In this document: positions 1-50,645 of the stretch, piece after piece
How the letters are laid out: the number at the start of each line of letters is the position of its first letter
Position numbering within the stretch: the first letter of the stretch is position 1
Source of the DNA: Bacilli bacterium
GTDB taxonomy: Bacteria; Bacillota_I; Bacilli_A; RFN20; CAG-826
Direction: 5' to 3'
NCBI GenBank assembly: GCA_017429285.1
Contig: JAFRPF010000023.1
Span: 1 to 50,645 of the forward strand
DNA length: 50,645 bases
Notes under the pieces: generated by a model
Seen by the model: the letters and a program-made list of their open reading frames with translations, nothing else
What the model was told of the DNA's origin: nothing
The model's database searches: none
Translations under genes and position numbers: made by a program

Positions 1-2488
1 ATATCATCCACGTGTCAAATTACCAACCAATGAATATATCACTGGTTTTGGATTTGGCTTATTATCGGACGGCGAACTCGAATACGATATGCCTGCTGAT
101 AAGGAAGAAAACCCAAATTATAGAGGCTATTTACATAGCGCCACCTCTTCTGACCCATTAACGATTAATGAAAAGAATGATACAGGTAGCCAAGTCAGTG
201 ATTTAGCCGGCTATATCACCTCTTCCTTCTGGGGTACTAGATTAAATAGTACAAAGGATAATTATGAATGGTATCCAGTCTTAGCTAGAGATAAAGTCAC
301 TTTAGCGGGACAACAATACGATAATAATCGTCCATTCCCTGTTTATAACGGTGAGGTCGTTAATCCAAACGAAGATCCAAACCCATTAAAACTATATGAT
401 ACATATAGAATCTATTTAAGAGACGGTGTTAGATATAACACTACCGCCACAATTGCCGGTAGAGCGGCTTTTAATGACGCTGAAGTCCAATTAGAGGACT
501 ATGAATTCGCTTTCCGTTTCTTATTAACTGGTAGCCATAAACAAAAACGTGGTACCGAAATGGCGAATGATACCTCTTATGGTATTAAAGGCGCTCAAAA
601 ATATAACACTGAATCTAAAGATAAAGATGATACCTATAACAAGAACTTATGGGACACCATGGTCAACAACGGTTCTTTAGGTGTTAAAGTTGATACAGAT
701 GATGCCGGTCAAAAATATCTCCAATTAACATTAGTTAATCCAATCGATAGATTTACCGCGATGTATACCTTATCTTCTTCTTTATATTCTCCATTGCCAG
801 AAGAATTCATTAGACAATGTTCCTATGATCCTGCTCGTAACAATGCTTTAGCCCTTGGCGCGCAAGCATATGGTAACTTTAATGATGAATCTAGATATGA
901 AGGCAAAGGCCGTAATGATATTAAACAATTCACCATTGCGGTTGGTCCATATCACTTAGAAGACTGGAAAGAAAATCAAACTATCGTCTTTAAAAAGAGC
1001 ACTAACTGGTTTGAAAGTTCCTCTCGTTATCATATCCCAGGTGTCAAACTTGTGGTTATGAAAGCTGTTCAAAGCGATCCAGACGCTATCTATAAAGAAT
1101 TTAACGCTGGTAAACTTGATAGCTGTGGTATTCCAAGTAGACACGTTTCTGAAGAACTTGGTCAAGAAGGTGTCAAACAAACTAAAGGTGACTCCACATT
1201 TAAATTAAATGTTAACTCTTGTACACAAGAGACATGGAACGATTTATTCGGTCCTAACGGCAAGATTTATAAGAATGCCAACTGGGAAGTTAAACCATGG
1301 ATGAGTAATGATAACTTCTTAAGTGGTTTATTCCATTCTATTAATAGAAAAGTGTTCGCTGATAATAGAGGTGTGGCACCATCTATTAACTACTTCTCCG
1401 ATGCGTACTTATCTGACGCTGAAGGTGGTAAATCTTATAATGAAACCGAAGCTCATAAAGCCGCTGTTGCGGATTATGAAACCTATGATAGAGATGGTAA
1501 CTCTACTTATGGTTATGACTACGATAAAGCGGTCTTATCATTTAAAGCGGCAGTGAGAGAATTAGCTGCGGCTGGTAAGATTGAAAAAGGTACAAAATCT
1601 AAACCAACCACCATTAAGATCCATATTAGATGGATGTATCAAACCGATATTAAAGAATACGGTGAAGAAATTGCTACCTACTTTGAAGACGCTTTCAATA
1701 ATGAAGCTGTCAGTGGTGGTACTGTTAAATTAAAAGTTGAACAAGAAGCTGTTACTAACTGGCAAGACGTTTATAACGTCTACCTAATGAGAGGTCAATT
1801 CGATTTAGGCTTCGGTGCCATTAGTGGTAACACTTATAACCCATTAAACTTCTTAGAAGTCTTAAGAAGTGATAACTCCTCTGGATTTACTCTTAACTGG
1901 GGCACTGATACCTCTAAAGTTACCGAAGGTAAACCAGCTGAATACGATCATAAATTATGGTCCTATGACTCCTTATGGGAAGTCGCTGATCACGGTGGTG
2001 TTGTCGAAAATGGTGTCGCTGTTAAATCAGTCCAAGAAAGTTATCTTGAAACTCCAAAGAATAGTGGTGGTCAAGACACTAACGAATTATATAATGGCTT
2101 CAACGTTGATTCTCCATTAAGATTCGTCGATGTTGGCTCATCCGTCGCCTTTGGCGTTAGTAAAGTTCAACTCTACGTCTCCGGTTCTGGTTCTTATAAC
2201 TTAGATTACACATATAACGATGGCAAATTACATATCGTTGTTCCCGCTAGCCAGGCTAGTGAAATTAACACTGATATTCAAAAGACCAACCATTTAGATC
2301 AAGAAGAAAGTCCATCTTATGATCCACATCCATTTGTCTTAGATAACTATGGCAAATACTGGACAGTGGAAGTTTATTACACACTTTCCATTAATGGTGG
2401 TACACCATCTGAATCATATGTGACCGTCGCTAAGAATAAAGATGCTCAACCTAAAAATGTTAGATACTCACTATTAGGAGGTAGATAA
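1..2488 (+). CDS. oppA: Oligopeptide ABC transporter substrate-binding protein (OppA-like), 5' end outside window
   Basis: The reading frame is open from base 2, so the gene starts before the window; the first ATG at 89 is internal, and the signal peptide and lipobox are not visible. At least 828 residues are present. Composition and layout fit the SBP_bac_5 family of extracellular peptide-binding lipoproteins, with segments such as EDYEFAFRFL and VGPYHLEDWKENQTIVFKKS that match the family's 'GPY...w..g..i.l.rN..Y' region. It would capture peptides outside the membrane and hand them to OppBC. oppB-C-D-F lie 5 kb downstream on the same strand, which supports the role. It is longer than the usual 530-600 residues. 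The stop at 2486 is followed one base later by the next lipoprotein gene, whose ribosome site AGGAGGT (2476-2482) lies inside this gene's end. The family call rests on recognisable segments and context, not on a search. Confidence 0.75.
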   Translation, partial: YHPRVKLPTNEYITGFGFGLLSDGELEYDMPADKEENPNYRGYLHSATSSDPLTINEKNDTGSQVSDLAGYITSSFWGTRLNSTKDNYEWYPVLARDKVTLAGQQYDNNRPFPVYNGEVVNPNEDPNPLKLYDTYRIYLRDGVRYNTTATIAGRAAFNDAEVQLEDYEFAFRFLLTGSHKQKRGTEMANDTSYGIKGAQKYNTESKDKDDTYNKNLWDTMVNNGSLGVKVDTDDAGQKYLQLTLVNPIDRFTAMYTLSSSLYSPLPEEFIRQCSYDPARNNALALGAQAYGNFNDESRYEGKGRNDIKQFTIAVGPYHLEDWKENQTIVFKKSTNWFESSSRYHIPGVKLVVMKAVQSDPDAIYKEFNAGKLDSCGIPSRHVSEELGQEGVKQTKGDSTFKLNVNSCTQETWNDLFGPNGKIYKNANWEVKPWMSNDNFLSGLFHSINRKVFADNRGVAPSINYFSDAYLSDAEGGKSYNETEAHKAAVADYETYDRDGNSTYGYDYDKAVLSFKAAVRELAAAGKIEKGTKSKPTTIKIHIRWMYQTDIKEYGEEIATYFEDAFNNEAVSGGTVKLKVEQEAVTNWQDVYNVYLMRGQFDLGFGAISGNTYNPLNFLEVLRSDNSSGFTLNWGTDTSKVTEGKPAEYDHKLWSYDSLWEVADHGGVVENGVAVKSVQESYLETPKNSGGQDTNELYNGFNVDSPLRFVDVGSSVAFGVSKVQLYVSGSGSYNLDYTYNDGKLHIVVPASQASEINTDIQKTNHLDQEESPSYDPHPFVLDNYGKYWTVEVYYTLSINGGTPSESYVTVAKNKDAQPKNVRYSLLGGR

Positions 2489-2489
2489 T

Positions 2490-3656
2490 ATGAATAAAAA
2501 ATTATTCTTATCATCCTTAGTCCTCTTATCTTTAGTGGTCACAGGTTGTTCTAACAAAAAGAAAAGTAGTGAAGATCCTGTTCCAGAATCATTTGAAACT
2601 TCTTTAACTACCGTTAGTAGAATTCCATTATTCTTAGAACAAGAATCTGATATCTTAGTTCAACCAGAATTTAAAGCCACTAACGGCTATAGATTCGTCT
2701 CTTTAAATCCAGAAATTGCTTCTGTTGATGAAAACGGACATCTTAAAGGTTTAGCGGAAGGTGTCGCTAAAGTGGCCGTTATCGATAAAAATGATAAAAC
2801 CAAAGGCTCATTTGTCGAAGTTGATGTCGTCTCTAAGATGAAATCTAGAGATATGAACAAAGTTTGTCGTCACTTTGAAGACGTTAGTAAAACTCAAGTT
2901 ATCGATAATGTCTTTGAAGATAATGTCTATCTAAGATATGTCACTAAAGACGACGAAACTACGGAAAGAGGCATTATGTATAGAAGTACAGTCTGTTCGA
3001 AAGCAGCGGCCTATTTCGGAATGACAAGTCACGATTTTGATTCTGTCGTTCAAGATGGTTCCTACCGCTATAATGAATATCAATATATCTTCTATACTAA
3101 TGAAGGCTTTGATACATATTCATTTAAGACCAGTAATGGCAAAAATGGTTATTATGTCTGCCCAACCGCGAAATACATGTCTAAAGGTAGATTAGAACCG
3201 ACATTAATGATTTTAGATAACTTCTTAGTAGCAGGAAGAAAAATCTTTGAACAACAATTAACTGGTATGGATTTAAGCTCAATCGCTGACACTTTGACCG
3301 GTAGCTACACAAATGTCAAAGATCAAATGTTAGGACAAATTGATGAAAATACTTATGCGGCGACATTTACTGTCACATTTAATGATGACACAGCCGATTT
3401 AGATGATGAATCTAATTATGGTATTCCATATGGTACACCCACACCAACTGAACAAAAGATGACTTATATCATTCAAAATGATGTGGTTGTTAATCAATAT
3501 CTTGATGTTGTTGAAAAGTATGAAATCGATGGTCATAAATACGAACAAATTATTAGATCCCAATCTAACACTGGTATGTTTACCGCTGAAAATTCTCGTT
3601 TAATCTATCCAGATAAAACCCAATACACTTTAGCGGATACATTATTCGATATTTAA
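2490..3656 (+). CDS. Lipoprotein with bacterial Ig-like (BIG2) domain
   Basis: This 388-residue protein has a clear lipoprotein signal peptide: a KK-containing n-region, a hydrophobic stretch at residues 5-17, and the lipobox VVTGC with Cys20 as the lipidation site. It should be anchored on the outer face of the membrane. Residues about 40-115 look like a BIG2 Ig-like domain (SLNPEIASVDENGHLKGLAE followed by GVAKVAV). The remainder, about 120-388, is not recognised. The mature N terminus CSNKKKSSED resembles that of the large lipoprotein at 4560 (CSNKSKSSET), suggesting one lineage-specific lipoprotein group. It starts one base after the OppA-like gene with a good AGGAGGT site, so the two are co-transcribed, and a strong terminator follows. 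A role beside the peptide-binding protein is inference only. Confidence 0.75.
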   Translation: MNKKLFLSSLVLLSLVVTGCSNKKKSSEDPVPESFETSLTTVSRIPLFLEQESDILVQPEFKATNGYRFVSLNPEIASVDENGHLKGLAEGVAKVAVIDKNDKTKGSFVEVDVVSKMKSRDMNKVCRHFEDVSKTQVIDNVFEDNVYLRYVTKDDETTERGIMYRSTVCSKAAAYFGMTSHDFDSVVQDGSYRYNEYQYIFYTNEGFDTYSFKTSNGKNGYYVCPTAKYMSKGRLEPTLMILDNFLVAGRKIFEQQLTGMDLSSIADTLTGSYTNVKDQMLGQIDENTYAATFTVTFNDDTADLDDESNYGIPYGTPTPTEQKMTYIIQNDVVVNQYLDVVEKYEIDGHKYEQIIRSQSNTGMFTAENSRLIYPDKTQYTLADTLFDI

Positions 3657-3665
3657 TCTAAAGAT

Positions 3666-3702
3666 TAATCAAATTGCGCTCCTCGTGAGCGCTTTTTGAT
3701 TG
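3666..3702 (+). terminator. Rho-independent terminator after the oppA-lipoprotein pair
   Basis: GCGCTC (3676-3681), loop CTCGT, GAGCGC (3687-3692), then TTTTT. Flanking AATCAAA and TTTGATT extend the pairing, so it may also work on the other strand. Confidence 0.85.
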
Positions 3703-3758
3703 CTTTCTTCTTACGTGTTATATAAAATATATTTAGAAAGTTGGTTAACTTGGTCAAC
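3696..3758 (+). promoter_or_regulatory. Toxin-antitoxin promoter and tandem-repeat candidate operator
   Basis: TTGATT (3696-3701) and TATATA (3719-3724) are 17 bases apart. Just downstream, near the predicted start of transcription, are two directly abutting 9-base copies, TTGGTTAAC (3741-3749) and TTGGTCAAC (3750-3758), differing at one base. Phd-type antitoxins normally repress their own operon, so this repeat is a candidate operator. The function is inferred. Confidence 0.45.
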
Positions 3759-3771
3759 AAAGGAGAATTGT

Positions 3772-4005
3772 ATGGAATTAAACATTTATGATGCAAAAAC
3801 TAATTTTTCAAAAATTATTAGTTATTTAGTAGATGGAAAAGAAAAAGAAATCATCATTTCTAAATATGGCAAACCACTTGTAAAGATTTCTTTAATTAAT
3901 AAAAAGAATAATAAAAGGGTTGGAGGCTTAAAAAAAGATTATCCCGATTTTGATATTTCTTTAGAAGATTTTAATTCTATTCCAGTTGAAGGATTTGGTT
4001 TATAA
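3772..4005 (+). CDS. Phd/YefM-family antitoxin
   Basis: A 77-residue protein beginning MELNIYDAKTNFSKIISYL, followed by IIISKYGKPLVKISLI, which is the classic N-terminal dimerisation and DNA-binding fold of Phd/YefM antitoxins ('a...fs.li..v..g..v.It..gkpva.l'). I chose ATG 3772 because AGGAG lies at 3761-3765 and the match to the family begins exactly there; an upstream in-frame TTG at 3700 overlaps the terminator and would add unrelated residues. The C-terminal tail, rich in Asp, Phe and Ser, would wrap the toxin. The gene ends one base before the toxin start, the standard antitoxin-first order. It should neutralise the PIN toxin and repress the operon. Family assignment is by sequence pattern. 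Confidence 0.85.
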   Translation: MELNIYDAKTNFSKIISYLVDGKEKEIIISKYGKPLVKISLINKKNNKRVGGLKKDYPDFDISLEDFNSIPVEGFGL

Positions 4006-4006
4006 G

Positions 4007-4399
4007 ATGAAATTGTTATTAGACACACACGTTATTATTTGGGCTCTTACTGATTCTCCGCGGCTACCATTATCAATTAGGGATATGATAATCGATGAAA
4101 ATAACGAAATTTATATTTCGACTGTTTCTTTATGGGAAATTGCAATAAAACATAAAACGCATCCAGACATTTTTGGATTTGATGCAGAAACAATAAAGCA
4201 GTATTGCATGAGGGCAGGCTATATATTTTTATCAGTAAATATAGATAATATTTCAATATTAGAAAAAATGGATTTAAGTATACACAAGGATCCTTTTGAT
4301 CAAATGTTAGTAGCACAAAGCCAAAGTTCTAACATGAGACTTTTGACTCATGACGATAAACTCAAATTATTTAACACGGGTTTCGTAGAAGCCTTTTAA
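4007..4399 (+). CDS. PIN-domain toxin (VapC-type ribonuclease)
   Basis: This 130-residue protein has the four acidic residues of PIN nucleases in the expected places: Asp6 in LLLDTHVIIW, Glu44 in SLWEIAIK, Asp98 in KDPFDQMLVAQ, and Asp117 in LLTHDDKL. These coordinate Mg2+ or Mn2+ in an RNA-cleaving site. The LLDTHxxIW and DPFDRxLxAQ patterns are typical of type II toxins paired with Phd-like antitoxins. ATG 4007 is used because LLLDTH begins immediately after it; an in-frame TTG at 3986 would overlap the antitoxin. The pair sits between two lipoprotein genes of the opp locus and is bounded upstream by a terminator, so it looks like an inserted module. The RNA target cannot be told from sequence. 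Confidence 0.87.
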   Translation: MKLLLDTHVIIWALTDSPRLPLSIRDMIIDENNEIYISTVSLWEIAIKHKTHPDIFGFDAETIKQYCMRAGYIFLSVNIDNISILEKMDLSIHKDPFDQMLVAQSQSSNMRLLTHDDKLKLFNTGFVEAF

Positions 4400-4487
4400 T
4401 AGACATTTTTAGGGTTTTTTGTAAAATTTCTATCCTAATTGCCTATATTTAGGCTCAAAATACCGAATAAGAAATGAAATTTTTTAT

Positions 4488-4515
4488 TTTACTTTTTTTC
4501 TGAATGTAGTATCAT
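4488..4515 (+). promoter_or_regulatory. Possible promoter for the 934-residue lipoprotein
   Basis: TTTACT (4488-4493), 16 bases, then TATCAT (4510-4515). The ribosome site AAGAAGG (4544-4550) precedes ATG 4560. The rest of 4400-4559 is AT-rich and shows no other signal. Confidence 0.35.
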
Positions 4516-4559
4516 TATTCCAAATTTACAAAAATTTCAAAGAAAGAAGGTTATGAAAC

Positions 4560-7364
4560 ATGAAAAAATTTGTAAAAGGTTTACTTGTTTCTGGATTCGC
4601 GGTTGCTTTATTAGCCGGATGTAGCAATAAAAGCAAAAGCAGTGAGACACCATGTCCTCCAGTCCCAGATCCAGAAGTAAAAGAAGCATGGACCGATGAA
4701 GAATTAGAAATTCTTGATTACTATTATCATGACGAAATTCCTTTTGCTTGCGAATTGTCTTTAGATGGCATTGAAGACGGTGTTTTATACGCTGTTAGTA
4801 AAGACGAAGTAAGCGATGAAGATTTATTAGCTTATGATGATATGTTCCAAGAAGATGGTCATTTCAAAGTTTATAATGTTGGTCCAGTTACCGGTGGTCT
4901 TTCAGTTGACGTCGGTGAATTAGGTTTTGACCTAAGTGGGGATGTCTTCCAATACTATAGGCCATATAAGGATGAAGCTGGTTATTCATTAACTAGATTC
5001 TACACTATTGGTTTAAACGAAGATGGTCACTTACAAGTGGCGATGTCCGCCTCATTAACCCCATTATTCTCTCTTTCTAACGGAAAGATTGGTACTGGTG
5101 GTTTATATTCAATGTTATTTGATGATGAGGAAGGCGAAGAATTTAATTTCTTAAATGAATATTACATTTGGGCTGCTCAAAGTAACGTGTCTAGTCAAGC
5201 TGGTTCCCCAACTTTAGCTAATCCATTCTATTATTTAACAAAATATGTTTTCCCAGATCTTTTAGTGAAGGAAACAGATACCGCTACACACTATACCTTA
5301 GGTTCTTATGATTCATTAGCAGCTTATGCTCCATTTACCTCAGGTAATGTTTTCTCCGATGAATTTGATTCTAAATTCTCCATCACCTTAGCGGACTTTG
5401 ATGTCGCTGGTAATAAATTATCAAACTTCTATACCGAAGAAGACTATCAAGGTGTCTTAGATTGGTTTGATGCATTTATTAATGCAGGCATTTTCGAAGT
5501 CGTTGATGCATCTATGGAAGAAGGCGAACACGGTCCTGAAGCTAGTATGTTAGTTAAAGACACTTATGGTTTTACATCAGAATTTACCGTTAGCTTCTTA
5601 ACATATGGTGAAGGCGAAGATGTTGAAACATATTTAGAATTCGATTATGAATTAGTCGACTATAAATTAGTCGCTTCAGCTCCGTTTGTTGCTGATGCGT
5701 TTTTAGAAGAAATTGATTCTTCATTTGATGTTAGCACGATGCAAATTAGTGCCAACCAAGTAACAGGTGAATATACCGCCAAAGGCTATATTGCGTATGC
5801 TGAATCAGAAAACTATACTTTGACGGATGCTCTTGAAGATGTTGTTGATACATTTAAAGAAACTGGCATTGCCAAAGAATATGAGTTAACATTCGAAGCT
5901 GCTGCTGAAGATGATATCTACGTTACAGCTTATTATAAAGACGATACAACAGAAGTTACTCTTGAAGCTAATGTGTTTGCATTTGTAATTGATAATACAC
6001 CAGCTATTGTTACTTATGTAACAGCTACAGATAGAAATGCAGTTGGTACGTATTTATATGGCGAAGACGTCGAACTTTTATCTAACTATTATACTGCTGT
6101 TAATTATTGGTTAAATGACTCTTATGGCCCGTATATCACTAATTATGTTAAGAGTGCAAAAGCCGCAATTGATGCTGAACTTGGCATGGCTAGATTTGGT
6201 AACCTAGCTGGACTTGATAATTTAGTTATCTCTGGCTTTGAAGCTTTAAATGCAATTAATGGCATTACTCAAAGTGGCAATTTCCTTGATCAATTATTCG
6301 GATGTACAGTGGATGTCACAACAGGCGAAATTACTTGGACAGGCACATACTCTTCTACTATTTTCCAATACGCTGCACAATATATTGAAAATGAAGAATA
6401 TTACACACCAGAAGATATTGATAAGATAAAAGAAGCATATGGACTTGGTGTCAAAGGCGCATATCTTGGTAAAACTAATCATAGATACTATGCATATATT
6501 CTTATTGCTTGCCAACAACTAGATCAACTCATGGAGAGTATTGTTCCTTGGTCAGACCAAGCTAACGCATATTTAGCAGAAAAATGGACATACCAAGAAT
6601 CAGATTATTCTGAAGAAAATTGGGCGACTATTCAAGCACTCTATGCCGCTATTCCAGGACAATGGTCACGTTCTGACTTTAAACAAGTTGTTGATGGCGC
6701 TGTTGCACTTGCTGATGCTGTTCCAACTAAAGCCGAAGAAGAATTAGCAGCCTATAAGCAAGAAAGATTAGCTGCTTTAAATACTCTCTTCGCAGGATAT
6801 CAAGAAGCTGATTATTATGAAGCTGATTGGACTGCTTTAAATACAGCCTATACAGATGGTCAAACCGCTATCAGTGCTGCGACAGATAAAGATGGTGTTG
6901 ATTCCGCTTATGGTGCTTGTAAAGATGCCATGGATGCAGTTCCAACTAAAGCTGCAATTGAAGCTGAAAGAACAACAAAATTATCTGAACTCGATGCAGC
7001 TTATGCTGGTTATAATGAAAGCGATTATAGCGAAGACAATTGGGCTATTTTAGTTCAAGCCTATAATGATGGGAAAGATGCTATCAATTCCGCAATGTCT
7101 ATTGAAGCTATTGATTCTGCATGTGAAGAAGCTAAAGCTGCTATGGCCAATGTTTTACCAGAAGGCTATAAAGCAAATAAATTAGCTGAACTTCAAGCTT
7201 TATATCAAAGTTATGTCGATCCTTATGATCCTGGAAGTACACAATACGAAGCGATTACAGAATATTATAATTATGGTGTTCAAGCTATTAATGTTGCGAC
7301 AACAGTAGGTGGTGTTGATTCCGCTTTTGAATCTTGCGATAACGCAATGAAATCCATCAAATAA
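4560..7364 (+). CDS. Large lipoprotein with C-terminal FIVAR-like helical repeats
   Basis: A 934-residue surface lipoprotein. The signal peptide ends in LLAGC with Cys21 lipidated; the mature end CSNKSKSSET resembles the lipoprotein at 2490. Residues about 40-650 are acidic, rich in Asp, Glu and Tyr, and not recognised. The C-terminal 280 residues hold about four units of 66-74 residues, each with two long helices containing patterns such as DYSEENWATIQ, YEADWTALNTAY, DYSEDNWAILVQAYNDGKDAI and ending near AMDAVPTK (about 655-723, 724-797, 798-868, 869-934). This is the pattern of FIVAR-type three-helix repeats found in Gram-positive surface proteins, which act as stalks or ligand-binding modules. 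It has its own promoter and terminator, directly ahead of oppB. What it binds is unknown. Confidence 0.7.
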   Translation: MKKFVKGLLVSGFAVALLAGCSNKSKSSETPCPPVPDPEVKEAWTDEELEILDYYYHDEIPFACELSLDGIEDGVLYAVSKDEVSDEDLLAYDDMFQEDGHFKVYNVGPVTGGLSVDVGELGFDLSGDVFQYYRPYKDEAGYSLTRFYTIGLNEDGHLQVAMSASLTPLFSLSNGKIGTGGLYSMLFDDEEGEEFNFLNEYYIWAAQSNVSSQAGSPTLANPFYYLTKYVFPDLLVKETDTATHYTLGSYDSLAAYAPFTSGNVFSDEFDSKFSITLADFDVAGNKLSNFYTEEDYQGVLDWFDAFINAGIFEVVDASMEEGEHGPEASMLVKDTYGFTSEFTVSFLTYGEGEDVETYLEFDYELVDYKLVASAPFVADAFLEEIDSSFDVSTMQISANQVTGEYTAKGYIAYAESENYTLTDALEDVVDTFKETGIAKEYELTFEAAAEDDIYVTAYYKDDTTEVTLEANVFAFVIDNTPAIVTYVTATDRNAVGTYLYGEDVELLSNYYTAVNYWLNDSYGPYITNYVKSAKAAIDAELGMARFGNLAGLDNLVISGFEALNAINGITQSGNFLDQLFGCTVDVTTGEITWTGTYSSTIFQYAAQYIENEEYYTPEDIDKIKEAYGLGVKGAYLGKTNHRYYAYILIACQQLDQLMESIVPWSDQANAYLAEKWTYQESDYSEENWATIQALYAAIPGQWSRSDFKQVVDGAVALADAVPTKAEEELAAYKQERLAALNTLFAGYQEADYYEADWTALNTAYTDGQTAISAATDKDGVDSAYGACKDAMDAVPTKAAIEAERTTKLSELDAAYAGYNESDYSEDNWAILVQAYNDGKDAINSAMSIEAIDSACEEAKAAMANVLPEGYKANKLAELQALYQSYVDPYDPGSTQYEAITEYYNYGVQAINVATTVGGVDSAFESCDNAMKSIK

Positions 7365-7395
7365 TAATTAATATATTAATTATATGTTAACATTA

Positions 7396-7425
7396 CCAGG
7401 CACATTATGTGTCTGGTTTTGTTTT
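7396..7425 (+). terminator. Rho-independent terminator after the FIVAR lipoprotein
   Basis: CCAGGCAC (7396-7403), loop ATTAT, GTGTCTGG (7409-7416), then TTTTGTTTT. Eight base pairs with one G-U. Confidence 0.88.
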
Positions 7426-7465
7426 ACATTTAAAATATGAAAATACAATATTATATATTGTTATG

Positions 7466-7495
7466 TTGCCCATAGTGGTGGATTTGTGATATATT
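7466..7495 (+). promoter_or_regulatory. Promoter of oppBCDF
   Basis: TTGCCC (7466-7471), 18 bases, then an extended -10, TGA-TATATT (-10 hexamer 7490-7495). The ribosome site AGAGGAG (7521-7527) follows. Confidence 0.55.
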
Positions 7496-7532
7496 TTTAA
7501 ATAACTTTAAAAATGAAGGGAGAGGAGTGTAT

Positions 7533-8576
7533 ATGCTAAAGTATTCGATAAAAAGAATCATACTTGCCTTAGTGACAGCGTTCATTATTTTGACACTTAC
7601 ATTCTTCTTAGTTAAATCATTACCTCCAAGAGGGGTTTTTTCTCCTGATGAAAACGTGAGATATGCATTCTATGTCGATCAAGTGGATTTAGGATATTGT
7701 ATTGATTTACCTAACGAGAATCCGTCACTTGGTAACTATTTAGAATCATTCACTATTGGTGGTGAAACTCATTACTTCTATACAAAACCGGTATTAGATC
7801 AATATTTCAATTGGATTGGTAACATTGTTACTAAATGGGATTGGGGTAGAAGTACTGTTATTAAACCAAACTCATCTGCGATTAGAATTATCGCTCAAAG
7901 ATTACCAGCTTCTATTTCTATTAACATCGTTTCCGTTGTTATATCCGTGCCATTAGGTATTGCATTAGGCATTTTAGCCGGTTTAAAGAAAAATACTTGG
8001 GTTGACCATACCATTTCTACAGTGGTCATGATTTTCATCTCTATTCCTTCATTTGTTGTTATTTCATTTTTAATTTATTTCTTAGCGTTTAAATCTGGTT
8101 GGTTACCGACGATGTGGCCAACACCAGATCAATCCGCGCAAACAAAAGCCTTAGCCTTTATTATTCCAGTGGCTAGCTTATCATTCGGTTCTGTCTGTGG
8201 TTACACTAGATTCGTCAGAGCCGAATTATGTGAAGTTATGTCCAGCGAATATTTATTATTAGCTAGAACTAAAGGTTTAACCAAAAACCAAGCCATTGTC
8301 AGACACGCTTTAAGAAATGCGTTCGTCCCAATCTTACCTTCCATCTTAGCGGAATTTATCGGTATCTTTGGTGGTTCTATGATCTTAGAGAACTTATATG
8401 GTATTCCCGGTATTGGTGACTTATATATTCAAGCTTTAAATCAAAACAATCCAGATTATAACGTCTTAATGGTCGATATGGCGGTCTTTACCACCGTCGG
8501 CTTATTAGCGGGTATTATTTTAGATTTATCTTATGGATTCATCGATCCAAGAATCAGAATGGGGGAAAAGAAATAG
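7533..8576 (+). CDS. oppB: Oligopeptide ABC transporter permease OppB
   Basis: A 347-residue inner permease of the Opp peptide importer. The first membrane helix is at residues about 8-28; the core helices follow a 95-residue outside segment that is somewhat longer than usual. The EAA loop that docks on the ATPase is visible (ELCEVMSSEYLLLARTKGLT, then HALRNAFVPIL), as is the family ending SYGFIDPRIRMG. I chose ATG 7533 rather than GTG 7527 because the AGAGGAG site at 7521-7527 is correctly spaced only for the ATG. The stop is one base before oppC. It pairs with OppC to form the channel for peptides delivered by OppA, driven by OppD and OppF. Confidence 0.93.
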   Translation: MLKYSIKRIILALVTAFIILTLTFFLVKSLPPRGVFSPDENVRYAFYVDQVDLGYCIDLPNENPSLGNYLESFTIGGETHYFYTKPVLDQYFNWIGNIVTKWDWGRSTVIKPNSSAIRIIAQRLPASISINIVSVVISVPLGIALGILAGLKKNTWVDHTISTVVMIFISIPSFVVISFLIYFLAFKSGWLPTMWPTPDQSAQTKALAFIIPVASLSFGSVCGYTRFVRAELCEVMSSEYLLLARTKGLTKNQAIVRHALRNAFVPILPSILAEFIGIFGGSMILENLYGIPGIGDLYIQALNQNNPDYNVLMVDMAVFTTVGLLAGIILDLSYGFIDPRIRMGEKK

Positions 8577-8577
8577 T

Positions 8578-10698
8578 ATGTTAGAAGAAAAAGATTTCGA
8601 ATTTACTAATGAAGAACTCCCTCATGGAAATGAAGAGATTTCTGAAAAAGATTTCGAATTAGTCAAAGTTGATAACACAGTTCACGAACAAAAGTTCCAA
8701 ACTCGTCCCACAACATTCTTAAAGGACTCATTAAGAAGATTCTCTAAGAATAAATCGTCAGTGGTGGCCGCTTATATATTAGGTGGTTTATTACTCATGT
8801 CTTTTATCGTCCCAATCGCGGACACAAGTAACACCAAAGTTCCTCATCCAAATGAAACTTACTTAGCACCAAAATTATTTAACGCTGGTACTGGATGGTG
8901 GGATGGTACAGAAAAATATAGCAAAATTGCTGTTGATATTTCCGAGATGCCAGAGGCCACTAGCGATGCTGAAAAACAAGAGCATTGGTGGCCAAGCGCG
9001 AGCAAATTCCCACAGAGAAGCGCCATTAGCAAAAAGAAATTTACTGATTTAGTTTATACCAATGATGCTTCCAGTTTAGGTAGCGAAGGTTATGGTAAAG
9101 AGGGCTATTTACAATTTGGTTATACCAGAAGTGAAGAAGTTGGTCATTATGTTGATTTCTCCACAGATAGATTTGCTAGCCTCTCTTTAGCGGATAATAT
9201 CTACTTAACCACATTTGATACTTATGATGTTGATAAGATTAGAACTATCGAAGGTAAAGATAATTTAGGTTTACCTGATAATTATGAACTTGGACAATGT
9301 GCTTTCTATTTCAATTATGTAGATGAAGACACCGAAACTCATGAATTAGTCCATAAAGATGTTCAAATTACCGAATATAAAGTTATTCATAATATCGGTA
9401 GTGCAATCCCTTCCGTGAGTGAAGATAAGATCAACATTTCTGAAAAAGTCAAAGCCGAAACTGGTAAAGATAATTTTGAAAATGCCTATTTCTCTGTCCG
9501 TATGCAAGCGGATGGCACGAATAAATGTTCTTTAATTAGATCCATCACCTTTGAAGCGGAAAATGAATCATATAAAGATAACTTTACCAAGATGTCATTT
9601 ACCGACGCGACTAAATGTATGACCACTTCTAAAGATGCTGGTTTTGAATATTGGTCATCGACAGGTATTAAACGTATCTATTTATCTAAAGCTTATTTCT
9701 GCTCATTTGTCTATGACACATATGAAGCTGCTTTCGGGGTTAGAAAAGTCCAAAACTTCTCTATTCTTAAGTTATTAGAATATGAGAGCAAAGGCTATTT
9801 ATCATTTAAAGATGAATTTGGATTTGAAACCTTAATGGAATCCGGTAATGGCTTTAGTTTCGATGCCGCTCACTTCACATGTAAGATCTTAAATGCGAAG
9901 AAATGTCCATTAGCAAGACCCTTAGTGGCGGAAGATTTCTATAACTATAATCCAGATACTGGCACATTATATTGCGAAGCTGAGATTTCCTATTACAAAT
10001 TCTTAGGTTATGAAACTATGCCAAGATATTTAATGGGTACAGATAAATCTGGTAAAGATATGTTCAAATATGTCTTTGAAGGACTTAGAACATCATTATT
10101 ATTAGGTGTTTTAACATTCGTTGTCTGTTTCTTATTCGGTTTAGCCTGGGGTGCCATTAGTGGTTACTTCGGTGGTACAGTCGACTTAGTGATGGAAAGA
10201 TTTACCGATATCTTATCCGGTGTCCCATGGATTGTGGTTATGACTTTAATTATTATCCATATGGGTTCTAATTTCTGGACATTCGCTTTAGCGCTTTGTT
10301 TAACCGGATGGATTGGAACCGCCTCCACAACGAGAACTCAGTTCTATAGATTTAGAGGTCGTGAATATGTTTTAGCCTCACGTACCTTAGGCGCCTCTGA
10401 TGCAAGATTAATTGCTAAACATATCTTACCTAACGCTTTAGGAACAATTATTACTGGATCAGTTTTAATGATTCCTAGTGTTATCTTCTCTGAAGCCACA
10501 ATTTCCTATTTAGGTTTAGGTTTAAAAAATGTTTCTTCATTAGGTGTTATCTTATCTGATAACCAATCGGAATTATTAACTAGTTCCTACTTATTAATAT
10601 TCCCAGCGATTGTTATCGCTTTAGTGATGATTTCCTTTAACTTATTCGGAAATGGACTTAGAGATGCGATTAACCCAAGTTTGAAAGGAGAAGAATAA
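8578..10698 (+). CDS. oppC: Oligopeptide permease OppC with about 400-residue extracellular insertion
   Basis: This 706-residue protein is more than twice the usual OppC length of about 300. Residues 1-60 are a cytoplasmic tail with the repeated phrase EKDFE(F/L). Membrane helix 1 is at about 61-81 (VVAAYILGGLLLMSFIVPIA). Residues 82-486 form a soluble segment on the outer side, where a normal OppC has only a few tens of residues. The canonical permease core then starts at Gly487 (GTDKSGKDMFKYVFEGLRTS, matching GTDxxGrDvfsrv..G.R.SL) and includes the EAA loop (REYVLASRTLGASDARLIAKH). ATG 8578 follows GGGGGAAAAG and sits one base after the oppB stop; an upstream in-frame ATG at 8533 would overlap oppB. 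The insert is not recognised. Being beside the binding-protein dock, it may help capture substrate, which is inference. Confidence 0.9.
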   Translation: MLEEKDFEFTNEELPHGNEEISEKDFELVKVDNTVHEQKFQTRPTTFLKDSLRRFSKNKSSVVAAYILGGLLLMSFIVPIADTSNTKVPHPNETYLAPKLFNAGTGWWDGTEKYSKIAVDISEMPEATSDAEKQEHWWPSASKFPQRSAISKKKFTDLVYTNDASSLGSEGYGKEGYLQFGYTRSEEVGHYVDFSTDRFASLSLADNIYLTTFDTYDVDKIRTIEGKDNLGLPDNYELGQCAFYFNYVDEDTETHELVHKDVQITEYKVIHNIGSAIPSVSEDKINISEKVKAETGKDNFENAYFSVRMQADGTNKCSLIRSITFEAENESYKDNFTKMSFTDATKCMTTSKDAGFEYWSSTGIKRIYLSKAYFCSFVYDTYEAAFGVRKVQNFSILKLLEYESKGYLSFKDEFGFETLMESGNGFSFDAAHFTCKILNAKKCPLARPLVAEDFYNYNPDTGTLYCEAEISYYKFLGYETMPRYLMGTDKSGKDMFKYVFEGLRTSLLLGVLTFVVCFLFGLAWGAISGYFGGTVDLVMERFTDILSGVPWIVVMTLIIIHMGSNFWTFALALCLTGWIGTASTTRTQFYRFRGREYVLASRTLGASDARLIAKHILPNALGTIITGSVLMIPSVIFSEATISYLGLGLKNVSSLGVILSDNQSELLTSSYLLIFPAIVIALVMISFNLFGNGLRDAINPSLKGEE

Positions 10699-10699
10699 T

Positions 10700-12472
10700 A
10701 TGGAAGAGAATAAAAAAGAAGTTGTTTTATCCGTTAAAGATCTATATGTAAACTTCTCCACAGACCACGGTTATGTGCAAGCGGTGAGAGGTGTCAGTTT
10801 CGATCTATATAAGGGTGAAACTTTATGTATCGTTGGTGAATCTGGTTCTGGTAAATCAGTGACTAGTAAAACCATCATGGGCATCTTAGCGGCAAACGGG
10901 AGAATCGTCTCCGGTTCCATCATGTATGAAGGCGAAGATTTAACCAAAGTTAGTGAAGATGAATTCCATCGTATTAGAGGTCATAAGATTGGCATGATTT
11001 TCCAAGATCCTTTGTCCTCTTTAAACCCCATTATGAGAATCGGTAAGCAAATTACCGAAGCCATTTTAATTAATAGTTCTCACTTAAAGAAAAAATATAA
11101 CGATTTAGTTTCTGAAGAATTAACCGCTTATAAGAATGCGATTACTGAACTTAATAACGGCATCAATACGAAGAAAGAAGCTGTCAAATTCTTAAAGAGT
11201 GAGAAGAAAAAAGAAATTAATAAGATTAAGAATATGGCGGAAAATGAAGCGGATGGTAAGATCTTCGCTTTAGAACAAGATTATGGCTTAGAAAAAGTCA
11301 CAATTAAACACGCCTATGATAATGTTATTGAAAATAATAAAAAGCTTCTAGAAGAAGGTAAAATTAGCCAAGAACAATTTAATGAAGAAGCGAAAATTGC
11401 TTTAGAAAAGAAAGAAGCGGAATTAAAAGACGCTAGTGAGAAATTTTTAGCGAATAAGAAATCAATTAGAGAAGAAGCTAGAGAAATTGGTTTAAAGAAT
11501 AAAGCTAATTTAAATTCTGTCATCGCTTCATTTGATGAAAAGATCAAAATAGCCAAAGAAGATAGCAAATATTCTAAAAAACAATTATTAGAAAAATATC
11601 GTCCAATTATCGCGGAAACTAAAAAAGCTTATCGCTTAAAGAGTATCGAAGCGAAAAAGAAAGTGAAAGAACTTAAGAAATCTTATCACGATGATTATTT
11701 AGCTTCTTTAGAAGAAATTAAAAAGAATAATGGCACAAAAGAAGATTATAAGAAAGCTAGGGCCAAATATATTTCCCGTTTACGTGTCACACGAGCTGAA
11801 GCGAAAAAAAGAGCCTTAAAAGTCATGAAAGAAGTTGGTATTCCTAATCCAGAAACGAGATTTAGACAATACCCATTTGAATTCTCTGGTGGTATGAGAC
11901 AAAGAATTGTTATCGCGATCGCATTAACCGCGAATCCCGATATCTTAATTTGTGACGAACCAACTACCGCTTTAGACGTTACCATTCAAGCGCAAATCTT
12001 AGAATTAATTAACCGTTTAAAAGCCGAAAGAAATATTTCTTGTATCTTTATTACCCACGACTTAGGTGTCGTCGCTAATATGGCGGACCGTGTCGCGGTC
12101 ATGTACGCTGGTAAAATTGTCGAATATGGAACAGAAGAAGAAATCTTCTATGATCCAAAACATCCATATACTTGGGCGTTATTATCTTCTATTCCAGATG
12201 TCGATTCTAAAGAAAGACTTGACGCAATTCCTGGTACCCCACCAAATATGATCTATCCTCCTAAAGGAGATGCCTTCGCTTTAAGAAGTAAATATGCGAT
12301 GAAAATCGACTTTAAGAAAGAACCTCCATTATTTAAGGTGAGCGATACTCATTATGCAGCGACATGGTTACTTGACCCACGCGCTCCAAAAGTGGAAATG
12401 CCCGCTATTGTGAAAGCTCGTATCCAAAATAGTATCAAAGCTCATAAAGCGGCGATGAAAGGAGATAAATAA
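10700..12472 (+). CDS. oppD: Oligopeptide transporter ATPase OppD with long coiled-coil insertion
   Basis: A 590-residue ATPase, against about 330-350 normally. Motifs in order: Walker A GESGSGKS (46-53), Q-loop Gln102 in MIFQDPLSSLNP, signature SGGMRQR (from Ser396), Walker B ILICDEP with Glu420, H-loop His453. The C-terminal region has the OppD-type sequence GTPPNMIYPPKGDAF. Between the Q-loop and the signature lie about 294 residues instead of about 65. Roughly residues 130-365 are very rich in Lys and Glu with heptad-like spacing, predicting a long antiparallel coiled coil growing out of the helical subdomain. All catalytic motifs are intact, so the enzyme should be active. It follows oppC by one base, with the ribosome site AAGGAG at 10685-10690. 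Confidence 0.93.
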   Translation: MEENKKEVVLSVKDLYVNFSTDHGYVQAVRGVSFDLYKGETLCIVGESGSGKSVTSKTIMGILAANGRIVSGSIMYEGEDLTKVSEDEFHRIRGHKIGMIFQDPLSSLNPIMRIGKQITEAILINSSHLKKKYNDLVSEELTAYKNAITELNNGINTKKEAVKFLKSEKKKEINKIKNMAENEADGKIFALEQDYGLEKVTIKHAYDNVIENNKKLLEEGKISQEQFNEEAKIALEKKEAELKDASEKFLANKKSIREEAREIGLKNKANLNSVIASFDEKIKIAKEDSKYSKKQLLEKYRPIIAETKKAYRLKSIEAKKKVKELKKSYHDDYLASLEEIKKNNGTKEDYKKARAKYISRLRVTRAEAKKRALKVMKEVGIPNPETRFRQYPFEFSGGMRQRIVIAIALTANPDILICDEPTTALDVTIQAQILELINRLKAERNISCIFITHDLGVVANMADRVAVMYAGKIVEYGTEEEIFYDPKHPYTWALLSSIPDVDSKERLDAIPGTPPNMIYPPKGDAFALRSKYAMKIDFKKEPPLFKVSDTHYAATWLLDPRAPKVEMPAIVKARIQNSIKAHKAAMKGDK

Positions 12473-12474
12473 TT

Positions 12475-13713
12475 ATGAGAATTTTTAAAGAAAAACGCTC
12501 CGTTACTTATCGTCCTGAACTTGTCGAAAATAATATCGAATTATCGGTTAGACATTTAAAACAATTCTTTAAATTCGGACATGGTAAAAACGCTTTTATC
12601 ACCAAAGCGGTTCACGATGTGAGTTTCGATATTAAAAAAGGTGAATGCTTCGGTGTGGTTGGTGAATCAGGATGTGGTAAAACCACAACTGGTAGAAGCT
12701 TAATTAGACTATATAACATCACCTCTGGTTCTGTTTATTTTAAGGGCTATCGTATTTCCGCCGGAAAAAGATGGAATGAAAAAGAAATTAAATGGTCGAG
12801 AATCAAAGGCAATCGTAAGATTAAAGAATTAAAGGTCGAACAAGCGGACCGTATCAAAGCTTTAAACGATGAAGTGAGCGATCAAGCTTTATTAGCTAGA
12901 GAAATCGAAAAAGTTAATAAAGAATACGCCAAAAAGATCGCCGATATCAAAAAACACATCGCCGATGTCAAAAAGGAACAAAAAGAAATCATTAAGCAAA
13001 TTACTTATGATACTCGTCATGTCGATAAGAAACTCATGAGTAAGATGCAGATGATCTTCCAAGATCCAGTTGATAGTCTTGATCCTCGTATGACGGTTGA
13101 AGATATTATTCAAGAAGGATTACATATCCAAGGTCACTATAATAGATTCGAAAATTCCCAAAAGGTGAAAGATGCTTTAGTGAAGGTCGGATTACTTCCT
13201 GAATACTCTTCTCGTTATCCACATGAATTCTCTGGTGGTCAAAGACAACGTATTGGCATCGCTAGAGCGTTAATTATGAATCCAGACTTCCTCATATGTG
13301 ATGAGCCTATTTCAGCCCTTGACGTGTCTATTAGAGCCCAAATTATTAATTTATTAAATAATTTAAAAGAAGAAATGGGGTTAACGATCATGTTTATCGC
13401 TCATGACTTATCCGTTGTTAAATATTTCTGCGATCGTATCGCGGTGATGTACTTCGGTAAAATTGTCGAATTAGCCACTAGTGATGAATTATTCAAACAT
13501 CCATTACACCCATATACACGTGCGTTATTATCAGCGATTCCAAAGCCAGATCCATATACGGAGAAGAAAAGACAAAGATATGTCTATAATCCAAGTCAAG
13601 AACATGATTACTCTAAAGAAGCTCCTTCCTTAGTGGAAATTGTTCCAGGACACTTCGTGATGGCTAATAGTGAAGAAATCGCTAAATACAAAAAAGAGTT
13701 AAAGAAAGATTAA
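12475..13713 (+). CDS. oppF: Oligopeptide transporter ATPase OppF with charged helical insertion
   Basis: A 412-residue ATPase, against about 310-330 normally. Walker A GESGCGKT is at 63-70, the Q-loop at Gln196 (MIFQDPVDSLDP), the signature SGGQRQR from Ser253, and the Walker B LICDEPISALD and the H-loop AHDLSVV follow. The Walker A to Q-loop distance is about 133 residues instead of about 50. Residues about 105-188 are a Lys/Glu/Asp-rich helical insertion with repeated phrases KKIADIKKHIADVKKEQKE. This position differs from the OppD insertion. The end PYTRALLSAIPKPDP is typical of the family. It follows oppD by two bases with a GGAG site and is closed by a terminator. It completes the ATPase heterodimer that powers peptide import. 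Confidence 0.93.
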   Translation: MRIFKEKRSVTYRPELVENNIELSVRHLKQFFKFGHGKNAFITKAVHDVSFDIKKGECFGVVGESGCGKTTTGRSLIRLYNITSGSVYFKGYRISAGKRWNEKEIKWSRIKGNRKIKELKVEQADRIKALNDEVSDQALLAREIEKVNKEYAKKIADIKKHIADVKKEQKEIIKQITYDTRHVDKKLMSKMQMIFQDPVDSLDPRMTVEDIIQEGLHIQGHYNRFENSQKVKDALVKVGLLPEYSSRYPHEFSGGQRQRIGIARALIMNPDFLICDEPISALDVSIRAQIINLLNNLKEEMGLTIMFIAHDLSVVKYFCDRIAVMYFGKIVELATSDELFKHPLHPYTRALLSAIPKPDPYTEKKRQRYVYNPSQEHDYSKEAPSLVEIVPGHFVMANSEEIAKYKKELKKD

Positions 13714-13719
13714 CTTGAT

Positions 13720-13748
13720 AAGGAGTTGTGAAAACAATTCCTTTTTTC
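13720..13748 (+). terminator. Terminator of the opp operon
   Basis: AAGGAGTTGT (13720-13729), GAAA tetraloop, ACAATTCCTT (13734-13743), followed by T-rich sequence. Ten pairs, one G-U. Confidence 0.88.
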
Positions 13749-13757
13749 TTTTTAAAA

Positions 13758-13810
13758 ATTGCACAACCAAATAAGTAAAATATTGAAAAGGTAGTGCAAT
13801 ATGATAAAAT
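13758..13810 (+). promoter_or_regulatory. Promoter with inverted repeat ahead of the coiled-coil/nucleotidyltransferase cassette
   Basis: TTGAAA (13783-13788), 16 bases, then extended -10 TGA-TAAAAT (hexamer 13805-13810). ATTGCAC (13758-13764) and GTGCAAT (13794-13800) form a 7-base inverted repeat straddling the -35 region, a candidate operator. Confidence 0.5.
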
Positions 13811-13825
13811 GATAATGGTGATATT

Positions 13826-14137
13826 ATGTCAGTTATAGAAGGCGTTTTGTTAGAAGAAATCGATAGATTAGAAAAGAATATATTAAGTTATGAAAATTCG
13901 CTTAATAATCTTCCTAGAGGAACGATATTCATTAGAAAAATGGGTAATTCCTTTTTTGCTTATCGAAAAAGAAAAGAAAAACAAAAAGTGGTCTCTATAT
14001 ACCTTGGTAATATAAACGATGAGCAAGTTAAAAAAGAGATCGAATTATCAAATGAGTACAAAAGAATTAAAAATAATATCCGACTTTGCAATAAAGAACT
14101 AAATAAATTAAAAAGGGCTATTAAAGTATATGATTGA
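13826..14137 (+). CDS. Small basic coiled-coil protein, partner of the nucleotidyltransferase
   Basis: A 103-residue protein of unknown function. It has two helical, coiled-coil-prone ends (residues 5-28 and 70-100) flanking a short beta-rich segment, LPRGTIFIRKMGNSFFAYRK followed by VVSIYLG. That middle pattern ('l.kGsi..r...g..Yyy....r..gk...kYlg') is seen in small proteins of the DUF6788 kind, which I note as a resemblance only. GGTGAT (13817-13822) is a weak ribosome site before ATG 13826. The gene overlaps the next by 8 bases (14130-14137), so the two are translationally coupled. Its AT-rich codon use, own promoter and candidate operator suggest a self-contained accessory pair, perhaps of the toxin-antitoxin kind. 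Confidence 0.6.
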   Translation: MSVIEGVLLEEIDRLEKNILSYENSLNNLPRGTIFIRKMGNSFFAYRKRKEKQKVVSIYLGNINDEQVKKEIELSNEYKRIKNNIRLCNKELNKLKRAIKVYD

Positions 14138-14789
14138 AAATGAACAAAAAATGAAAGAAATATTACAAGTTTTGAATGACGAAGGAATACTAAGTAATGT
14201 CATTATAATTGGTTCTTGGAGTCTATTCTTTTACAAGGAGATTTTTGAAAACTTTAGTCCAATGGTTAGAACTAGAGATATAGATTTTTATGTTCCTAGT
14301 CCTAAACAAATTAAAGAAAGAGATAATGTAATCGCTTCTTTAAAGAGCTTAAATTACGATTTCATACGTGATACTTTGACTCATAAGTCTACATTCATTT
14401 CTCCTGATGATTTTGAACTTGAGTTTTTAACTAAGCTAAATAAAGATAACTTAGCATGTGTCAAACTAGGAAATACAAATATTTACGCTGAATCTATTTC
14501 GTATGTAGAGATCTTTTCTAATAATTATGTCGAGATATTATATCAAGGGATAAAAGTGAAGGTTGCTTCTCCAGCATCCTATGTTTTACAGAAGTTATTA
14601 ATCAATAATAAAAGGAAAGATAAAAAAGAAAAAGATATAGAATCGGTAAGACACGTTTTAAATTATATTAATGGTAGTAGGAAATATTCAGAGGAACTAA
14701 AAACACTTTTTGAGTCACTTCCTAAAACGTGGAAAAAGAAAATTAAATCTATCGTAGAGGCTAATGATTTAAATCTGGATTTTAAATAA
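14130..14789 (+). CDS. Nucleotidyltransferase-fold protein (GSU2403/NTP_transf-like)
   Basis: A 219-residue protein with the signature of the polymerase-beta-type nucleotidyltransferase fold: IIIGSWSLFFY (Gly28-Ser29) followed by RTRDIDFYVP, in which Asp50 and Asp52 are the metal-binding pair; Glu96 or Glu98 in DFELEFL could be the third acid. The later segment ASPASYVLQKLLINNKRKDK followed by KEKDIE is the phrase seen after the catalytic domain in GSU2403-like and AbiEii-like proteins. Such enzymes add nucleotides to protein or RNA targets and often serve as toxins or phage-defence effectors; that role here is inference. It overlaps the upstream gene by 8 bases. No ribosome site of its own is obvious. 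Confidence 0.65.
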   Translation: MIENEQKMKEILQVLNDEGILSNVIIIGSWSLFFYKEIFENFSPMVRTRDIDFYVPSPKQIKERDNVIASLKSLNYDFIRDTLTHKSTFISPDDFELEFLTKLNKDNLACVKLGNTNIYAESISYVEIFSNNYVEILYQGIKVKVASPASYVLQKLLINNKRKDKKEKDIESVRHVLNYINGSRKYSEELKTLFESLPKTWKKKIKSIVEANDLNLDFK

Positions 14790-14866
14790 AAATAATAAAA
14801 AATCAGTACTGTAGTACCGAAAAACACCTATTTTTCGATAATAAGTACATCCTTCAACTTAATAAA

Positions 14867-14899
14867 AACGTTACCAGTTATTCCTGATAACGTTATTTT
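14867..14899. terminator. Bidirectional terminator between the cassette and the ABC importer
   Basis: AACGTTA-c-CAG (14867-14877), loop TTATTC, CTG-a-TAACGTT (14884-14894), flanked by A and T runs usable on both strands. The minus-strand ATPase stop lies just beside it. The gap 14790-14866 also holds a weak AT hairpin, CGAAAAA/TTTTTCG (14818-14837). Confidence 0.75.
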
Positions 14900-15904
14900 T
14901 TATTCTTGTTCAGCTTTCTTATCAGCCTCATCAAATTTCTTTAATAAATCTTCAACGGTAAGTTTTTGTTTTTCTTCACCTTTGACGTCATAGATGATGT
15001 GACCCATATGGAACATGATTAATCTATTTCCATAAGTAATTGCGTCTTTCATATTGTGAGTAATCATTAAAGTGGTCATCTGATTTTCTTTAACTATCTT
15101 ATCGGTTAATTCCAAAACTTTTTTCGCGGTTTTTGGATCAAGCGCAGCGGTATGTTCATCGAGTAGTAAGATTTGTTTAGTTAAGTCAAATTGACGGACT
15201 TTTTTATCAAATTCCTCGTAAAACTCCGCTTTTTTGTCTTTTCTGATCTCTTTTGGAAGATGTTTCAAATTCTTTAATTGCCTCTTATATTCCTCTAATG
15301 CAGGAAGATAAATATCATCAAATTCTTTTCTCGCGACTTCAGGTTTTTTCTCGGAGAATTTAATGTAATCTCTTTTAATCATCTTATGGGTTGGTTTATT
15401 TCTAATTGTCGCCATTAAAAGGGTGAGGGCTTGTCTTTGTCCACCTGACATAACGCCAACTTTTTGATTCAAGCGATCCTCTAAACCCAAATCAAATCTT
15501 TGAAGTTCTTTGATAAATTCTTTCTTGTGTGAGGATTTAAAACCCCATTTAAAAGGTGAATGAGTTCTGCCTCTAAGATAAGCAATTTCTAAATTCTCTA
15601 ACACCGACATATCCCCCGACGTACCCATCATTGGGTCTTGGAAGACATGACCAAAATATCCAGCGCGTTGATGCTCATCCATTTCTGTGATATCAACATC
15701 ATTTAATAAGACTTTACCTTTATCTGGTTTAATAACCCCAGTTAAGATATTCATCGTTGTCGATTTTCCAGAACCATTACCACCGATAATGGTGACAAAT
15801 TCTCCAGATTCAATCTGTAAGCTCACATTATCTAAAGCCACACGTAAGTCTTCTTTGTTGCCGGTCAGGTTAAAAGTTTTTGTGACATTTTTAAGTTCTA
15901 ACAT
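14900..15904 (-). CDS. ABC importer ATPase of the TrpXYZ type, with insertion before Walker B
   Basis: A 334-residue ATPase that powers the importer encoded with it. Walker A GGNGSGKS is at 41-48, the Q-loop HVFQDPMMGTS follows, the signature MSGGQRQALTLLMAT is near 151-165, and Walker B is ILLLDEHTAALDP near 243-255. The MSGGQRQALTLLMAT and LLLDEHTAALDPKTA phrases are diagnostic of the COG1101 subfamily that accompanies ABC_sub_bind proteins. Between signature and Walker B there are about 70 extra residues, mostly charged helix (for example EVARKEFDDIYLPALEEYKR), where the family has about 20. This is a third, different insertion site compared with OppD and OppF. It overlaps the permease gene by 14 bases, with AAAGGGG upstream of its ATG. 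Catalytic motifs are intact. Confidence 0.88.
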   Translation of the reverse strand: MLELKNVTKTFNLTGNKEDLRVALDNVSLQIESGEFVTIIGGNGSGKSTTMNILTGVIKPDKGKVLLNDVDITEMDEHQRAGYFGHVFQDPMMGTSGDMSVLENLEIAYLRGRTHSPFKWGFKSSHKKEFIKELQRFDLGLEDRLNQKVGVMSGGQRQALTLLMATIRNKPTHKMIKRDYIKFSEKKPEVARKEFDDIYLPALEEYKRQLKNLKHLPKEIRKDKKAEFYEEFDKKVRQFDLTKQILLLDEHTAALDPKTAKKVLELTDKIVKENQMTTLMITHNMKDAITYGNRLIMFHMGHIIYDVKGEEKQKLTVEDLLKKFDEADKKAEQE

Positions 15905-16859
15905 GTTCTTTTCCCCTTTCCAGCTTTGTTTTTAATTTATTAATTCCTAATTTAAATAAAGGAATACATAAAGCGATAGTAATTAATATTGCGTATAGTA
16001 AGCTCATTAATTCGGTTGGTAAACCAAGTTTAATAGCGATAGTGATAATTACAAAGTAAAGTAAAGCGCCACCAGAAACAGATAATAACCAGTTTTTAAA
16101 TGATCTTTTACCAAATATGGCCTCACCAATTAAGATGGATGCTAATCCGATAACTAAATATCCAGTCGCGGAAACTGTCGAGACGCTTAAAGCGTCCTGA
16201 ACATATAAAGCACCTGCTAATCCGATTAAAGCGTTAGATATAGCGACGCAGGCTATAGAGGATATATTTGTATTTATACCTTGGCTTTTTGCCATCTTTT
16301 CATTCATTCCTGTGGCTCTAATCGCCATACCAAATTCGGTACCGAAGAAGTAATAAACGGTAACAATCATAATACCGACAATAACAATCATCACTAAGGA
16401 TTCCACTAATTTATTCCATGGGAATGGGGCTAATGAAGCGGAAATCTTTGAAGAATAAAAAACCGAATATATTGTCTGATGTGATGATAATGATAATGGG
16501 ACTTGTGAATAAAAGATTTGACCAGGAGTGGTGATGCCCATGATTAACATCGCAATAGAAGCGGATGCAGTGAGGGTAATAATGCCACTTAATAACTTCG
16601 GTATTTTTAATATTCTATTTAAAAATCCAGTTACTAATCCACAACCCGCACCGACAATCATACCTAAGAAGGTCGCTAAAAATGGATTGATATGGTTATA
16701 AATTAAACTAGCGGTTAAAGCGGCACCTAAAAGGAAACTTCCTTCTGCGGTCATATCCGCAAAATCAAGTATTCTAAAGGTGAGGAAAACCCCGATTGCT
16801 AATAAGCAACAGGGTAATCCACTCGTTAAGATATTAAATAGGATATTAACAAAATCCAT
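15891..16859 (-). CDS. ABC importer permease of the TrpXYZ type
   Basis: A 322-residue membrane protein with about eight to nine hydrophobic helices. The early motif FRILDFADMTAEGSFLLGA is characteristic of the COG4120 permeases ('r..dfaDlt.dGsf.lGaa') that pair with ABC_sub_bind lipoproteins; AVAISNALIGLAGALYVQ-like sequence (written here as ACVAISNALIGLAGALYVQD) and the glycine-rich LVIGLASILIGEAIFG are also typical of this branched-chain-permease-like fold. It forms the channel for the substrate, predicted here to be an aromatic amino acid. It lies six bases downstream of the binding-protein gene and overlaps the ATPase gene, so the three are one operon on the minus strand. Confidence 0.88.
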   Translation of the reverse strand: MDFVNILFNILTSGLPCCLLAIGVFLTFRILDFADMTAEGSFLLGAALTASLIYNHINPFLATFLGMIVGAGCGLVTGFLNRILKIPKLLSGIITLTASASIAMLIMGITTPGQIFYSQVPLSLSSHQTIYSVFYSSKISASLAPFPWNKLVESLVMIVIVGIMIVTVYYFFGTEFGMAIRATGMNEKMAKSQGINTNISSIACVAISNALIGLAGALYVQDALSVSTVSATGYLVIGLASILIGEAIFGKRSFKNWLLSVSGGALLYFVIITIAIKLGLPTELMSLLYAILITIALCIPLFKLGINKLKTKLERGKEHVRT

Positions 16860-16865
16860 ATATTA

Positions 16866-17843
16866 TTAGGCAACTTCTTTCCAACTATGAGCGTTTTTTA
16901 CTGCTTCTGGCATCGTAATATTAGCAGAGGCTAAATTAGATGGAGAATAAGCATATGAACAGTTACTTGCAGGAACTGGTTCGACTTTAAAATCGGTTGG
17001 AGATTTTTCACCTTTTAAGATAGCGGCTGCCATCTTACCTGTTGAGTAACCTAAATTATAATAATCAATTGATAAAGTGACATGTCCACCAGAGGCTAAC
17101 ATATTTTCTTCACCACAAATAACTAAAACACCTTTAGAAGCAGCAGCTTCTTTAACAGCGTTCATATTAGCAGCGATGTTATTATCGGTTGGGATATAAA
17201 TAGCGTTACAAGAATCACTTACTAATGCTTCTGCAGTAGTTTTGATATTACTAGTATCTGTACATGTTTTAATATCCGCAGTCATACCAGCGGCTTCAAT
17301 TGCCGCTTTAGCTTGATCAGCTTGTACTTTGGAATTGATCTCGGTTTGAGTATACATAATTCCAACTTTAGTGGCTTCTGGATTAAATTCTTTGACTAAA
17401 GCAATTTGCTCTTCGACTGGATTAGCATCGGTTGTGCCACATATATAACCACTTGGATTATCAATAGAGGCCACTAATTCAGCTTTGACAGGATCAGTAA
17501 CGGCAGTAAACAAAATTGGTTTAGTGCTACCAGCATTTTCCGCTGCACCTTTTAAGGCGACCGCTGCTGGGGTAGCGATACCTAATGTGAGAACTGATGA
17601 ATCCACTAAGCTTTTAGCTAAAGAGTTTAAATTAGCGGATTTGCCTCTAGCGTTGCTATATGCAAATTTATAACCGGTAACCCCTTCATCTTTAATAGCT
17701 TGTTGAAAGCCTTTCCTGGATGCATCAAGAGCGCCGTGTTCTTCTGGTTGTAAGATTCCGATTTGTGGACGGTTATCGCAACCTGATAATGCAATCATCG
17801 GAAAAGCGAGTAATGGAAGAAGTGTTAATAGTTTCTTTTTCAT
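16866..17843 (-). CDS. ABC_sub_bind-family substrate-binding lipoprotein (TrpX-like, predicted aromatic amino acid)
   Basis: A 325-residue lipoprotein with signal peptide ending IALSGC (Cys22). The mature part follows the ABC_sub_bind pattern: IGILQPEEHGALDASRKGFQ, then ANLNSLAKSLVD, PILFTAVTDPV, VGIMYTQTEINS, DNNIAANMNAV and GGHVTLSIDYYNLGYSTGKM. Relatives of this family bind tryptophan or tyrosine. The leader peptide ahead of it encodes five Tyr and three Phe but no Trp, which points to tyrosine (or phenylalanine) rather than tryptophan; this is inference from regulation. AAGGAG (17851-17856) gives a clear start. It is the first structural gene of the operon and lies 22 bases downstream of the attenuator's T run. 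Confidence 0.87.
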   Translation of the reverse strand: MKKKLLTLLPLLAFPMIALSGCDNRPQIGILQPEEHGALDASRKGFQQAIKDEGVTGYKFAYSNARGKSANLNSLAKSLVDSSVLTLGIATPAAVALKGAAENAGSTKPILFTAVTDPVKAELVASIDNPSGYICGTTDANPVEEQIALVKEFNPEATKVGIMYTQTEINSKVQADQAKAAIEAAGMTADIKTCTDTSNIKTTAEALVSDSCNAIYIPTDNNIAANMNAVKEAAASKGVLVICGEENMLASGGHVTLSIDYYNLGYSTGKMAAAILKGEKSPTDFKVEPVPASNCSYAYSPSNLASANITMPEAVKNAHSWKEVA

Positions 17844-17864
17844 AAGTTTTCTCCTTTTTTAAAT

Positions 17865-18011
17865 AAAAAATTTGGTGTTCTCGCACCAAACCATTCATTC
17901 TATTTGGTGCTATCAATATCAATCAATAACACCATTAGCTAAAAGACCAAGATATTATTGATTATCCCTTGGAAAGTAATAGCTATAAAAGTAATAGAAT
18001 GCTTTTTTCAT
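17865..18011 (-). promoter_or_regulatory. Tyr/Phe leader-peptide transcription attenuator
   Basis: Five segments, read on the minus strand: segment 1 AATCAATAATATC (17963-17951, overlapping the leader stop codon); segment 2 GGTGTTATTGATT (17933-17921); segment 3 ATAGCACCAAA (17913-17903); segment 4 TTTGGTGC (17890-17883); segment 5 CACCAAA (17877-17871) followed by TTTTTT. Possible pairings are 1:2 (13 pairs, two G-U), 2:3 (GGTGTTAT with ATAGCACC, 8 pairs), 3:4 antiterminator (GCACCAAA with TTTGGTGC, 8 pairs) and 4:5 terminator (7 pairs, loop CGAGAA). A ribosome reaching the leader stop would mask segment 1, letting 2:3 and then the 4:5 terminator form. A ribosome stalled in the Tyr/Phe codons would leave 1:2 free to form, so 3:4 forms and transcription continues. 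The pairing is seen; the mechanism is inferred. Confidence 0.85.
17955..18011 (-). CDS. Tyr/Phe-rich attenuator leader peptide
   Basis: An 18-codon open frame, MKKAFYYFYSYYFPRDNQ, lies about 14 bases downstream of the predicted start of transcription. Codons 5-13 contain five Tyr (6, 7, 9, 11, 12) and three Phe (5, 8, 13). The bases before ATG 18011 (AAAAGTGATT) give only a weak ribosome site. Its stop codon (17957-17955) lies inside segment 1 of the attenuator, exactly where a translating ribosome would change the folding of the RNA. Composition this biased in a short leader, together with the competing hairpins, is the hallmark of pheL or trpL-type control. The peptide itself probably has no function after synthesis. 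Confidence 0.85.
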   Translation of the reverse strand: MKKAFYYFYSYYFPRDNQ

Positions 18012-18031
18012 AATCACTTTTGTTTGGAATT

Positions 18032-18060
18032 AATCTATCACTAAGAGATAAAATAGGCAA
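18032..18060 (-). promoter_or_regulatory. Promoter of the attenuator and aromatic ABC operon
   Basis: On the minus strand, TTGCCT (18060-18055), 17 bases, then extended -10 TGA-TAGATT (hexamer 18037-18032). Transcription would start near 18025. Confidence 0.6.
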
Positions 18061-18105
18061 CAATTAAGTAAAAATTAAGTCAAAATACCGAGTTAGACAA
18101 TAAAA

Positions 18106-19593
18106 TCACCCTTTAAAATATAATTTCTTTTGATAATTAATCGCTTCTTCAGTGACGTTTAAACCTAATGATTTTAAGGTGTTACGATCAACTTCAGAAA
18201 GTATAGTGGTGCTATGAACTTCACAACCTTTTAGTTTTGGTAATTGTTTAAGTGCGAGGTCCGCTAATGGATTAGTCACAGCTTGAATTGATAAAGCGAT
18301 TAAAATTTCTTCAGCTCTTAAACGCGCATATGCTTTATGTAAATGTTTAATCTTTAATTGTTGGATAGGCTCGATAACATTTGGGGATAATAAGAAAATA
18401 CTTTTATCAATCTTTGCTAAATGTTTTAAAGCATTTAATAATAATGCTGCGGATGCTCCTAATAATTGGGAACGATGCCCTGTAATAATCTTTCCATTAT
18501 TTAATTCGATAGCTAAAGATGGTTCTTTTTCTTTATTTTGAGTTTCAATAGCTTTTTCAACACATTTTCTCTCTTCTTTTTGGACGCCTGCTTTATTCAT
18601 TAGCATTTCCATTTTTTCTAAAGAGTCATTATCTAATTTGCCTAAGAAAATCTTTAATTTAGTTTCGTAATATCTTCTAATGATTTCTTTTCTAGAAGCT
18701 TCTATTACTTTTTCTTCATCTTCAATGGCTAAGCCCACCATATTGACACCCATATCGGTTGGTGAATAGTAAGGAGTATAGCCATAAATCTTTTCAAAAA
18801 TAGCTTTTAAAAGTGGGAAAACTTCGACATCACGATTGTAATTTACCGCAGTTTTGCCGTATTTTTCGAGATGATAAGGGTCAATCATGTTGATATCATT
18901 TAAATCAACAGTGGCCGCTTCATAAGCCAAATTAACTGGATGATTAAGTGGTAAATTCCAGACTGGGAATGTTTCATATTTCGCATATCCAGCGCGTATT
19001 CCATTCTTATTATCTAAATAGATTTGAGATAGACACGCTGCCATCTTTCCGCTTCCTGGACCGGGGGCGGTAACAACCACTAATGGACGTGTGGTTTTGA
19101 CATATTCGTTTTTACCTAAACCTTCATCGCTGACGATTAAAGGAATATTTTGTGGGTAGCCATTAATCTGGAATGATTTATAAACGGCGATACCATTATT
19201 AGATAATTGTTTTTCAAATTCTAAAACATTTGGTAATTCTTGATAGAAAGAAATAACAACACTAGAAACATATAAACCAACTTCTCGATATGTATCGATA
19301 AGTCTTAATACTTCTTCTTGATAGGTGATACCGATATCGCCTCTAATTTTATTAGAGTTAATATCATTCGCGTTAACAACGATTAATATCTCCGCTTTGT
19401 CTTTGATACCGAGCAACATTTGAAGCTTACTATCAGGTTGAAATCCTGGTAAGACACGCGATGCGTGAAAATCATCAAATAATTTACCACCAAATTCCAG
19501 ATAAAGTTTGTCACCAAATTTAGAGATTCTTTGTAAAATGTTTTCTCTTTGTATAGTTAAATATTTCTCATTATTAAAGGGAAATTTTTTCAT
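18106..19593 (-). CDS. DUF1846 (UPF0371) family protein
   Basis: A 495-residue protein whose start (NILQRISKFGDKLYLEFGGK) and middle (TAPGPGSGKMAACLSQIYLD, PVWNLPLNHPVNLAYEAAT, YYSPTDMGVNMVG) match the DUF1846/UPF0371 family of about 500-residue cytoplasmic proteins widespread in Firmicutes. The GPGSGK stretch near residue 175 resembles a nucleotide-binding loop. The biochemical function is not established to my knowledge. The gene lies 44 bases downstream of a membrane protein gene. No Shine-Dalgarno site precedes ATG 19593; TATCAT (19608-19603) is 9 bases upstream with TTTAAA 17 bases further up, so a nearly leaderless transcript is possible. Length and coverage look complete. Confidence 0.88.
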   Translation of the reverse strand: MKKFPFNNEKYLTIQRENILQRISKFGDKLYLEFGGKLFDDFHASRVLPGFQPDSKLQMLLGIKDKAEILIVVNANDINSNKIRGDIGITYQEEVLRLIDTYREVGLYVSSVVISFYQELPNVLEFEKQLSNNGIAVYKSFQINGYPQNIPLIVSDEGLGKNEYVKTTRPLVVVTAPGPGSGKMAACLSQIYLDNKNGIRAGYAKYETFPVWNLPLNHPVNLAYEAATVDLNDINMIDPYHLEKYGKTAVNYNRDVEVFPLLKAIFEKIYGYTPYYSPTDMGVNMVGLAIEDEEKVIEASRKEIIRRYYETKLKIFLGKLDNDSLEKMEMLMNKAGVQKEERKCVEKAIETQNKEKEPSLAIELNNGKIITGHRSQLLGASAALLLNALKHLAKIDKSIFLLSPNVIEPIQQLKIKHLHKAYARLRAEEILIALSIQAVTNPLADLALKQLPKLKGCEVHSTTILSEVDRNTLKSLGLNVTEEAINYQKKLYFKG

Positions 19594-19637
19594 AATAAAA
19601 TAATGATAATTGTTTATCTAAATTTTTTAAATAAAAA

Positions 19638-20120
19638 TTACTTATTCATCACTAAAACGATTGATAAAATTCCTAAACCAATCATTAACATAGAAATAAT
19701 ACTTAAAGCGATAATATGACCGATATAAAATCTATGTCTAGTTTTATCGATCATCGTACCGATAACCACAAAGATCCAAGTGATAAACATTAACAATAAT
19801 GATATGCCAACAGCAATCGGGACAATGGTTATTCCATATTGGCTAACTGTCGTTGTGGCGCTAAAGGTTCCTTGCCACAAATTCATGAAGCCTTTGTTAT
19901 AAGCTCGATACGGTTCAAATGTCCAAGCCATACCTAAAGTAAATACTGTGGTGACTAGTAAAATAACTAGCCAAATAACTAAAAGAATAAAACCGATTAT
20001 TGCTAAAAAGACTGGTAAGGCCAGTGTAGCGATGACAATGCCTAAGCCAATACATGTAAAAATAAAGAAGACTGTTGTGGCTTTTTTAAGTCCGGTATAT
20101 GGTAATTTTTCTTTTTCCAT
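19638..20120 (-). CDS. Unknown membrane protein (about four helices)
   Basis: A 160-residue protein beginning MEKEKLPYTGLKKATTVFF, with hydrophobic helices near residues 15-38, 40-62, 100-120 and 135-157, separated by a polar segment (WTFEPYRAYNKGFMNLWQGT). I do not recognise a family. I chose ATG 20120 over an upstream in-frame ATG at 20168 because the longer form would add a polar, unrelated N terminus, and because TATATT (eight bases upstream) with TTATTA 18 bases further up forms a promoter inside the longer version. That arrangement predicts a leaderless or almost leaderless mRNA. It may be transcribed together with the DUF1846 gene downstream. Confidence 0.55.
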   Translation of the reverse strand: MEKEKLPYTGLKKATTVFFIFTCIGLGIVIATLALPVFLAIIGFILLVIWLVILLVTTVFTLGMAWTFEPYRAYNKGFMNLWQGTFSATTTVSQYGITIVPIAVGISLLLMFITWIFVVIGTMIDKTRHRFYIGHIIALSIISMLMIGLGILSIVLVMNK

Positions 20121-20168
20121 GTTATCTAAATATATTATTTCACAAGTTCGCGTAATAATAAAATTCAC

Positions 20169-20196
20169 TTTATTTATTTAATAAAAACACTATAAT
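20169..20196 (+). promoter_or_regulatory. Promoter for the small membrane protein at 20223
   Basis: TTTATT (20169-20174), 16 bases, TATAAT (20191-20196); GAAGGAGG follows at 20205-20212. Confidence 0.55.
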
Positions 20197-20222
20197 GTTT
20201 AACCGAAGGAGGATTTTGTAAA

Positions 20223-20585
20223 ATGAAAGAAGCTTCCAAAACAATGTATAAAATCGGTAGAGTTTTCTCCTACGTTTTATTAGGCATTTATGCCCTTGTC
20301 ATCGTTTTGAATATTATTCTTTTAGCAGTTGACGCTACTAAAGATGGTACTCCAATCGGTGATAACATTTCTAATATTGTTACTTGCTCTATCTTCTTGG
20401 TCCTTACTATTCTTTGTATTGTTTTTGCAACAAGAAGCATCAAAGAAATCGAAGAAGGCAGCAAAGAAGCCAAACCACACATCGTGATGATCGTTTTCGG
20501 TGCTTTATGTGGTGATATCTTCTATTTATTAGGTGGTATCTTTGGTTTAGTTGCTAACGGACAAAGCGAAGAACAAAGCAAATAA
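20223..20585 (+). CDS. Small membrane protein, three predicted helices
   Basis: A 120-residue protein with hydrophobic helices at about 13-35 (VFSYVLLGIYALVIVLNIIL), 45-65 (ISNIVTCSIFLVLTILCIVF) and 82-108 (IVMIVFGALCGDIFYLLGGI). Charged loops KEIEEGSKEAKPH and a polar C-terminal tail (GQSEEQSK) separate and close it. No family is recognised. It has a strong ribosome site (GAAGGAGG), its own promoter with a perfect TATAAT, and a terminator, so it is a single-gene unit that is probably well expressed. Divergently transcribed from the membrane protein gene at 19638-20120. Confidence 0.65.
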   Translation: MKEASKTMYKIGRVFSYVLLGIYALVIVLNIILLAVDATKDGTPIGDNISNIVTCSIFLVLTILCIVFATRSIKEIEEGSKEAKPHIVMIVFGALCGDIFYLLGGIFGLVANGQSEEQSK

Positions 20586-20608
20586 TTAAGGATTTATCAA
20601 ATAAAATT

Positions 20609-20640
20609 CAATCTCTTAAATAGGGGTTGTTTTTTATTTT
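20609..20640 (+). terminator. Terminator after the small membrane protein
   Basis: CAATCTC (20609-20615), loop TTAAATA, GGGGTTG (20623-20629) with two G-U pairs, then TTTTTTATTTT. Confidence 0.6.
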
Positions 20641-20694
20641 TTGATACTTTCTTTTATTTTTATCAAAGATAATATAAAATTATCCAGGTATTCT

Positions 20695-21441
20695 ATGGAT
20701 TTATTGAAGTGGCATAAATATAACAAAGAAGTAGCTCATAAAAATCAATATGAACTCACTCCTTTTTTATCTAAAGATAAGAACGCTCCTGTGGTTATTA
20801 TTTGCCCAGGTGGTGGTTATCGTATGGTGGCCTCTTTTATTGAGGGTGTTCCGGTTGCGGAGTTTTTCCAAAAAAATGGTTTTAACGCCTTTGTGTTAAG
20901 ATATCGCATTAAAGAATTAGCGAAGTATCCACATCCAATGGAAGATATTGCTCATGCTTTACAAGATGTGATGAATATTTATAAATTATCTTTAGATAAT
21001 TATTCACTTTGTGGTTTTTCCGCAGGTGGCCATATGTGTGCTTTATTTGGCACTAGTGAATATGGTTATAAAAAATATCGTCTACCTAAACCCAGATTAT
21101 TAACTTTAGTTTATCCAGTTATTTCTTTAGAAAAGAAAATTACTCATCGAACCACAAGAAAATATTTCTCTAACGAAGATAAAGATTTAGTGGAGATCGG
21201 AAATATTTATAAACACATTGATAAGGACTATCCTAACGTCTTTATTTGGAGAGGAGATAATGATAAATCTGTCCCTCCAATTAATAGTGATTTATTAGTG
21301 GAACAATTAGATAAAAATAACATCGAATATAAGTATATTAAATATCCAAAAGTAGGTCATGGAGTGGGTCTAGGAATTAAGACCACTTCTGAACCGTGGT
21401 CAAATGAATGTATTAATTTTTGGAAAAATTTAATAAAATAA
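20695..21441 (+). CDS. Alpha/beta-hydrolase, probable acetyl-esterase type
   Basis: A 248-residue cytoplasmic hydrolase. The oxyanion strand VVIICPGGGYRMVAS, the nucleophile elbow CGFSAGGH (Ser109), an acidic residue in WRGDNDKSVP (Asp188 or Asp190) and His222 in KVGHGVG form a complete catalytic set in the right order. The PGGGY and GFSAGGH phrases are typical of BD-FAE/Axe-type esterases that remove acetyl or other acyl groups from sugars or glycoconjugates; the real substrate is unknown. I chose ATG 20695, preceded by CAGGT, over an upstream in-frame TTG at 20641, which would add a hydrophobic unrelated start overlapping the terminator and promoter (TATAAA at 20674). The GT2 glycosyltransferase gene follows nine bases after its stop. 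Confidence 0.82.
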   Translation: MDLLKWHKYNKEVAHKNQYELTPFLSKDKNAPVVIICPGGGYRMVASFIEGVPVAEFFQKNGFNAFVLRYRIKELAKYPHPMEDIAHALQDVMNIYKLSLDNYSLCGFSAGGHMCALFGTSEYGYKKYRLPKPRLLTLVYPVISLEKKITHRTTRKYFSNEDKDLVEIGNIYKHIDKDYPNVFIWRGDNDKSVPPINSDLLVEQLDKNNIEYKYIKYPKVGHGVGLGIKTTSEPWSNECINFWKNLIK

Positions 21442-21450
21442 ACCTAACAG

Positions 21451-22788
21451 ATGAATTTACTTATTGCCTGGTACGACAATTTATATAACGTTTTAAACAC
21501 TATTAACGTAGTGATTTTATATGTCATTGGTGTGCCTTTTGGCTTACAACTTATCTACATGCTTTTATTCTGGCTTCCAAAGAAAAAATGGAAGAAGACT
21601 AGTAAGATTAATCGTATCGCTGTTGTTATCCCAGCGCATAATGAAGAAGATGTCATTTATGACACGGTTAAAAGCGTAATTGAAAAGCAAAAATATCCAA
21701 AGGATATGTATGATGTTTATGTCATCGCCGATAACTGCAACGATAAAACAAAAGAACTAGCCTTAAAAGCGGGTGCTAAAAAAGTTTATGAACACTTTGA
21801 TGATGATCCAAAACATCACATGGTGGGATACGCTTTAAAATATGGTTTTGCGGAGCTACTTAAAGAAGGCATTGAATATGACTTTATTATTCGTTTAGAT
21901 GCTGATAATCATATCAATGATGAATTCTTCTCACTCATGAATGACGCTTATAATGCAGGCGCTAAAATTGCTCGCCCATACGAAAGCGCACTCAACATGA
22001 CACAGAACGGTTTTACTAAAGCATGTGGGTTATATTATACATTCGATTCTAGATGTTCTTCTCGTGTTAGAGAAAGATTGCATTTAGATGCTCATGTGAA
22101 TGGTCCTGGATCATTAACTGATTATCAAATTATTAAACGTATCGGTGGTTATGACACAGTGACTATGTGTGAAGACACCGAATTCAATTTCAAAAGAATG
22201 TTTGAAAAATATAGATGTCATTATGTGGAAGATGCGGTTGTTTATGAAGATCTTCCATCAACGATGAAAGATACATTAGCGAGAAATAAACGTTTAGGTG
22301 CGGGTAACACTAGAATGCTCATTAGATACACGCCTAAACTATTCTTCTATACATTTAAAAACCTTAATTTCTCATTTATTGAGAACTGGTTAACTTATTT
22401 ATTTATTCCAATATGTCCAATTCTTTGTTTGTGGCTACCTGGTTTTTATATTTACGCCTATATCTATCATTTCATGGGCAATGAGGCTGACTTTAGCAAG
22501 AATTTCTTGTGGTTTACGAATTTAGACTGGGTTGGTTATACCACCGCCTTAATTGTCTTTATGATTTCGATATTATTCGTCTTCTGTGGAATTTTACAAG
22601 CGACACTGATGGTCTTATCGGATTATAAGAAATTAGGGGCGAAAAGAAGAAGAGATTTATTATCAGGAATTTTATTATTCCCAATATTCTCTATCGTATA
22701 CGTAGTAACGATAACTATTGGAATCTTCTCTCCACCAAAATGGGAGAAAGTTAATCGTAACAAGATTAAGAAAGATGAGGCTAATTAA
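21451..22788 (+). CDS. Membrane GT2 glycosyltransferase
   Basis: A 445-residue processive-type glycosyltransferase. One N-terminal membrane helix (about 14-36) is followed by a GT-A domain: VVIPAHNEEDVIYDTVKSV, the nucleotide-sugar and metal site RLDADNH (Asp150-Asp152), and TMCEDTEF with the probable catalytic acid (Asp241); LARNKRLGAGN fills the position of the (Q/R)xxRW acceptor motif. Two to four helices follow to the C terminus, as in polysaccharide synthases of the cellulose/hyaluronan-like group. It probably builds an envelope glycan or glycolipid. The upstream esterase gene could modify the same product. No ribosome site is evident before ATG 21451; nine bases separate it from the esterase stop, suggesting coupled translation. 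Confidence 0.85.
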   Translation: MNLLIAWYDNLYNVLNTINVVILYVIGVPFGLQLIYMLLFWLPKKKWKKTSKINRIAVVIPAHNEEDVIYDTVKSVIEKQKYPKDMYDVYVIADNCNDKTKELALKAGAKKVYEHFDDDPKHHMVGYALKYGFAELLKEGIEYDFIIRLDADNHINDEFFSLMNDAYNAGAKIARPYESALNMTQNGFTKACGLYYTFDSRCSSRVRERLHLDAHVNGPGSLTDYQIIKRIGGYDTVTMCEDTEFNFKRMFEKYRCHYVEDAVVYEDLPSTMKDTLARNKRLGAGNTRMLIRYTPKLFFYTFKNLNFSFIENWLTYLFIPICPILCLWLPGFYIYAYIYHFMGNEADFSKNFLWFTNLDWVGYTTALIVFMISILFVFCGILQATLMVLSDYKKLGAKRRRDLLSGILLFPIFSIVYVVTITIGIFSPPKWEKVNRNKIKKDEAN

Positions 22789-22797
22789 AGCCTTTTT
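22778..22797 (+). terminator. Terminator overlapping the end of the GT2 gene
   Basis: AGGCT (22778-22782), loop AATTAA, AGCCT (22789-22793), then TTTTTC. The stop codon TAA is in the loop. Confidence 0.6.
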
Positions 22798-22816
22798 CTT
22801 TTACGTGCGCATTGAA

Positions 22817-22846
22817 TTGATTTTTATTAGCCCACTAGTGTAGAAT
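22817..22846 (+). promoter_or_regulatory. Promoter of the lipoprotein at 22870
   Basis: TTGATT (22817-22822), 18 bases, TAGAAT (22841-22846); GGGAGG follows before ATG 22870. Confidence 0.6.
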
Positions 22847-22869
22847 AAAAGTCCAAGGGAGGATAGCTT

Positions 22870-24528
22870 ATGAAAAAATCTATTTTAGCCTTAATGTTTA
22901 CTGCCACCTTACTATTGACCGGTTGCAAAAACAATAAAAACGGTAATAAAAAAGGTGACATCGTTAATGATTTAGTTTTAAAAGCCAATACGAGAGAAAT
23001 TAAGAAAAGCATCTATTCTGATTTCAACCTTTCAAATTATGAAATAAATGTCGAAAACATTGCAAAAGTCGTACATAATGACGGTTTTTTGATAATTACC
23101 AATACTGATAACAAGCTCTATTTCTATAGTGCTTTTAGTCATTCTTTGATATGCGGACCAGTCAGTGAAAACAATTACCAAACATTCGCTAGTAATGTTG
23201 CCGGTGGTTATTTAAGAGTAACTGAAAATGGTGAAACTGATGTTTATGATGGTTTAGGAAATTATCTAATTAAAAAATCCAAAACCCCATTCTCATCATT
23301 AACAATTACTAATCCAAATACCGCTGATACATTATATCAATATGTTTGTGATGTGAAATTTGATAATCAACATTATTATTTCGCTTATAAAGATGATGGT
23401 AGTGCTCAATTAGTGACCACAATTTATACCGATGGCAATGATGAATATGGACCAGGTAGTTCATATCAAGGTCTAACTTATAGTTCTTTAAGAAAATATG
23501 GTCATGAGGGCTATAAATTATTTAAGAACAGTTCACGTTACATCGTCTTTGACAAAAACAATCAAGAGATTTCTTCTTTCTCTGACCCAATGGGTGATGC
23601 GGAATTCTTTGTTGGTGATTTTTTGATTTTTCAAAATAGCACAAAGCTTAAAGAAACAGATTCTAATTACGACTATATTGACGCTGCAGGCGATAAGTTC
23701 TCATTAGAAACCTATAAGATTAATTATTTAACCGCCAAAAAAGAAACGTTAAAGATTAACTACTTAATCGGCACAAATGAGAACGATGTTAAACCATTCG
23801 CCTCAGAAAAAGGTGTTTATTCTTATGTATATGCGAACTTAAGAACAATTTCTGAAAAGAAAATCTTAAATAATGTCGTTGAAACTTACATCCTTGATAG
23901 TGCAGGTGCTTTACATGATAATGTCACCGGTATCGATTTAGGTTCTTTCCAAAGATTTGGTAATAATTATTACAATACCGCTTCTAAGACCATCTATGAT
24001 GGTAACTTAAATGAAATTACTATCTTTAATGAAATGGCGCCAATTAAATCCGATAACGCGGAATTAATTATCGGTAATCTTGATGGTAAATACGGCGCAG
24101 TAAATTCCGAAGGTAAAATTGCTATTCCATTTGAATATGATCGTATCTTCGGTGACTATTTATCTAACAATCAATTATTAGCGGTCTATAATGGTACATT
24201 ATGTGTGGTATCTTTTGATGCTTTAACATGTAAATCTTCTATTATTAGAACTTTTGCTGGTTACGACGATATCAATTACGAAAGATCAGCCTCAGGTGAT
24301 TGTGGTGTCTTTAGAATTTCTGGTAGCGCGACTTCTGAACAAGGTTATCCAAATTATTTATCCTTATTTAGTTCTTCACCAGTCAACATCAAAACTGACT
24401 TAACCGCGAATATGCAAACCATTGTTTCAAGCGCGGAAGCAGTTAATAAAACTTCCTTCTCAGTTTTAGAAACTATCGGTGAAAATCTCTCTTCATTTAG
24501 AAGTGCAAAAATCACAATTTCTAGATAA
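22870..24528 (+). CDS. Lipoprotein with WG-repeat-like segment
   Basis: A 552-residue protein with signal peptide ending LLTGC (Cys19 lipidated), so it should sit on the outer face of the membrane. The bulk is beta-rich with many Tyr, Asp and Asn residues and short strands such as KLYFYSAF, DVYDGLGNYLIKK and IYDGNLNEITIF. Near residues 400-430 the phrase DGKYGAVNSEGKIAIPFEYD followed by RIFG matches the WG-repeat signature ('GkyGyid..Gk.vip..yd.i'); earlier repeats are degenerate. This suggests a beta-propeller-like fold. The function is unknown. It has its own promoter, a GGGAGG ribosome site and a terminator, so it stands alone. Confidence 0.7.
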   Translation: MKKSILALMFTATLLLTGCKNNKNGNKKGDIVNDLVLKANTREIKKSIYSDFNLSNYEINVENIAKVVHNDGFLIITNTDNKLYFYSAFSHSLICGPVSENNYQTFASNVAGGYLRVTENGETDVYDGLGNYLIKKSKTPFSSLTITNPNTADTLYQYVCDVKFDNQHYYFAYKDDGSAQLVTTIYTDGNDEYGPGSSYQGLTYSSLRKYGHEGYKLFKNSSRYIVFDKNNQEISSFSDPMGDAEFFVGDFLIFQNSTKLKETDSNYDYIDAAGDKFSLETYKINYLTAKKETLKINYLIGTNENDVKPFASEKGVYSYVYANLRTISEKKILNNVVETYILDSAGALHDNVTGIDLGSFQRFGNNYYNTASKTIYDGNLNEITIFNEMAPIKSDNAELIIGNLDGKYGAVNSEGKIAIPFEYDRIFGDYLSNNQLLAVYNGTLCVVSFDALTCKSSIIRTFAGYDDINYERSASGDCGVFRISGSATSEQGYPNYLSLFSSSPVNIKTDLTANMQTIVSSAEAVNKTSFSVLETIGENLSSFRSAKITISR

Positions 24529-24547
24529 CATCTAGTAAAACTAATAG

Positions 24548-24569
24548 CCTTCCCTTGTGGAAGGTTTTT
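24548..24569 (+). terminator. Terminator after the WG-repeat lipoprotein
   Basis: CCTTCC (24548-24553), loop CTTGT, GGAAGG (24559-24564), TTTTT. Confidence 0.85.
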
Positions 24570-24617
24570 ATTTAGTCTCATAATTTTATTTGAAACTAAA
24601 TAATTTCTTTCATTATG

Positions 24618-24632
24618 TGCTATAATACGCAC
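24618..24632 (+). promoter_or_regulatory. Leaderless promoter of the flippase operon
   Basis: Extended -10 TGC-TATAAT (hexamer 24621-24626), only six bases (ACGCAC) before ATG 24633. The expected first base of the mRNA is the A of the ATG. No ribosome site is present. Confidence 0.7.
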
Positions 24633-26087
24633 ATGGCGAATTCTGAAGAACTTCAAAAACAAGTCGAACAATACGAACAAGATAAAAAAGCCGGAAAGAA
24701 AAAGCCGAAGAAAAGTGCGTTAAGATACATCTTAAACATTTCCTTCGTTTTAATCGTGACTGCGGTTTCTATTATCTTAACGACTTGGGGTAAGGTTGAT
24801 ATTATTTGGCAAAACTTAATCCGTAGTGATGTCAAATGGATTTTAGCCATTATCGGTGTGATGTCTGGAACTATTTTAATTCGTTCCTTTATCCTTTTCT
24901 GTTTCGCAAGGTTATATACGAGAAATTATCACTTTGTACAAGCGATGGCTTGTGATCAGGTCGGTGTTTTCTATAACGCGGTGACTCCTGGGGCAAGTGG
25001 TGGACAAATCATGCAGGCTTATACTTATAAAAAGCAAGGTTTACATATTTCTTCTGCTGTTAGTGCATTAGCGATGTATTCCATCGTCTTCCAGATTGTT
25101 TTAATCATTTATGGTCTACTTTCATTTATTATGAAATTTGACCTTATTATGTCTATCCCTCCTTTGACCTTGACCTTTGATCAAGTGAAGATTCAAATTC
25201 CACCTTTGTTATTAACAATATTAGGTTTTATTCTTAATATTTCCGTCATCTTATTAGTGTTATTAATGTCCTATTGGCATGGTTTCCATAATTTTATTAT
25301 GGGTCCTGTTATTGCTTTATTACATAAGATTAAACTTGTGAAGAAGCCGGATAAGATGAGAGAAAATTTAAGAATTCAGGTCGAAAACTTCAAAATTGAA
25401 TTTAGAAGATTATGGTCTAACATTCCGTTCTTTATTTTGATCGCGGTTAGTTTCGCATTATATATGACTTTAAAATTCTCCGTTCCATATTTCTGCGGAC
25501 TAGCATTAGGTAGCGAACACCAAGGCATTGGCTATTTCTGGGAGAGCGTCTTCTTAGGAAATTATCACCAGATGATTACTGGATTAATTCCTCTACCAGG
25601 GTCAGCGGGTGTTTCTGAATATTTCTTCACCAAGCTTTTCTATAATGAAACTCATCCGGAATTAGGATTCTATTATATTTCTGCGGAATCTGCCGCGGTT
25701 ATTAAAGAAAGAAGTGGAGAAATTATTACTTCTTACACCATTACCGCCTCCGCTTTATTACTTTGGAGAAGTATTACTTTTATTCTTCCAATCGTCGCCG
25801 CTGGTCTCACCACAGCTTTCTATCACGCTTCACCAAAAGAAGAAGTCGAGAACAGAGGCGATATTCCAAACAGACAAACATTTGTTTCATTACAAAATGA
25901 AACTTACGTGATGAGAAAAGAAGAAGTGGAAGCTTTAATTCAAACTCAAACATTATCTCGTAGAGCAATCATTAATAAACTCAAAGGCAATAACAAAGCG
26001 AAGAAAAAAAGTGGCGATGAATTACCGAAGAATGTCAAAGATGATTATAACAAGATCGATATCAATAGTGAGGATGATTCATTATAA
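24633..26087 (+). CDS. Flippase-like membrane protein (UPF0104/MprF N-domain type)
   Basis: A 484-residue membrane protein of the LPG_synthase_TM (UPF0104/YbhN) family. About eight helices follow a charged N-terminal tail (residues 1-35, Lys/Glu/Gln-rich). Diagnostic phrases are MACDQVGVFYNAVTPGASGG with the following QIMQAY, and ITGLIPLPGSAGVSEYFF, matching the 'P.paGGE..ra' and 'lP.pGg.G..E' signatures. Family members move or modify lipid-linked substrates in the membrane; the lysyl-transferase domain of MprF is absent. The next gene, a diacylglycerol-type glycosyltransferase, starts inside its stop codon (TAATG), so they probably act on one glycolipid pathway. ATG 24633 is chosen because the -10 box lies six bases upstream; an in-frame ATG at 24615 precedes the -10 box. 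Confidence 0.83.
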   Translation: MANSEELQKQVEQYEQDKKAGKKKPKKSALRYILNISFVLIVTAVSIILTTWGKVDIIWQNLIRSDVKWILAIIGVMSGTILIRSFILFCFARLYTRNYHFVQAMACDQVGVFYNAVTPGASGGQIMQAYTYKKQGLHISSAVSALAMYSIVFQIVLIIYGLLSFIMKFDLIMSIPPLTLTFDQVKIQIPPLLLTILGFILNISVILLVLLMSYWHGFHNFIMGPVIALLHKIKLVKKPDKMRENLRIQVENFKIEFRRLWSNIPFFILIAVSFALYMTLKFSVPYFCGLALGSEHQGIGYFWESVFLGNYHQMITGLIPLPGSAGVSEYFFTKLFYNETHPELGFYYISAESAAVIKERSGEIITSYTITASALLLWRSITFILPIVAAGLTTAFYHASPKEEVENRGDIPNRQTFVSLQNETYVMRKEEVEALIQTQTLSRRAIINKLKGNNKAKKKSGDELPKNVKDDYNKIDINSEDDSL

Positions 26088-27262
26088 TGAAAATCGCTAT
26101 TTTTACTGACACATACCCTCCATTTATTAACGGTGTTTCCACATCCTGTTTTAATCTTGTTCAAGTTTTAAAGAAAAACGGACACGATGTTATTGTTGTC
26201 ACCCCACGTAGTGATAACGGAAAATTCGAATTTAAAGACGGAATTATTTATATTCCAGGTTTGGAACTTAAATGGTTATATGGTTATCGTTTAACCGGTT
26301 TTTATAGCAAAAAGATTATTAAAATCTTAAAAGAATTTGGTGTGGAATTAATTCATAACCAAACTGATATTACTGTCGGTCAATTCGCAAGACTTGCAGC
26401 TAGGGAATTAAAAGTTCCGATGATTTATACTTATCACACCGCTTATGAAGATTATACCTATTATTTTGTTCGTGGTTTAATGGATAGAATTGGTAAAAAG
26501 ATGATGAGAGGCTATGCGAAAGGTATCGCTAATAACTGTACAGAATTTATTACCCCATCTATTAAAACCAAAGAATATATGAGAAGCATCGGTAGTGATA
26601 TTTATATTAATGTCGTTCCTACCGGAATTGATTTTTCCATTTTTGATGAGAAATTAATCGATTATCAAAAGCAAAAAGAATTTAAAGAAGCTCACAAAAT
26701 TGATGAAGATGCAAAAGTATTCTTGCTTTTAGGCCGTGTTGCTCAAGAAAAGAGCATGGATGTTTCGATTAAAGGATACGCTGCTTTTATTAATAAACAT
26801 CCTGAGATGAAAACGAAGATGATTGTTGTTGGCGATGGTCCTCAAAGAAATGAATTAGAACTTTTGACTCATGAATTAAAGATAGCGGATAAAGTGGACT
26901 TTATCGGTAAAGTACCAGCTTCAGAAGTACCCTTTTATTACCATTTAGCGGACATTTATACTTCCGCCTCAATTACTGAAACTCAAGGTTTAACATTCAT
27001 GGAAGCCATGGCGAGTAAAACTATTGTTTTAGCGAGATTTGACACTAACCTCGCGGATACGATTACCGATGGACAAAATGGTTTCTTCTTCACAGATGAA
27101 AATTCCTTTATTGAAAAAGTAGAACGTATTTTCGCTTTAGATAACGAAAGCAAAAACAAAGTCATTGAAAATTCTTTAAAAACTGTCGATATGTATTCGA
27201 TCGATAAATTTTATTTAAACATTATGGAGGTTTATAACCGTGCCCTCAAAAAGTTCTGGTAA
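26087..27262 (+). CDS. GT4 glycosyltransferase, diacylglycerol glucosyltransferase-like
   Basis: A 391-residue GT-B enzyme. The N-terminal domain starts IAIFTDTYPPFINGVSTSC and contains MIYTYHTAYEDYTYYF, closely resembling monoglucosyldiacylglycerol synthases of Acholeplasma and Gram-positive cocci. The C-terminal domain has FLLLGRVAQEKSMD, VVGDGPQRNELE and the EX7E motif in ITETQGLTFMEAMASK. It would transfer a sugar to diacylglycerol to make the membrane glycolipid that stabilises the bilayer or anchors lipoteichoic acid; acceptor choice is inferred. It overlaps the flippase-like gene by one base and recX by 23 bases. The recX ribosome site GGAGG (27226-27230) is inside this gene. Confidence 0.85.
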   Translation: MKIAIFTDTYPPFINGVSTSCFNLVQVLKKNGHDVIVVTPRSDNGKFEFKDGIIYIPGLELKWLYGYRLTGFYSKKIIKILKEFGVELIHNQTDITVGQFARLAARELKVPMIYTYHTAYEDYTYYFVRGLMDRIGKKMMRGYAKGIANNCTEFITPSIKTKEYMRSIGSDIYINVVPTGIDFSIFDEKLIDYQKQKEFKEAHKIDEDAKVFLLLGRVAQEKSMDVSIKGYAAFINKHPEMKTKMIVVGDGPQRNELELLTHELKIADKVDFIGKVPASEVPFYYHLADIYTSASITETQGLTFMEAMASKTIVLARFDTNLADTITDGQNGFFFTDENSFIEKVERIFALDNESKNKVIENSLKTVDMYSIDKFYLNIMEVYNRALKKFW

Positions 27263-28046
27263 GATTATCGATAAAATAAAAATTAATAAAAAGAATGTAG
27301 TTATCACCTTTACGGATAAAAGTAAACTTGACTGTGTCCCAGAGGTGATGGCGAACTTTTATTTATATAAAGGTAAAACATTAGATTCTAAAACTGTTGC
27401 GGAAATTAAAAAATATAATGCTTCCGCCTCCCTTTTAAAAGCGGCGATGTCCTTATTAAAAAGAGGGCATTATTCCGAATGGAAGATGAGAGAAAAGCTT
27501 TATAACAAAGAAGCGAAAAAGAGTGATGTCGATAACGTTATTAAAATCTTAAAGAATAACGATCTCATAAATGACAAAATGCTCATTTTAGACACGATAG
27601 AATATGGTAATGAAAGAAATATCGGAAAAAATAAAATAATCGCTGAATTAGTTAGTAAAGGCATATTTAAAGAAAATATTCCTTCAAGCTCCTTTAACAA
27701 AGTTAATGAAAAGAAGAAAGCGATTAATAATTTAGCTAAATTAGAGAAAAAATATGATCGTTTATCCTATGAAGATAAAAAGAAACATATCTATGGCGCT
27801 TTATTATCATTAGGTTTTGATAATGATGTTGCTTTAGAAGCTATTAATAACATCAAACCGATAAAAGATAGTGATGAGAAAAATAAACTAAATAAAGAGT
27901 TTGATAAAGCTTTATTTCGTTATAAAAGAAATTATCAAGGATATGAATTAAAAAATAAAGTAGTGACCTATTTAAAAAACAAAGGATTCAAATTAAAAGA
28001 TATATTAAGAAAGTGGGAAGTTAGTTATGGAGAAAATGATTTCTGA
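27240..28046 (+). CDS. recX: Recombination regulator RecX
   Basis: A 268-residue protein of the length typical for Firmicutes RecX. After an N-terminal beta segment (KIKINKKNVVITFTDKSKLD), three-helix RecX repeats are visible: ASLLKAAMSLLKRGHYSEWK with MREKL, then VIKILKNNDLINDKMLILDT with ERNIGKNKIIAEL, and a degenerate third one. RecX binds RecA filaments and tunes recombination. Start GTG 27240 is chosen because GGAGG at 27226-27230 is nine bases upstream. It is translationally coupled to the GT4 gene upstream and to yhaM downstream (20-base overlap). Confidence 0.87.
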   Translation: MPSKSSGKIIDKIKINKKNVVITFTDKSKLDCVPEVMANFYLYKGKTLDSKTVAEIKKYNASASLLKAAMSLLKRGHYSEWKMREKLYNKEAKKSDVDNVIKILKNNDLINDKMLILDTIEYGNERNIGKNKIIAELVSKGIFKENIPSSSFNKVNEKKKAINNLAKLEKKYDRLSYEDKKKHIYGALLSLGFDNDVALEAINNIKPIKDSDEKNKLNKEFDKALFRYKRNYQGYELKNKVVTYLKNKGFKLKDILRKWEVSYGENDF

Positions 28047-28962
28047 ATTAAACGATGGCATGCATATTAACGGACAATATTTGATCGCTAATAGTGCGAA
28101 ATGCGTCAATAACGTTGGTGCGGCTTATTTAAATTTAGAATTAAAAGATTCTTCTGGTAGCATAAACGCCAAAAAATGGGAAGTTTCTTTGCAAGATGAA
28201 GAAATCTTTAAGGTCGGGAACGTCGTTTCTATCGAAGGCGAAGTTTTAAAATATAAAGAAAGTTTGCAGATTAAAATCTTAAGCGCGGAGGCTGTTAATC
28301 CTAGCGATATCGATGTTGTAAAATTTATTAAACAGCCACCTGTTAATAAAGAAGAATTAATCAAAAGATTTAACGCCCATGTCGAAAGCATCAAAAATGA
28401 AGACTGTCGTAAGATTTTAGATTATTTAATCAAAAGATTATCTCCAAAAATATTTGAATATCCCGCGGCGGTTAGTGTTCATCACGATTATGCCTCTGGT
28501 TTATTGATGCACACTGTCTCTATGGCGGATCATGGTGTTTATTTTTCTAATTATTACCCAGATGTCGATAAAGATATCTTATTAACTGGTATTCTTCTTC
28601 ATGATTTAGGTAAAACTATAGAATTTGAAGGCCCAATTATCTATAAATATTCTCTAGAAGGTAGATTACTAGGCCATATCTCCTTAATGGTTAGTGAAAT
28701 TAGAAGAGCCGCGGAAGGACTAAAGATTACTAGTGAAGTTCCCTTATTACTCGAACATATGGTTTTATCTCATCATGGGCAAATTGAATTTGGCTCCCCC
28801 GTCTTACCGATGACTAAAGAAGCTTTATTACTTTCTATGATTGATAATATCGATAGTAAAATGGTGATCGTGGAAAAAGCTCTAGAAGGAGTAAAACCTG
28901 GTGAATTTTCCTCTAAAGTATTCCCATTAGATAATCGTTTTATCTATAAGCCAAAAGAATAG
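28027..28962 (+). CDS. yhaM: 3'-5' exoribonuclease YhaM
   Basis: A 311-residue protein with the two-domain layout of YhaM (314 residues in Bacillus subtilis). Residues 1-95 are an OB-fold (INGQYLIANSAKCVNNVGAA, WEVSLQDEEIFKVGNVVSIE). The HD hydrolase domain follows: HHDYASGLLMHTVSMADH, GILLHDLGKTIE with the His-Asp pair, and LLEHMVLSHHGQIEFG. It trims RNA, and in vitro DNA, from the 3' end using metal ions in the HD site. It overlaps recX by 20 bases; ATG 28027 has GGGAAG upstream, and ATG 28036 is an alternative. A terminator follows. Confidence 0.9.
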   Translation: MEKMISELNDGMHINGQYLIANSAKCVNNVGAAYLNLELKDSSGSINAKKWEVSLQDEEIFKVGNVVSIEGEVLKYKESLQIKILSAEAVNPSDIDVVKFIKQPPVNKEELIKRFNAHVESIKNEDCRKILDYLIKRLSPKIFEYPAAVSVHHDYASGLLMHTVSMADHGVYFSNYYPDVDKDILLTGILLHDLGKTIEFEGPIIYKYSLEGRLLGHISLMVSEIRRAAEGLKITSEVPLLLEHMVLSHHGQIEFGSPVLPMTKEALLLSMIDNIDSKMVIVEKALEGVKPGEFSSKVFPLDNRFIYKPKE

Positions 28963-28984
28963 TTAAATATTTGTAATTTATAGC

Positions 28985-29012
28985 AAAAAACCCGCGAAAT
29001 GCGGGATTTTTT
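28985..29012. terminator. Bidirectional terminator between yhaM and the HIT gene
   Basis: AAAAAA-CCCGC (28985-28995), loop GAAAT, GCGGG-A-TTTTTT (29001-29012). The A and T runs allow use by both converging genes. Confidence 0.88.
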
Positions 29013-29028
29013 GACTATTAAGGATATT

Positions 29029-29439
29029 TTATAGGTTGTCTTTAATTTCTTTAGCAAGCACTGGTAAATTGAGACCTTCAGAATTATTTTTCATCGTGAT
29101 TTCGATCTCGTTTACATTGCCATAACGTGGAATGACATGAACATGGAAATGCATGACAGTTTGTCCCGCTTCTGGGTAGCAGTTCGCTAAAATATTAACT
29201 CCTCTAGCTCCTAATAATTTGATATCGACTTGTCCGATTCTTTGAGCGACATCCATGACCTTATGCATAATCTCTTGAGGAGTGGTTAAGAAATTATCAA
29301 AATGTTTCTTAGAAACTACAAGAGCGTGGCCTTTAGTGACTTGGCTAATATCTAAAAACGCTAAGACATCGTCATCTTCATATAATTTGTGGCAAGGGAT
29401 TTCCCCGTCTATAATTCTACAGAAAATATCTTTTTCCAT
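29029..29439 (-). CDS. HIT-family nucleotide hydrolase
   Basis: A 136-residue protein carrying the histidine triad HFHVHVIPR (His97, His99, His101), with the usual N-terminal DIFCRIIDGEIPCHKLYEDD and FLDISQVTKGHALVVSKKHF. This is the Hit/YpHit branch of HINT-like enzymes, which hydrolyse nucleoside phosphoramidates or dinucleoside polyphosphates. Length is standard. AGAGGT lies nine bases before ATG. Its -10 box (TATAAT, minus strand 29470-29465) lies beside the terminator of the preceding minus-strand operon, and the best -35 match falls in that hairpin's loop. Confidence 0.92.
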   Translation of the reverse strand: MEKDIFCRIIDGEIPCHKLYEDDDVLAFLDISQVTKGHALVVSKKHFDNFLTTPQEIMHKVMDVAQRIGQVDIKLLGARGVNILANCYPEAGQTVMHFHVHVIPRYGNVNEIEITMKNNSEGLNLPVLAKEIKDNL

Positions 29440-29470
29440 AATTTAAATACCTCTATTTATATTTATTATA

Positions 29471-29501
29471 TAAAGGAAAAAGGAGGTTGTTTAGACCTCC
29501 T
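29471..29501 (-). terminator. Terminator of the foldase operon
   Basis: Minus strand: AGGAGGT, 7-base loop, ACCTCCT (arms 29481-29487 and 29495-29501), then TTTTTCCTTT. Confidence 0.82.
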
Positions 29502-29519
29502 AGTAATTTTTCCTTTTAA

Positions 29520-31286
29520 TTAATCGAAGAGATCTGGATAGTTCTCTTTGAAATAATCGTAGACTTTTGTGTCGTGATATTTAATCGCGGCTTGTTCTAA
29601 CCAGTGTTTCTTAGAAGCACTTTGGTAGGTATCGTTATCAGCGACGACGTGAGCGATATGGTTAATGATATCTTCCTTAGCTTTAGATTCGTATTTTTCT
29701 TCTTCAGCAGGAACGCCTTTCGCTAATTTAGAGCCAGAAACAGCTTCTTCGATTTGGACGACATAATATTTTCCACCTTCGTAGAATAAGATGTCATCGG
29801 TATCTGGAGCAGTACCTTCTTTGCTAGCGACTTTTAAGAAGTAAGAACCATTAATTTTGGCCACTAATTTACTTTCGTTAGCAGGAACGGCATATGTATC
29901 TCCAGCCCATCTATCAACAGTGGAACTATTATCTAATGTGTTAGCCACACCGATATTGAATAAACGTGATTTGATGGTGTCTGGTAAATCGGCTAAACCA
30001 CCGTTTTTAATATACCAACCTTCGGTGACACTTCCGGCTGCGGATTTAATACCGTTTTCTTTAATTTCTTTACCGACTAATGCGTCATATGTATAAGTGC
30101 CTGTGAAGTCACTTTCAATAGAAGCATCGGTGGTGAAGATGGATTGAGTAATCTTTTCAAATTTCGCCATCATATCACCGTAATCGGTACCGGAATAATA
30201 AGCATAGGTGCTACTACTATCAAAGGTTGGATAACCATTGAAAGCTTTTAATGGGAAGCTACCTGGATAAGCAGCGTTAACTGCTTCTAAGTAAGCATGC
30301 GCTTCCGCAGTGACACCTTTATAAGCATTAGAGACCGCTTTGAAATCTTCTAAGGTGATCTTTTCACTACGTTTAACGTTAATAATATTTCTAACGAAAT
30401 ATCTGGTTAAAGCACTTGCGGCTTTATCGTTATTGCTATTCGCGGAAATTGTTAAGACGTTAACTTTACGGGCATAGCTACGTCCGAGTGTGTTATATGA
30501 TTCATCTAACAAATATTGTTCCACTAATAAGTTACGATAAATTTCTGGAACGACTTCGTCTTCAACATAAGTAGCGGTATCACCATTTTGATAGTTCGCT
30601 TTATGTAAGTAACCTTTGGTTTCATCAAAGACATCTTTTTCTTCAACATCAGGAGTAATTAATTTCTTGTCTTCTTCGGTATAAACAACTTGTTTATCCT
30701 TAGCGACAACTTTCTTTAATTGACTTCTTAATTCCGCCATATATTTTTCTTCGTCGAAATAGCCTCTCTTATTGTTATAAGATCCGCCTTTAATGGCATC
30801 ATAGAATGTTTTAGCAATTCTTTCTTCGATGGTGTCCCATTTAGATAAGACACGGTTCTTTTCGCTTTCTTTAGCGTCATCAGTGGTGATTCTTTCGCCA
30901 TCGTTATTGGTGGTCCAATAAGCTTTATGGCCATCGACGAATTGTCTACCTTTAGAACCGTCACCGGTTTTGAAGGATTCAACAGCTTCGCTTAATGTGA
31001 TTTCGCTGTCACCTAAATTTTTAGGATTAGCGACACGGTTATATCTACCAAAAACAGAAACTGAATATTGATAGAGAATTTTGTCTAAGACTGCGCTGGC
31101 TAAGGAACCATCGCGGTAAGCATCTTCGATGATGCTCACTAAATTGTGATAAATTTCATCTTTGCTATCAGAGAAGGAAATAAGTGGGTCGTTATAGTTA
31201 GTTGGTTTGGCTTGAACTTCACCGCCACAGGCGACTAAACCCATAGTGGATAAAAGAGTGACCATTAAGATTTTCTTATTTAACAT
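29520..31286 (-). CDS. Foldase-like lipoprotein without a recognisable PPIase domain
   Basis: A 588-residue lipoprotein, signal peptide ending GLVAC (Cys20). The N-terminal part (SFSDSKDEIYHNLVSIIEDA) resembles the chaperone arm of the parvulin-type protein encoded upstream, and the C-terminal DDILFYEGGKYYVVQIEEAV resembles the end of such domains, but I see no HILV...GGDLG rotamase core in the middle. It may be a chaperone-only paralogue of PrsA; this is inference. ATG 31286 is supported by AAGGAGGT seven bases upstream and by the signal peptide; an in-frame start at 31376 would place unrelated residues before it. It overlaps the upstream gene by 11 bases and ends at a terminator. Confidence 0.65.
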   Translation of the reverse strand: MLNKKILMVTLLSTMGLVACGGEVQAKPTNYNDPLISFSDSKDEIYHNLVSIIEDAYRDGSLASAVLDKILYQYSVSVFGRYNRVANPKNLGDSEITLSEAVESFKTGDGSKGRQFVDGHKAYWTTNNDGERITTDDAKESEKNRVLSKWDTIEERIAKTFYDAIKGGSYNNKRGYFDEEKYMAELRSQLKKVVAKDKQVVYTEEDKKLITPDVEEKDVFDETKGYLHKANYQNGDTATYVEDEVVPEIYRNLLVEQYLLDESYNTLGRSYARKVNVLTISANSNNDKAASALTRYFVRNIINVKRSEKITLEDFKAVSNAYKGVTAEAHAYLEAVNAAYPGSFPLKAFNGYPTFDSSSTYAYYSGTDYGDMMAKFEKITQSIFTTDASIESDFTGTYTYDALVGKEIKENGIKSAAGSVTEGWYIKNGGLADLPDTIKSRLFNIGVANTLDNSSTVDRWAGDTYAVPANESKLVAKINGSYFLKVASKEGTAPDTDDILFYEGGKYYVVQIEEAVSGSKLAKGVPAEEEKYESKAKEDIINHIAHVVADNDTYQSASKKHWLEQAAIKYHDTKVYDYFKENYPDLFD

Positions 31287-33210
31287 AACAGGCACCTCCT
31301 TGTTCATATTGTTCTTTATCGTGAGCAGTACCATATTTGTTGGAGAAGTTAATCTTACAACCTTCTGGTAAGGCACGTTTTAAGGTTTGACGATAAGTAT
31401 GTTGAACTTCTAATAATTCAATATAGGTTTGCCAAACACTTTCCATACCGTCGACTTGTTCTTCGACGTTCTTATTTCTTTGGACAGCAATGTAATTATC
31501 AATTAAACCTAATAATTCTTTGGTTTCATCACCAGAGAAATCGGTATCACGATTTGTGGTTAAGGATTCATATAAACGATAGTCATATGTCTTATCAAAA
31601 CCTTTAATCGCCGATTTAACTGTATCAATACGGGTATTGTAATCGGAAGGATTGGTGGAATAGATGAAGTTCACATATGTGTTCTTTTCTTTTCCTCTTA
31701 ATTCTTCTTTAACATCTTCACCAGTACCATAGGTTGGATAACCCGCTTCACCTGGTTTAAAGCTGGTGTAGTAATCTTCTAATGAAACATCGTTTGGGCC
31801 AGCAGAGAATTCATAAACGGATTTTTGAACCACCATTAAGTGGATACCGAATTGGCTACGAACACCAATAATGACGTTTCCGGATTCATCAGATAAAACT
31901 TTTTCATTTTCTCTATCTGTTCCAGAGAAATTATCATTTGCTTTAAAGCCTGGTAATAATCCGTAATTGATAATCTTTTCACCGGTTTCGATACTTTCAT
32001 AAGCATCTTCACCAGTATAGTAACTAGAAGAGCTAGTTGGATCTAATGTTTCACCTGTTAAAGCAACGGATGGACGAGAACCATTTGTAATAACAAAGAT
32101 GGAGTGGTTATTGAAGAATCTATTCCATAATAAGTTTCTTGGATAAATAGCGGCTTTGCCGTCTTCAACTTGTAAACCAGTTTCTTTGTTAGCTTCTAAG
32201 TTAGCAACTTCGCCTAATTCAACAGCCACGGAATAAGGAATTTCCGCGATGCCTTTAGCAGTGAAATATGTCGCGACACTTTCATCAGAACCTTTTTGCG
32301 CTGATTTATTTAAAGCTAAGGCTTCGCTAATAACTGAGTTAGCTTTATCGCCTTTATGATTAATAATGGCGTCATAGGCATAAATGCCTAATTGGAATTC
32401 ATTGACCATTCCTAATGAACCATTGGTGATCGCGTTAGTCATTAAACCGACATCACCATAGCTACTGGAAGATGAATCTTCACTTTTCTCTTTAGCAACT
32501 GTACCAAAGTTATCACCACGAGCAAGTCTTTGGATAACTTCGCTTAATAATGTCGCTTGAGAAGCGGTGACTGTACCACGTGTGTAATCACTTGCGCCGT
32601 CTTCGACTTTAACTAAGATGTGACGCACATGATATGGGAATCTAGAAGATACTTTAGATTCAGCAGCAGTACCATCGGTTTTAACACCGAGATATTCTCT
32701 TTTTAATTCATCTTTGTGCTGTTCATAGAACCAGTCTTCGATTTCTTCTTTTTCTAATTCATAAATGTATGTTTGGAGAAGTTCTTCTTCATCCTTAACA
32801 TTTTTACTAGAGAGAATGGATTGCCATTCAGTCTGGTAACTTGTTCCATTTGTTTTCGCATTTCCTCTTGCGGTCTTTTTGGAACCTTCAACATTGTCTT
32901 TAGCTTCACTGACGATACGGTTATAGTTCTTCTTAATACCTTTTAATCCTTCAGTTCCTTTTGGATCCTTTTGGAAGGCATTACGGATGAGAACTTCCAT
33001 AACTTGGTCATAGTATTTAGCAATACCATCTGAACTCTTCTTGTAATCATCGTAGATTTCATCTATAGAGATTGACATAGAAGTGTCGTTGGCTCCGGTG
33101 AATTCAACAAGATTTGACTTATCTTTAGTCACTGTTGAACCACAAGCACTAAGACCCATAGCAGCAATGAAACTAGTAACTAATCCGAGTGATAGTTTAC
33201 TTTTTTTCAT
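31276..33210 (-). CDS. PrsA-like foldase lipoprotein with parvulin domain
   Basis: A 644-residue lipoprotein with signal peptide ending GLSAC (Cys23). After a helical region (about 30-190) it has a parvulin/PpiC rotamase domain near 193-265: FPYHVRHILVKVEDG, then SEVIQRLARGDNFGTVAKEK, SEDSSSSSYGDVGLM, which follows the family's 'HIL......A..i...l..G.dF..lA...S.d......gGdlG'. It should assist folding of secreted proteins outside the membrane, as PrsA does. It is about twice the length of Bacillus PrsA; the long C-terminal half also contains VIIGVRSQFGIHLMVVQKS, resembling a second degenerate parvulin-like end. AAGAAGGAG precedes ATG 33210. It heads a two-gene operon with the similar lipoprotein downstream. 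Confidence 0.78.
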   Translation of the reverse strand: MKKSKLSLGLVTSFIAAMGLSACGSTVTKDKSNLVEFTGANDTSMSISIDEIYDDYKKSSDGIAKYYDQVMEVLIRNAFQKDPKGTEGLKGIKKNYNRIVSEAKDNVEGSKKTARGNAKTNGTSYQTEWQSILSSKNVKDEEELLQTYIYELEKEEIEDWFYEQHKDELKREYLGVKTDGTAAESKVSSRFPYHVRHILVKVEDGASDYTRGTVTASQATLLSEVIQRLARGDNFGTVAKEKSEDSSSSSYGDVGLMTNAITNGSLGMVNEFQLGIYAYDAIINHKGDKANSVISEALALNKSAQKGSDESVATYFTAKGIAEIPYSVAVELGEVANLEANKETGLQVEDGKAAIYPRNLLWNRFFNNHSIFVITNGSRPSVALTGETLDPTSSSSYYTGEDAYESIETGEKIINYGLLPGFKANDNFSGTDRENEKVLSDESGNVIIGVRSQFGIHLMVVQKSVYEFSAGPNDVSLEDYYTSFKPGEAGYPTYGTGEDVKEELRGKEKNTYVNFIYSTNPSDYNTRIDTVKSAIKGFDKTYDYRLYESLTTNRDTDFSGDETKELLGLIDNYIAVQRNKNVEEQVDGMESVWQTYIELLEVQHTYRQTLKRALPEGCKINFSNKYGTAHDKEQYEQGGACYVK

Positions 33211-33248
33211 GTCTCTTTTTACTCCTTCTTCTGAATAATAGCGGTAAT

Positions 33249-33278
33249 ATTCTAAAATATTATTTATTCTTAATGCAA
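33249..33278 (-). promoter_or_regulatory. Promoter of the foldase operon
   Basis: Minus strand: TTGCAT (33278-33273), 18 bases, TAGAAT (33254-33249). Upstream, between the two divergent promoters, ATTACT-T-AGTAAT (33294-33306) is a perfect inverted repeat. Confidence 0.55.
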
Positions 33279-33349
33279 CAAAAATTAAAACTTATTACTT
33301 AGTAATGGTGACATTGGCTATAAAAAATCAAATTTATTTATCGTATTAA

Positions 33350-33378
33350 TTGAAAATAGACATGCATGTTTGTAGAAT
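33350..33378 (+). promoter_or_regulatory. Promoter of the SUF operon with palindrome in the spacer
   Basis: TTGAAA (33350-33355), 17 bases, TAGAAT (33373-33378). The spacer contains the perfect 10-base palindrome ACATGCATGT (33360-33369), a candidate repressor site. Confidence 0.65.
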
Positions 33379-33402
33379 AATAGCCGATTTGAGGTGAAGG
33401 AT

Positions 33403-34221
33403 ATGTCTACACTAGTTATTAAAAACCTACACGCTGAAGTTGATGGTAAAGAAATATTAAAAGGTATCGACCTAAAAATCTCTGAAGGTGAAACTGTAGC
33501 GATATTAGGTCCAAACGGACATGGTAAATCTACCTTATTAAACGTCATTATGGGACACTCCAAATATGTCGTGACAAAAGGTAGTATCTTTTTTGATGAT
33601 ATCGATGTTTTGAAACTAACCACCGACGAAAGAGCGAGACTCGGTCTTTTCCTAGGCATGCAAAACCCAAGTGAAATTCCTGGTGTTATCAATAGTGATT
33701 TCTTACGTGCTGCGGTTAACGCTAAAAGCGAGAAACCGATTTCTACTTACCAATTCTATAAATTATTAGATAGAGCAACGAAAGAATTAAAGATGCCTTT
33801 TGATCTTGCAACAAGATCTTTAAATGAAGGTTTTTCCGGCGGTGAAAAGAAGAGAAATGAAATCCTTCAACTCATGCTTCTTGAACCAAAAATCGCCATG
33901 CTTGACGAGATTGATTCAGGTTTAGATGTGGACGCTATTCAAGTAGTGGCGGATGTTATTAGAGAAGAGCAGAAAAAAGGGAGAGGATTTTTGGTTATCT
34001 CTCACTATGCTAGATTATTCGATTTAATTCAACCTACAAGAGCGGTTGTCATTGTTAACGGAAAAGTAGCTATTGATGGTGGTCCAGAATACATCAAACG
34101 TATCGATCAAACTGGCTATGAATTTATCAAAACTGAACTCGGAATCGAGATTAGTAAAGAAGAAAATAATATGAACACAGTCTCAATTGGAAGCTGTGCT
34201 GTAAAAGAAAGCATCAAATAA
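33403..34221 (+). CDS. sufC: Fe-S assembly ATPase SufC
   Basis: A 272-residue ABC-type ATPase of the SUF scaffold. Walker A GPNGHGKS (36-43), the SufC phrase GLFLGMQNPSEIPGV, signature GFSGGEKKRNEILQ, Walker B IAMLDEIDSGLDVDA and the H-loop SHYAR are all present. It drives the SufB-SufD complex that builds Fe-S clusters in the cytoplasm. ATG 33403 is used because GAGGTGAAGG lies just upstream; an in-frame GTG at 33394 falls inside that site. About 20 C-terminal residues (EENNMNTVSIGSCAVKES) extend past the usual end. It leads the order sufC-D-S-U-B, the Firmicutes arrangement, and its stop overlaps sufD by one base. Confidence 0.95.
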   Translation: MSTLVIKNLHAEVDGKEILKGIDLKISEGETVAILGPNGHGKSTLLNVIMGHSKYVVTKGSIFFDDIDVLKLTTDERARLGLFLGMQNPSEIPGVINSDFLRAAVNAKSEKPISTYQFYKLLDRATKELKMPFDLATRSLNEGFSGGEKKRNEILQLMLLEPKIAMLDEIDSGLDVDAIQVVADVIREEQKKGRGFLVISHYARLFDLIQPTRAVVIVNGKVAIDGGPEYIKRIDQTGYEFIKTELGIEISKEENNMNTVSIGSCAVKESIK

Positions 34222-35033
34222 TGGAAAGAACTATTATTTCAAATAAAATGAGTAATAAATTTACATTAGAAAGTAGTGATTCTAAGTTCTTTTTACTTTA
34301 CTTAAATAATTATTCTGAAAAAGTGGAATTAACAGTTTCAAACAATTCTAATGTTGATATTTTAATTTTAAATTTGCACGATGATACAGTAGTTCATTTT
34401 GATGTTTTAGATAATGCCTATTTGCATGTTGCTTTACTTGATCATAAAAGCACTAAAAACTTTAAAATTAGCGCAAATGTCGGATTAAATTCTACTTTTT
34501 CCGCCCATTTTGCTGATTTTATTGTTGGTGAATGTAAAGGTGAAGTGCTTGTAAATTTAAATAAGGAAGGCGCTACTTGTGATTGGCATTTAGCTTCCTT
34601 AACAGAGAAAAACGATAAGAAGGAATTTGATGTTTCCGTTTATCATAATTCGCCTCGCACTTTTGCCCAAATGGATAACTATGGTGTGTGTCGAGATGAA
34701 GGAAGACTAGCGTTTTCTGGTATTTGCCAGATTTATAAAGGAGCCCACGGCTCTAAAGCCCATCAAAATGCTAAAATTATGGTTTTTGATAGGAGCAGTC
34801 ATGGTGTGGCTAAACCAATTTTGAAGATTGATGAAAATGATATTGAAGCTAGCCACGCTGCAATTGTTGGAAAAATAAATGATGAACACATCTTTTATTT
34901 AACCTCTCGTGGCTTAACTGAAGATGAAGCTAAACGCTTGATTACTTTAGGTTATTTAAAACCAATATTAAATGGTTTTGTTGATGATGACATAAAGAAA
35001 ACCATCGAAGACTTAATTGAGGGGAAAATGTAA
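34221..35033 (+). CDS. sufD: Fe-S assembly protein SufD, short form
   Basis: A 270-residue member of the SufB/SufD family, much shorter than the usual 420-440. The C-terminal half is well kept: AKIMVFDRSSHGVAKPILKI, DENDIEASHAAIVGKINDEH and FYLTSRGLTEDEAKRLITLG. The N-terminal helical region is essentially missing, leaving the beta-helix core and the SufC-binding end. In the SufBC2D scaffold, SufD helps iron entry and complex assembly. It starts in the stop codon of sufC (TAATG) and is followed by sufS one base after its stop. No frameshift is seen upstream because sufC is intact, so the short form appears genuine. Confidence 0.9.
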   Translation: MERTIISNKMSNKFTLESSDSKFFLLYLNNYSEKVELTVSNNSNVDILILNLHDDTVVHFDVLDNAYLHVALLDHKSTKNFKISANVGLNSTFSAHFADFIVGECKGEVLVNLNKEGATCDWHLASLTEKNDKKEFDVSVYHNSPRTFAQMDNYGVCRDEGRLAFSGICQIYKGAHGSKAHQNAKIMVFDRSSHGVAKPILKIDENDIEASHAAIVGKINDEHIFYLTSRGLTEDEAKRLITLGYLKPILNGFVDDDIKKTIEDLIEGKM

Positions 35034-35034
35034 T

Positions 35035-36264
35035 ATGTACGATATAAATAAAATTCGTGAACAATTCCCAATGTTAAAAAATAAAAAGATGCAAGGAAAT
35101 AAACTTGTTTATTTAGATAATGCATCAACAACTTTTAAGCCCCAATGCGTCATTGATGCGATGAATAAGTATTATTTAGAAGAAAATGCAAATTCTCATC
35201 GTGGCGATTATGATCTTTTATTTAATATGGATAAAAAAGTTAATGAATGTCGTGAACTAGTAGCGAAATTTGTTAACTCTAACCAAAATGAAGTGGTTTT
35301 TACTTCCGGAGACACAATGTCTTTGAATTTAATTGCTAGATCCTATGGCCTTAAATTCCTTCATAAGGGTGATGAAATTTTATTAAGTGAAGCAGAACAT
35401 GCTTCTAACTTATTACCATGGTATGAAGTTAGTCATTTAACTGGTGCGGTTATAAGATTTATTCCTCTTGATAAAGATGGAGTTTTAACTGCTGAAAATT
35501 TAAAGAAAGCAATTAGCGATAAAACAAAAGTTGTTTCTGTTGCTCAGGTCAGCAATGTGTTAGGAAATGTTGTAGATGTGAGGGAATTTGCACGAATTTC
35601 CCATCAAAACGGTGCTATTTTAGTGGTAGATGGAGCTCAATCTGTTCCACACATGGTGGTGGATTTTAAAAATGATGATATTGATTTTCTCACCTTTTCT
35701 GGCCATAAAATGTGTGGTCCTACCGGCATTGGATGCTTAATTGGAAAATACGAATTATTACAATCAATGGATCCATATATTGTGGGTGGAGGAATGAATG
35801 TTACATTCACCAAAAACATTGAAATGATACCTTACGAAGCTCCAGTTAAATTTGAAGCCGGTACTTTAAATCTTTCTGGTATATGTGGCTTAAAAGCCGC
35901 TATTGAATTCTTAATGGATATTGGTGTTGAAAACATCCATAAACATGATGTTGAATTATGTGAATACGCCATTTCTAAATTAGAGAAATGCGAAGATGTT
36001 ATTATTTACAATAAAAATTCTAAAAATGGGATTGTTACCTTTAATAAAAAAGGAATATTTGCTCAAGATGAAGCCACTTTATTAAATAGCAAAGGAATCG
36101 CTATTAGAAGTGGACAACACTGTGCGAAGATTTTAAATGACTTTTTAGGTACACCTGCGACATGTCGTATGTCTACCTATTTATATACTAGTAAAGAAGA
36201 TATCGACGCATTTATTGATGCTGTCATAAATGGAGGAGATATATTAGATGCCTACTTTAACTAA
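35035..36264 (+). CDS. sufS: Cysteine desulfurase SufS
   Basis: A 409-residue PLP enzyme that releases sulfur from cysteine for Fe-S assembly. It shows LVYLDNASTTFKPQCVIDAM, the substrate-binding LSEAEHASNLLPW, the PLP lysine in FSGHKMCGPTGIG (Lys225) and the active cysteine in IRSGQHCAKI (Cys363). Length is standard for group II desulfurases. ATG 35035 is chosen because the family start (YDINKIREQFPML) follows directly, with GAGGGG upstream; an in-frame TTG at 35017 would overlap sufD. It overlaps sufU by 17 bases, in keeping with SufU accepting its persulfide. Confidence 0.95.
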   Translation: MYDINKIREQFPMLKNKKMQGNKLVYLDNASTTFKPQCVIDAMNKYYLEENANSHRGDYDLLFNMDKKVNECRELVAKFVNSNQNEVVFTSGDTMSLNLIARSYGLKFLHKGDEILLSEAEHASNLLPWYEVSHLTGAVIRFIPLDKDGVLTAENLKKAISDKTKVVSVAQVSNVLGNVVDVREFARISHQNGAILVVDGAQSVPHMVVDFKNDDIDFLTFSGHKMCGPTGIGCLIGKYELLQSMDPYIVGGGMNVTFTKNIEMIPYEAPVKFEAGTLNLSGICGLKAAIEFLMDIGVENIHKHDVELCEYAISKLEKCEDVIIYNKNSKNGIVTFNKKGIFAQDEATLLNSKGIAIRSGQHCAKILNDFLGTPATCRMSTYLYTSKEDIDAFIDAVINGGDILDAYFN

Positions 36265-36676
36265 TGATATGATGCGTTCCATAATTATGGACCATTACTC
36301 TAATCCAATTCATAAACATCAACCTAGTGGTGATGGATTTATCAAAGTTCATATGCATTCTGATAACTGCATTGATGATTTAGATATATTTTTAAAACTA
36401 TACAATAACAAAGTTATTGATGCTTGTTTTGATGGTGTGGCTTGCACTATCTCAACAGCGTCCACTGATATTATGTGTGATCTATTAATTAATAAAGATT
36501 TTAAAGAAGCAAAAAACATCATTAAACAATACGACAACATGATTCATGAAGAACCCTTTGATGAAGAAGTGTTAGACGAAGCTATTGTTTTTATTAATAC
36601 GTCCAAGCAAGCCGCTCGTATTAGATGTGCGATGATTGGTTGGAATGCCGCTGATCAAATCTTGAAAGGAAAATAA
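36248..36676 (+). CDS. sufU: Zn-dependent sulfurtransferase SufU
   Basis: A 142-residue protein of the SufU/IscU-like group. The start [16 protein letters not shown], the CxD pair in [13 protein letters not shown] (in place of the usual NPTCGD), [12 protein letters not shown] and [12 protein letters not shown] supply the three cysteines and the aspartate that bind zinc in SufU. It moves sulfur from SufS to the SufBCD scaffold. The first ligand loop is unusual (SDNCIDD), but the ligands are kept. The gene overlaps sufS by 17 bases and precedes sufB by one base. Confidence 0.92.
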
Positions 36677-36677
36677 T

Positions 36678-38078
36678 ATGACTGATAAAGATATTAAGTT
36701 CCAAGAAGATTATAAATATGGTTTTAAAGACGAAGACGTCTCTATTTTAAAAACGGATGTTGGTATTAACGAAGATGTTGTCAGAGAAATATCTCGTTTA
36801 AAAAACGAGCCTGAATGGATGCTCGAGTTTAGATTAAAGGCTTTAAAATCATTTAAAGCTATGCCTTTACCAAAATTTGGTCCGGATTTATCTTATTTAG
36901 ATTTTGATTCTTATACCTATTTCACAAGACCAAGTAAAAAGGAAGTCCAAAATTGGGATGAAGTTCCAGAAACAATTAAAAATACATTTAATAGATTAGG
37001 TATCCCAGAAGCGGAACAAAAATATTTATCTGGTGTTTCCACTCAATACGAATCAGAAGTCGTTTATCACAATATGTTAAAAGAAATTTCTGATAAAGGA
37101 GTTATTTTCCTGTCCACTGATATGGCTTTGAAATTATATCCCGATTTATTTAAGAAGTATTTCGGTACAGTTGTGCCAATTGCAGATAATAAATTCTCCG
37201 CTTTAAATGGTGCAGTTTGGTCTGGTGGATCTTTCATTTATGTGCCGAAAAACGTGCACTTGGATAAACCTTTGCAGAGTTATTTTAGAATTAACAACGA
37301 AAAATCAGGTCAATTTGAAAGAACTTTAATCATTGTTGATGAAGGTGCTGATGTTCATTACGTAGAAGGCTGTACAGCGCCGACATATAGCAAGGAAAGC
37401 TTACACGCCGCAGTCGTGGAAATCATTGTTCTAAAAGGCGGAAAATGCCGTTATTCGACAGTTCAAAACTGGTCTACTAATATTGTTAATCTTGTTACCA
37501 AAAGAGCAGTTTGTTATGAAGATGCTTCTATGGAATGGATCGATGGCAATATTGGTAGCCAAACAAATATGAAATATCCCGCTTGTATATTAAAGGGACG
37601 TGGAGCAAAAGGTACATGTATCTCTATCGCTGTAGCGGGTAAAGATCAATATCAAGATGCAGGTGCTCGTATGATTCATGAAGCTCCTGATACCACATCC
37701 ACAATTATTTCTAAATCAATTGTCAAAAATGGTGGTGTAGCTAATTATCGTGGTACGGTTAGACATGAAGTTAACGCCACTAATTGTCGTAGTCACGTTG
37801 AGTGTGACACTTTAATTTTAGATGATAAATCACGTAGTGATACTATCCCGACAAACGAAGTTAAAAATGATTCTTCATATATTGAACACGAAGCCACAGT
37901 TTCTAAGATTAGCGAAGAACAACTTTTCTATTTAATGAGCCGTGGTATTAGCGAAAAAGAAGCCACTCAAATGATTATTATGGGATTTATTGAACCGTTC
38001 TCTCGAGAACTTCCTATGGAATATGCGGTTGAGCTTAACCAATTAATCAAAATGGATATGGAAGGTAGCGTCGGTTAA
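36678..38078 (+). CDS. sufB: Fe-S scaffold protein SufB
   Basis: A 466-residue protein of normal SufB length. Diagnostic stretches are [73 protein letters not shown] with ESLHAA, and [20 protein letters not shown] with [10 protein letters not shown]. It is the scaffold on which the cluster forms, with SufC and SufD. A GAAAGGA site precedes ATG 36678. Its stop is followed after one base by mnmG, with no terminator, so the SUF transcript runs into the tRNA-modification gene. Confidence 0.96.
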
Positions 38079-38079
38079 T

Positions 38080-39945
38080 ATGGACTTTGATGTGATTGTT
38101 GTAGGAGGTGGACATGCTGGCTTAGAAGCCGCTTTTGCTTGTGCTCATATGGGGCATAAGACGCTTTTAGTAACAATCAATATTAAGAAAATGGGCAACA
38201 TGCCTTGTAATCCATCTATTGGTGGTTCCGCTAAAGGCATTGTTGTTAGAGAAATTGATGCTTTAGGTGGCATGATGGGTAAAGCGGCTGATCATCATTA
38301 TTTACAGATGAAAATGCTTAATACCGGTAAAGGGCCTGGTGTTCAATGTTTAAGAGCCCAACAAGATAAATTAGAATATCCTGATTATTTACAACAATTA
38401 GCGTTAAATGCAGAAAACTTAACTGTTAAAGAAGATATTGTTAATGAACTAATTCATGATGATAAACATGTTTTTGGTGTTAAAACTACTGGTGGTAAGG
38501 AATATACTGCTATAGCAGTAATTTTAACAACAGGAACATATATGGAGAGTAAAATCTTTAGAGGTAATGAAGTTTTAAATGAAGGTCCTGATGGAGAAAA
38601 ACCATCATTAGGATTATCTCCATATTTAAGAAAAATGGGCATTGTTACCACAAGATTTAAAACAGGAACTCCTCCAAGAATTAAAAGCGATTCTATTGAT
38701 TTTAGCAAAGGAAGTATTCAACCTGGCACTAAAGGAAAATTAGCTTTTTCTTATGAAACAAAAGAATTTATTCCTGTAGAAGAACAAATCCCTTGTTATT
38801 TAATTTATACGCAACCTAAAACACATGAGATCATTAAAAAACATTTAAAAGATTCAGCGATGTATTCGGGTTTAATTACTGGTGTTGGTCCTAGATATTG
38901 CCCATCAATAGAATCTAAAATCGTCAATTTTGCCGATAAAGAAAGGCATCAATTATTTTTAGAACCTGAATCTAGATATACGGATTCTATTTATATCCAG
39001 GGTTTTTCAACCTCTATGCCAAGAGATGTCCAAGAAGAAATGGTGAGATCTTTACCAGGGTTTGAAAACGCTGTTTTCTTAAAATATGCTTATGCAATTG
39101 AATATGATTTAGTGGTTCCAGAAGAATATGGAGCAACATTAGAGATTAAAAAATGGCCAGGATTATATGTGGCTGGTCAAATTTGTGGAACTTCTGGTTA
39201 TGAAGAAGCCGCTGGTCTTGGTTTAATGGCTGGTATTAATGCTTGTTTAAAGATCGAAAATAGAGATCCTCTTATTTTGCGAAGAGATCAATCTTATATT
39301 GGTGTGATGATCGATGATTTAGTGACAAAAGGCACTCTTGAACCATATCGTTTAATGTCTTCTAGAGCGGAATTTAGATTATTATTACGTCATGATAACG
39401 CAGATTTAAGATTAACTGATATAGGGCATGATGTAGGTTTGATTAAAGAAGAGAGATATCAACATTTTTTAGAAAAGAAAAACAATATTTCTCGAGTTAT
39501 TGAAATTCTTAAAAACAATTATTTAGGAAAGAAAAAAGAAGTTGAAGATTATATTACTTCGCTCGGTTATTTAGAACTAAAAGGTGGCATTCAGGCTTTT
39601 GAATTATTAAAGCGTCCTAACGTGAAATACACCGAAATTGCAAAGTTTATACCTGATTTAGAGGGAATTTACCTAGATGATTCAGCGATTGAAGAAGTAG
39701 AAATTATCGCTAAATATGAGGGCTACATTGTCAAACAAATTAAAGAAGCTGAAGGCATGGCTAAGCTCGATATGATGAAGATCCCTGAAGGATTAGATTA
39801 TCTTAATATGGATGGTTTGGCATTAGAAGCAAGAAGTAAGTTAAATAAAATTCAGCCTTTGACTATCGGACAAGCTTCCAGAATATCAGGCGTTAATCCT
39901 GCGGATATATCTATTTTAATTTTGAACATTAAAAAGAGAAGTTAA
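38080..39945 (+). CDS. mnmG: tRNA uridine-5-carboxymethylaminomethyl modification enzyme MnmG
   Basis: A 621-residue FAD enzyme of standard length. It has the FAD-binding start DVIVVGGGHAGLEAAFACA, the family phrases NMPCNPSIGGSAKGIVVREI, ALGGMMGKAADHH, RFKTGTPPRI and AGQICGTSGYEEAAGLGLMA. With MnmE it modifies the wobble uridine of several tRNAs. The gene begins one base after sufB and ends one base before rsmG, so it is in the middle of a long transcript. The ribosome site is weak (GGAAGGTAGCG within sufB's end). Confidence 0.97.
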   Translation: MDFDVIVVGGGHAGLEAAFACAHMGHKTLLVTINIKKMGNMPCNPSIGGSAKGIVVREIDALGGMMGKAADHHYLQMKMLNTGKGPGVQCLRAQQDKLEYPDYLQQLALNAENLTVKEDIVNELIHDDKHVFGVKTTGGKEYTAIAVILTTGTYMESKIFRGNEVLNEGPDGEKPSLGLSPYLRKMGIVTTRFKTGTPPRIKSDSIDFSKGSIQPGTKGKLAFSYETKEFIPVEEQIPCYLIYTQPKTHEIIKKHLKDSAMYSGLITGVGPRYCPSIESKIVNFADKERHQLFLEPESRYTDSIYIQGFSTSMPRDVQEEMVRSLPGFENAVFLKYAYAIEYDLVVPEEYGATLEIKKWPGLYVAGQICGTSGYEEAAGLGLMAGINACLKIENRDPLILRRDQSYIGVMIDDLVTKGTLEPYRLMSSRAEFRLLLRHDNADLRLTDIGHDVGLIKEERYQHFLEKKNNISRVIEILKNNYLGKKKEVEDYITSLGYLELKGGIQAFELLKRPNVKYTEIAKFIPDLEGIYLDDSAIEEVEIIAKYEGYIVKQIKEAEGMAKLDMMKIPEGLDYLNMDGLALEARSKLNKIQPLTIGQASRISGVNPADISILILNIKKRS

Positions 39946-39946
39946 T

Positions 39947-40648
39947 ATGAAAATTAATGACTTAAAAGAAAGATTAGGAATATATGACATTGCTGTTAAT
40001 GATGAGCAGTTAAATCTGTTGTCTTCTTTTATGGAAGAGACTCTTTCTACAAACGAAAAATTTAATCTTACAGCAATTGTTGATAGAGATGTTTTTGTGG
40101 AAAAGATGATTTTTGATTCTGCGATGGCCCTAAGAGAATTAGATTTAACTGATAAATCGATTATTGATATCGGCACAGGCGCTGGATATCCAGGCATGGT
40201 TTTGAAAATTTTAGCCCCTAGTGCAAATGTTTCTTTATTAGATTCCACAAATAAGAAAATTGATTATTTAGCTAATTTTGCAAAAAACAATAATCTTAAG
40301 GTTAATACTATATGCGATCGTAGCGAGCATTATGCTAAAGAACATCGTGAGAAGTATGATTATGCAATTGCTAGAGCCGTAGCGTCATTAGATGTTTTAT
40401 TAGAAATAATCAGTCCATTATTAAAAGTTAATGGTACTTTAATAGCGATGAAAGGTGCTGATTATGAGAAGGAAATTAATGATTCTATAAATGCATTTAA
40501 AAAGTTAAATCTTAAAATTGATTCGATCTATGAATTTGAACTTCCGGAATCTAAAGAAAAAAGAGTTCTTATATATATAAGAAAAGTTAAAGAAACTAAC
40601 AAAAAATATCCAAGAGAGTTTAACGAAATCAAGAGACAACCACTATAG
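39947..40648 (+). CDS. rsmG: 16S rRNA (guanine-N7) methyltransferase RsmG
   Basis: A 233-residue Rossmann-fold methyltransferase. NEKFNLTAIVDRDVFVEKMI is the family's N-terminal phrase; SIIDIGTGAGYPGMVLKILA is the SAM-binding motif I; YDYAIARAVASLDVLLEII and LIAMKGADYEKE follow. It methylates G527 of 16S rRNA. It follows mnmG by one base, as in most Firmicutes. Its stop codon (40646-40648) lies inside a terminator hairpin that separates it from parA. Confidence 0.95.
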   Translation: MKINDLKERLGIYDIAVNDEQLNLLSSFMEETLSTNEKFNLTAIVDRDVFVEKMIFDSAMALRELDLTDKSIIDIGTGAGYPGMVLKILAPSANVSLLDSTNKKIDYLANFAKNNNLKVNTICDRSEHYAKEHREKYDYAIARAVASLDVLLEIISPLLKVNGTLIAMKGADYEKEINDSINAFKKLNLKIDSIYEFELPESKEKRVLIYIRKVKETNKKYPREFNEIKRQPL

Positions 40649-40664
40649 TGTCTCTTTATTTTTT
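40631..40664 (+). terminator. Terminator overlapping the end of rsmG
   Basis: AAGAGACA (40631-40638), 10-base loop containing the rsmG stop, TGTCTCTT (40649-40656), then TATTTTTTAT. Confidence 0.75.
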
Positions 40665-40665
40665 A

Positions 40666-40689
40666 TGCTATAATGTTTCACGAGGAAAT
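40666..40689 (+). promoter_or_regulatory. parAB promoter overlapping a degenerate parS-like site
   Basis: Extended -10 TGC-TATAAT (hexamer 40669-40674) lies 20 bases before the parA ATG. TGTTTCACG (40674-40682) is a perfect half of the parS consensus TGTTTCACGTGAAACA; the second half is degenerate (12 of 16 bases overall). Its position at the transcription start suggests ParB autoregulation. This is inferred. Confidence 0.45.
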
Positions 40690-40693
40690 TTTT

Positions 40694-41464
40694 ATGGCAA
40701 GAATTATTGCGATTGCAAACCAAAAGGGCGGGGTTGGCAAAACAACTACCGCTATAAACTTATCTGCTGCTTTAGCACATTTCAATCGTCGAGTTTTACT
40801 TATCGACATGGATCCACAAGGCAATTCTTCTCGTGGACTAGGTATAGACATCACTTTAATTAATAGATGCATTGCGGATGTCTTATTGTCAGAAAGTAAC
40901 ATCAACGATGTTGTGAGAAAAAGCATGATTAAGACTTTGGATGTTTTGCCTTCTAAACTATCTTTAGCCTCTATCGATGTAAATATTGCAGGAAAGATTG
41001 AACAACCATTTCTTTTACTAAAAAACGCTATTTCCTCATTAAAAAAAGAATATGACTATATTATTATTGATTGTCCTCCAAGCCTTGGTTTTTTAACAGT
41101 TAATGCGTTAACTGCTGCAAATTCTGTATTAATTCCAGTCCAATGCGAATATTTCGCAATGGAAGCAGTGGCTCAAATTCTTTCTTCGGTTAGTAGAATT
41201 CAATCTACTTATAATCCTGAATTAGGTATAGAAGGTTTCTTACTAACCATGTATGACTCTAAAACTAGAATTGGCACTGAGATTAGTACTCAAGTAAGAG
41301 GTTTATTTAAAGAAAATACTTTCTTAACACAGATCCCAAGAAACGTATCTGTGCCAGAAAGTAACGCTAAAGGATTACCTGTTACCATTTATAGACCATC
41401 CAGTAGTGGATCTTTAGCTTATTTTTCCTTAGCTAAGGAAGTTATGGACCATGAAGAAAGATAA
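40694..41464 (+). CDS. parA: Chromosome partitioning ATPase ParA (Soj)
   Basis: A 256-residue deviant Walker ATPase: IAIANQKGGVGKTTTAINLS (KGGVGKT at 11-17, with the signature Lys11), VLLIDMDPQGNSSRG (Walker A'), YIIIDCPPSLGFLTVNALTA (Walker B), and the DNA-binding arginine end IPRNVSVPESNAKGLPV. It binds DNA when ATP-bound and is released by ParB. ATG 40694 is used because GAGGAAA precedes it and ARIIAIANQKGG follows; an in-frame ATG at 40673 lies inside the -10 box. It overlaps parB by 14 bases. The mnmG-rsmG-parA-parB order is typical of origin-proximal regions, although dnaA is not in the window. Confidence 0.95.
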   Translation: MARIIAIANQKGGVGKTTTAINLSAALAHFNRRVLLIDMDPQGNSSRGLGIDITLINRCIADVLLSESNINDVVRKSMIKTLDVLPSKLSLASIDVNIAGKIEQPFLLLKNAISSLKKEYDYIIIDCPPSLGFLTVNALTAANSVLIPVQCEYFAMEAVAQILSSVSRIQSTYNPELGIEGFLLTMYDSKTRIGTEISTQVRGLFKENTFLTQIPRNVSVPESNAKGLPVTIYRPSSSGSLAYFSLAKEVMDHEER

Positions 41465-42278
41465 AATCTTAAAATCTTCTCTATCTACTTTATTAAAAAG
41501 ATTCTCGAACACTGATATTATCAGTGATTTAAGTAAAGAATATTCTTTAAACGCGTCTAATGTCGTACCTTTAGATAGACTTAAAGATAATCATATCTTA
41601 GAAAATGTGATAGTAAGTGAATCTTCCATTAGTAAAAGTATTTTAATTTTAAATGAACGAAGAAGATTGTCTTCTTTGTTTGTAAAAAAGAATGAAAATG
41701 AATTTGAAGTTATTTATCCACGTAGTTTATATAAAGCCGCCAAAAGAATAGGTTTAGAGAATATTAATGCTTTCATACTAGATATTGATGATGAAGACAT
41801 GCTTTTCTTTTTAGCGAACAGATTATTAGAAGATAAGGATGCTAACATTATCGAGATGGCGGTTGTCTTTAATAAAATTAAAGAAGAGTATCACTACACC
41901 CAGAAGGAAATTGCCTCCGCTATAAATCTATCTAGATCCCAAGTCACAAATATTGTGAGATTAATTAAAATGCCAAAGGATATTTTAAACGATATGGCGA
42001 ATGGGAAACTCTCATTTGGTCATGTTAGAGCAATATCGACTTTAAGTGACAAAGAAAAACACAATGTTGTTGAGGCCATATATAAAGATGATTTATCAGT
42101 TCATGAAGTTGAGAAGATTGTCTTTAATTTAAAACATCATATCAACAAGAACAAATACGAGGATAAAGTTTCTGCTAAATTTAAATGCAAAGTGAGTAGC
42201 ACAACTAAGCAAGTTACTCTCTCCTTTGATAACGAAAAAGACAAACAAGAATTCCTTAGAAAAATATCCCATAAATAG
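41451..42278 (+). CDS. parB: Divergent ParB (Spo0J-like) without canonical CTP-binding motifs
   Basis: A 275-residue protein in the parB position. The central helix-turn-helix is well kept: YHYTQKEIASAINLSRSQVT, IVRLIKMPKDILNDMANGKL, SFGHVRAISTLSD. The N-terminal domain keeps the length but not the key motifs: where ParB has GERRWRA there is IYPRSLYKAAKRIGL, where it has ENLQRED there is LANRLLEDKDANIIE, and the N-terminal arginine motif (PxQPR) is not visible. CTP binding and clamp sliding, normal for ParB, may therefore be lost or altered. The C-terminal dimer domain is lysine-rich. It overlaps parA by 14 bases and ends at a bidirectional terminator. It could also act as a Noc-like or purely regulatory DNA-binding protein. 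Confidence 0.82.
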   Translation: MKKDKILKSSLSTLLKRFSNTDIISDLSKEYSLNASNVVPLDRLKDNHILENVIVSESSISKSILILNERRRLSSLFVKKNENEFEVIYPRSLYKAAKRIGLENINAFILDIDDEDMLFFLANRLLEDKDANIIEMAVVFNKIKEEYHYTQKEIASAINLSRSQVTNIVRLIKMPKDILNDMANGKLSFGHVRAISTLSDKEKHNVVEAIYKDDLSVHEVEKIVFNLKHHINKNKYEDKVSAKFKCKVSSTTKQVTLSFDNEKDKQEFLRKISHK

Positions 42279-42322
42279 CAAAAAATACCGCAAAACAGCG
42301 ATATTTTCATAAAATTCGCATA

Positions 42323-42352
42323 AAAAAACTAGGTTCTGATGCCTAGTTTTTT
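42323..42352. terminator. Bidirectional terminator between parB and ferredoxin
   Basis: AAAAAACTAGG (42323-42333), 8-base loop, CCTAGTTTTTT (42342-42352). Confidence 0.88.
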
Positions 42353-42358
42353 ATATCA

Positions 42359-42538
42359 TTACTCCTCGACGGAGATTGCACCAACAGGGCAGACACTGAC
42401 GGCGTCTTCTTCACCAAGTTCAGCGATAGGTTCTGCTAATCCGCTATCACCGATTTGGAAATCATCTGGGTATGTGCCAACGCAGCAACCACATCCGATA
42501 CACAAACTTTGGTCGATTCTAACTTTCTTTTTTGCCAT
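42359..42538 (-). CDS. Single-cluster [4Fe-4S] ferredoxin
   Basis: A 59-residue electron carrier. The frame begins MAKKKVRIDQSLCIGCGCC and contains Cys13, Cys16 and Cys19 as CxxCxxC, and Cys50 in VCPVGAISVEE as the fourth ligand; the position that would bind a second cluster is Tyr23 (VGTYP), so only one [4Fe-4S] cluster is held. An extra Cys18 sits beside Cys19. Many acidic residues follow, typical of ferredoxins. AAGGAGG lies eight bases before ATG 42538, and a near-consensus promoter is upstream. It is convergent with parB, and its cluster could be made by the SUF system encoded nearby. The redox partner is not visible. Confidence 0.93.
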   Translation of the reverse strand: MAKKKVRIDQSLCIGCGCCVGTYPDDFQIGDSGLAEPIAELGEEDAVSVCPVGAISVEE

Positions 42539-42568
42539 CGTAAATTCCTCCTTAGGTTTTGTAAGAAA

Positions 42569-42597
42569 ATTATATATTAAAGGAACCGGTGTTTCAA
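42569..42597 (-). promoter_or_regulatory. Ferredoxin promoter
   Basis: Minus strand: TTGAAA (42597-42592), 17 bases, TATAAT (42574-42569). The spacer contains the palindrome ACCGGT. Among the strongest promoters in the window. Confidence 0.8.
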
Positions 42598-42679
42598 TAA
42601 GACAAATGATATTTAAAAATAAATGAATTTTTACTACAAAATATAGTCTTATTTTTATAAAATAAATAACGATAGGTCT

Positions 42680-42973
42680 ATGGGTGTTTCAAGAGTCCAA
42701 AAATTCAAAGACTACAGGAATTCTCTTATTAAAGAAGAGGCTCCAGATTTTGAAATCCCCAAATCATCTTCTCCGGAAGAAACTATTTTAGAAGAAAAAG
42801 ATGCGACATCTACTCTTCCAATTGATCAAGTAATGGATGCGATTAATGAAGATGTTGATGAAGAATTTTTAAGAAGACAAAAGAAAAGAAAGATATTGTT
42901 TATATCTTTAATTAGTTTAGGAATATTACTTTTAATTGCAGGTATCGTTGTTTTTGCGGTGCTCGTTTTCTAG
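42680..42973 (+). CDS. Small single-helix membrane protein upstream of cmk
   Basis: A 97-residue protein: a soluble N-terminal part starting MGVSRVQKFKDYRNSLIKEE, a very acidic linker (EETILEEKDATSTLPIDQ and following), a basic stretch RRQKKRKILF, and one C-terminal membrane helix at about 73-95. The topology should be cytoplasmic N terminus with a tail anchor. No family is recognised. It precedes cmk by 10 bases, so the two are probably co-transcribed. The ribosome site is weak (ATAGGT before ATG 42680). Confidence 0.65.
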   Translation: MGVSRVQKFKDYRNSLIKEEAPDFEIPKSSSPEETILEEKDATSTLPIDQVMDAINEDVDEEFLRRQKKRKILFISLISLGILLLIAGIVVFAVLVF

Positions 42974-42983
42974 GGGGTTATTT

Positions 42984-43667
42984 ATGAAAGTTACAGTCGC
43001 TATTGATGGTCCAGCCGCTGCTGGTAAATCCACGGTTGCTAAAAAAGTTGCCGAAATTAAGGGCTATACGTACATAGATACAGGTGCTATGTATAGAGCT
43101 TTTACTTGGTACTGCCTTGAAAAAGGAGTTGATTGCCAAAACGAAGAACAATGTGTGGCATTAATTCCAGAAGTAACGATTAAACTTAGACCTGGTGGAA
43201 CTGTTTTATGTAATGACCATGATATTACTAGAGAAATTAGAGAACCTCGTGTTAGTGGCAATGTTTCCTATATTGCTTCTTATAAAGACATTCGTCTTTT
43301 CTTAGTCGAACAGCAAAGAAAAATGGCGGGAAAACATTCTGTTATCATGGACGGACGTGATATTGGTACATACGTATTACCTGATGCGGACGTGAAGATT
43401 TTCCAAATCGCAAGCGTAGAGACACGCGCGATTAGAAGATATGATGAAAATATTTCTAAAGGCATCCCTTGTACATTAGAAGAAATTGAAGAAGATGTGA
43501 GAAAAAGAGATTATATCGATTCCCATAGAGACTTTGCTCCTTTAAAAGCCGCTCCTGATTCAATTCTTTTAGATACTTCTTTCTTAAATGTTGACGAAGT
43601 AGTGGCGGCCGTTATTGAAATAATTGATCGCAAAATTAAAGAAAAAGAGGAGAAAGAAAGTGCCTAG
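42984..43667 (+). CDS. cmk: Cytidylate kinase
   Basis: A 227-residue kinase that converts CMP or dCMP to the diphosphate. The P-loop is GPAAAGKS (9-16), then YTYIDTGAMYRAFTWYCLEK, the NMP-binding region REIREPRVSGNVSYIA, VIMDGRDIGTYVLPDADVKI and RRYDENISKGIPCTLEEI. Length is standard. ATG 42984 has AGGGGG just upstream; an in-frame TTG at 42936 would overlap the preceding gene. The last 8 bases overlap der, giving the conserved cmk-der pair. Confidence 0.96.
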   Translation: MKVTVAIDGPAAAGKSTVAKKVAEIKGYTYIDTGAMYRAFTWYCLEKGVDCQNEEQCVALIPEVTIKLRPGGTVLCNDHDITREIREPRVSGNVSYIASYKDIRLFLVEQQRKMAGKHSVIMDGRDIGTYVLPDADVKIFQIASVETRAIRRYDENISKGIPCTLEEIEEDVRKRDYIDSHRDFAPLKAAPDSILLDTSFLNVDEVVAAVIEIIDRKIKEKEEKESA

Positions 43668-44970
43668 AGGCATTGTCGCTATTATTGGATCTCCTAACGT
43701 TGGTAAATCAACGATTTTTAATCGTATGCTTGGAGAAAGACATGCGATTGTGGATGATGAAGCCGGTATTACAAGAGACCGTTTATATGGTAAATGTGAA
43801 TGGTTAGGTAATACTTTTTCTATCATTGATACTGGTGGAATTGAATTAGCTAATAGACCATTTCAAGAGCAGATTCGTGTACAAGCCGAAATCGCCATTG
43901 AAGAGGCTGATGTTATCGTTTTTGTCACTGACGGAAAAGTCGGAATTACCTCTGACGATCGCATGGTTGCTAAGATGCTATATAAGGTTAAAAAACCAAT
44001 CCTTTTAGCAGTTAATAAAATCGATGAAGGCAGCCATATGTCTGACGCTCAAGAATTCTATGGTTTAGGACTTGGAAAACCATTTATTGTATCTGGTGCT
44101 CACGGTATTGGAATTGGCGATTTATTAAATGAAATAGTTAAACATTTACCAAAAGATGATGAAGCTACTAATGATGAGAAGATTACTTTTTGTATGGTGG
44201 GTAGACCAAATGTTGGTAAATCTTCTTTAGTTAATGCTTTATTAAATGAAGAAAGAGTAATTGTTAGTAATATTTCTGGAACCACTCGTGATTCGATTGA
44301 TACTCCTTTCACTAAAGGTGATAAACAATATGTTGTTATTGATACTGCAGGTTTAAAAAAGAGAGGAAAGATTTTTGAATCAATTGATAAATATTCTGCA
44401 ATTAGAGCCTTAAAAGCTATTGAAAGAAGCGAGATTGTTCTTCTCGTTTTAGATGGTAAAGAAGGCATCACCGAACAAGATAAACATGTTATTAGCTATG
44501 CTACTGACTTACATAAAGCCATTATTATCGTTGTTAACAAATATGATTTAGTGGATAAATCGACAAACACTATTTCTGAGATGAGTAAATGGATCAGGCA
44601 AGAATATAAATTCTTAGATTATGCTCCTATATGCTTTGTCTCGGCTTTAAAGAAAGCCAGAATAGAAACCATCTTTGAGAAATTAGAAATGGTTCATAAT
44701 GCCTATCACACACGTATTAAAACAAGTTTATTAAACGACGTGATGCAAGATGCACAGATGATGAATCAAAGTCCTAATTTTAATGGAGGAAGAATTAAAA
44801 TCCTTTATTGTTCACAGGTTTCAACCGCTCCTCCAACCATTGTATTATTTGTAAATAATTCGGAATGGATGCATTTCTCATATCTTAGATATTTAGAGAA
44901 TAGATTAAGGGAAACATTTAACTTTGAAGGGACTCCAATTAATCTCGTAGTTCGCACCAGAAAATCGTGA
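43660..44970 (+). CDS. der: Ribosome assembly GTPase Der (EngA)
   Basis: A 436-residue protein with two tandem GTPase domains: GSPNVGKS (10-17) with DTGGIE and NKID, and GRPNVGKS (181-188) with DTAGLKKR and NKYDLVD. The C-terminal KH-like domain (IKILYCSQVSTAPPTIVLFV) ends with VVRTRKS. It acts in assembly of the 50S ribosomal subunit. Start GTG 43660 is chosen because GAGGAG lies at 43647-43652 and PRGIVAIIGSPNVGK follows directly. Its TGA stop (44968-44970) forms the TGA of the extended -10 box for the HU gene and shows that TGA is a stop in this organism. Confidence 0.96.
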   Translation: MPRGIVAIIGSPNVGKSTIFNRMLGERHAIVDDEAGITRDRLYGKCEWLGNTFSIIDTGGIELANRPFQEQIRVQAEIAIEEADVIVFVTDGKVGITSDDRMVAKMLYKVKKPILLAVNKIDEGSHMSDAQEFYGLGLGKPFIVSGAHGIGIGDLLNEIVKHLPKDDEATNDEKITFCMVGRPNVGKSSLVNALLNEERVIVSNISGTTRDSIDTPFTKGDKQYVVIDTAGLKKRGKIFESIDKYSAIRALKAIERSEIVLLVLDGKEGITEQDKHVISYATDLHKAIIIVVNKYDLVDKSTNTISEMSKWIRQEYKFLDYAPICFVSALKKARIETIFEKLEMVHNAYHTRIKTSLLNDVMQDAQMMNQSPNFNGGRIKILYCSQVSTAPPTIVLFVNNSEWMHFSYLRYLENRLRETFNFEGTPINLVVRTRKS

Positions 44971-44976
44971 TATAAT
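44968..44976 (+). promoter_or_regulatory. Extended -10 promoter of the HU gene
   Basis: TGA-TATAAT (hexamer 44971-44976) overlapping the der stop codon. No clear -35. AAAAGGGG precedes ATG 45005. Confidence 0.65.
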
Positions 44977-45004
44977 AAATGTAAATTTAAAAGGGGTAAA
45001 TTGT

Positions 45005-45289
45005 ATGCAGAAATTAAACAAGCGCGATATTATCGAGCAAGTTTCTGAAAAAGCTCATGTGAGCAAGAAAGACGCTGAAAACGCAATCGAAGTCGCTTTT
45101 GACTTAATGGAAAAGGCTTTATTAGAGGGACGTGAAGTTAATATCACAAACTTCGGTGCCTTTACACCAAAGACTCGTAAGCAAAGAGATGGCACAGATC
45201 CAAAGAAACACACAAGAATCACCATTAAACAAGCTCGTTCTGTTTCCTTCAGATTATCAAAATCATTCAAAGCGAAACTCAATAAGTAA
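45005..45289 (+). CDS. hup: DNA-binding protein HU
   Basis: A 94-residue nucleoid protein of standard length: NKRDIIEQVSEKAHVSKKDA at the start, then the loop EGREVNITNFGAFTPKTRKQ and the DNA-binding arm with RDGTDPKKHTRITIKQARSV (in place of the usual R.grNPqTGe.i.i). The arm keeps the proline and basic residues but lacks the exact NPxTG. It bends DNA and compacts the chromosome. It has its own promoter and terminator, following der as in several Firmicutes. Confidence 0.95.
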   Translation: MQKLNKRDIIEQVSEKAHVSKKDAENAIEVAFDLMEKALLEGREVNITNFGAFTPKTRKQRDGTDPKKHTRITIKQARSVSFRLSKSFKAKLNK

Positions 45290-45300
45290 TTAATATAAGA

Positions 45301-45331
45301 AAATAGGAAGTTTAATACTTCTTATTTTTTT
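45301..45331 (+). terminator. Terminator after hup
   Basis: AAATAGGAAGT (45301-45311), loop TTAAT, ACTTCTTATTT (45317-45327), followed by TTTT. Eleven pairs, one G-U. Confidence 0.85.
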
Positions 45332-45344
45332 GTGCTTTTGAAAC

Positions 45345-45356
45345 TATAATTAATGT
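45345..45356 (+). promoter_or_regulatory. Leaderless promoter of the CCA-type gene
   Basis: TATAAT (45345-45350), six bases (TAATGT), then ATG 45357. The predicted first transcribed base is the A of the ATG; no ribosome site is present. Confidence 0.65.
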
Positions 45357-46043
45357 ATGCAACAAAAAATCCAAGAATTTTTAAATCTTGAAAAATTATT
45401 TCATGAGCACGGCTATAAGCTTTATCTTGTGGGTGGAACCGTAAGAGATTATTTATTTGGTTTATCTCTTATTGATATGGATGCTGTTACTGACGCAACA
45501 CCTAATGAGATGAAAGCATTTTTAAATAAAGCTGATTATACCTTTTCCCGCTATGGAAGTGTGAAATATATAAGCGAAAAAGAGGTTAAATTTGATATAA
45601 CCACATTAAGAGAAGAAACTGGCTATAAAGACGCTCGTCATCCAAGTGAAATTAAATTTGTAAAAGAACTTGAAAAAGATGTCATAAGAAGAGACTTCAC
45701 CATTAACGGATTATATCTTGATAAAGACTTAAAAGTTATTGATTTAGTGGATGGGCTTAAGGATATCCAATCTAAAACATTAAGGATGATTGGTGACGCT
45801 GATAAAAGATTGAAAGAAGATCCCTTACGTATTATAAGAGCCTTCCGTTTTATCGCTCAATTTGATTTATCTATAGATAACGAATTAGATACCGCTATTA
45901 AGAATAACTTAGATCAATTAAATAAGATTAATTTAGAAAAGATTAAAATGGATATAAAGAAAGTCGATATATCTTTTAAAGATAAAATCATTAAATTATT
46001 TGAAGAATATGGTATAAAACATCTAAAAGATGTGATAGAGTAA
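45357..46043 (+). CDS. CCA-adding/poly(A) polymerase-type nucleotidyltransferase, head and neck only
   Basis: A 228-residue class II nucleotidyltransferase. Motifs: GGTVRDYLFG (26-35), metal site DMDAVTDATP (Asp41, Asp43), GYKDARHPSEIKFVKELEKD, RRDFTINGLYLD near 112, and the neck motif RLKEDPLRIIRAFRFIAQF near 157-175. Typical bacterial CCA enzymes have about 400 residues; here the body and tail domains that hold the tRNA are missing. The stop is followed seven bases later by an intact dnaD, so no frameshift explains the short length. It may add CCA with a reduced structure, or do only part of the job or another tailing task. It appears to be translated from a leaderless mRNA. Confidence 0.85.
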   Translation: MQQKIQEFLNLEKLFHEHGYKLYLVGGTVRDYLFGLSLIDMDAVTDATPNEMKAFLNKADYTFSRYGSVKYISEKEVKFDITTLREETGYKDARHPSEIKFVKELEKDVIRRDFTINGLYLDKDLKVIDLVDGLKDIQSKTLRMIGDADKRLKEDPLRIIRAFRFIAQFDLSIDNELDTAIKNNLDQLNKINLEKIKMDIKKVDISFKDKIIKLFEEYGIKHLKDVIE

Positions 46044-46049
46044 TTTTAC

Positions 46050-46709
46050 ATGATTTCCGAAGCTATTGATTTTAGATTTCTCTTATTAGAGAACTATAAG
46101 AAATTAAAAATCCGCGAAGACGAATTAGCGGTTATCTTTATGATTGATCATTTAATCGGCCAAGGTAACCCTTTTATAACCGCTGATCTATTGTCATTAA
46201 AGATGACTTTAGATGTTAAAACTATCGATAAATGTTTAGCGGGTTTATTAACACGTGGCTTTATCGAATATGTTACTCAAGGTAAGAAAACCGTTACTTC
46301 TTTAAACCCACTTAAGGAAAAACTTTATCGTGAATTTCAAATGAGTTCTTCTTTTGAAGAAAACTCTAGTAAATCCGATAAAGTGAAAGAAATGATTAAT
46401 AATATTTATTCTGAATTTGAAAAATTATTATCTAGACCATTATCACAAGTAGAATTCTCTCGTATTAGAGAATGGGTTTCATATGGATATAGTGATGAAA
46501 CCATCATTAATGCCTTAAAAGAAGCTATTTCAAAAGGCAAAAAATCATTAAGATCAGTTGATAAAATATTAGTTAGTTGGTCAGAAAGAGAAGACATTGA
46601 AAAAGAAGGACATACTTCTTTAAATCAAAATTGGGATAAGAATTTAGAAGAAACTATTAAGATCGCCAAAACCCCTTGGTTAGATCAACTAGATGATGAC
46701 GACAAATAA
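46050..46709 (+). CDS. dnaD: DnaD-type replication initiation protein
   Basis: A 219-residue protein with the DnaD layout: an N-terminal winged helix (IREDELAVIFMIDHLIGQGN, LDVKTIDKCLAGLLTRGFIE) and a C-terminal DnaB_2/DDBH2 domain (SEFEKLLSRPLSQVEFSRIR, WVSYGYSDETIINALKEAIS). The tail has the conserved IAKTPWLDQLDDD in place of 'vPllnWLe'. It helps load the replicative helicase with DnaA and DnaB. It is followed by nth with a 17-base overlap, the same pair as in Bacillus. No ribosome site is clear before ATG 46050; the short distance to the upstream stop suggests coupled translation. Confidence 0.9.
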   Translation: MISEAIDFRFLLLENYKKLKIREDELAVIFMIDHLIGQGNPFITADLLSLKMTLDVKTIDKCLAGLLTRGFIEYVTQGKKTVTSLNPLKEKLYREFQMSSSFEENSSKSDKVKEMINNIYSEFEKLLSRPLSQVEFSRIREWVSYGYSDETIINALKEAISKGKKSLRSVDKILVSWSEREDIEKEGHTSLNQNWDKNLEETIKIAKTPWLDQLDDDDK

Positions 46710-47322
46710 TAAAATTAATGAGATTATCTCATATATGGATACTTTGTATCCAAATGTTGGTTGCGAACTAAATTATCATAAAGACTACGAATTAGTTATC
46801 GCTGTTATGCTTTCCGCACAAACGAAAGATAGTGCGGTGAATGCTGTCACTGCGGTACTTTTTAATAAATACCCAACTTTAGAGCAATTAGCAGACACAG
46901 ATATAAAAGATATTGAAGAGATATTGCGTTCTATTGGTTTATATAAAAACAAGGCTAAAAACTTAAAAGCTATTTGTCACACCTTACTTAGAGATTATGA
47001 CGGCAAGGTTCCTGAAGAGAAAAATGTTTTACAAACTTTACCAGGTGTTGGAAATAAAACAGCAGGTGTTATTAGAGCGGAAATTTTTCATATTCCAGAA
47101 CTACCTGTTGATACTCATATCTTACGCATCTCCAAACGTTTAAAACTTACTGATCAAAACGCTGATGCGACAGAAACTGAACAAAAACTTAAAAGACTCT
47201 TTCCAAAAGATAGATGGATTAAAACTCATCACCAATTAATTCACTTTGGAAGATATACATGTACCGCTAAAAATCCACAGTGTGAAAATTGTAAATTATC
47301 TAGATTTTGCACAAAAAAATAG
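46693..47322 (+). CDS. nth: Endonuclease III
   Basis: A 209-residue base-excision repair glycosylase and AP lyase. The helix-hairpin-helix LPGVGNKTAGVI carries the catalytic lysine (Lys122), and LPVDTHILRISKRL holds the catalytic aspartate (Asp140). The [4Fe-4S] site C-x6-C-x2-C-x5-C is complete near the end (CTAKNPQCENCKLSRFC). It removes oxidised pyrimidines from DNA. It overlaps dnaD by 17 bases. Its TAG stop is the first arm of a terminator. Confidence 0.96.
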   Translation: MMTTNNKINEIISYMDTLYPNVGCELNYHKDYELVIAVMLSAQTKDSAVNAVTAVLFNKYPTLEQLADTDIKDIEEILRSIGLYKNKAKNLKAICHTLLRDYDGKVPEEKNVLQTLPGVGNKTAGVIRAEIFHIPELPVDTHILRISKRLKLTDQNADATETEQKLKRLFPKDRWIKTHHQLIHFGRYTCTAKNPQCENCKLSRFCTKK

Positions 47323-47341
47323 CGGTTTTGCGCTACTTTTT
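47313..47341. terminator. Bidirectional terminator between nth and recU
   Basis: TAGCG (47320-47324), loop GTTTTG, CGCTA (47331-47335), preceded by an A run and followed by CTTTTT, so usable on both strands. Confidence 0.75.
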
Positions 47342-47935
47342 GAAATATTTTGCTTCTACAGCATCGATGTAATATAGTCGTGGATTATACCCTTGTTTTA
47401 TAAGTATTCCCTCTTTTTTGAAGACTTCGTAAGGTATGGATTTTCTATCACCATTTTCATAGAAGTGAATGACAAATGAAGCATCTAACAAATAGATTTC
47501 ATTTTTTAATTGGAATTGGATAATAAAAAAAGCGATGCCGCCATGTAATATGACATTTTTTAAATGTTCAATTTGATGTTTTTCTATATTACTTAAAGGA
47601 AAACAGGTTTTTGATTTTGTGTTCTTAGCTTCGAAGTCTAGATATCTACCTTTATAAACACCGTTATAGTCTGTGGTGGATTGTTTTTCAAAATAGGCAT
47701 CAACAATTCTTGCCCCTTTTGAATAGTCTACTTTGACGATATTAATCGGTGTCGGTCTTTTAGTGATTAAAGCAATCTGTCTTTCTTTATACCATTCATT
47801 TGAGATATTAATATCTTCTTCAAGATTCATACCTCTATTGGAAGCGGAAATAGAAATATCTTCTTTGCTCTTTTTGGATTTTCTTTCCTTGGCCTTTATG
47901 GGCTCAAATTTTTGACCGTTTGGATATTTAATCAT
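47333..47935 (-). CDS. recU: Holliday junction resolvase RecU
   Basis: A 200-residue nuclease that cuts four-way DNA junctions. It shows the RecU pattern: NRGMNLEEDINISNEWYKER, IALITKRPTPINIVKVDYSK with GARIVDAYFEKQSTTDYNGV, the active-site core GRYLDFEAKNTKSKTCFPL with Glu and Lys, and HQIEHLKNVILHGGIAFFII. Length is standard. Its stop is within the terminator shared with nth. It lies one base downstream of an exonuclease gene, so the two repair nucleases are co-transcribed on the minus strand. Confidence 0.95.
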   Translation of the reverse strand: MIKYPNGQKFEPIKAKERKSKKSKEDISISASNRGMNLEEDINISNEWYKERQIALITKRPTPINIVKVDYSKGARIVDAYFEKQSTTDYNGVYKGRYLDFEAKNTKSKTCFPLSNIEKHQIEHLKNVILHGGIAFFIIQFQLKNEIYLLDASFVIHFYENGDRKSIPYEVFKKEGILIKQGYNPRLYYIDAVEAKYFKK

Positions 47936-47936
47936 C

Positions 47937-48671
47937 TTAACTTAATGACTTTCTAATAAATTCTTCATAGTCATGAGCAGTGACTGTTTGTCCTGAAGAT
48001 AATTTATTAATAACAACAGCAACTGGATCAGGTAATGTTCCAGAGCTTCTTTGTAAATGTCTTTTATATTGGTCGGCAACTAGATTTGTATTAACGAGGA
48101 AAGCATCATATAGATTCGCTAGATTGATAGCGTCAACTTCTGGGTCATGAGCTTCTCCGGCTTCTTTAACATGAAAGAGCTCACAAGCATGGACCAAGCT
48201 AAGAGCGTTTTCTTTGTCATCTCTCACAAATTCATTTAAAAAAGCCGCAAAATCGAAATAATTCTTTTGAATTTGGGAGGTTATTTCGCCTGGATACTTG
48301 ATGTTATACATGATGGATTGATTAAGGATTCTCATATCATGATTACCAAATGTAATGAATGTAAGTTTCTTAAAATATAGTCCACAATATTTCTTTAAAG
48401 ATTTCATCGCCACATCAAAAGAAACGCCTTCATCTTTAAGTTTTTGTTCAGATATACCAGTTAGATTAGTGACAAATGTTCCAATCTTGTTATGAGCCTT
48501 TACATATATCTTAAAAGGATCTTTTTTCCTTTTGATTCTTCCGCTCTTTGGATCGATGTGCACTAAAATAGCACCGATAGCAATCATTTCATGAGAATAT
48601 TGTGTCCCTTCAAAGTCCATGAAGAGTAGTGATTTATGTCCTTTTAATGAGCGTTGTAGTTTCTTATTCAT
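47937..48671 (-). CDS. DEDDh 3'-5' exonuclease (DnaQ/RNase T-like)
   Basis: A 244-residue nuclease. The four acidic residues and the histidine of the DEDDh class are present: Asp19 and Glu21 in LLFMDFEGTQ, Asp112 in FGNHDMRIL, His175 and Asp180 in EAHDPEVDAINLANLY. It could be a proofreading-type, RNA-trimming or oligonucleotide-degrading enzyme; which cannot be told here. No ribosome site is present. On the minus strand an extended -10 TGA-TACAAT ends seven bases before ATG 48671, predicting a leaderless mRNA. recU follows after one base. Confidence 0.83.
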   Translation of the reverse strand: MNKKLQRSLKGHKSLLFMDFEGTQYSHEMIAIGAILVHIDPKSGRIKRKKDPFKIYVKAHNKIGTFVTNLTGISEQKLKDEGVSFDVAMKSLKKYCGLYFKKLTFITFGNHDMRILNQSIMYNIKYPGEITSQIQKNYFDFAAFLNEFVRDDKENALSLVHACELFHVKEAGEAHDPEVDAINLANLYDAFLVNTNLVADQYKRHLQRSSGTLPDPVAVVINKLSSGQTVTAHDYEEFIRKSLS

Positions 48672-48678
48672 CTTATAA

Positions 48679-48687
48679 ATTGTATCA
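48679..48687 (-). promoter_or_regulatory. Leaderless promoter of the exonuclease-recU operon
   Basis: Minus strand, TGA-TACAAT (48687-48679) followed by seven bases (TTATAAG) and ATG 48671. Confidence 0.6.
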
Positions 48688-48716
48688 CTTAGACTCTTTT
48701 TTCAAAAGAAAAAAGA

Positions 48717-48745
48717 TTGAAAACATTATAATATTACTATATTAT
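48717..48745 (+). promoter_or_regulatory. gpsB promoter
   Basis: TTGAAA (48717-48722), 17 bases, TATTAT (48740-48745). The leader is about 11 bases with a weak site (TTAGG) before ATG 48763. Confidence 0.6.
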
Positions 48746-48762
48746 ATTTATTAGGTTTAACT

Positions 48763-49125
48763 ATGCCAATCAAACTTAATCTCAATTCTAACATTATCGG
48801 AGACAAGGTCTTCAAAGCCGTTCCTAGAGGATATGATGCTTATGAAGTCGACAAGTTTCTTGACTCAATCATCTCTGATTATGAAAAAGTGGAAGCTAAT
48901 GTCTTATTAGAAAAATCCGAGAAGGAAAATCTAGAAAGAAAAATTGCGGCTTTAGAAAATGAAAAAGAGCAGTTAGAGATTGAACTAGGAAGATTAAAAA
49001 GTAAATATTCTAATGTTAAACCGACAGATAATGTCACTGATGAGAATTTAAATCTCATCAAAAGGATTAATACCCTAGAAACATTTTTATGGAGAAATGG
49101 TTTTAATCCAAAAACAATTAAATAA
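48763..49125 (+). CDS. gpsB: DivIVA-domain cell division protein GpsB
   Basis: A 120-residue protein. The N-terminal DivIVA-type lipid-binding and coiled-coil start is seen in FKAVPRGYDAYEVDKFLDSI, followed by a heptad-rich coiled coil (about 30-85, LERKIAALENEKEQLEIELG), a short linker and a small C-terminal helical part (NLNLIKRINTLETFLWRNGF) suited to GpsB oligomerisation. The gpsB-rnpB order is the same as in Bacillus and supports GpsB rather than a full-length DivIVA. It would coordinate wall synthesis during division. Its stop is immediately followed by the 5' end of RNase P RNA. Confidence 0.87.
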   Translation: MPIKLNLNSNIIGDKVFKAVPRGYDAYEVDKFLDSIISDYEKVEANVLLEKSEKENLERKIAALENEKEQLEIELGRLKSKYSNVKPTDNVTDENLNLIKRINTLETFLWRNGFNPKTIK

Positions 49126-49457
49126 TTCGATCTGGATAATTGCTAACTTTAGTTAGAGGAAAGTCCATGCTCGCACGGGCTGAGATGCCCGTAGTGATTG
49201 CGCTAGCGGAAAAGATAACGCTAGGCACGCAGGAGTGCGTGACGGCGGAGTAAAACCTAAGGGAAACTATGGTGGAACTCCTGAAAGTGCCACAGTGACG
49301 AAGTTTCATAGAAATATGAAAGTGGAACGCGGTAAACCCCACAAGCGAGAAACCCAAATTTGGTAGGGGAGATCAATCGAAGGAATCAAACGGAGATTGG
49401 TAAGCATTTGCTTAGATAAATAATTATCCTAGACAAAACATGGCTTATAGGATCGGA
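49126..49457 (+). ncRNA. rnpB: RNase P RNA (bacterial, B-type)
   Basis: The catalytic RNA that matures the 5' end of tRNAs. P1 is formed by TTCGATC (49126-49132) with GATCGGA (49451-49457). The conserved 5' core GAGGAAAGTCCATGCTCGCA starts near 49157, and the conserved core GGTAAACCCC and ACAAAACATGGCTTATAGGA near the 3' end are visible. Length, about 332 bases, is normal. P1 starts one base after the gpsB stop, and the next ribosome site is 10 bases past P1; there is no terminator and no clear promoter of its own, so it may be cut from a longer transcript. Ends are accurate to a few bases. Confidence 0.93.
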
Positions 49458-49477
49458 TACTCACTAAGGAGATTTTT

Positions 49478-50113
49478 ATGAATTTACCAACCAAGATTAC
49501 TTTTTCTAGAATTATCGCAATAGTAGTAATGATTATTACTTTATTAGTTCTTTATTTTGTGGGATTAGCGAATCCTGAATTTGTGATTCCTGACATTCCA
49601 CATACTGGAATTAATTGGCTATATTTTGGTTTATTTATATTCTTTGTATTAGCAAGTTTTACTGATTTTTTAGATGGATATTTAGCAAGAAAGAATAATC
49701 AAGTTACAAACTTAGGTAAATTCTTAGATCCTGTCGCTGATAAACTTTTAGTTAATTCGATGGTTATCTTCTTAATCGTTCCAGCTTCCTACGCACATAA
49801 TGGACAAATTAATTTCTCTATTTGGTGCGCAATATTATTAGTGGCTAGAGATATTGTTGTTGATGCTTTAAGATTTATTGCCGCCCAAAAAGGTGTGGTT
49901 ATTGCTGCTAATATCTTTGGCAAGATGAAGACCGTTTTAGAAATGATTGCGGTTTCTTTAGTTTTATTAAATGGTTGGCCATTTATCTATTTTGATGCCG
50001 AATGGCCAGTAAGAATCGCTGATATCTTTGTGTATCTATGTACCGCCGCATCTTTGATGTCTGGAATTATATATATGAAAAGATATGCCTATGTTTTAAA
50101 GGAAAACAAATAA
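49478..50113 (+). CDS. pgsA: CDP-diacylglycerol-glycerol-3-phosphate phosphatidyltransferase PgsA
   Basis: A 211-residue membrane enzyme making phosphatidylglycerophosphate, the first step to phosphatidylglycerol. The CDP-alcohol phosphotransferase motif is complete: Asp66-Gly67-x2-Ala70-Arg71-x8-Gly80-x3-Asp84-x3-Asp88, with Asp63 just before. About five to six helices are seen. The start MNLPTKITFSRI is typical. AAGGAG lies eight bases before ATG 49478. It is followed one base after its stop by cinA, the conserved pgsA-cinA-recA order. Confidence 0.95.
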   Translation: MNLPTKITFSRIIAIVVMIITLLVLYFVGLANPEFVIPDIPHTGINWLYFGLFIFFVLASFTDFLDGYLARKNNQVTNLGKFLDPVADKLLVNSMVIFLIVPASYAHNGQINFSIWCAILLVARDIVVDALRFIAAQKGVVIAANIFGKMKTVLEMIAVSLVLLNGWPFIYFDAEWPVRIADIFVYLCTAASLMSGIIYMKRYAYVLKENK

Positions 50114-50114
50114 T

Positions 50115-50588
50115 ATGGAAGATGGATTATTAGAAGAAGTTAGCGAATTATTTAAATCCAGAGGATTAACTTTAGGAAGCGCTGAATCATTTACTGGCGG
50201 TTCCTTTGCTAGTTTAATTACCTCTTTAAGTGGTGCTTCTAAATTCTTTAAGGGTGCTTATGTTACCTACGCGACTGAAGAAAAGATTAAATTATTAGGT
50301 GTTCCTGAATACGAAGTAAAGATGCATGGTGTTGTTTCTAGAGAAATAGCCTTTTATATGGCTAATAATGCTAGACAGCTATTAAATACTGATTTCTGTG
50401 TTTCTTTTACTGGAAATGCTGGTCCTGACGCTATGGAAGGCAAACCGGTTGGTGAAGTTCATATCGGTATCGCTTTTAATGGTACCGCTCAAATATATTC
50501 CTTACGCTTTGAAGGCTCTAGAAAAGAGATCCAAGACCAAAGTATGGAATTTGCGTTAAAAAAGTTATTACAAGTAATAAAAGGATAA
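50115..50588 (+). CDS. CinA C-terminal domain protein (nicotinamide-nucleotide amidase, PncC-like)
   Basis: A 157-residue stand-alone CinA C-terminal domain: LTLGSAESFTGGSFASLITS, ASKFFKGAYVTYATEEKIKL, VSREIAFYMANNARQLLNTD, VSFTGNAGPDAMEGKPVGEV. Known members remove the amide from nicotinamide mononucleotide for pyridine-nucleotide recycling. The N-terminal pyrophosphatase domain of full-length CinA is absent, so PncC is the better label. It starts one base after pgsA. Downstream (50590-50620) CTACC and GGTAG can pair around an A/T-rich loop, but there is no T tail. Confidence 0.92.
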   Translation: MEDGLLEEVSELFKSRGLTLGSAESFTGGSFASLITSLSGASKFFKGAYVTYATEEKIKLLGVPEYEVKMHGVVSREIAFYMANNARQLLNTDFCVSFTGNAGPDAMEGKPVGEVHIGIAFNGTAQIYSLRFEGSRKEIQDQSMEFALKKLLQVIKG

Positions 50589-50642
50589 TCTACCGTAATT
50601 TTTTAAAAAAAGAGGGTAGTTAATAAGTAGAGGAGACTTTTT

Positions 50643-50645
50643 ATG
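50643..50645 (+). CDS. Start codon of the next gene (recA expected), cut by window end
   Basis: ATG at the last three bases, preceded by AGAGGAG (about 50628-50634) at proper spacing. pgsA-cinA-recA is a common order, so RecA is expected, but no protein sequence is available to confirm it. Confidence 0.5.

Follow-up and report, generated by a model that had tools for sequence, protein, structure and literature searches.

A putative tyrosine/phenylalanine leader-peptide attenuator upstream of a TrpX-type ABC importer in Bacilli

A leader upstream of an ABC importer operon, on the minus strand of the 50,645-nt stretch of DNA from an uncultured, gut-type Bacilli bacterium analysed here (the window), most probably acts as a ribosome-mediated transcription attenuator that responds to tyrosine and phenylalanine; we put the probability of this reading at about 0.83, judging from sequence comparison and folding. 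The signal sensed would be charged tRNA-Tyr (and tRNA-Phe), and the target would be the importer. Leader-peptide attenuation through Tyr/Phe codons and five RNA segments had been proposed in an initial annotation of the sequence, and it is supported here by conservation, covariation, geometry and switching in silico. The logic of the element is classical, while the amino acid, the target, the segment order and the breadth of occurrence in Bacilli are new.

The leader, segments 1–5, the T run and the start of the downstream gene all lie in the minus-strand sequence where they had originally been placed, and an additional helix (helix 0) encloses segment 1. The elements of the leader region are as follows.

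18032–18060, minus strand: putative promoter, with TTGCCT (18060–18055), a 17-nt spacer and TAGATT (18037–18032), and TGA before the −10 element (extended −10)
17955–18011, minus strand: leader open reading frame MKKAFYYFYSYYFPRDNQ, with ATG at 18011–18009, 18 codons and the stop codon TAA at 17957–17955
17967–17972, minus strand: segment A, the 5′ arm of helix 0 (CCAAGG), formed by the Pro-Arg codons right after the aromatic run and pairing with 17952–17947
17951–17963, minus strand: segment 1, AATCAATAATATC, which spans the leader stop codon
17947–17952, minus strand: 3′ arm of helix 0 (TCTTGG), with a T-rich stretch and then a small hairpin, TTGGTCTTTTAGCTAA, beyond it
17921–17933, minus strand: segment 2, GGTGTTATTGATT, partner of segment 1 (13 pairs) or of segment 3 (8 pairs)
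17903–17913, minus strand: segment 3, ATAGCACCAAA, partner of segment 2 or, as antiterminator, of segment 4
17883–17890, minus strand: segment 4, TTTGGTGC, shared by the antiterminator (as its 3′ arm) and the terminator (as its 5′ arm)
17865–17877, minus strand: segment 5, CACCAAA (17877–17871) and TTTTTT (17870–17865), forming an intrinsic terminator with segment 4

Helix 1:2 pairs 17963–17951 with 17933–17921 (13 pairs, some of them G-U), helix 2:3 pairs 17933–17926 with 17913–17906 (8 pairs), the antiterminator 3:4 pairs 17910–17903 with 17890–17883 (8 pairs), and the terminator 4:5 pairs 17890–17884 with 17877–17871, directly followed by the T run at 17870–17865. The 104-nt segment folds with −30.3 kcal/mol, compared with −16.0 ± 2.9 kcal/mol for dinucleotide shuffles (z −5.0). 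The ribosome-binding site of the binding protein (approximately 17856–17850) is located outside every pairing segment. The leader had been described as carrying five Tyr and three Phe in codons 5–13; the run is present, with one of its codons specifying Ser (Phe5, Tyr6, Tyr7, Phe8, Tyr9, Ser10, Tyr11, Tyr12, Phe13). No clear or strong Shine-Dalgarno sequence precedes the leader ATG in the window genome or its genus; distant members have one. The promoter proposed for the leader has plausible elements that can be read in the sequence, and a TAGA(C/T)T-like −10 element likewise lies 5′ of the leader in loci L002, L003 and L013. It is nevertheless weak, with TTGCCT-17-TAGATT scoring under the 9/12 threshold of a consensus scan.

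Ribosome stalling, the choice between termination and read-through, the substrate and a role for the extra helix are what we infer from the sequence. With ample Tyr and Phe, the translating ribosome would reach the stop codon and cover segment 1, so that 2:3 would pair, the terminator 4:5 would form and the importer would be off. With Tyr or Phe in short supply, the ribosome would stall on the aromatic codons with its front edge just short of segment 1; helix 1:2 would then form, segment 3 would be free to pair with segment 4 as the antiterminator, and the importer would be transcribed.

The leader is widespread in the order. When 58 related genomes were searched with the binding protein, 18 of them contained a relative, and the upstream regions of these relatives mostly hold Tyr/Phe-rich leaders of like build, some nearly identical to that of the window (MKHVYYYFYSFYFPRDNQ) and others unrelated in sequence (MNHNSRPSYSCSSFSYYYFYFFK). 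A covariance model built from eleven leaders of these relatives (R1) matches in 46 of the 279 genomes of the order, spread over 12 genera, with a TrpX-family gene directly downstream of all 46 matches. A further 40 TrpX-type genes of the order were read, 28 of which have a Tyr/Phe leader of different nucleotide sequence (for example, ...FYFYYFYFR*). Including five further divergent leaders, a Tyr/Phe-rich leader is present at approximately 79 of the 92 TrpX-type genes of the order, and the genes without one are mostly separate paralogues. Outside the order, such a leader is carried by 18 of 26 class members sampled by profile search. Named carriers are Streptococcus henryi, Ruoffia halotolerans, Alkalibacterium and Clostridium aminobutyricum, and two Leptolinea genomes carry the leader outside the Firmicutes.

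Across 78 leaders, Tyr accounts for 25% and Phe for 13% of the residues (38% together), with Trp occurring once, and each leader has at least three Tyr codons, usually five or more. Leaders are 13–36 codons long and differ greatly in where Tyr and Phe stand and in what order. Those of the core group have an aromatic residue at almost every codon ahead of Pro-Arg, one Ser codon aside, and Tyr and Phe replace each other freely at nine codons, which remain aromatic. The C-terminal motif FPRxNQ is conserved within the core group only, and many other leaders end differently. A test of the leader frame by synonymous changes was set aside: 726 of 1109 codon differences were synonymous or Tyr/Phe swaps in the right frame, and because a wrong frame is also rich in synonymous changes, only the constancy of the aromatic codons is used as evidence. 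One element (L053:463-573, genome G202) matches the model over 111 nt only, with segments 3 and 4 missing and the leader and terminator remaining, and is perhaps a decayed attenuator. On contig 12 of genome G054 (L011, L019), two TrpX-type binding-protein genes lie in tandem, and a Tyr leader was found before the second only.

Covariation was analysed in 44 distinct sequences aligned by R1, a model fitted to helices 1:2 and 4:5. In these two helices, to which the alignment is thus fitted, 17 of 20 pairs have changes on both sides, compared with 7.3 in shuffles. The two helices that are not part of the model hold up as well: pairing in 3:4 is 91%, and its covariation score (0.306 versus 0.224) was matched by none of 500 shuffles; for 2:3, pairing is 82%, and 3 of 500 shuffles attained its score. 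An alignment-free test, in which the best duplexes were chained upstream from the terminator, recovered 3:4 in 59 of 72 leaders, 2:3 in 57 of 71 and 1:2 in 53 of 71 at p ≤ 0.05; this result carries weight because the divergent leaders share no sequence. Members unrelated in sequence retain the pairing chain, as in one divergent group in which segment 1 is GTTTCCTA and segment 2 is GGTGGGAGAC. The relatives, in which the initial annotation had proposed to look for Tyr/Phe codons and compensating pairs, conserve both.

The proposed consequence of ribosome position, off at the stop codon and on when stalled, agrees with folding in silico and with a constant geometry. The ribosome was represented by masking part of the growing transcript, with an assumed coverage of approximately 12 nt ahead of the A-site codon. 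In these masked folds, the stalled position favours 3:4 relative to the stop position in 57 of 71 leaders, with the opposite preference in 2; by the set margin, 14 of the 71 are without a preference for 3:4 on stalling. For the window, the expected number of 3:4 pairs is 9.0 with a stalled ribosome and 0.5 with a ribosome at the stop codon, and the means over the homologues are 7.6 without a ribosome, 9.9 stalled and 6.2 at the stop codon. In 35 of 45 leaders, the distance from the first base of the last aromatic codon to the start of segment 1 is exactly 12 nt; the end of segment 1 lies 5–7 nt beyond the first base of the stop codon, also in 35 of 45. Given the assumed coverage and this constant spacing, a stall on any aromatic codon would leave segment 1 free, and a ribosome at the stop codon would cover it.

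The five-segment description is accurate for segments 1–5 but overlooked helix 0. The codons CCA AG(A/G) that follow the aromatic run are complementary to CTTGG past segment 1, which places segment 1 in the loop. In the core alignment, 83.7% of the cells of this helix are paired and 8 cells are changed on both sides, compared with 2.7 in shuffles, and compensated variants (CTTAG:CTAAG and TCAAG:CTTGA) are visible by eye. Other families of the class also retain the non-coding arm CTTGG with a T-rich stretch after it, and FYYYYYFPR-type leaders elsewhere in the class retain both CCAAG and CTTGG. Helix 0 of the 'FR*' group (AGG:CCT, visible by eye) was left uncounted because MAFFT did not align the second arm. 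In a single-sequence shuffle test, helix 0 was significant in 0 of 47 leaders. An outer extension, TAGCTA:TAGCTA, would account for the conservation of the Ser codon AGC but was rejected, as its pairs break in Tyr variants and show no covariation. Stalling on the last aromatic codons would place the ribosome over the CCAAG arm. Counting helix 0, the order would be A:B, C:D, E:F (off) versus B:C, D:E (on), and the stalled ribosome would mask A but leave B exposed. This six-segment arrangement is also that of the E. coli his leader.

Helix 0 bears on the state of the leader when it is not translated, for which the initial annotation had expected read-through, the reverse of E. coli trp. Folded without a ribosome, the window transcript sequesters segment 1 and forms 2:3 (the off form), although the fold flips to the on form when 20 nt of 5′ UTR are included. 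With helix 0 present and the fold dependent on the 5′ UTR, read-through by default is therefore the weaker expectation, and the balance tips slightly towards an untranslated state that would be off. In the competing account, which is possible but doubtful, the five segments are complete, 1:2 and 3:4 form whenever the leader is not translated, the importer is on by default in the reverse of E. coli trp, and CCAAG:CTTGG is without function or matters only for coding or pausing. Ribosome-free equilibrium folds of many homologues do give 1:2 and 3:4 (the mean of 7.6 expected 3:4 pairs above), as does the window once its 5′ UTR is added, and the 13 pairs of 1:2 are far stronger than helix 0 (approximately −4 kcal/mol), which fails the single-sequence test. 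This account has to accommodate the non-coding CTTGG arm, which several families of the class conserve together with its complementarity to CCAAG, the concerted changes of the two arms in a few members (8 cells versus 2.7), and the formation of helix 0 before segment 2 exists. In B. subtilis, transcription outruns translation, which weighs against the attenuator reading, and leaders use a pause hairpin with NusG (PMC9226507). In the attenuator favoured here, helix 0 might make off the default state, serve as a pause hairpin that holds RNA polymerase until the ribosome arrives, or do both.

The operon, in which the binding-protein start lies 22 bases past the T run, comprises three genes.

16866–17843, minus strand: substrate-binding lipoprotein of the TrpX/CD0873 family (ABC_sub_bind), with ATG at 17843 and a tyrosine-type pocket (Glu245 and Tyr261)
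15891–16859, minus strand: permease (BPD_transp_2), in the same operon as the binding protein
14900–15904, minus strand: ABC ATPase, in the same operon as the binding protein, with a terminator-like hairpin just downstream (14894–14867)

The importer had been called TrpXYZ-type. The family is right, with the binding protein scoring 228 bits against the TrpX model (under the equivalog cut-off of 390), but the pocket predicts tyrosine rather than tryptophan. The closest solved relatives are 3lft (tryptophan), 6hni, which is CD0873 (tyrosine), and 3lkv (phenylalanine). According to PMC6816091, ligand choice rests on two residues, which in the tyrosine protein are Glu-263 and Tyr-279; Glu245 and Tyr261 of the window protein align with these two positions as given there. 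The Trp-type pocket (Ala/Gln) is not present in the window binding protein, and the Glu/Tyr pocket is found in 74 of 81 leader-bearing binding proteins. As a discriminator of leader-bearing from leaderless binding proteins the pocket residues failed, nearly all proteins being Glu/Tyr. The controlled importer most likely takes up tyrosine, as its pocket suggests. Chorismate synthase and TyrA (prephenate dehydrogenase) are absent from the six genomes of the genus, which should therefore depend on uptake. Among the Leptolinea (Chloroflexota) leaders, one (L129, ...SYYFYGYYY...) precedes a TrpX-type protein with a Glu/Tyr pocket, and a Phe-only leader (L138, ...SFFFFFFFA...; one case only) precedes an Ala/Tyr (phenylalanine-type) protein.

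The same elements could be read in other ways. The nascent chain within the ribosome tunnel might detect free Tyr or Phe, as in an arrest peptide, in place of sensing through slow decoding of Tyr/Phe codons, and the conserved FPRxNQ terminus of the core group is of the kind that arrest peptides often have. Its Pro-Arg codons are, however, explained equally well by RNA pairing; the length of the leader and the placement of Tyr and Phe are variable and many other C-termini occur; and with these segments, arrest by an abundant ligand would have the opposite sign, switching the importer on when Tyr is plentiful. We regard an arrest peptide as very unlikely. Even less probable is that segments 4 and 5 do not terminate transcription and that control is exerted instead through binding-protein translation or mRNA decay: the script recognised no terminator in L052, L069, L071, L072, L077 and L082, yet a GC-containing hairpin with an immediate T run is present in most members and in the window, and no pairing segment includes the ribosome-binding site.

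It has also to be considered that the leader reports translation generally, for example under antibiotic stress, as the bmrB or vmlR leaders do, since B. subtilis has ribosome-mediated attenuators that control transporters and resistance factors in response to antibiotics (PMC4191407, PMC9226507). The recurrence of Tyr codons in all 78 leaders (three at the least), the matching importer with its tyrosine-type pocket and the auxotrophy of the host argue against such a general signal, which is the least probable of the readings considered. Attenuation governed by the decoding of Tyr and Phe codons is thus the reading preferred here.

The locus has no match beyond chance, even at E 10, to the T-box (RF00230), to a riboswitch or to another Rfam family; T-boxes occur elsewhere in the same genome, for example before valS (named from its sequence). 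The family RF02863, 'Enterococcus sRNA 2410', likewise gives no match in the window. It does match upstream of TrpX-type genes in Enterococcus plantarum, Alkalibacterium, Ruoffia and two further Bacilli (L126:1277-1480, L182:1094-1284, L207:2487-2675, L185:1235-1356 and L218), where the matches follow or overlap a Tyr/Phe leader open reading frame ending in ...YFSYFR or similar (for example, MTHSINPQLNKAYFSYFR). RF02863 is thus alike in its leader upstream of a TrpX-type gene and different in being filed as a small RNA; it is probably a terminated attenuator of the same kind rather than an sRNA. Three weak RF02863 matches (L220, L221 and L222; approximately 1400–1800) precede other transporters, which were named by eye: a BrnQ-like transporter with leaders MNSNLTTRFYYSYYC and MNSTLTNLYDYSYYC (...FYYSYYC and ...YDYSYYC), and an NSS-like transporter with leader MNTFNVQLNNWRNWSY (...WRNWSY, with Trp codons). 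The chances are about even that these elements make up a class-wide family of aromatic-amino-acid leader-peptide attenuators in Bacilli, in which the six-segment, stall-gated order would have been kept while the sequence turned over fully, and which several kinds of transporter would have taken over (TrpX-type with Tyr/Phe codons, BrnQ-like with FYYSYY and NSS-like with WRNW), with RF02863 as a terminated member.

Translation-coupled switches are thought to be rare in the class Bacilli. To our knowledge, no tyrosine leader is known, and no report of a tyrosine leader peptide was found in the open-access literature. The enterobacterial trp and pheA attenuators and especially the six-segment his attenuator, as summarized in PMC9413887, resemble the element of the window in having a leader open reading frame with a run of codons, mutually exclusive helices, an intrinsic terminator and a downstream gene for the same amino acid. 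The window element differs in that it would sense both Tyr and Phe and control an importer rather than biosynthesis, in its Bacilli host and unrelated sequence, and in having the sensed codons upstream of segment 1 and the stop codon inside it. The general view taken initially, that aromatic genes of Firmicutes are controlled more often by T-boxes or proteins and that peptide attenuation is proteobacterial, needs qualification, because leader-peptide attenuation has been published in Firmicutes for histidine (hisZ/hisS*, PMC2965389; his operons, PMC9413887) and for leucine (S. aureus ilv-leu, PMC5794164). These leaders also combine a codon-run peptide with a terminator and antiterminator in place of T-boxes, but they concern other amino acids and genes in few species each, whereas the leaders described here number more than 75, occur in many families of one class and have a common five- or six-segment chain.

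The trpXYZ operon of Streptococcus suis is controlled by a Trp T-box (PMC9382623). It shares with the reading proposed for the window the transporter family, transcription attenuation and an importer that is on when the aromatic amino acid is short; uncharged tRNA binds that RNA directly, whereas in the window, which has no T-box, a translated leader would be the sensor. The bmrB and vmlR leaders of B. subtilis (PMC4191407, PMC9226507) are, as proposed for the window leader, ribosome-mediated transcription attenuators of a Gram-positive bacterium, but they sense antibiotics rather than an amino acid, and vmlR uses a pause hairpin and an anti-antiterminator. CD0873 of C. difficile has the same binding-protein family and tyrosine-type pocket, and leader regulation is not described in the accessible text of its report (PMC6816091). 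If the attenuator reading is true, Bacilli would have a widespread alternative to the T-box and offer a natural test of transcription–translation coupling in Gram-positive bacteria. The two processes would have to be coupled closely enough to permit classical attenuation in relatives of B. subtilis, in which they are regarded as uncoupled. Tyrosine would be the substrate of many importers now annotated as transporters of tryptophan or sugars, and at least one enterococcal 'sRNA' would be reassigned.

Elsewhere in the window, three ABC ATPases (10700–12472, 12475–13713 and 14900–15904) have long Lys/Glu-rich insertions within the ATPase domain that are probably coiled-coil. At 13826–14789, an open reading frame of 103 codons overlaps a gene for an NTP_transf_8 nucleotidyltransferase (PF12281), and the pair could be toxin–antitoxin-like. 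A class B RNase P RNA (RF00011) is located at 49128–49452.
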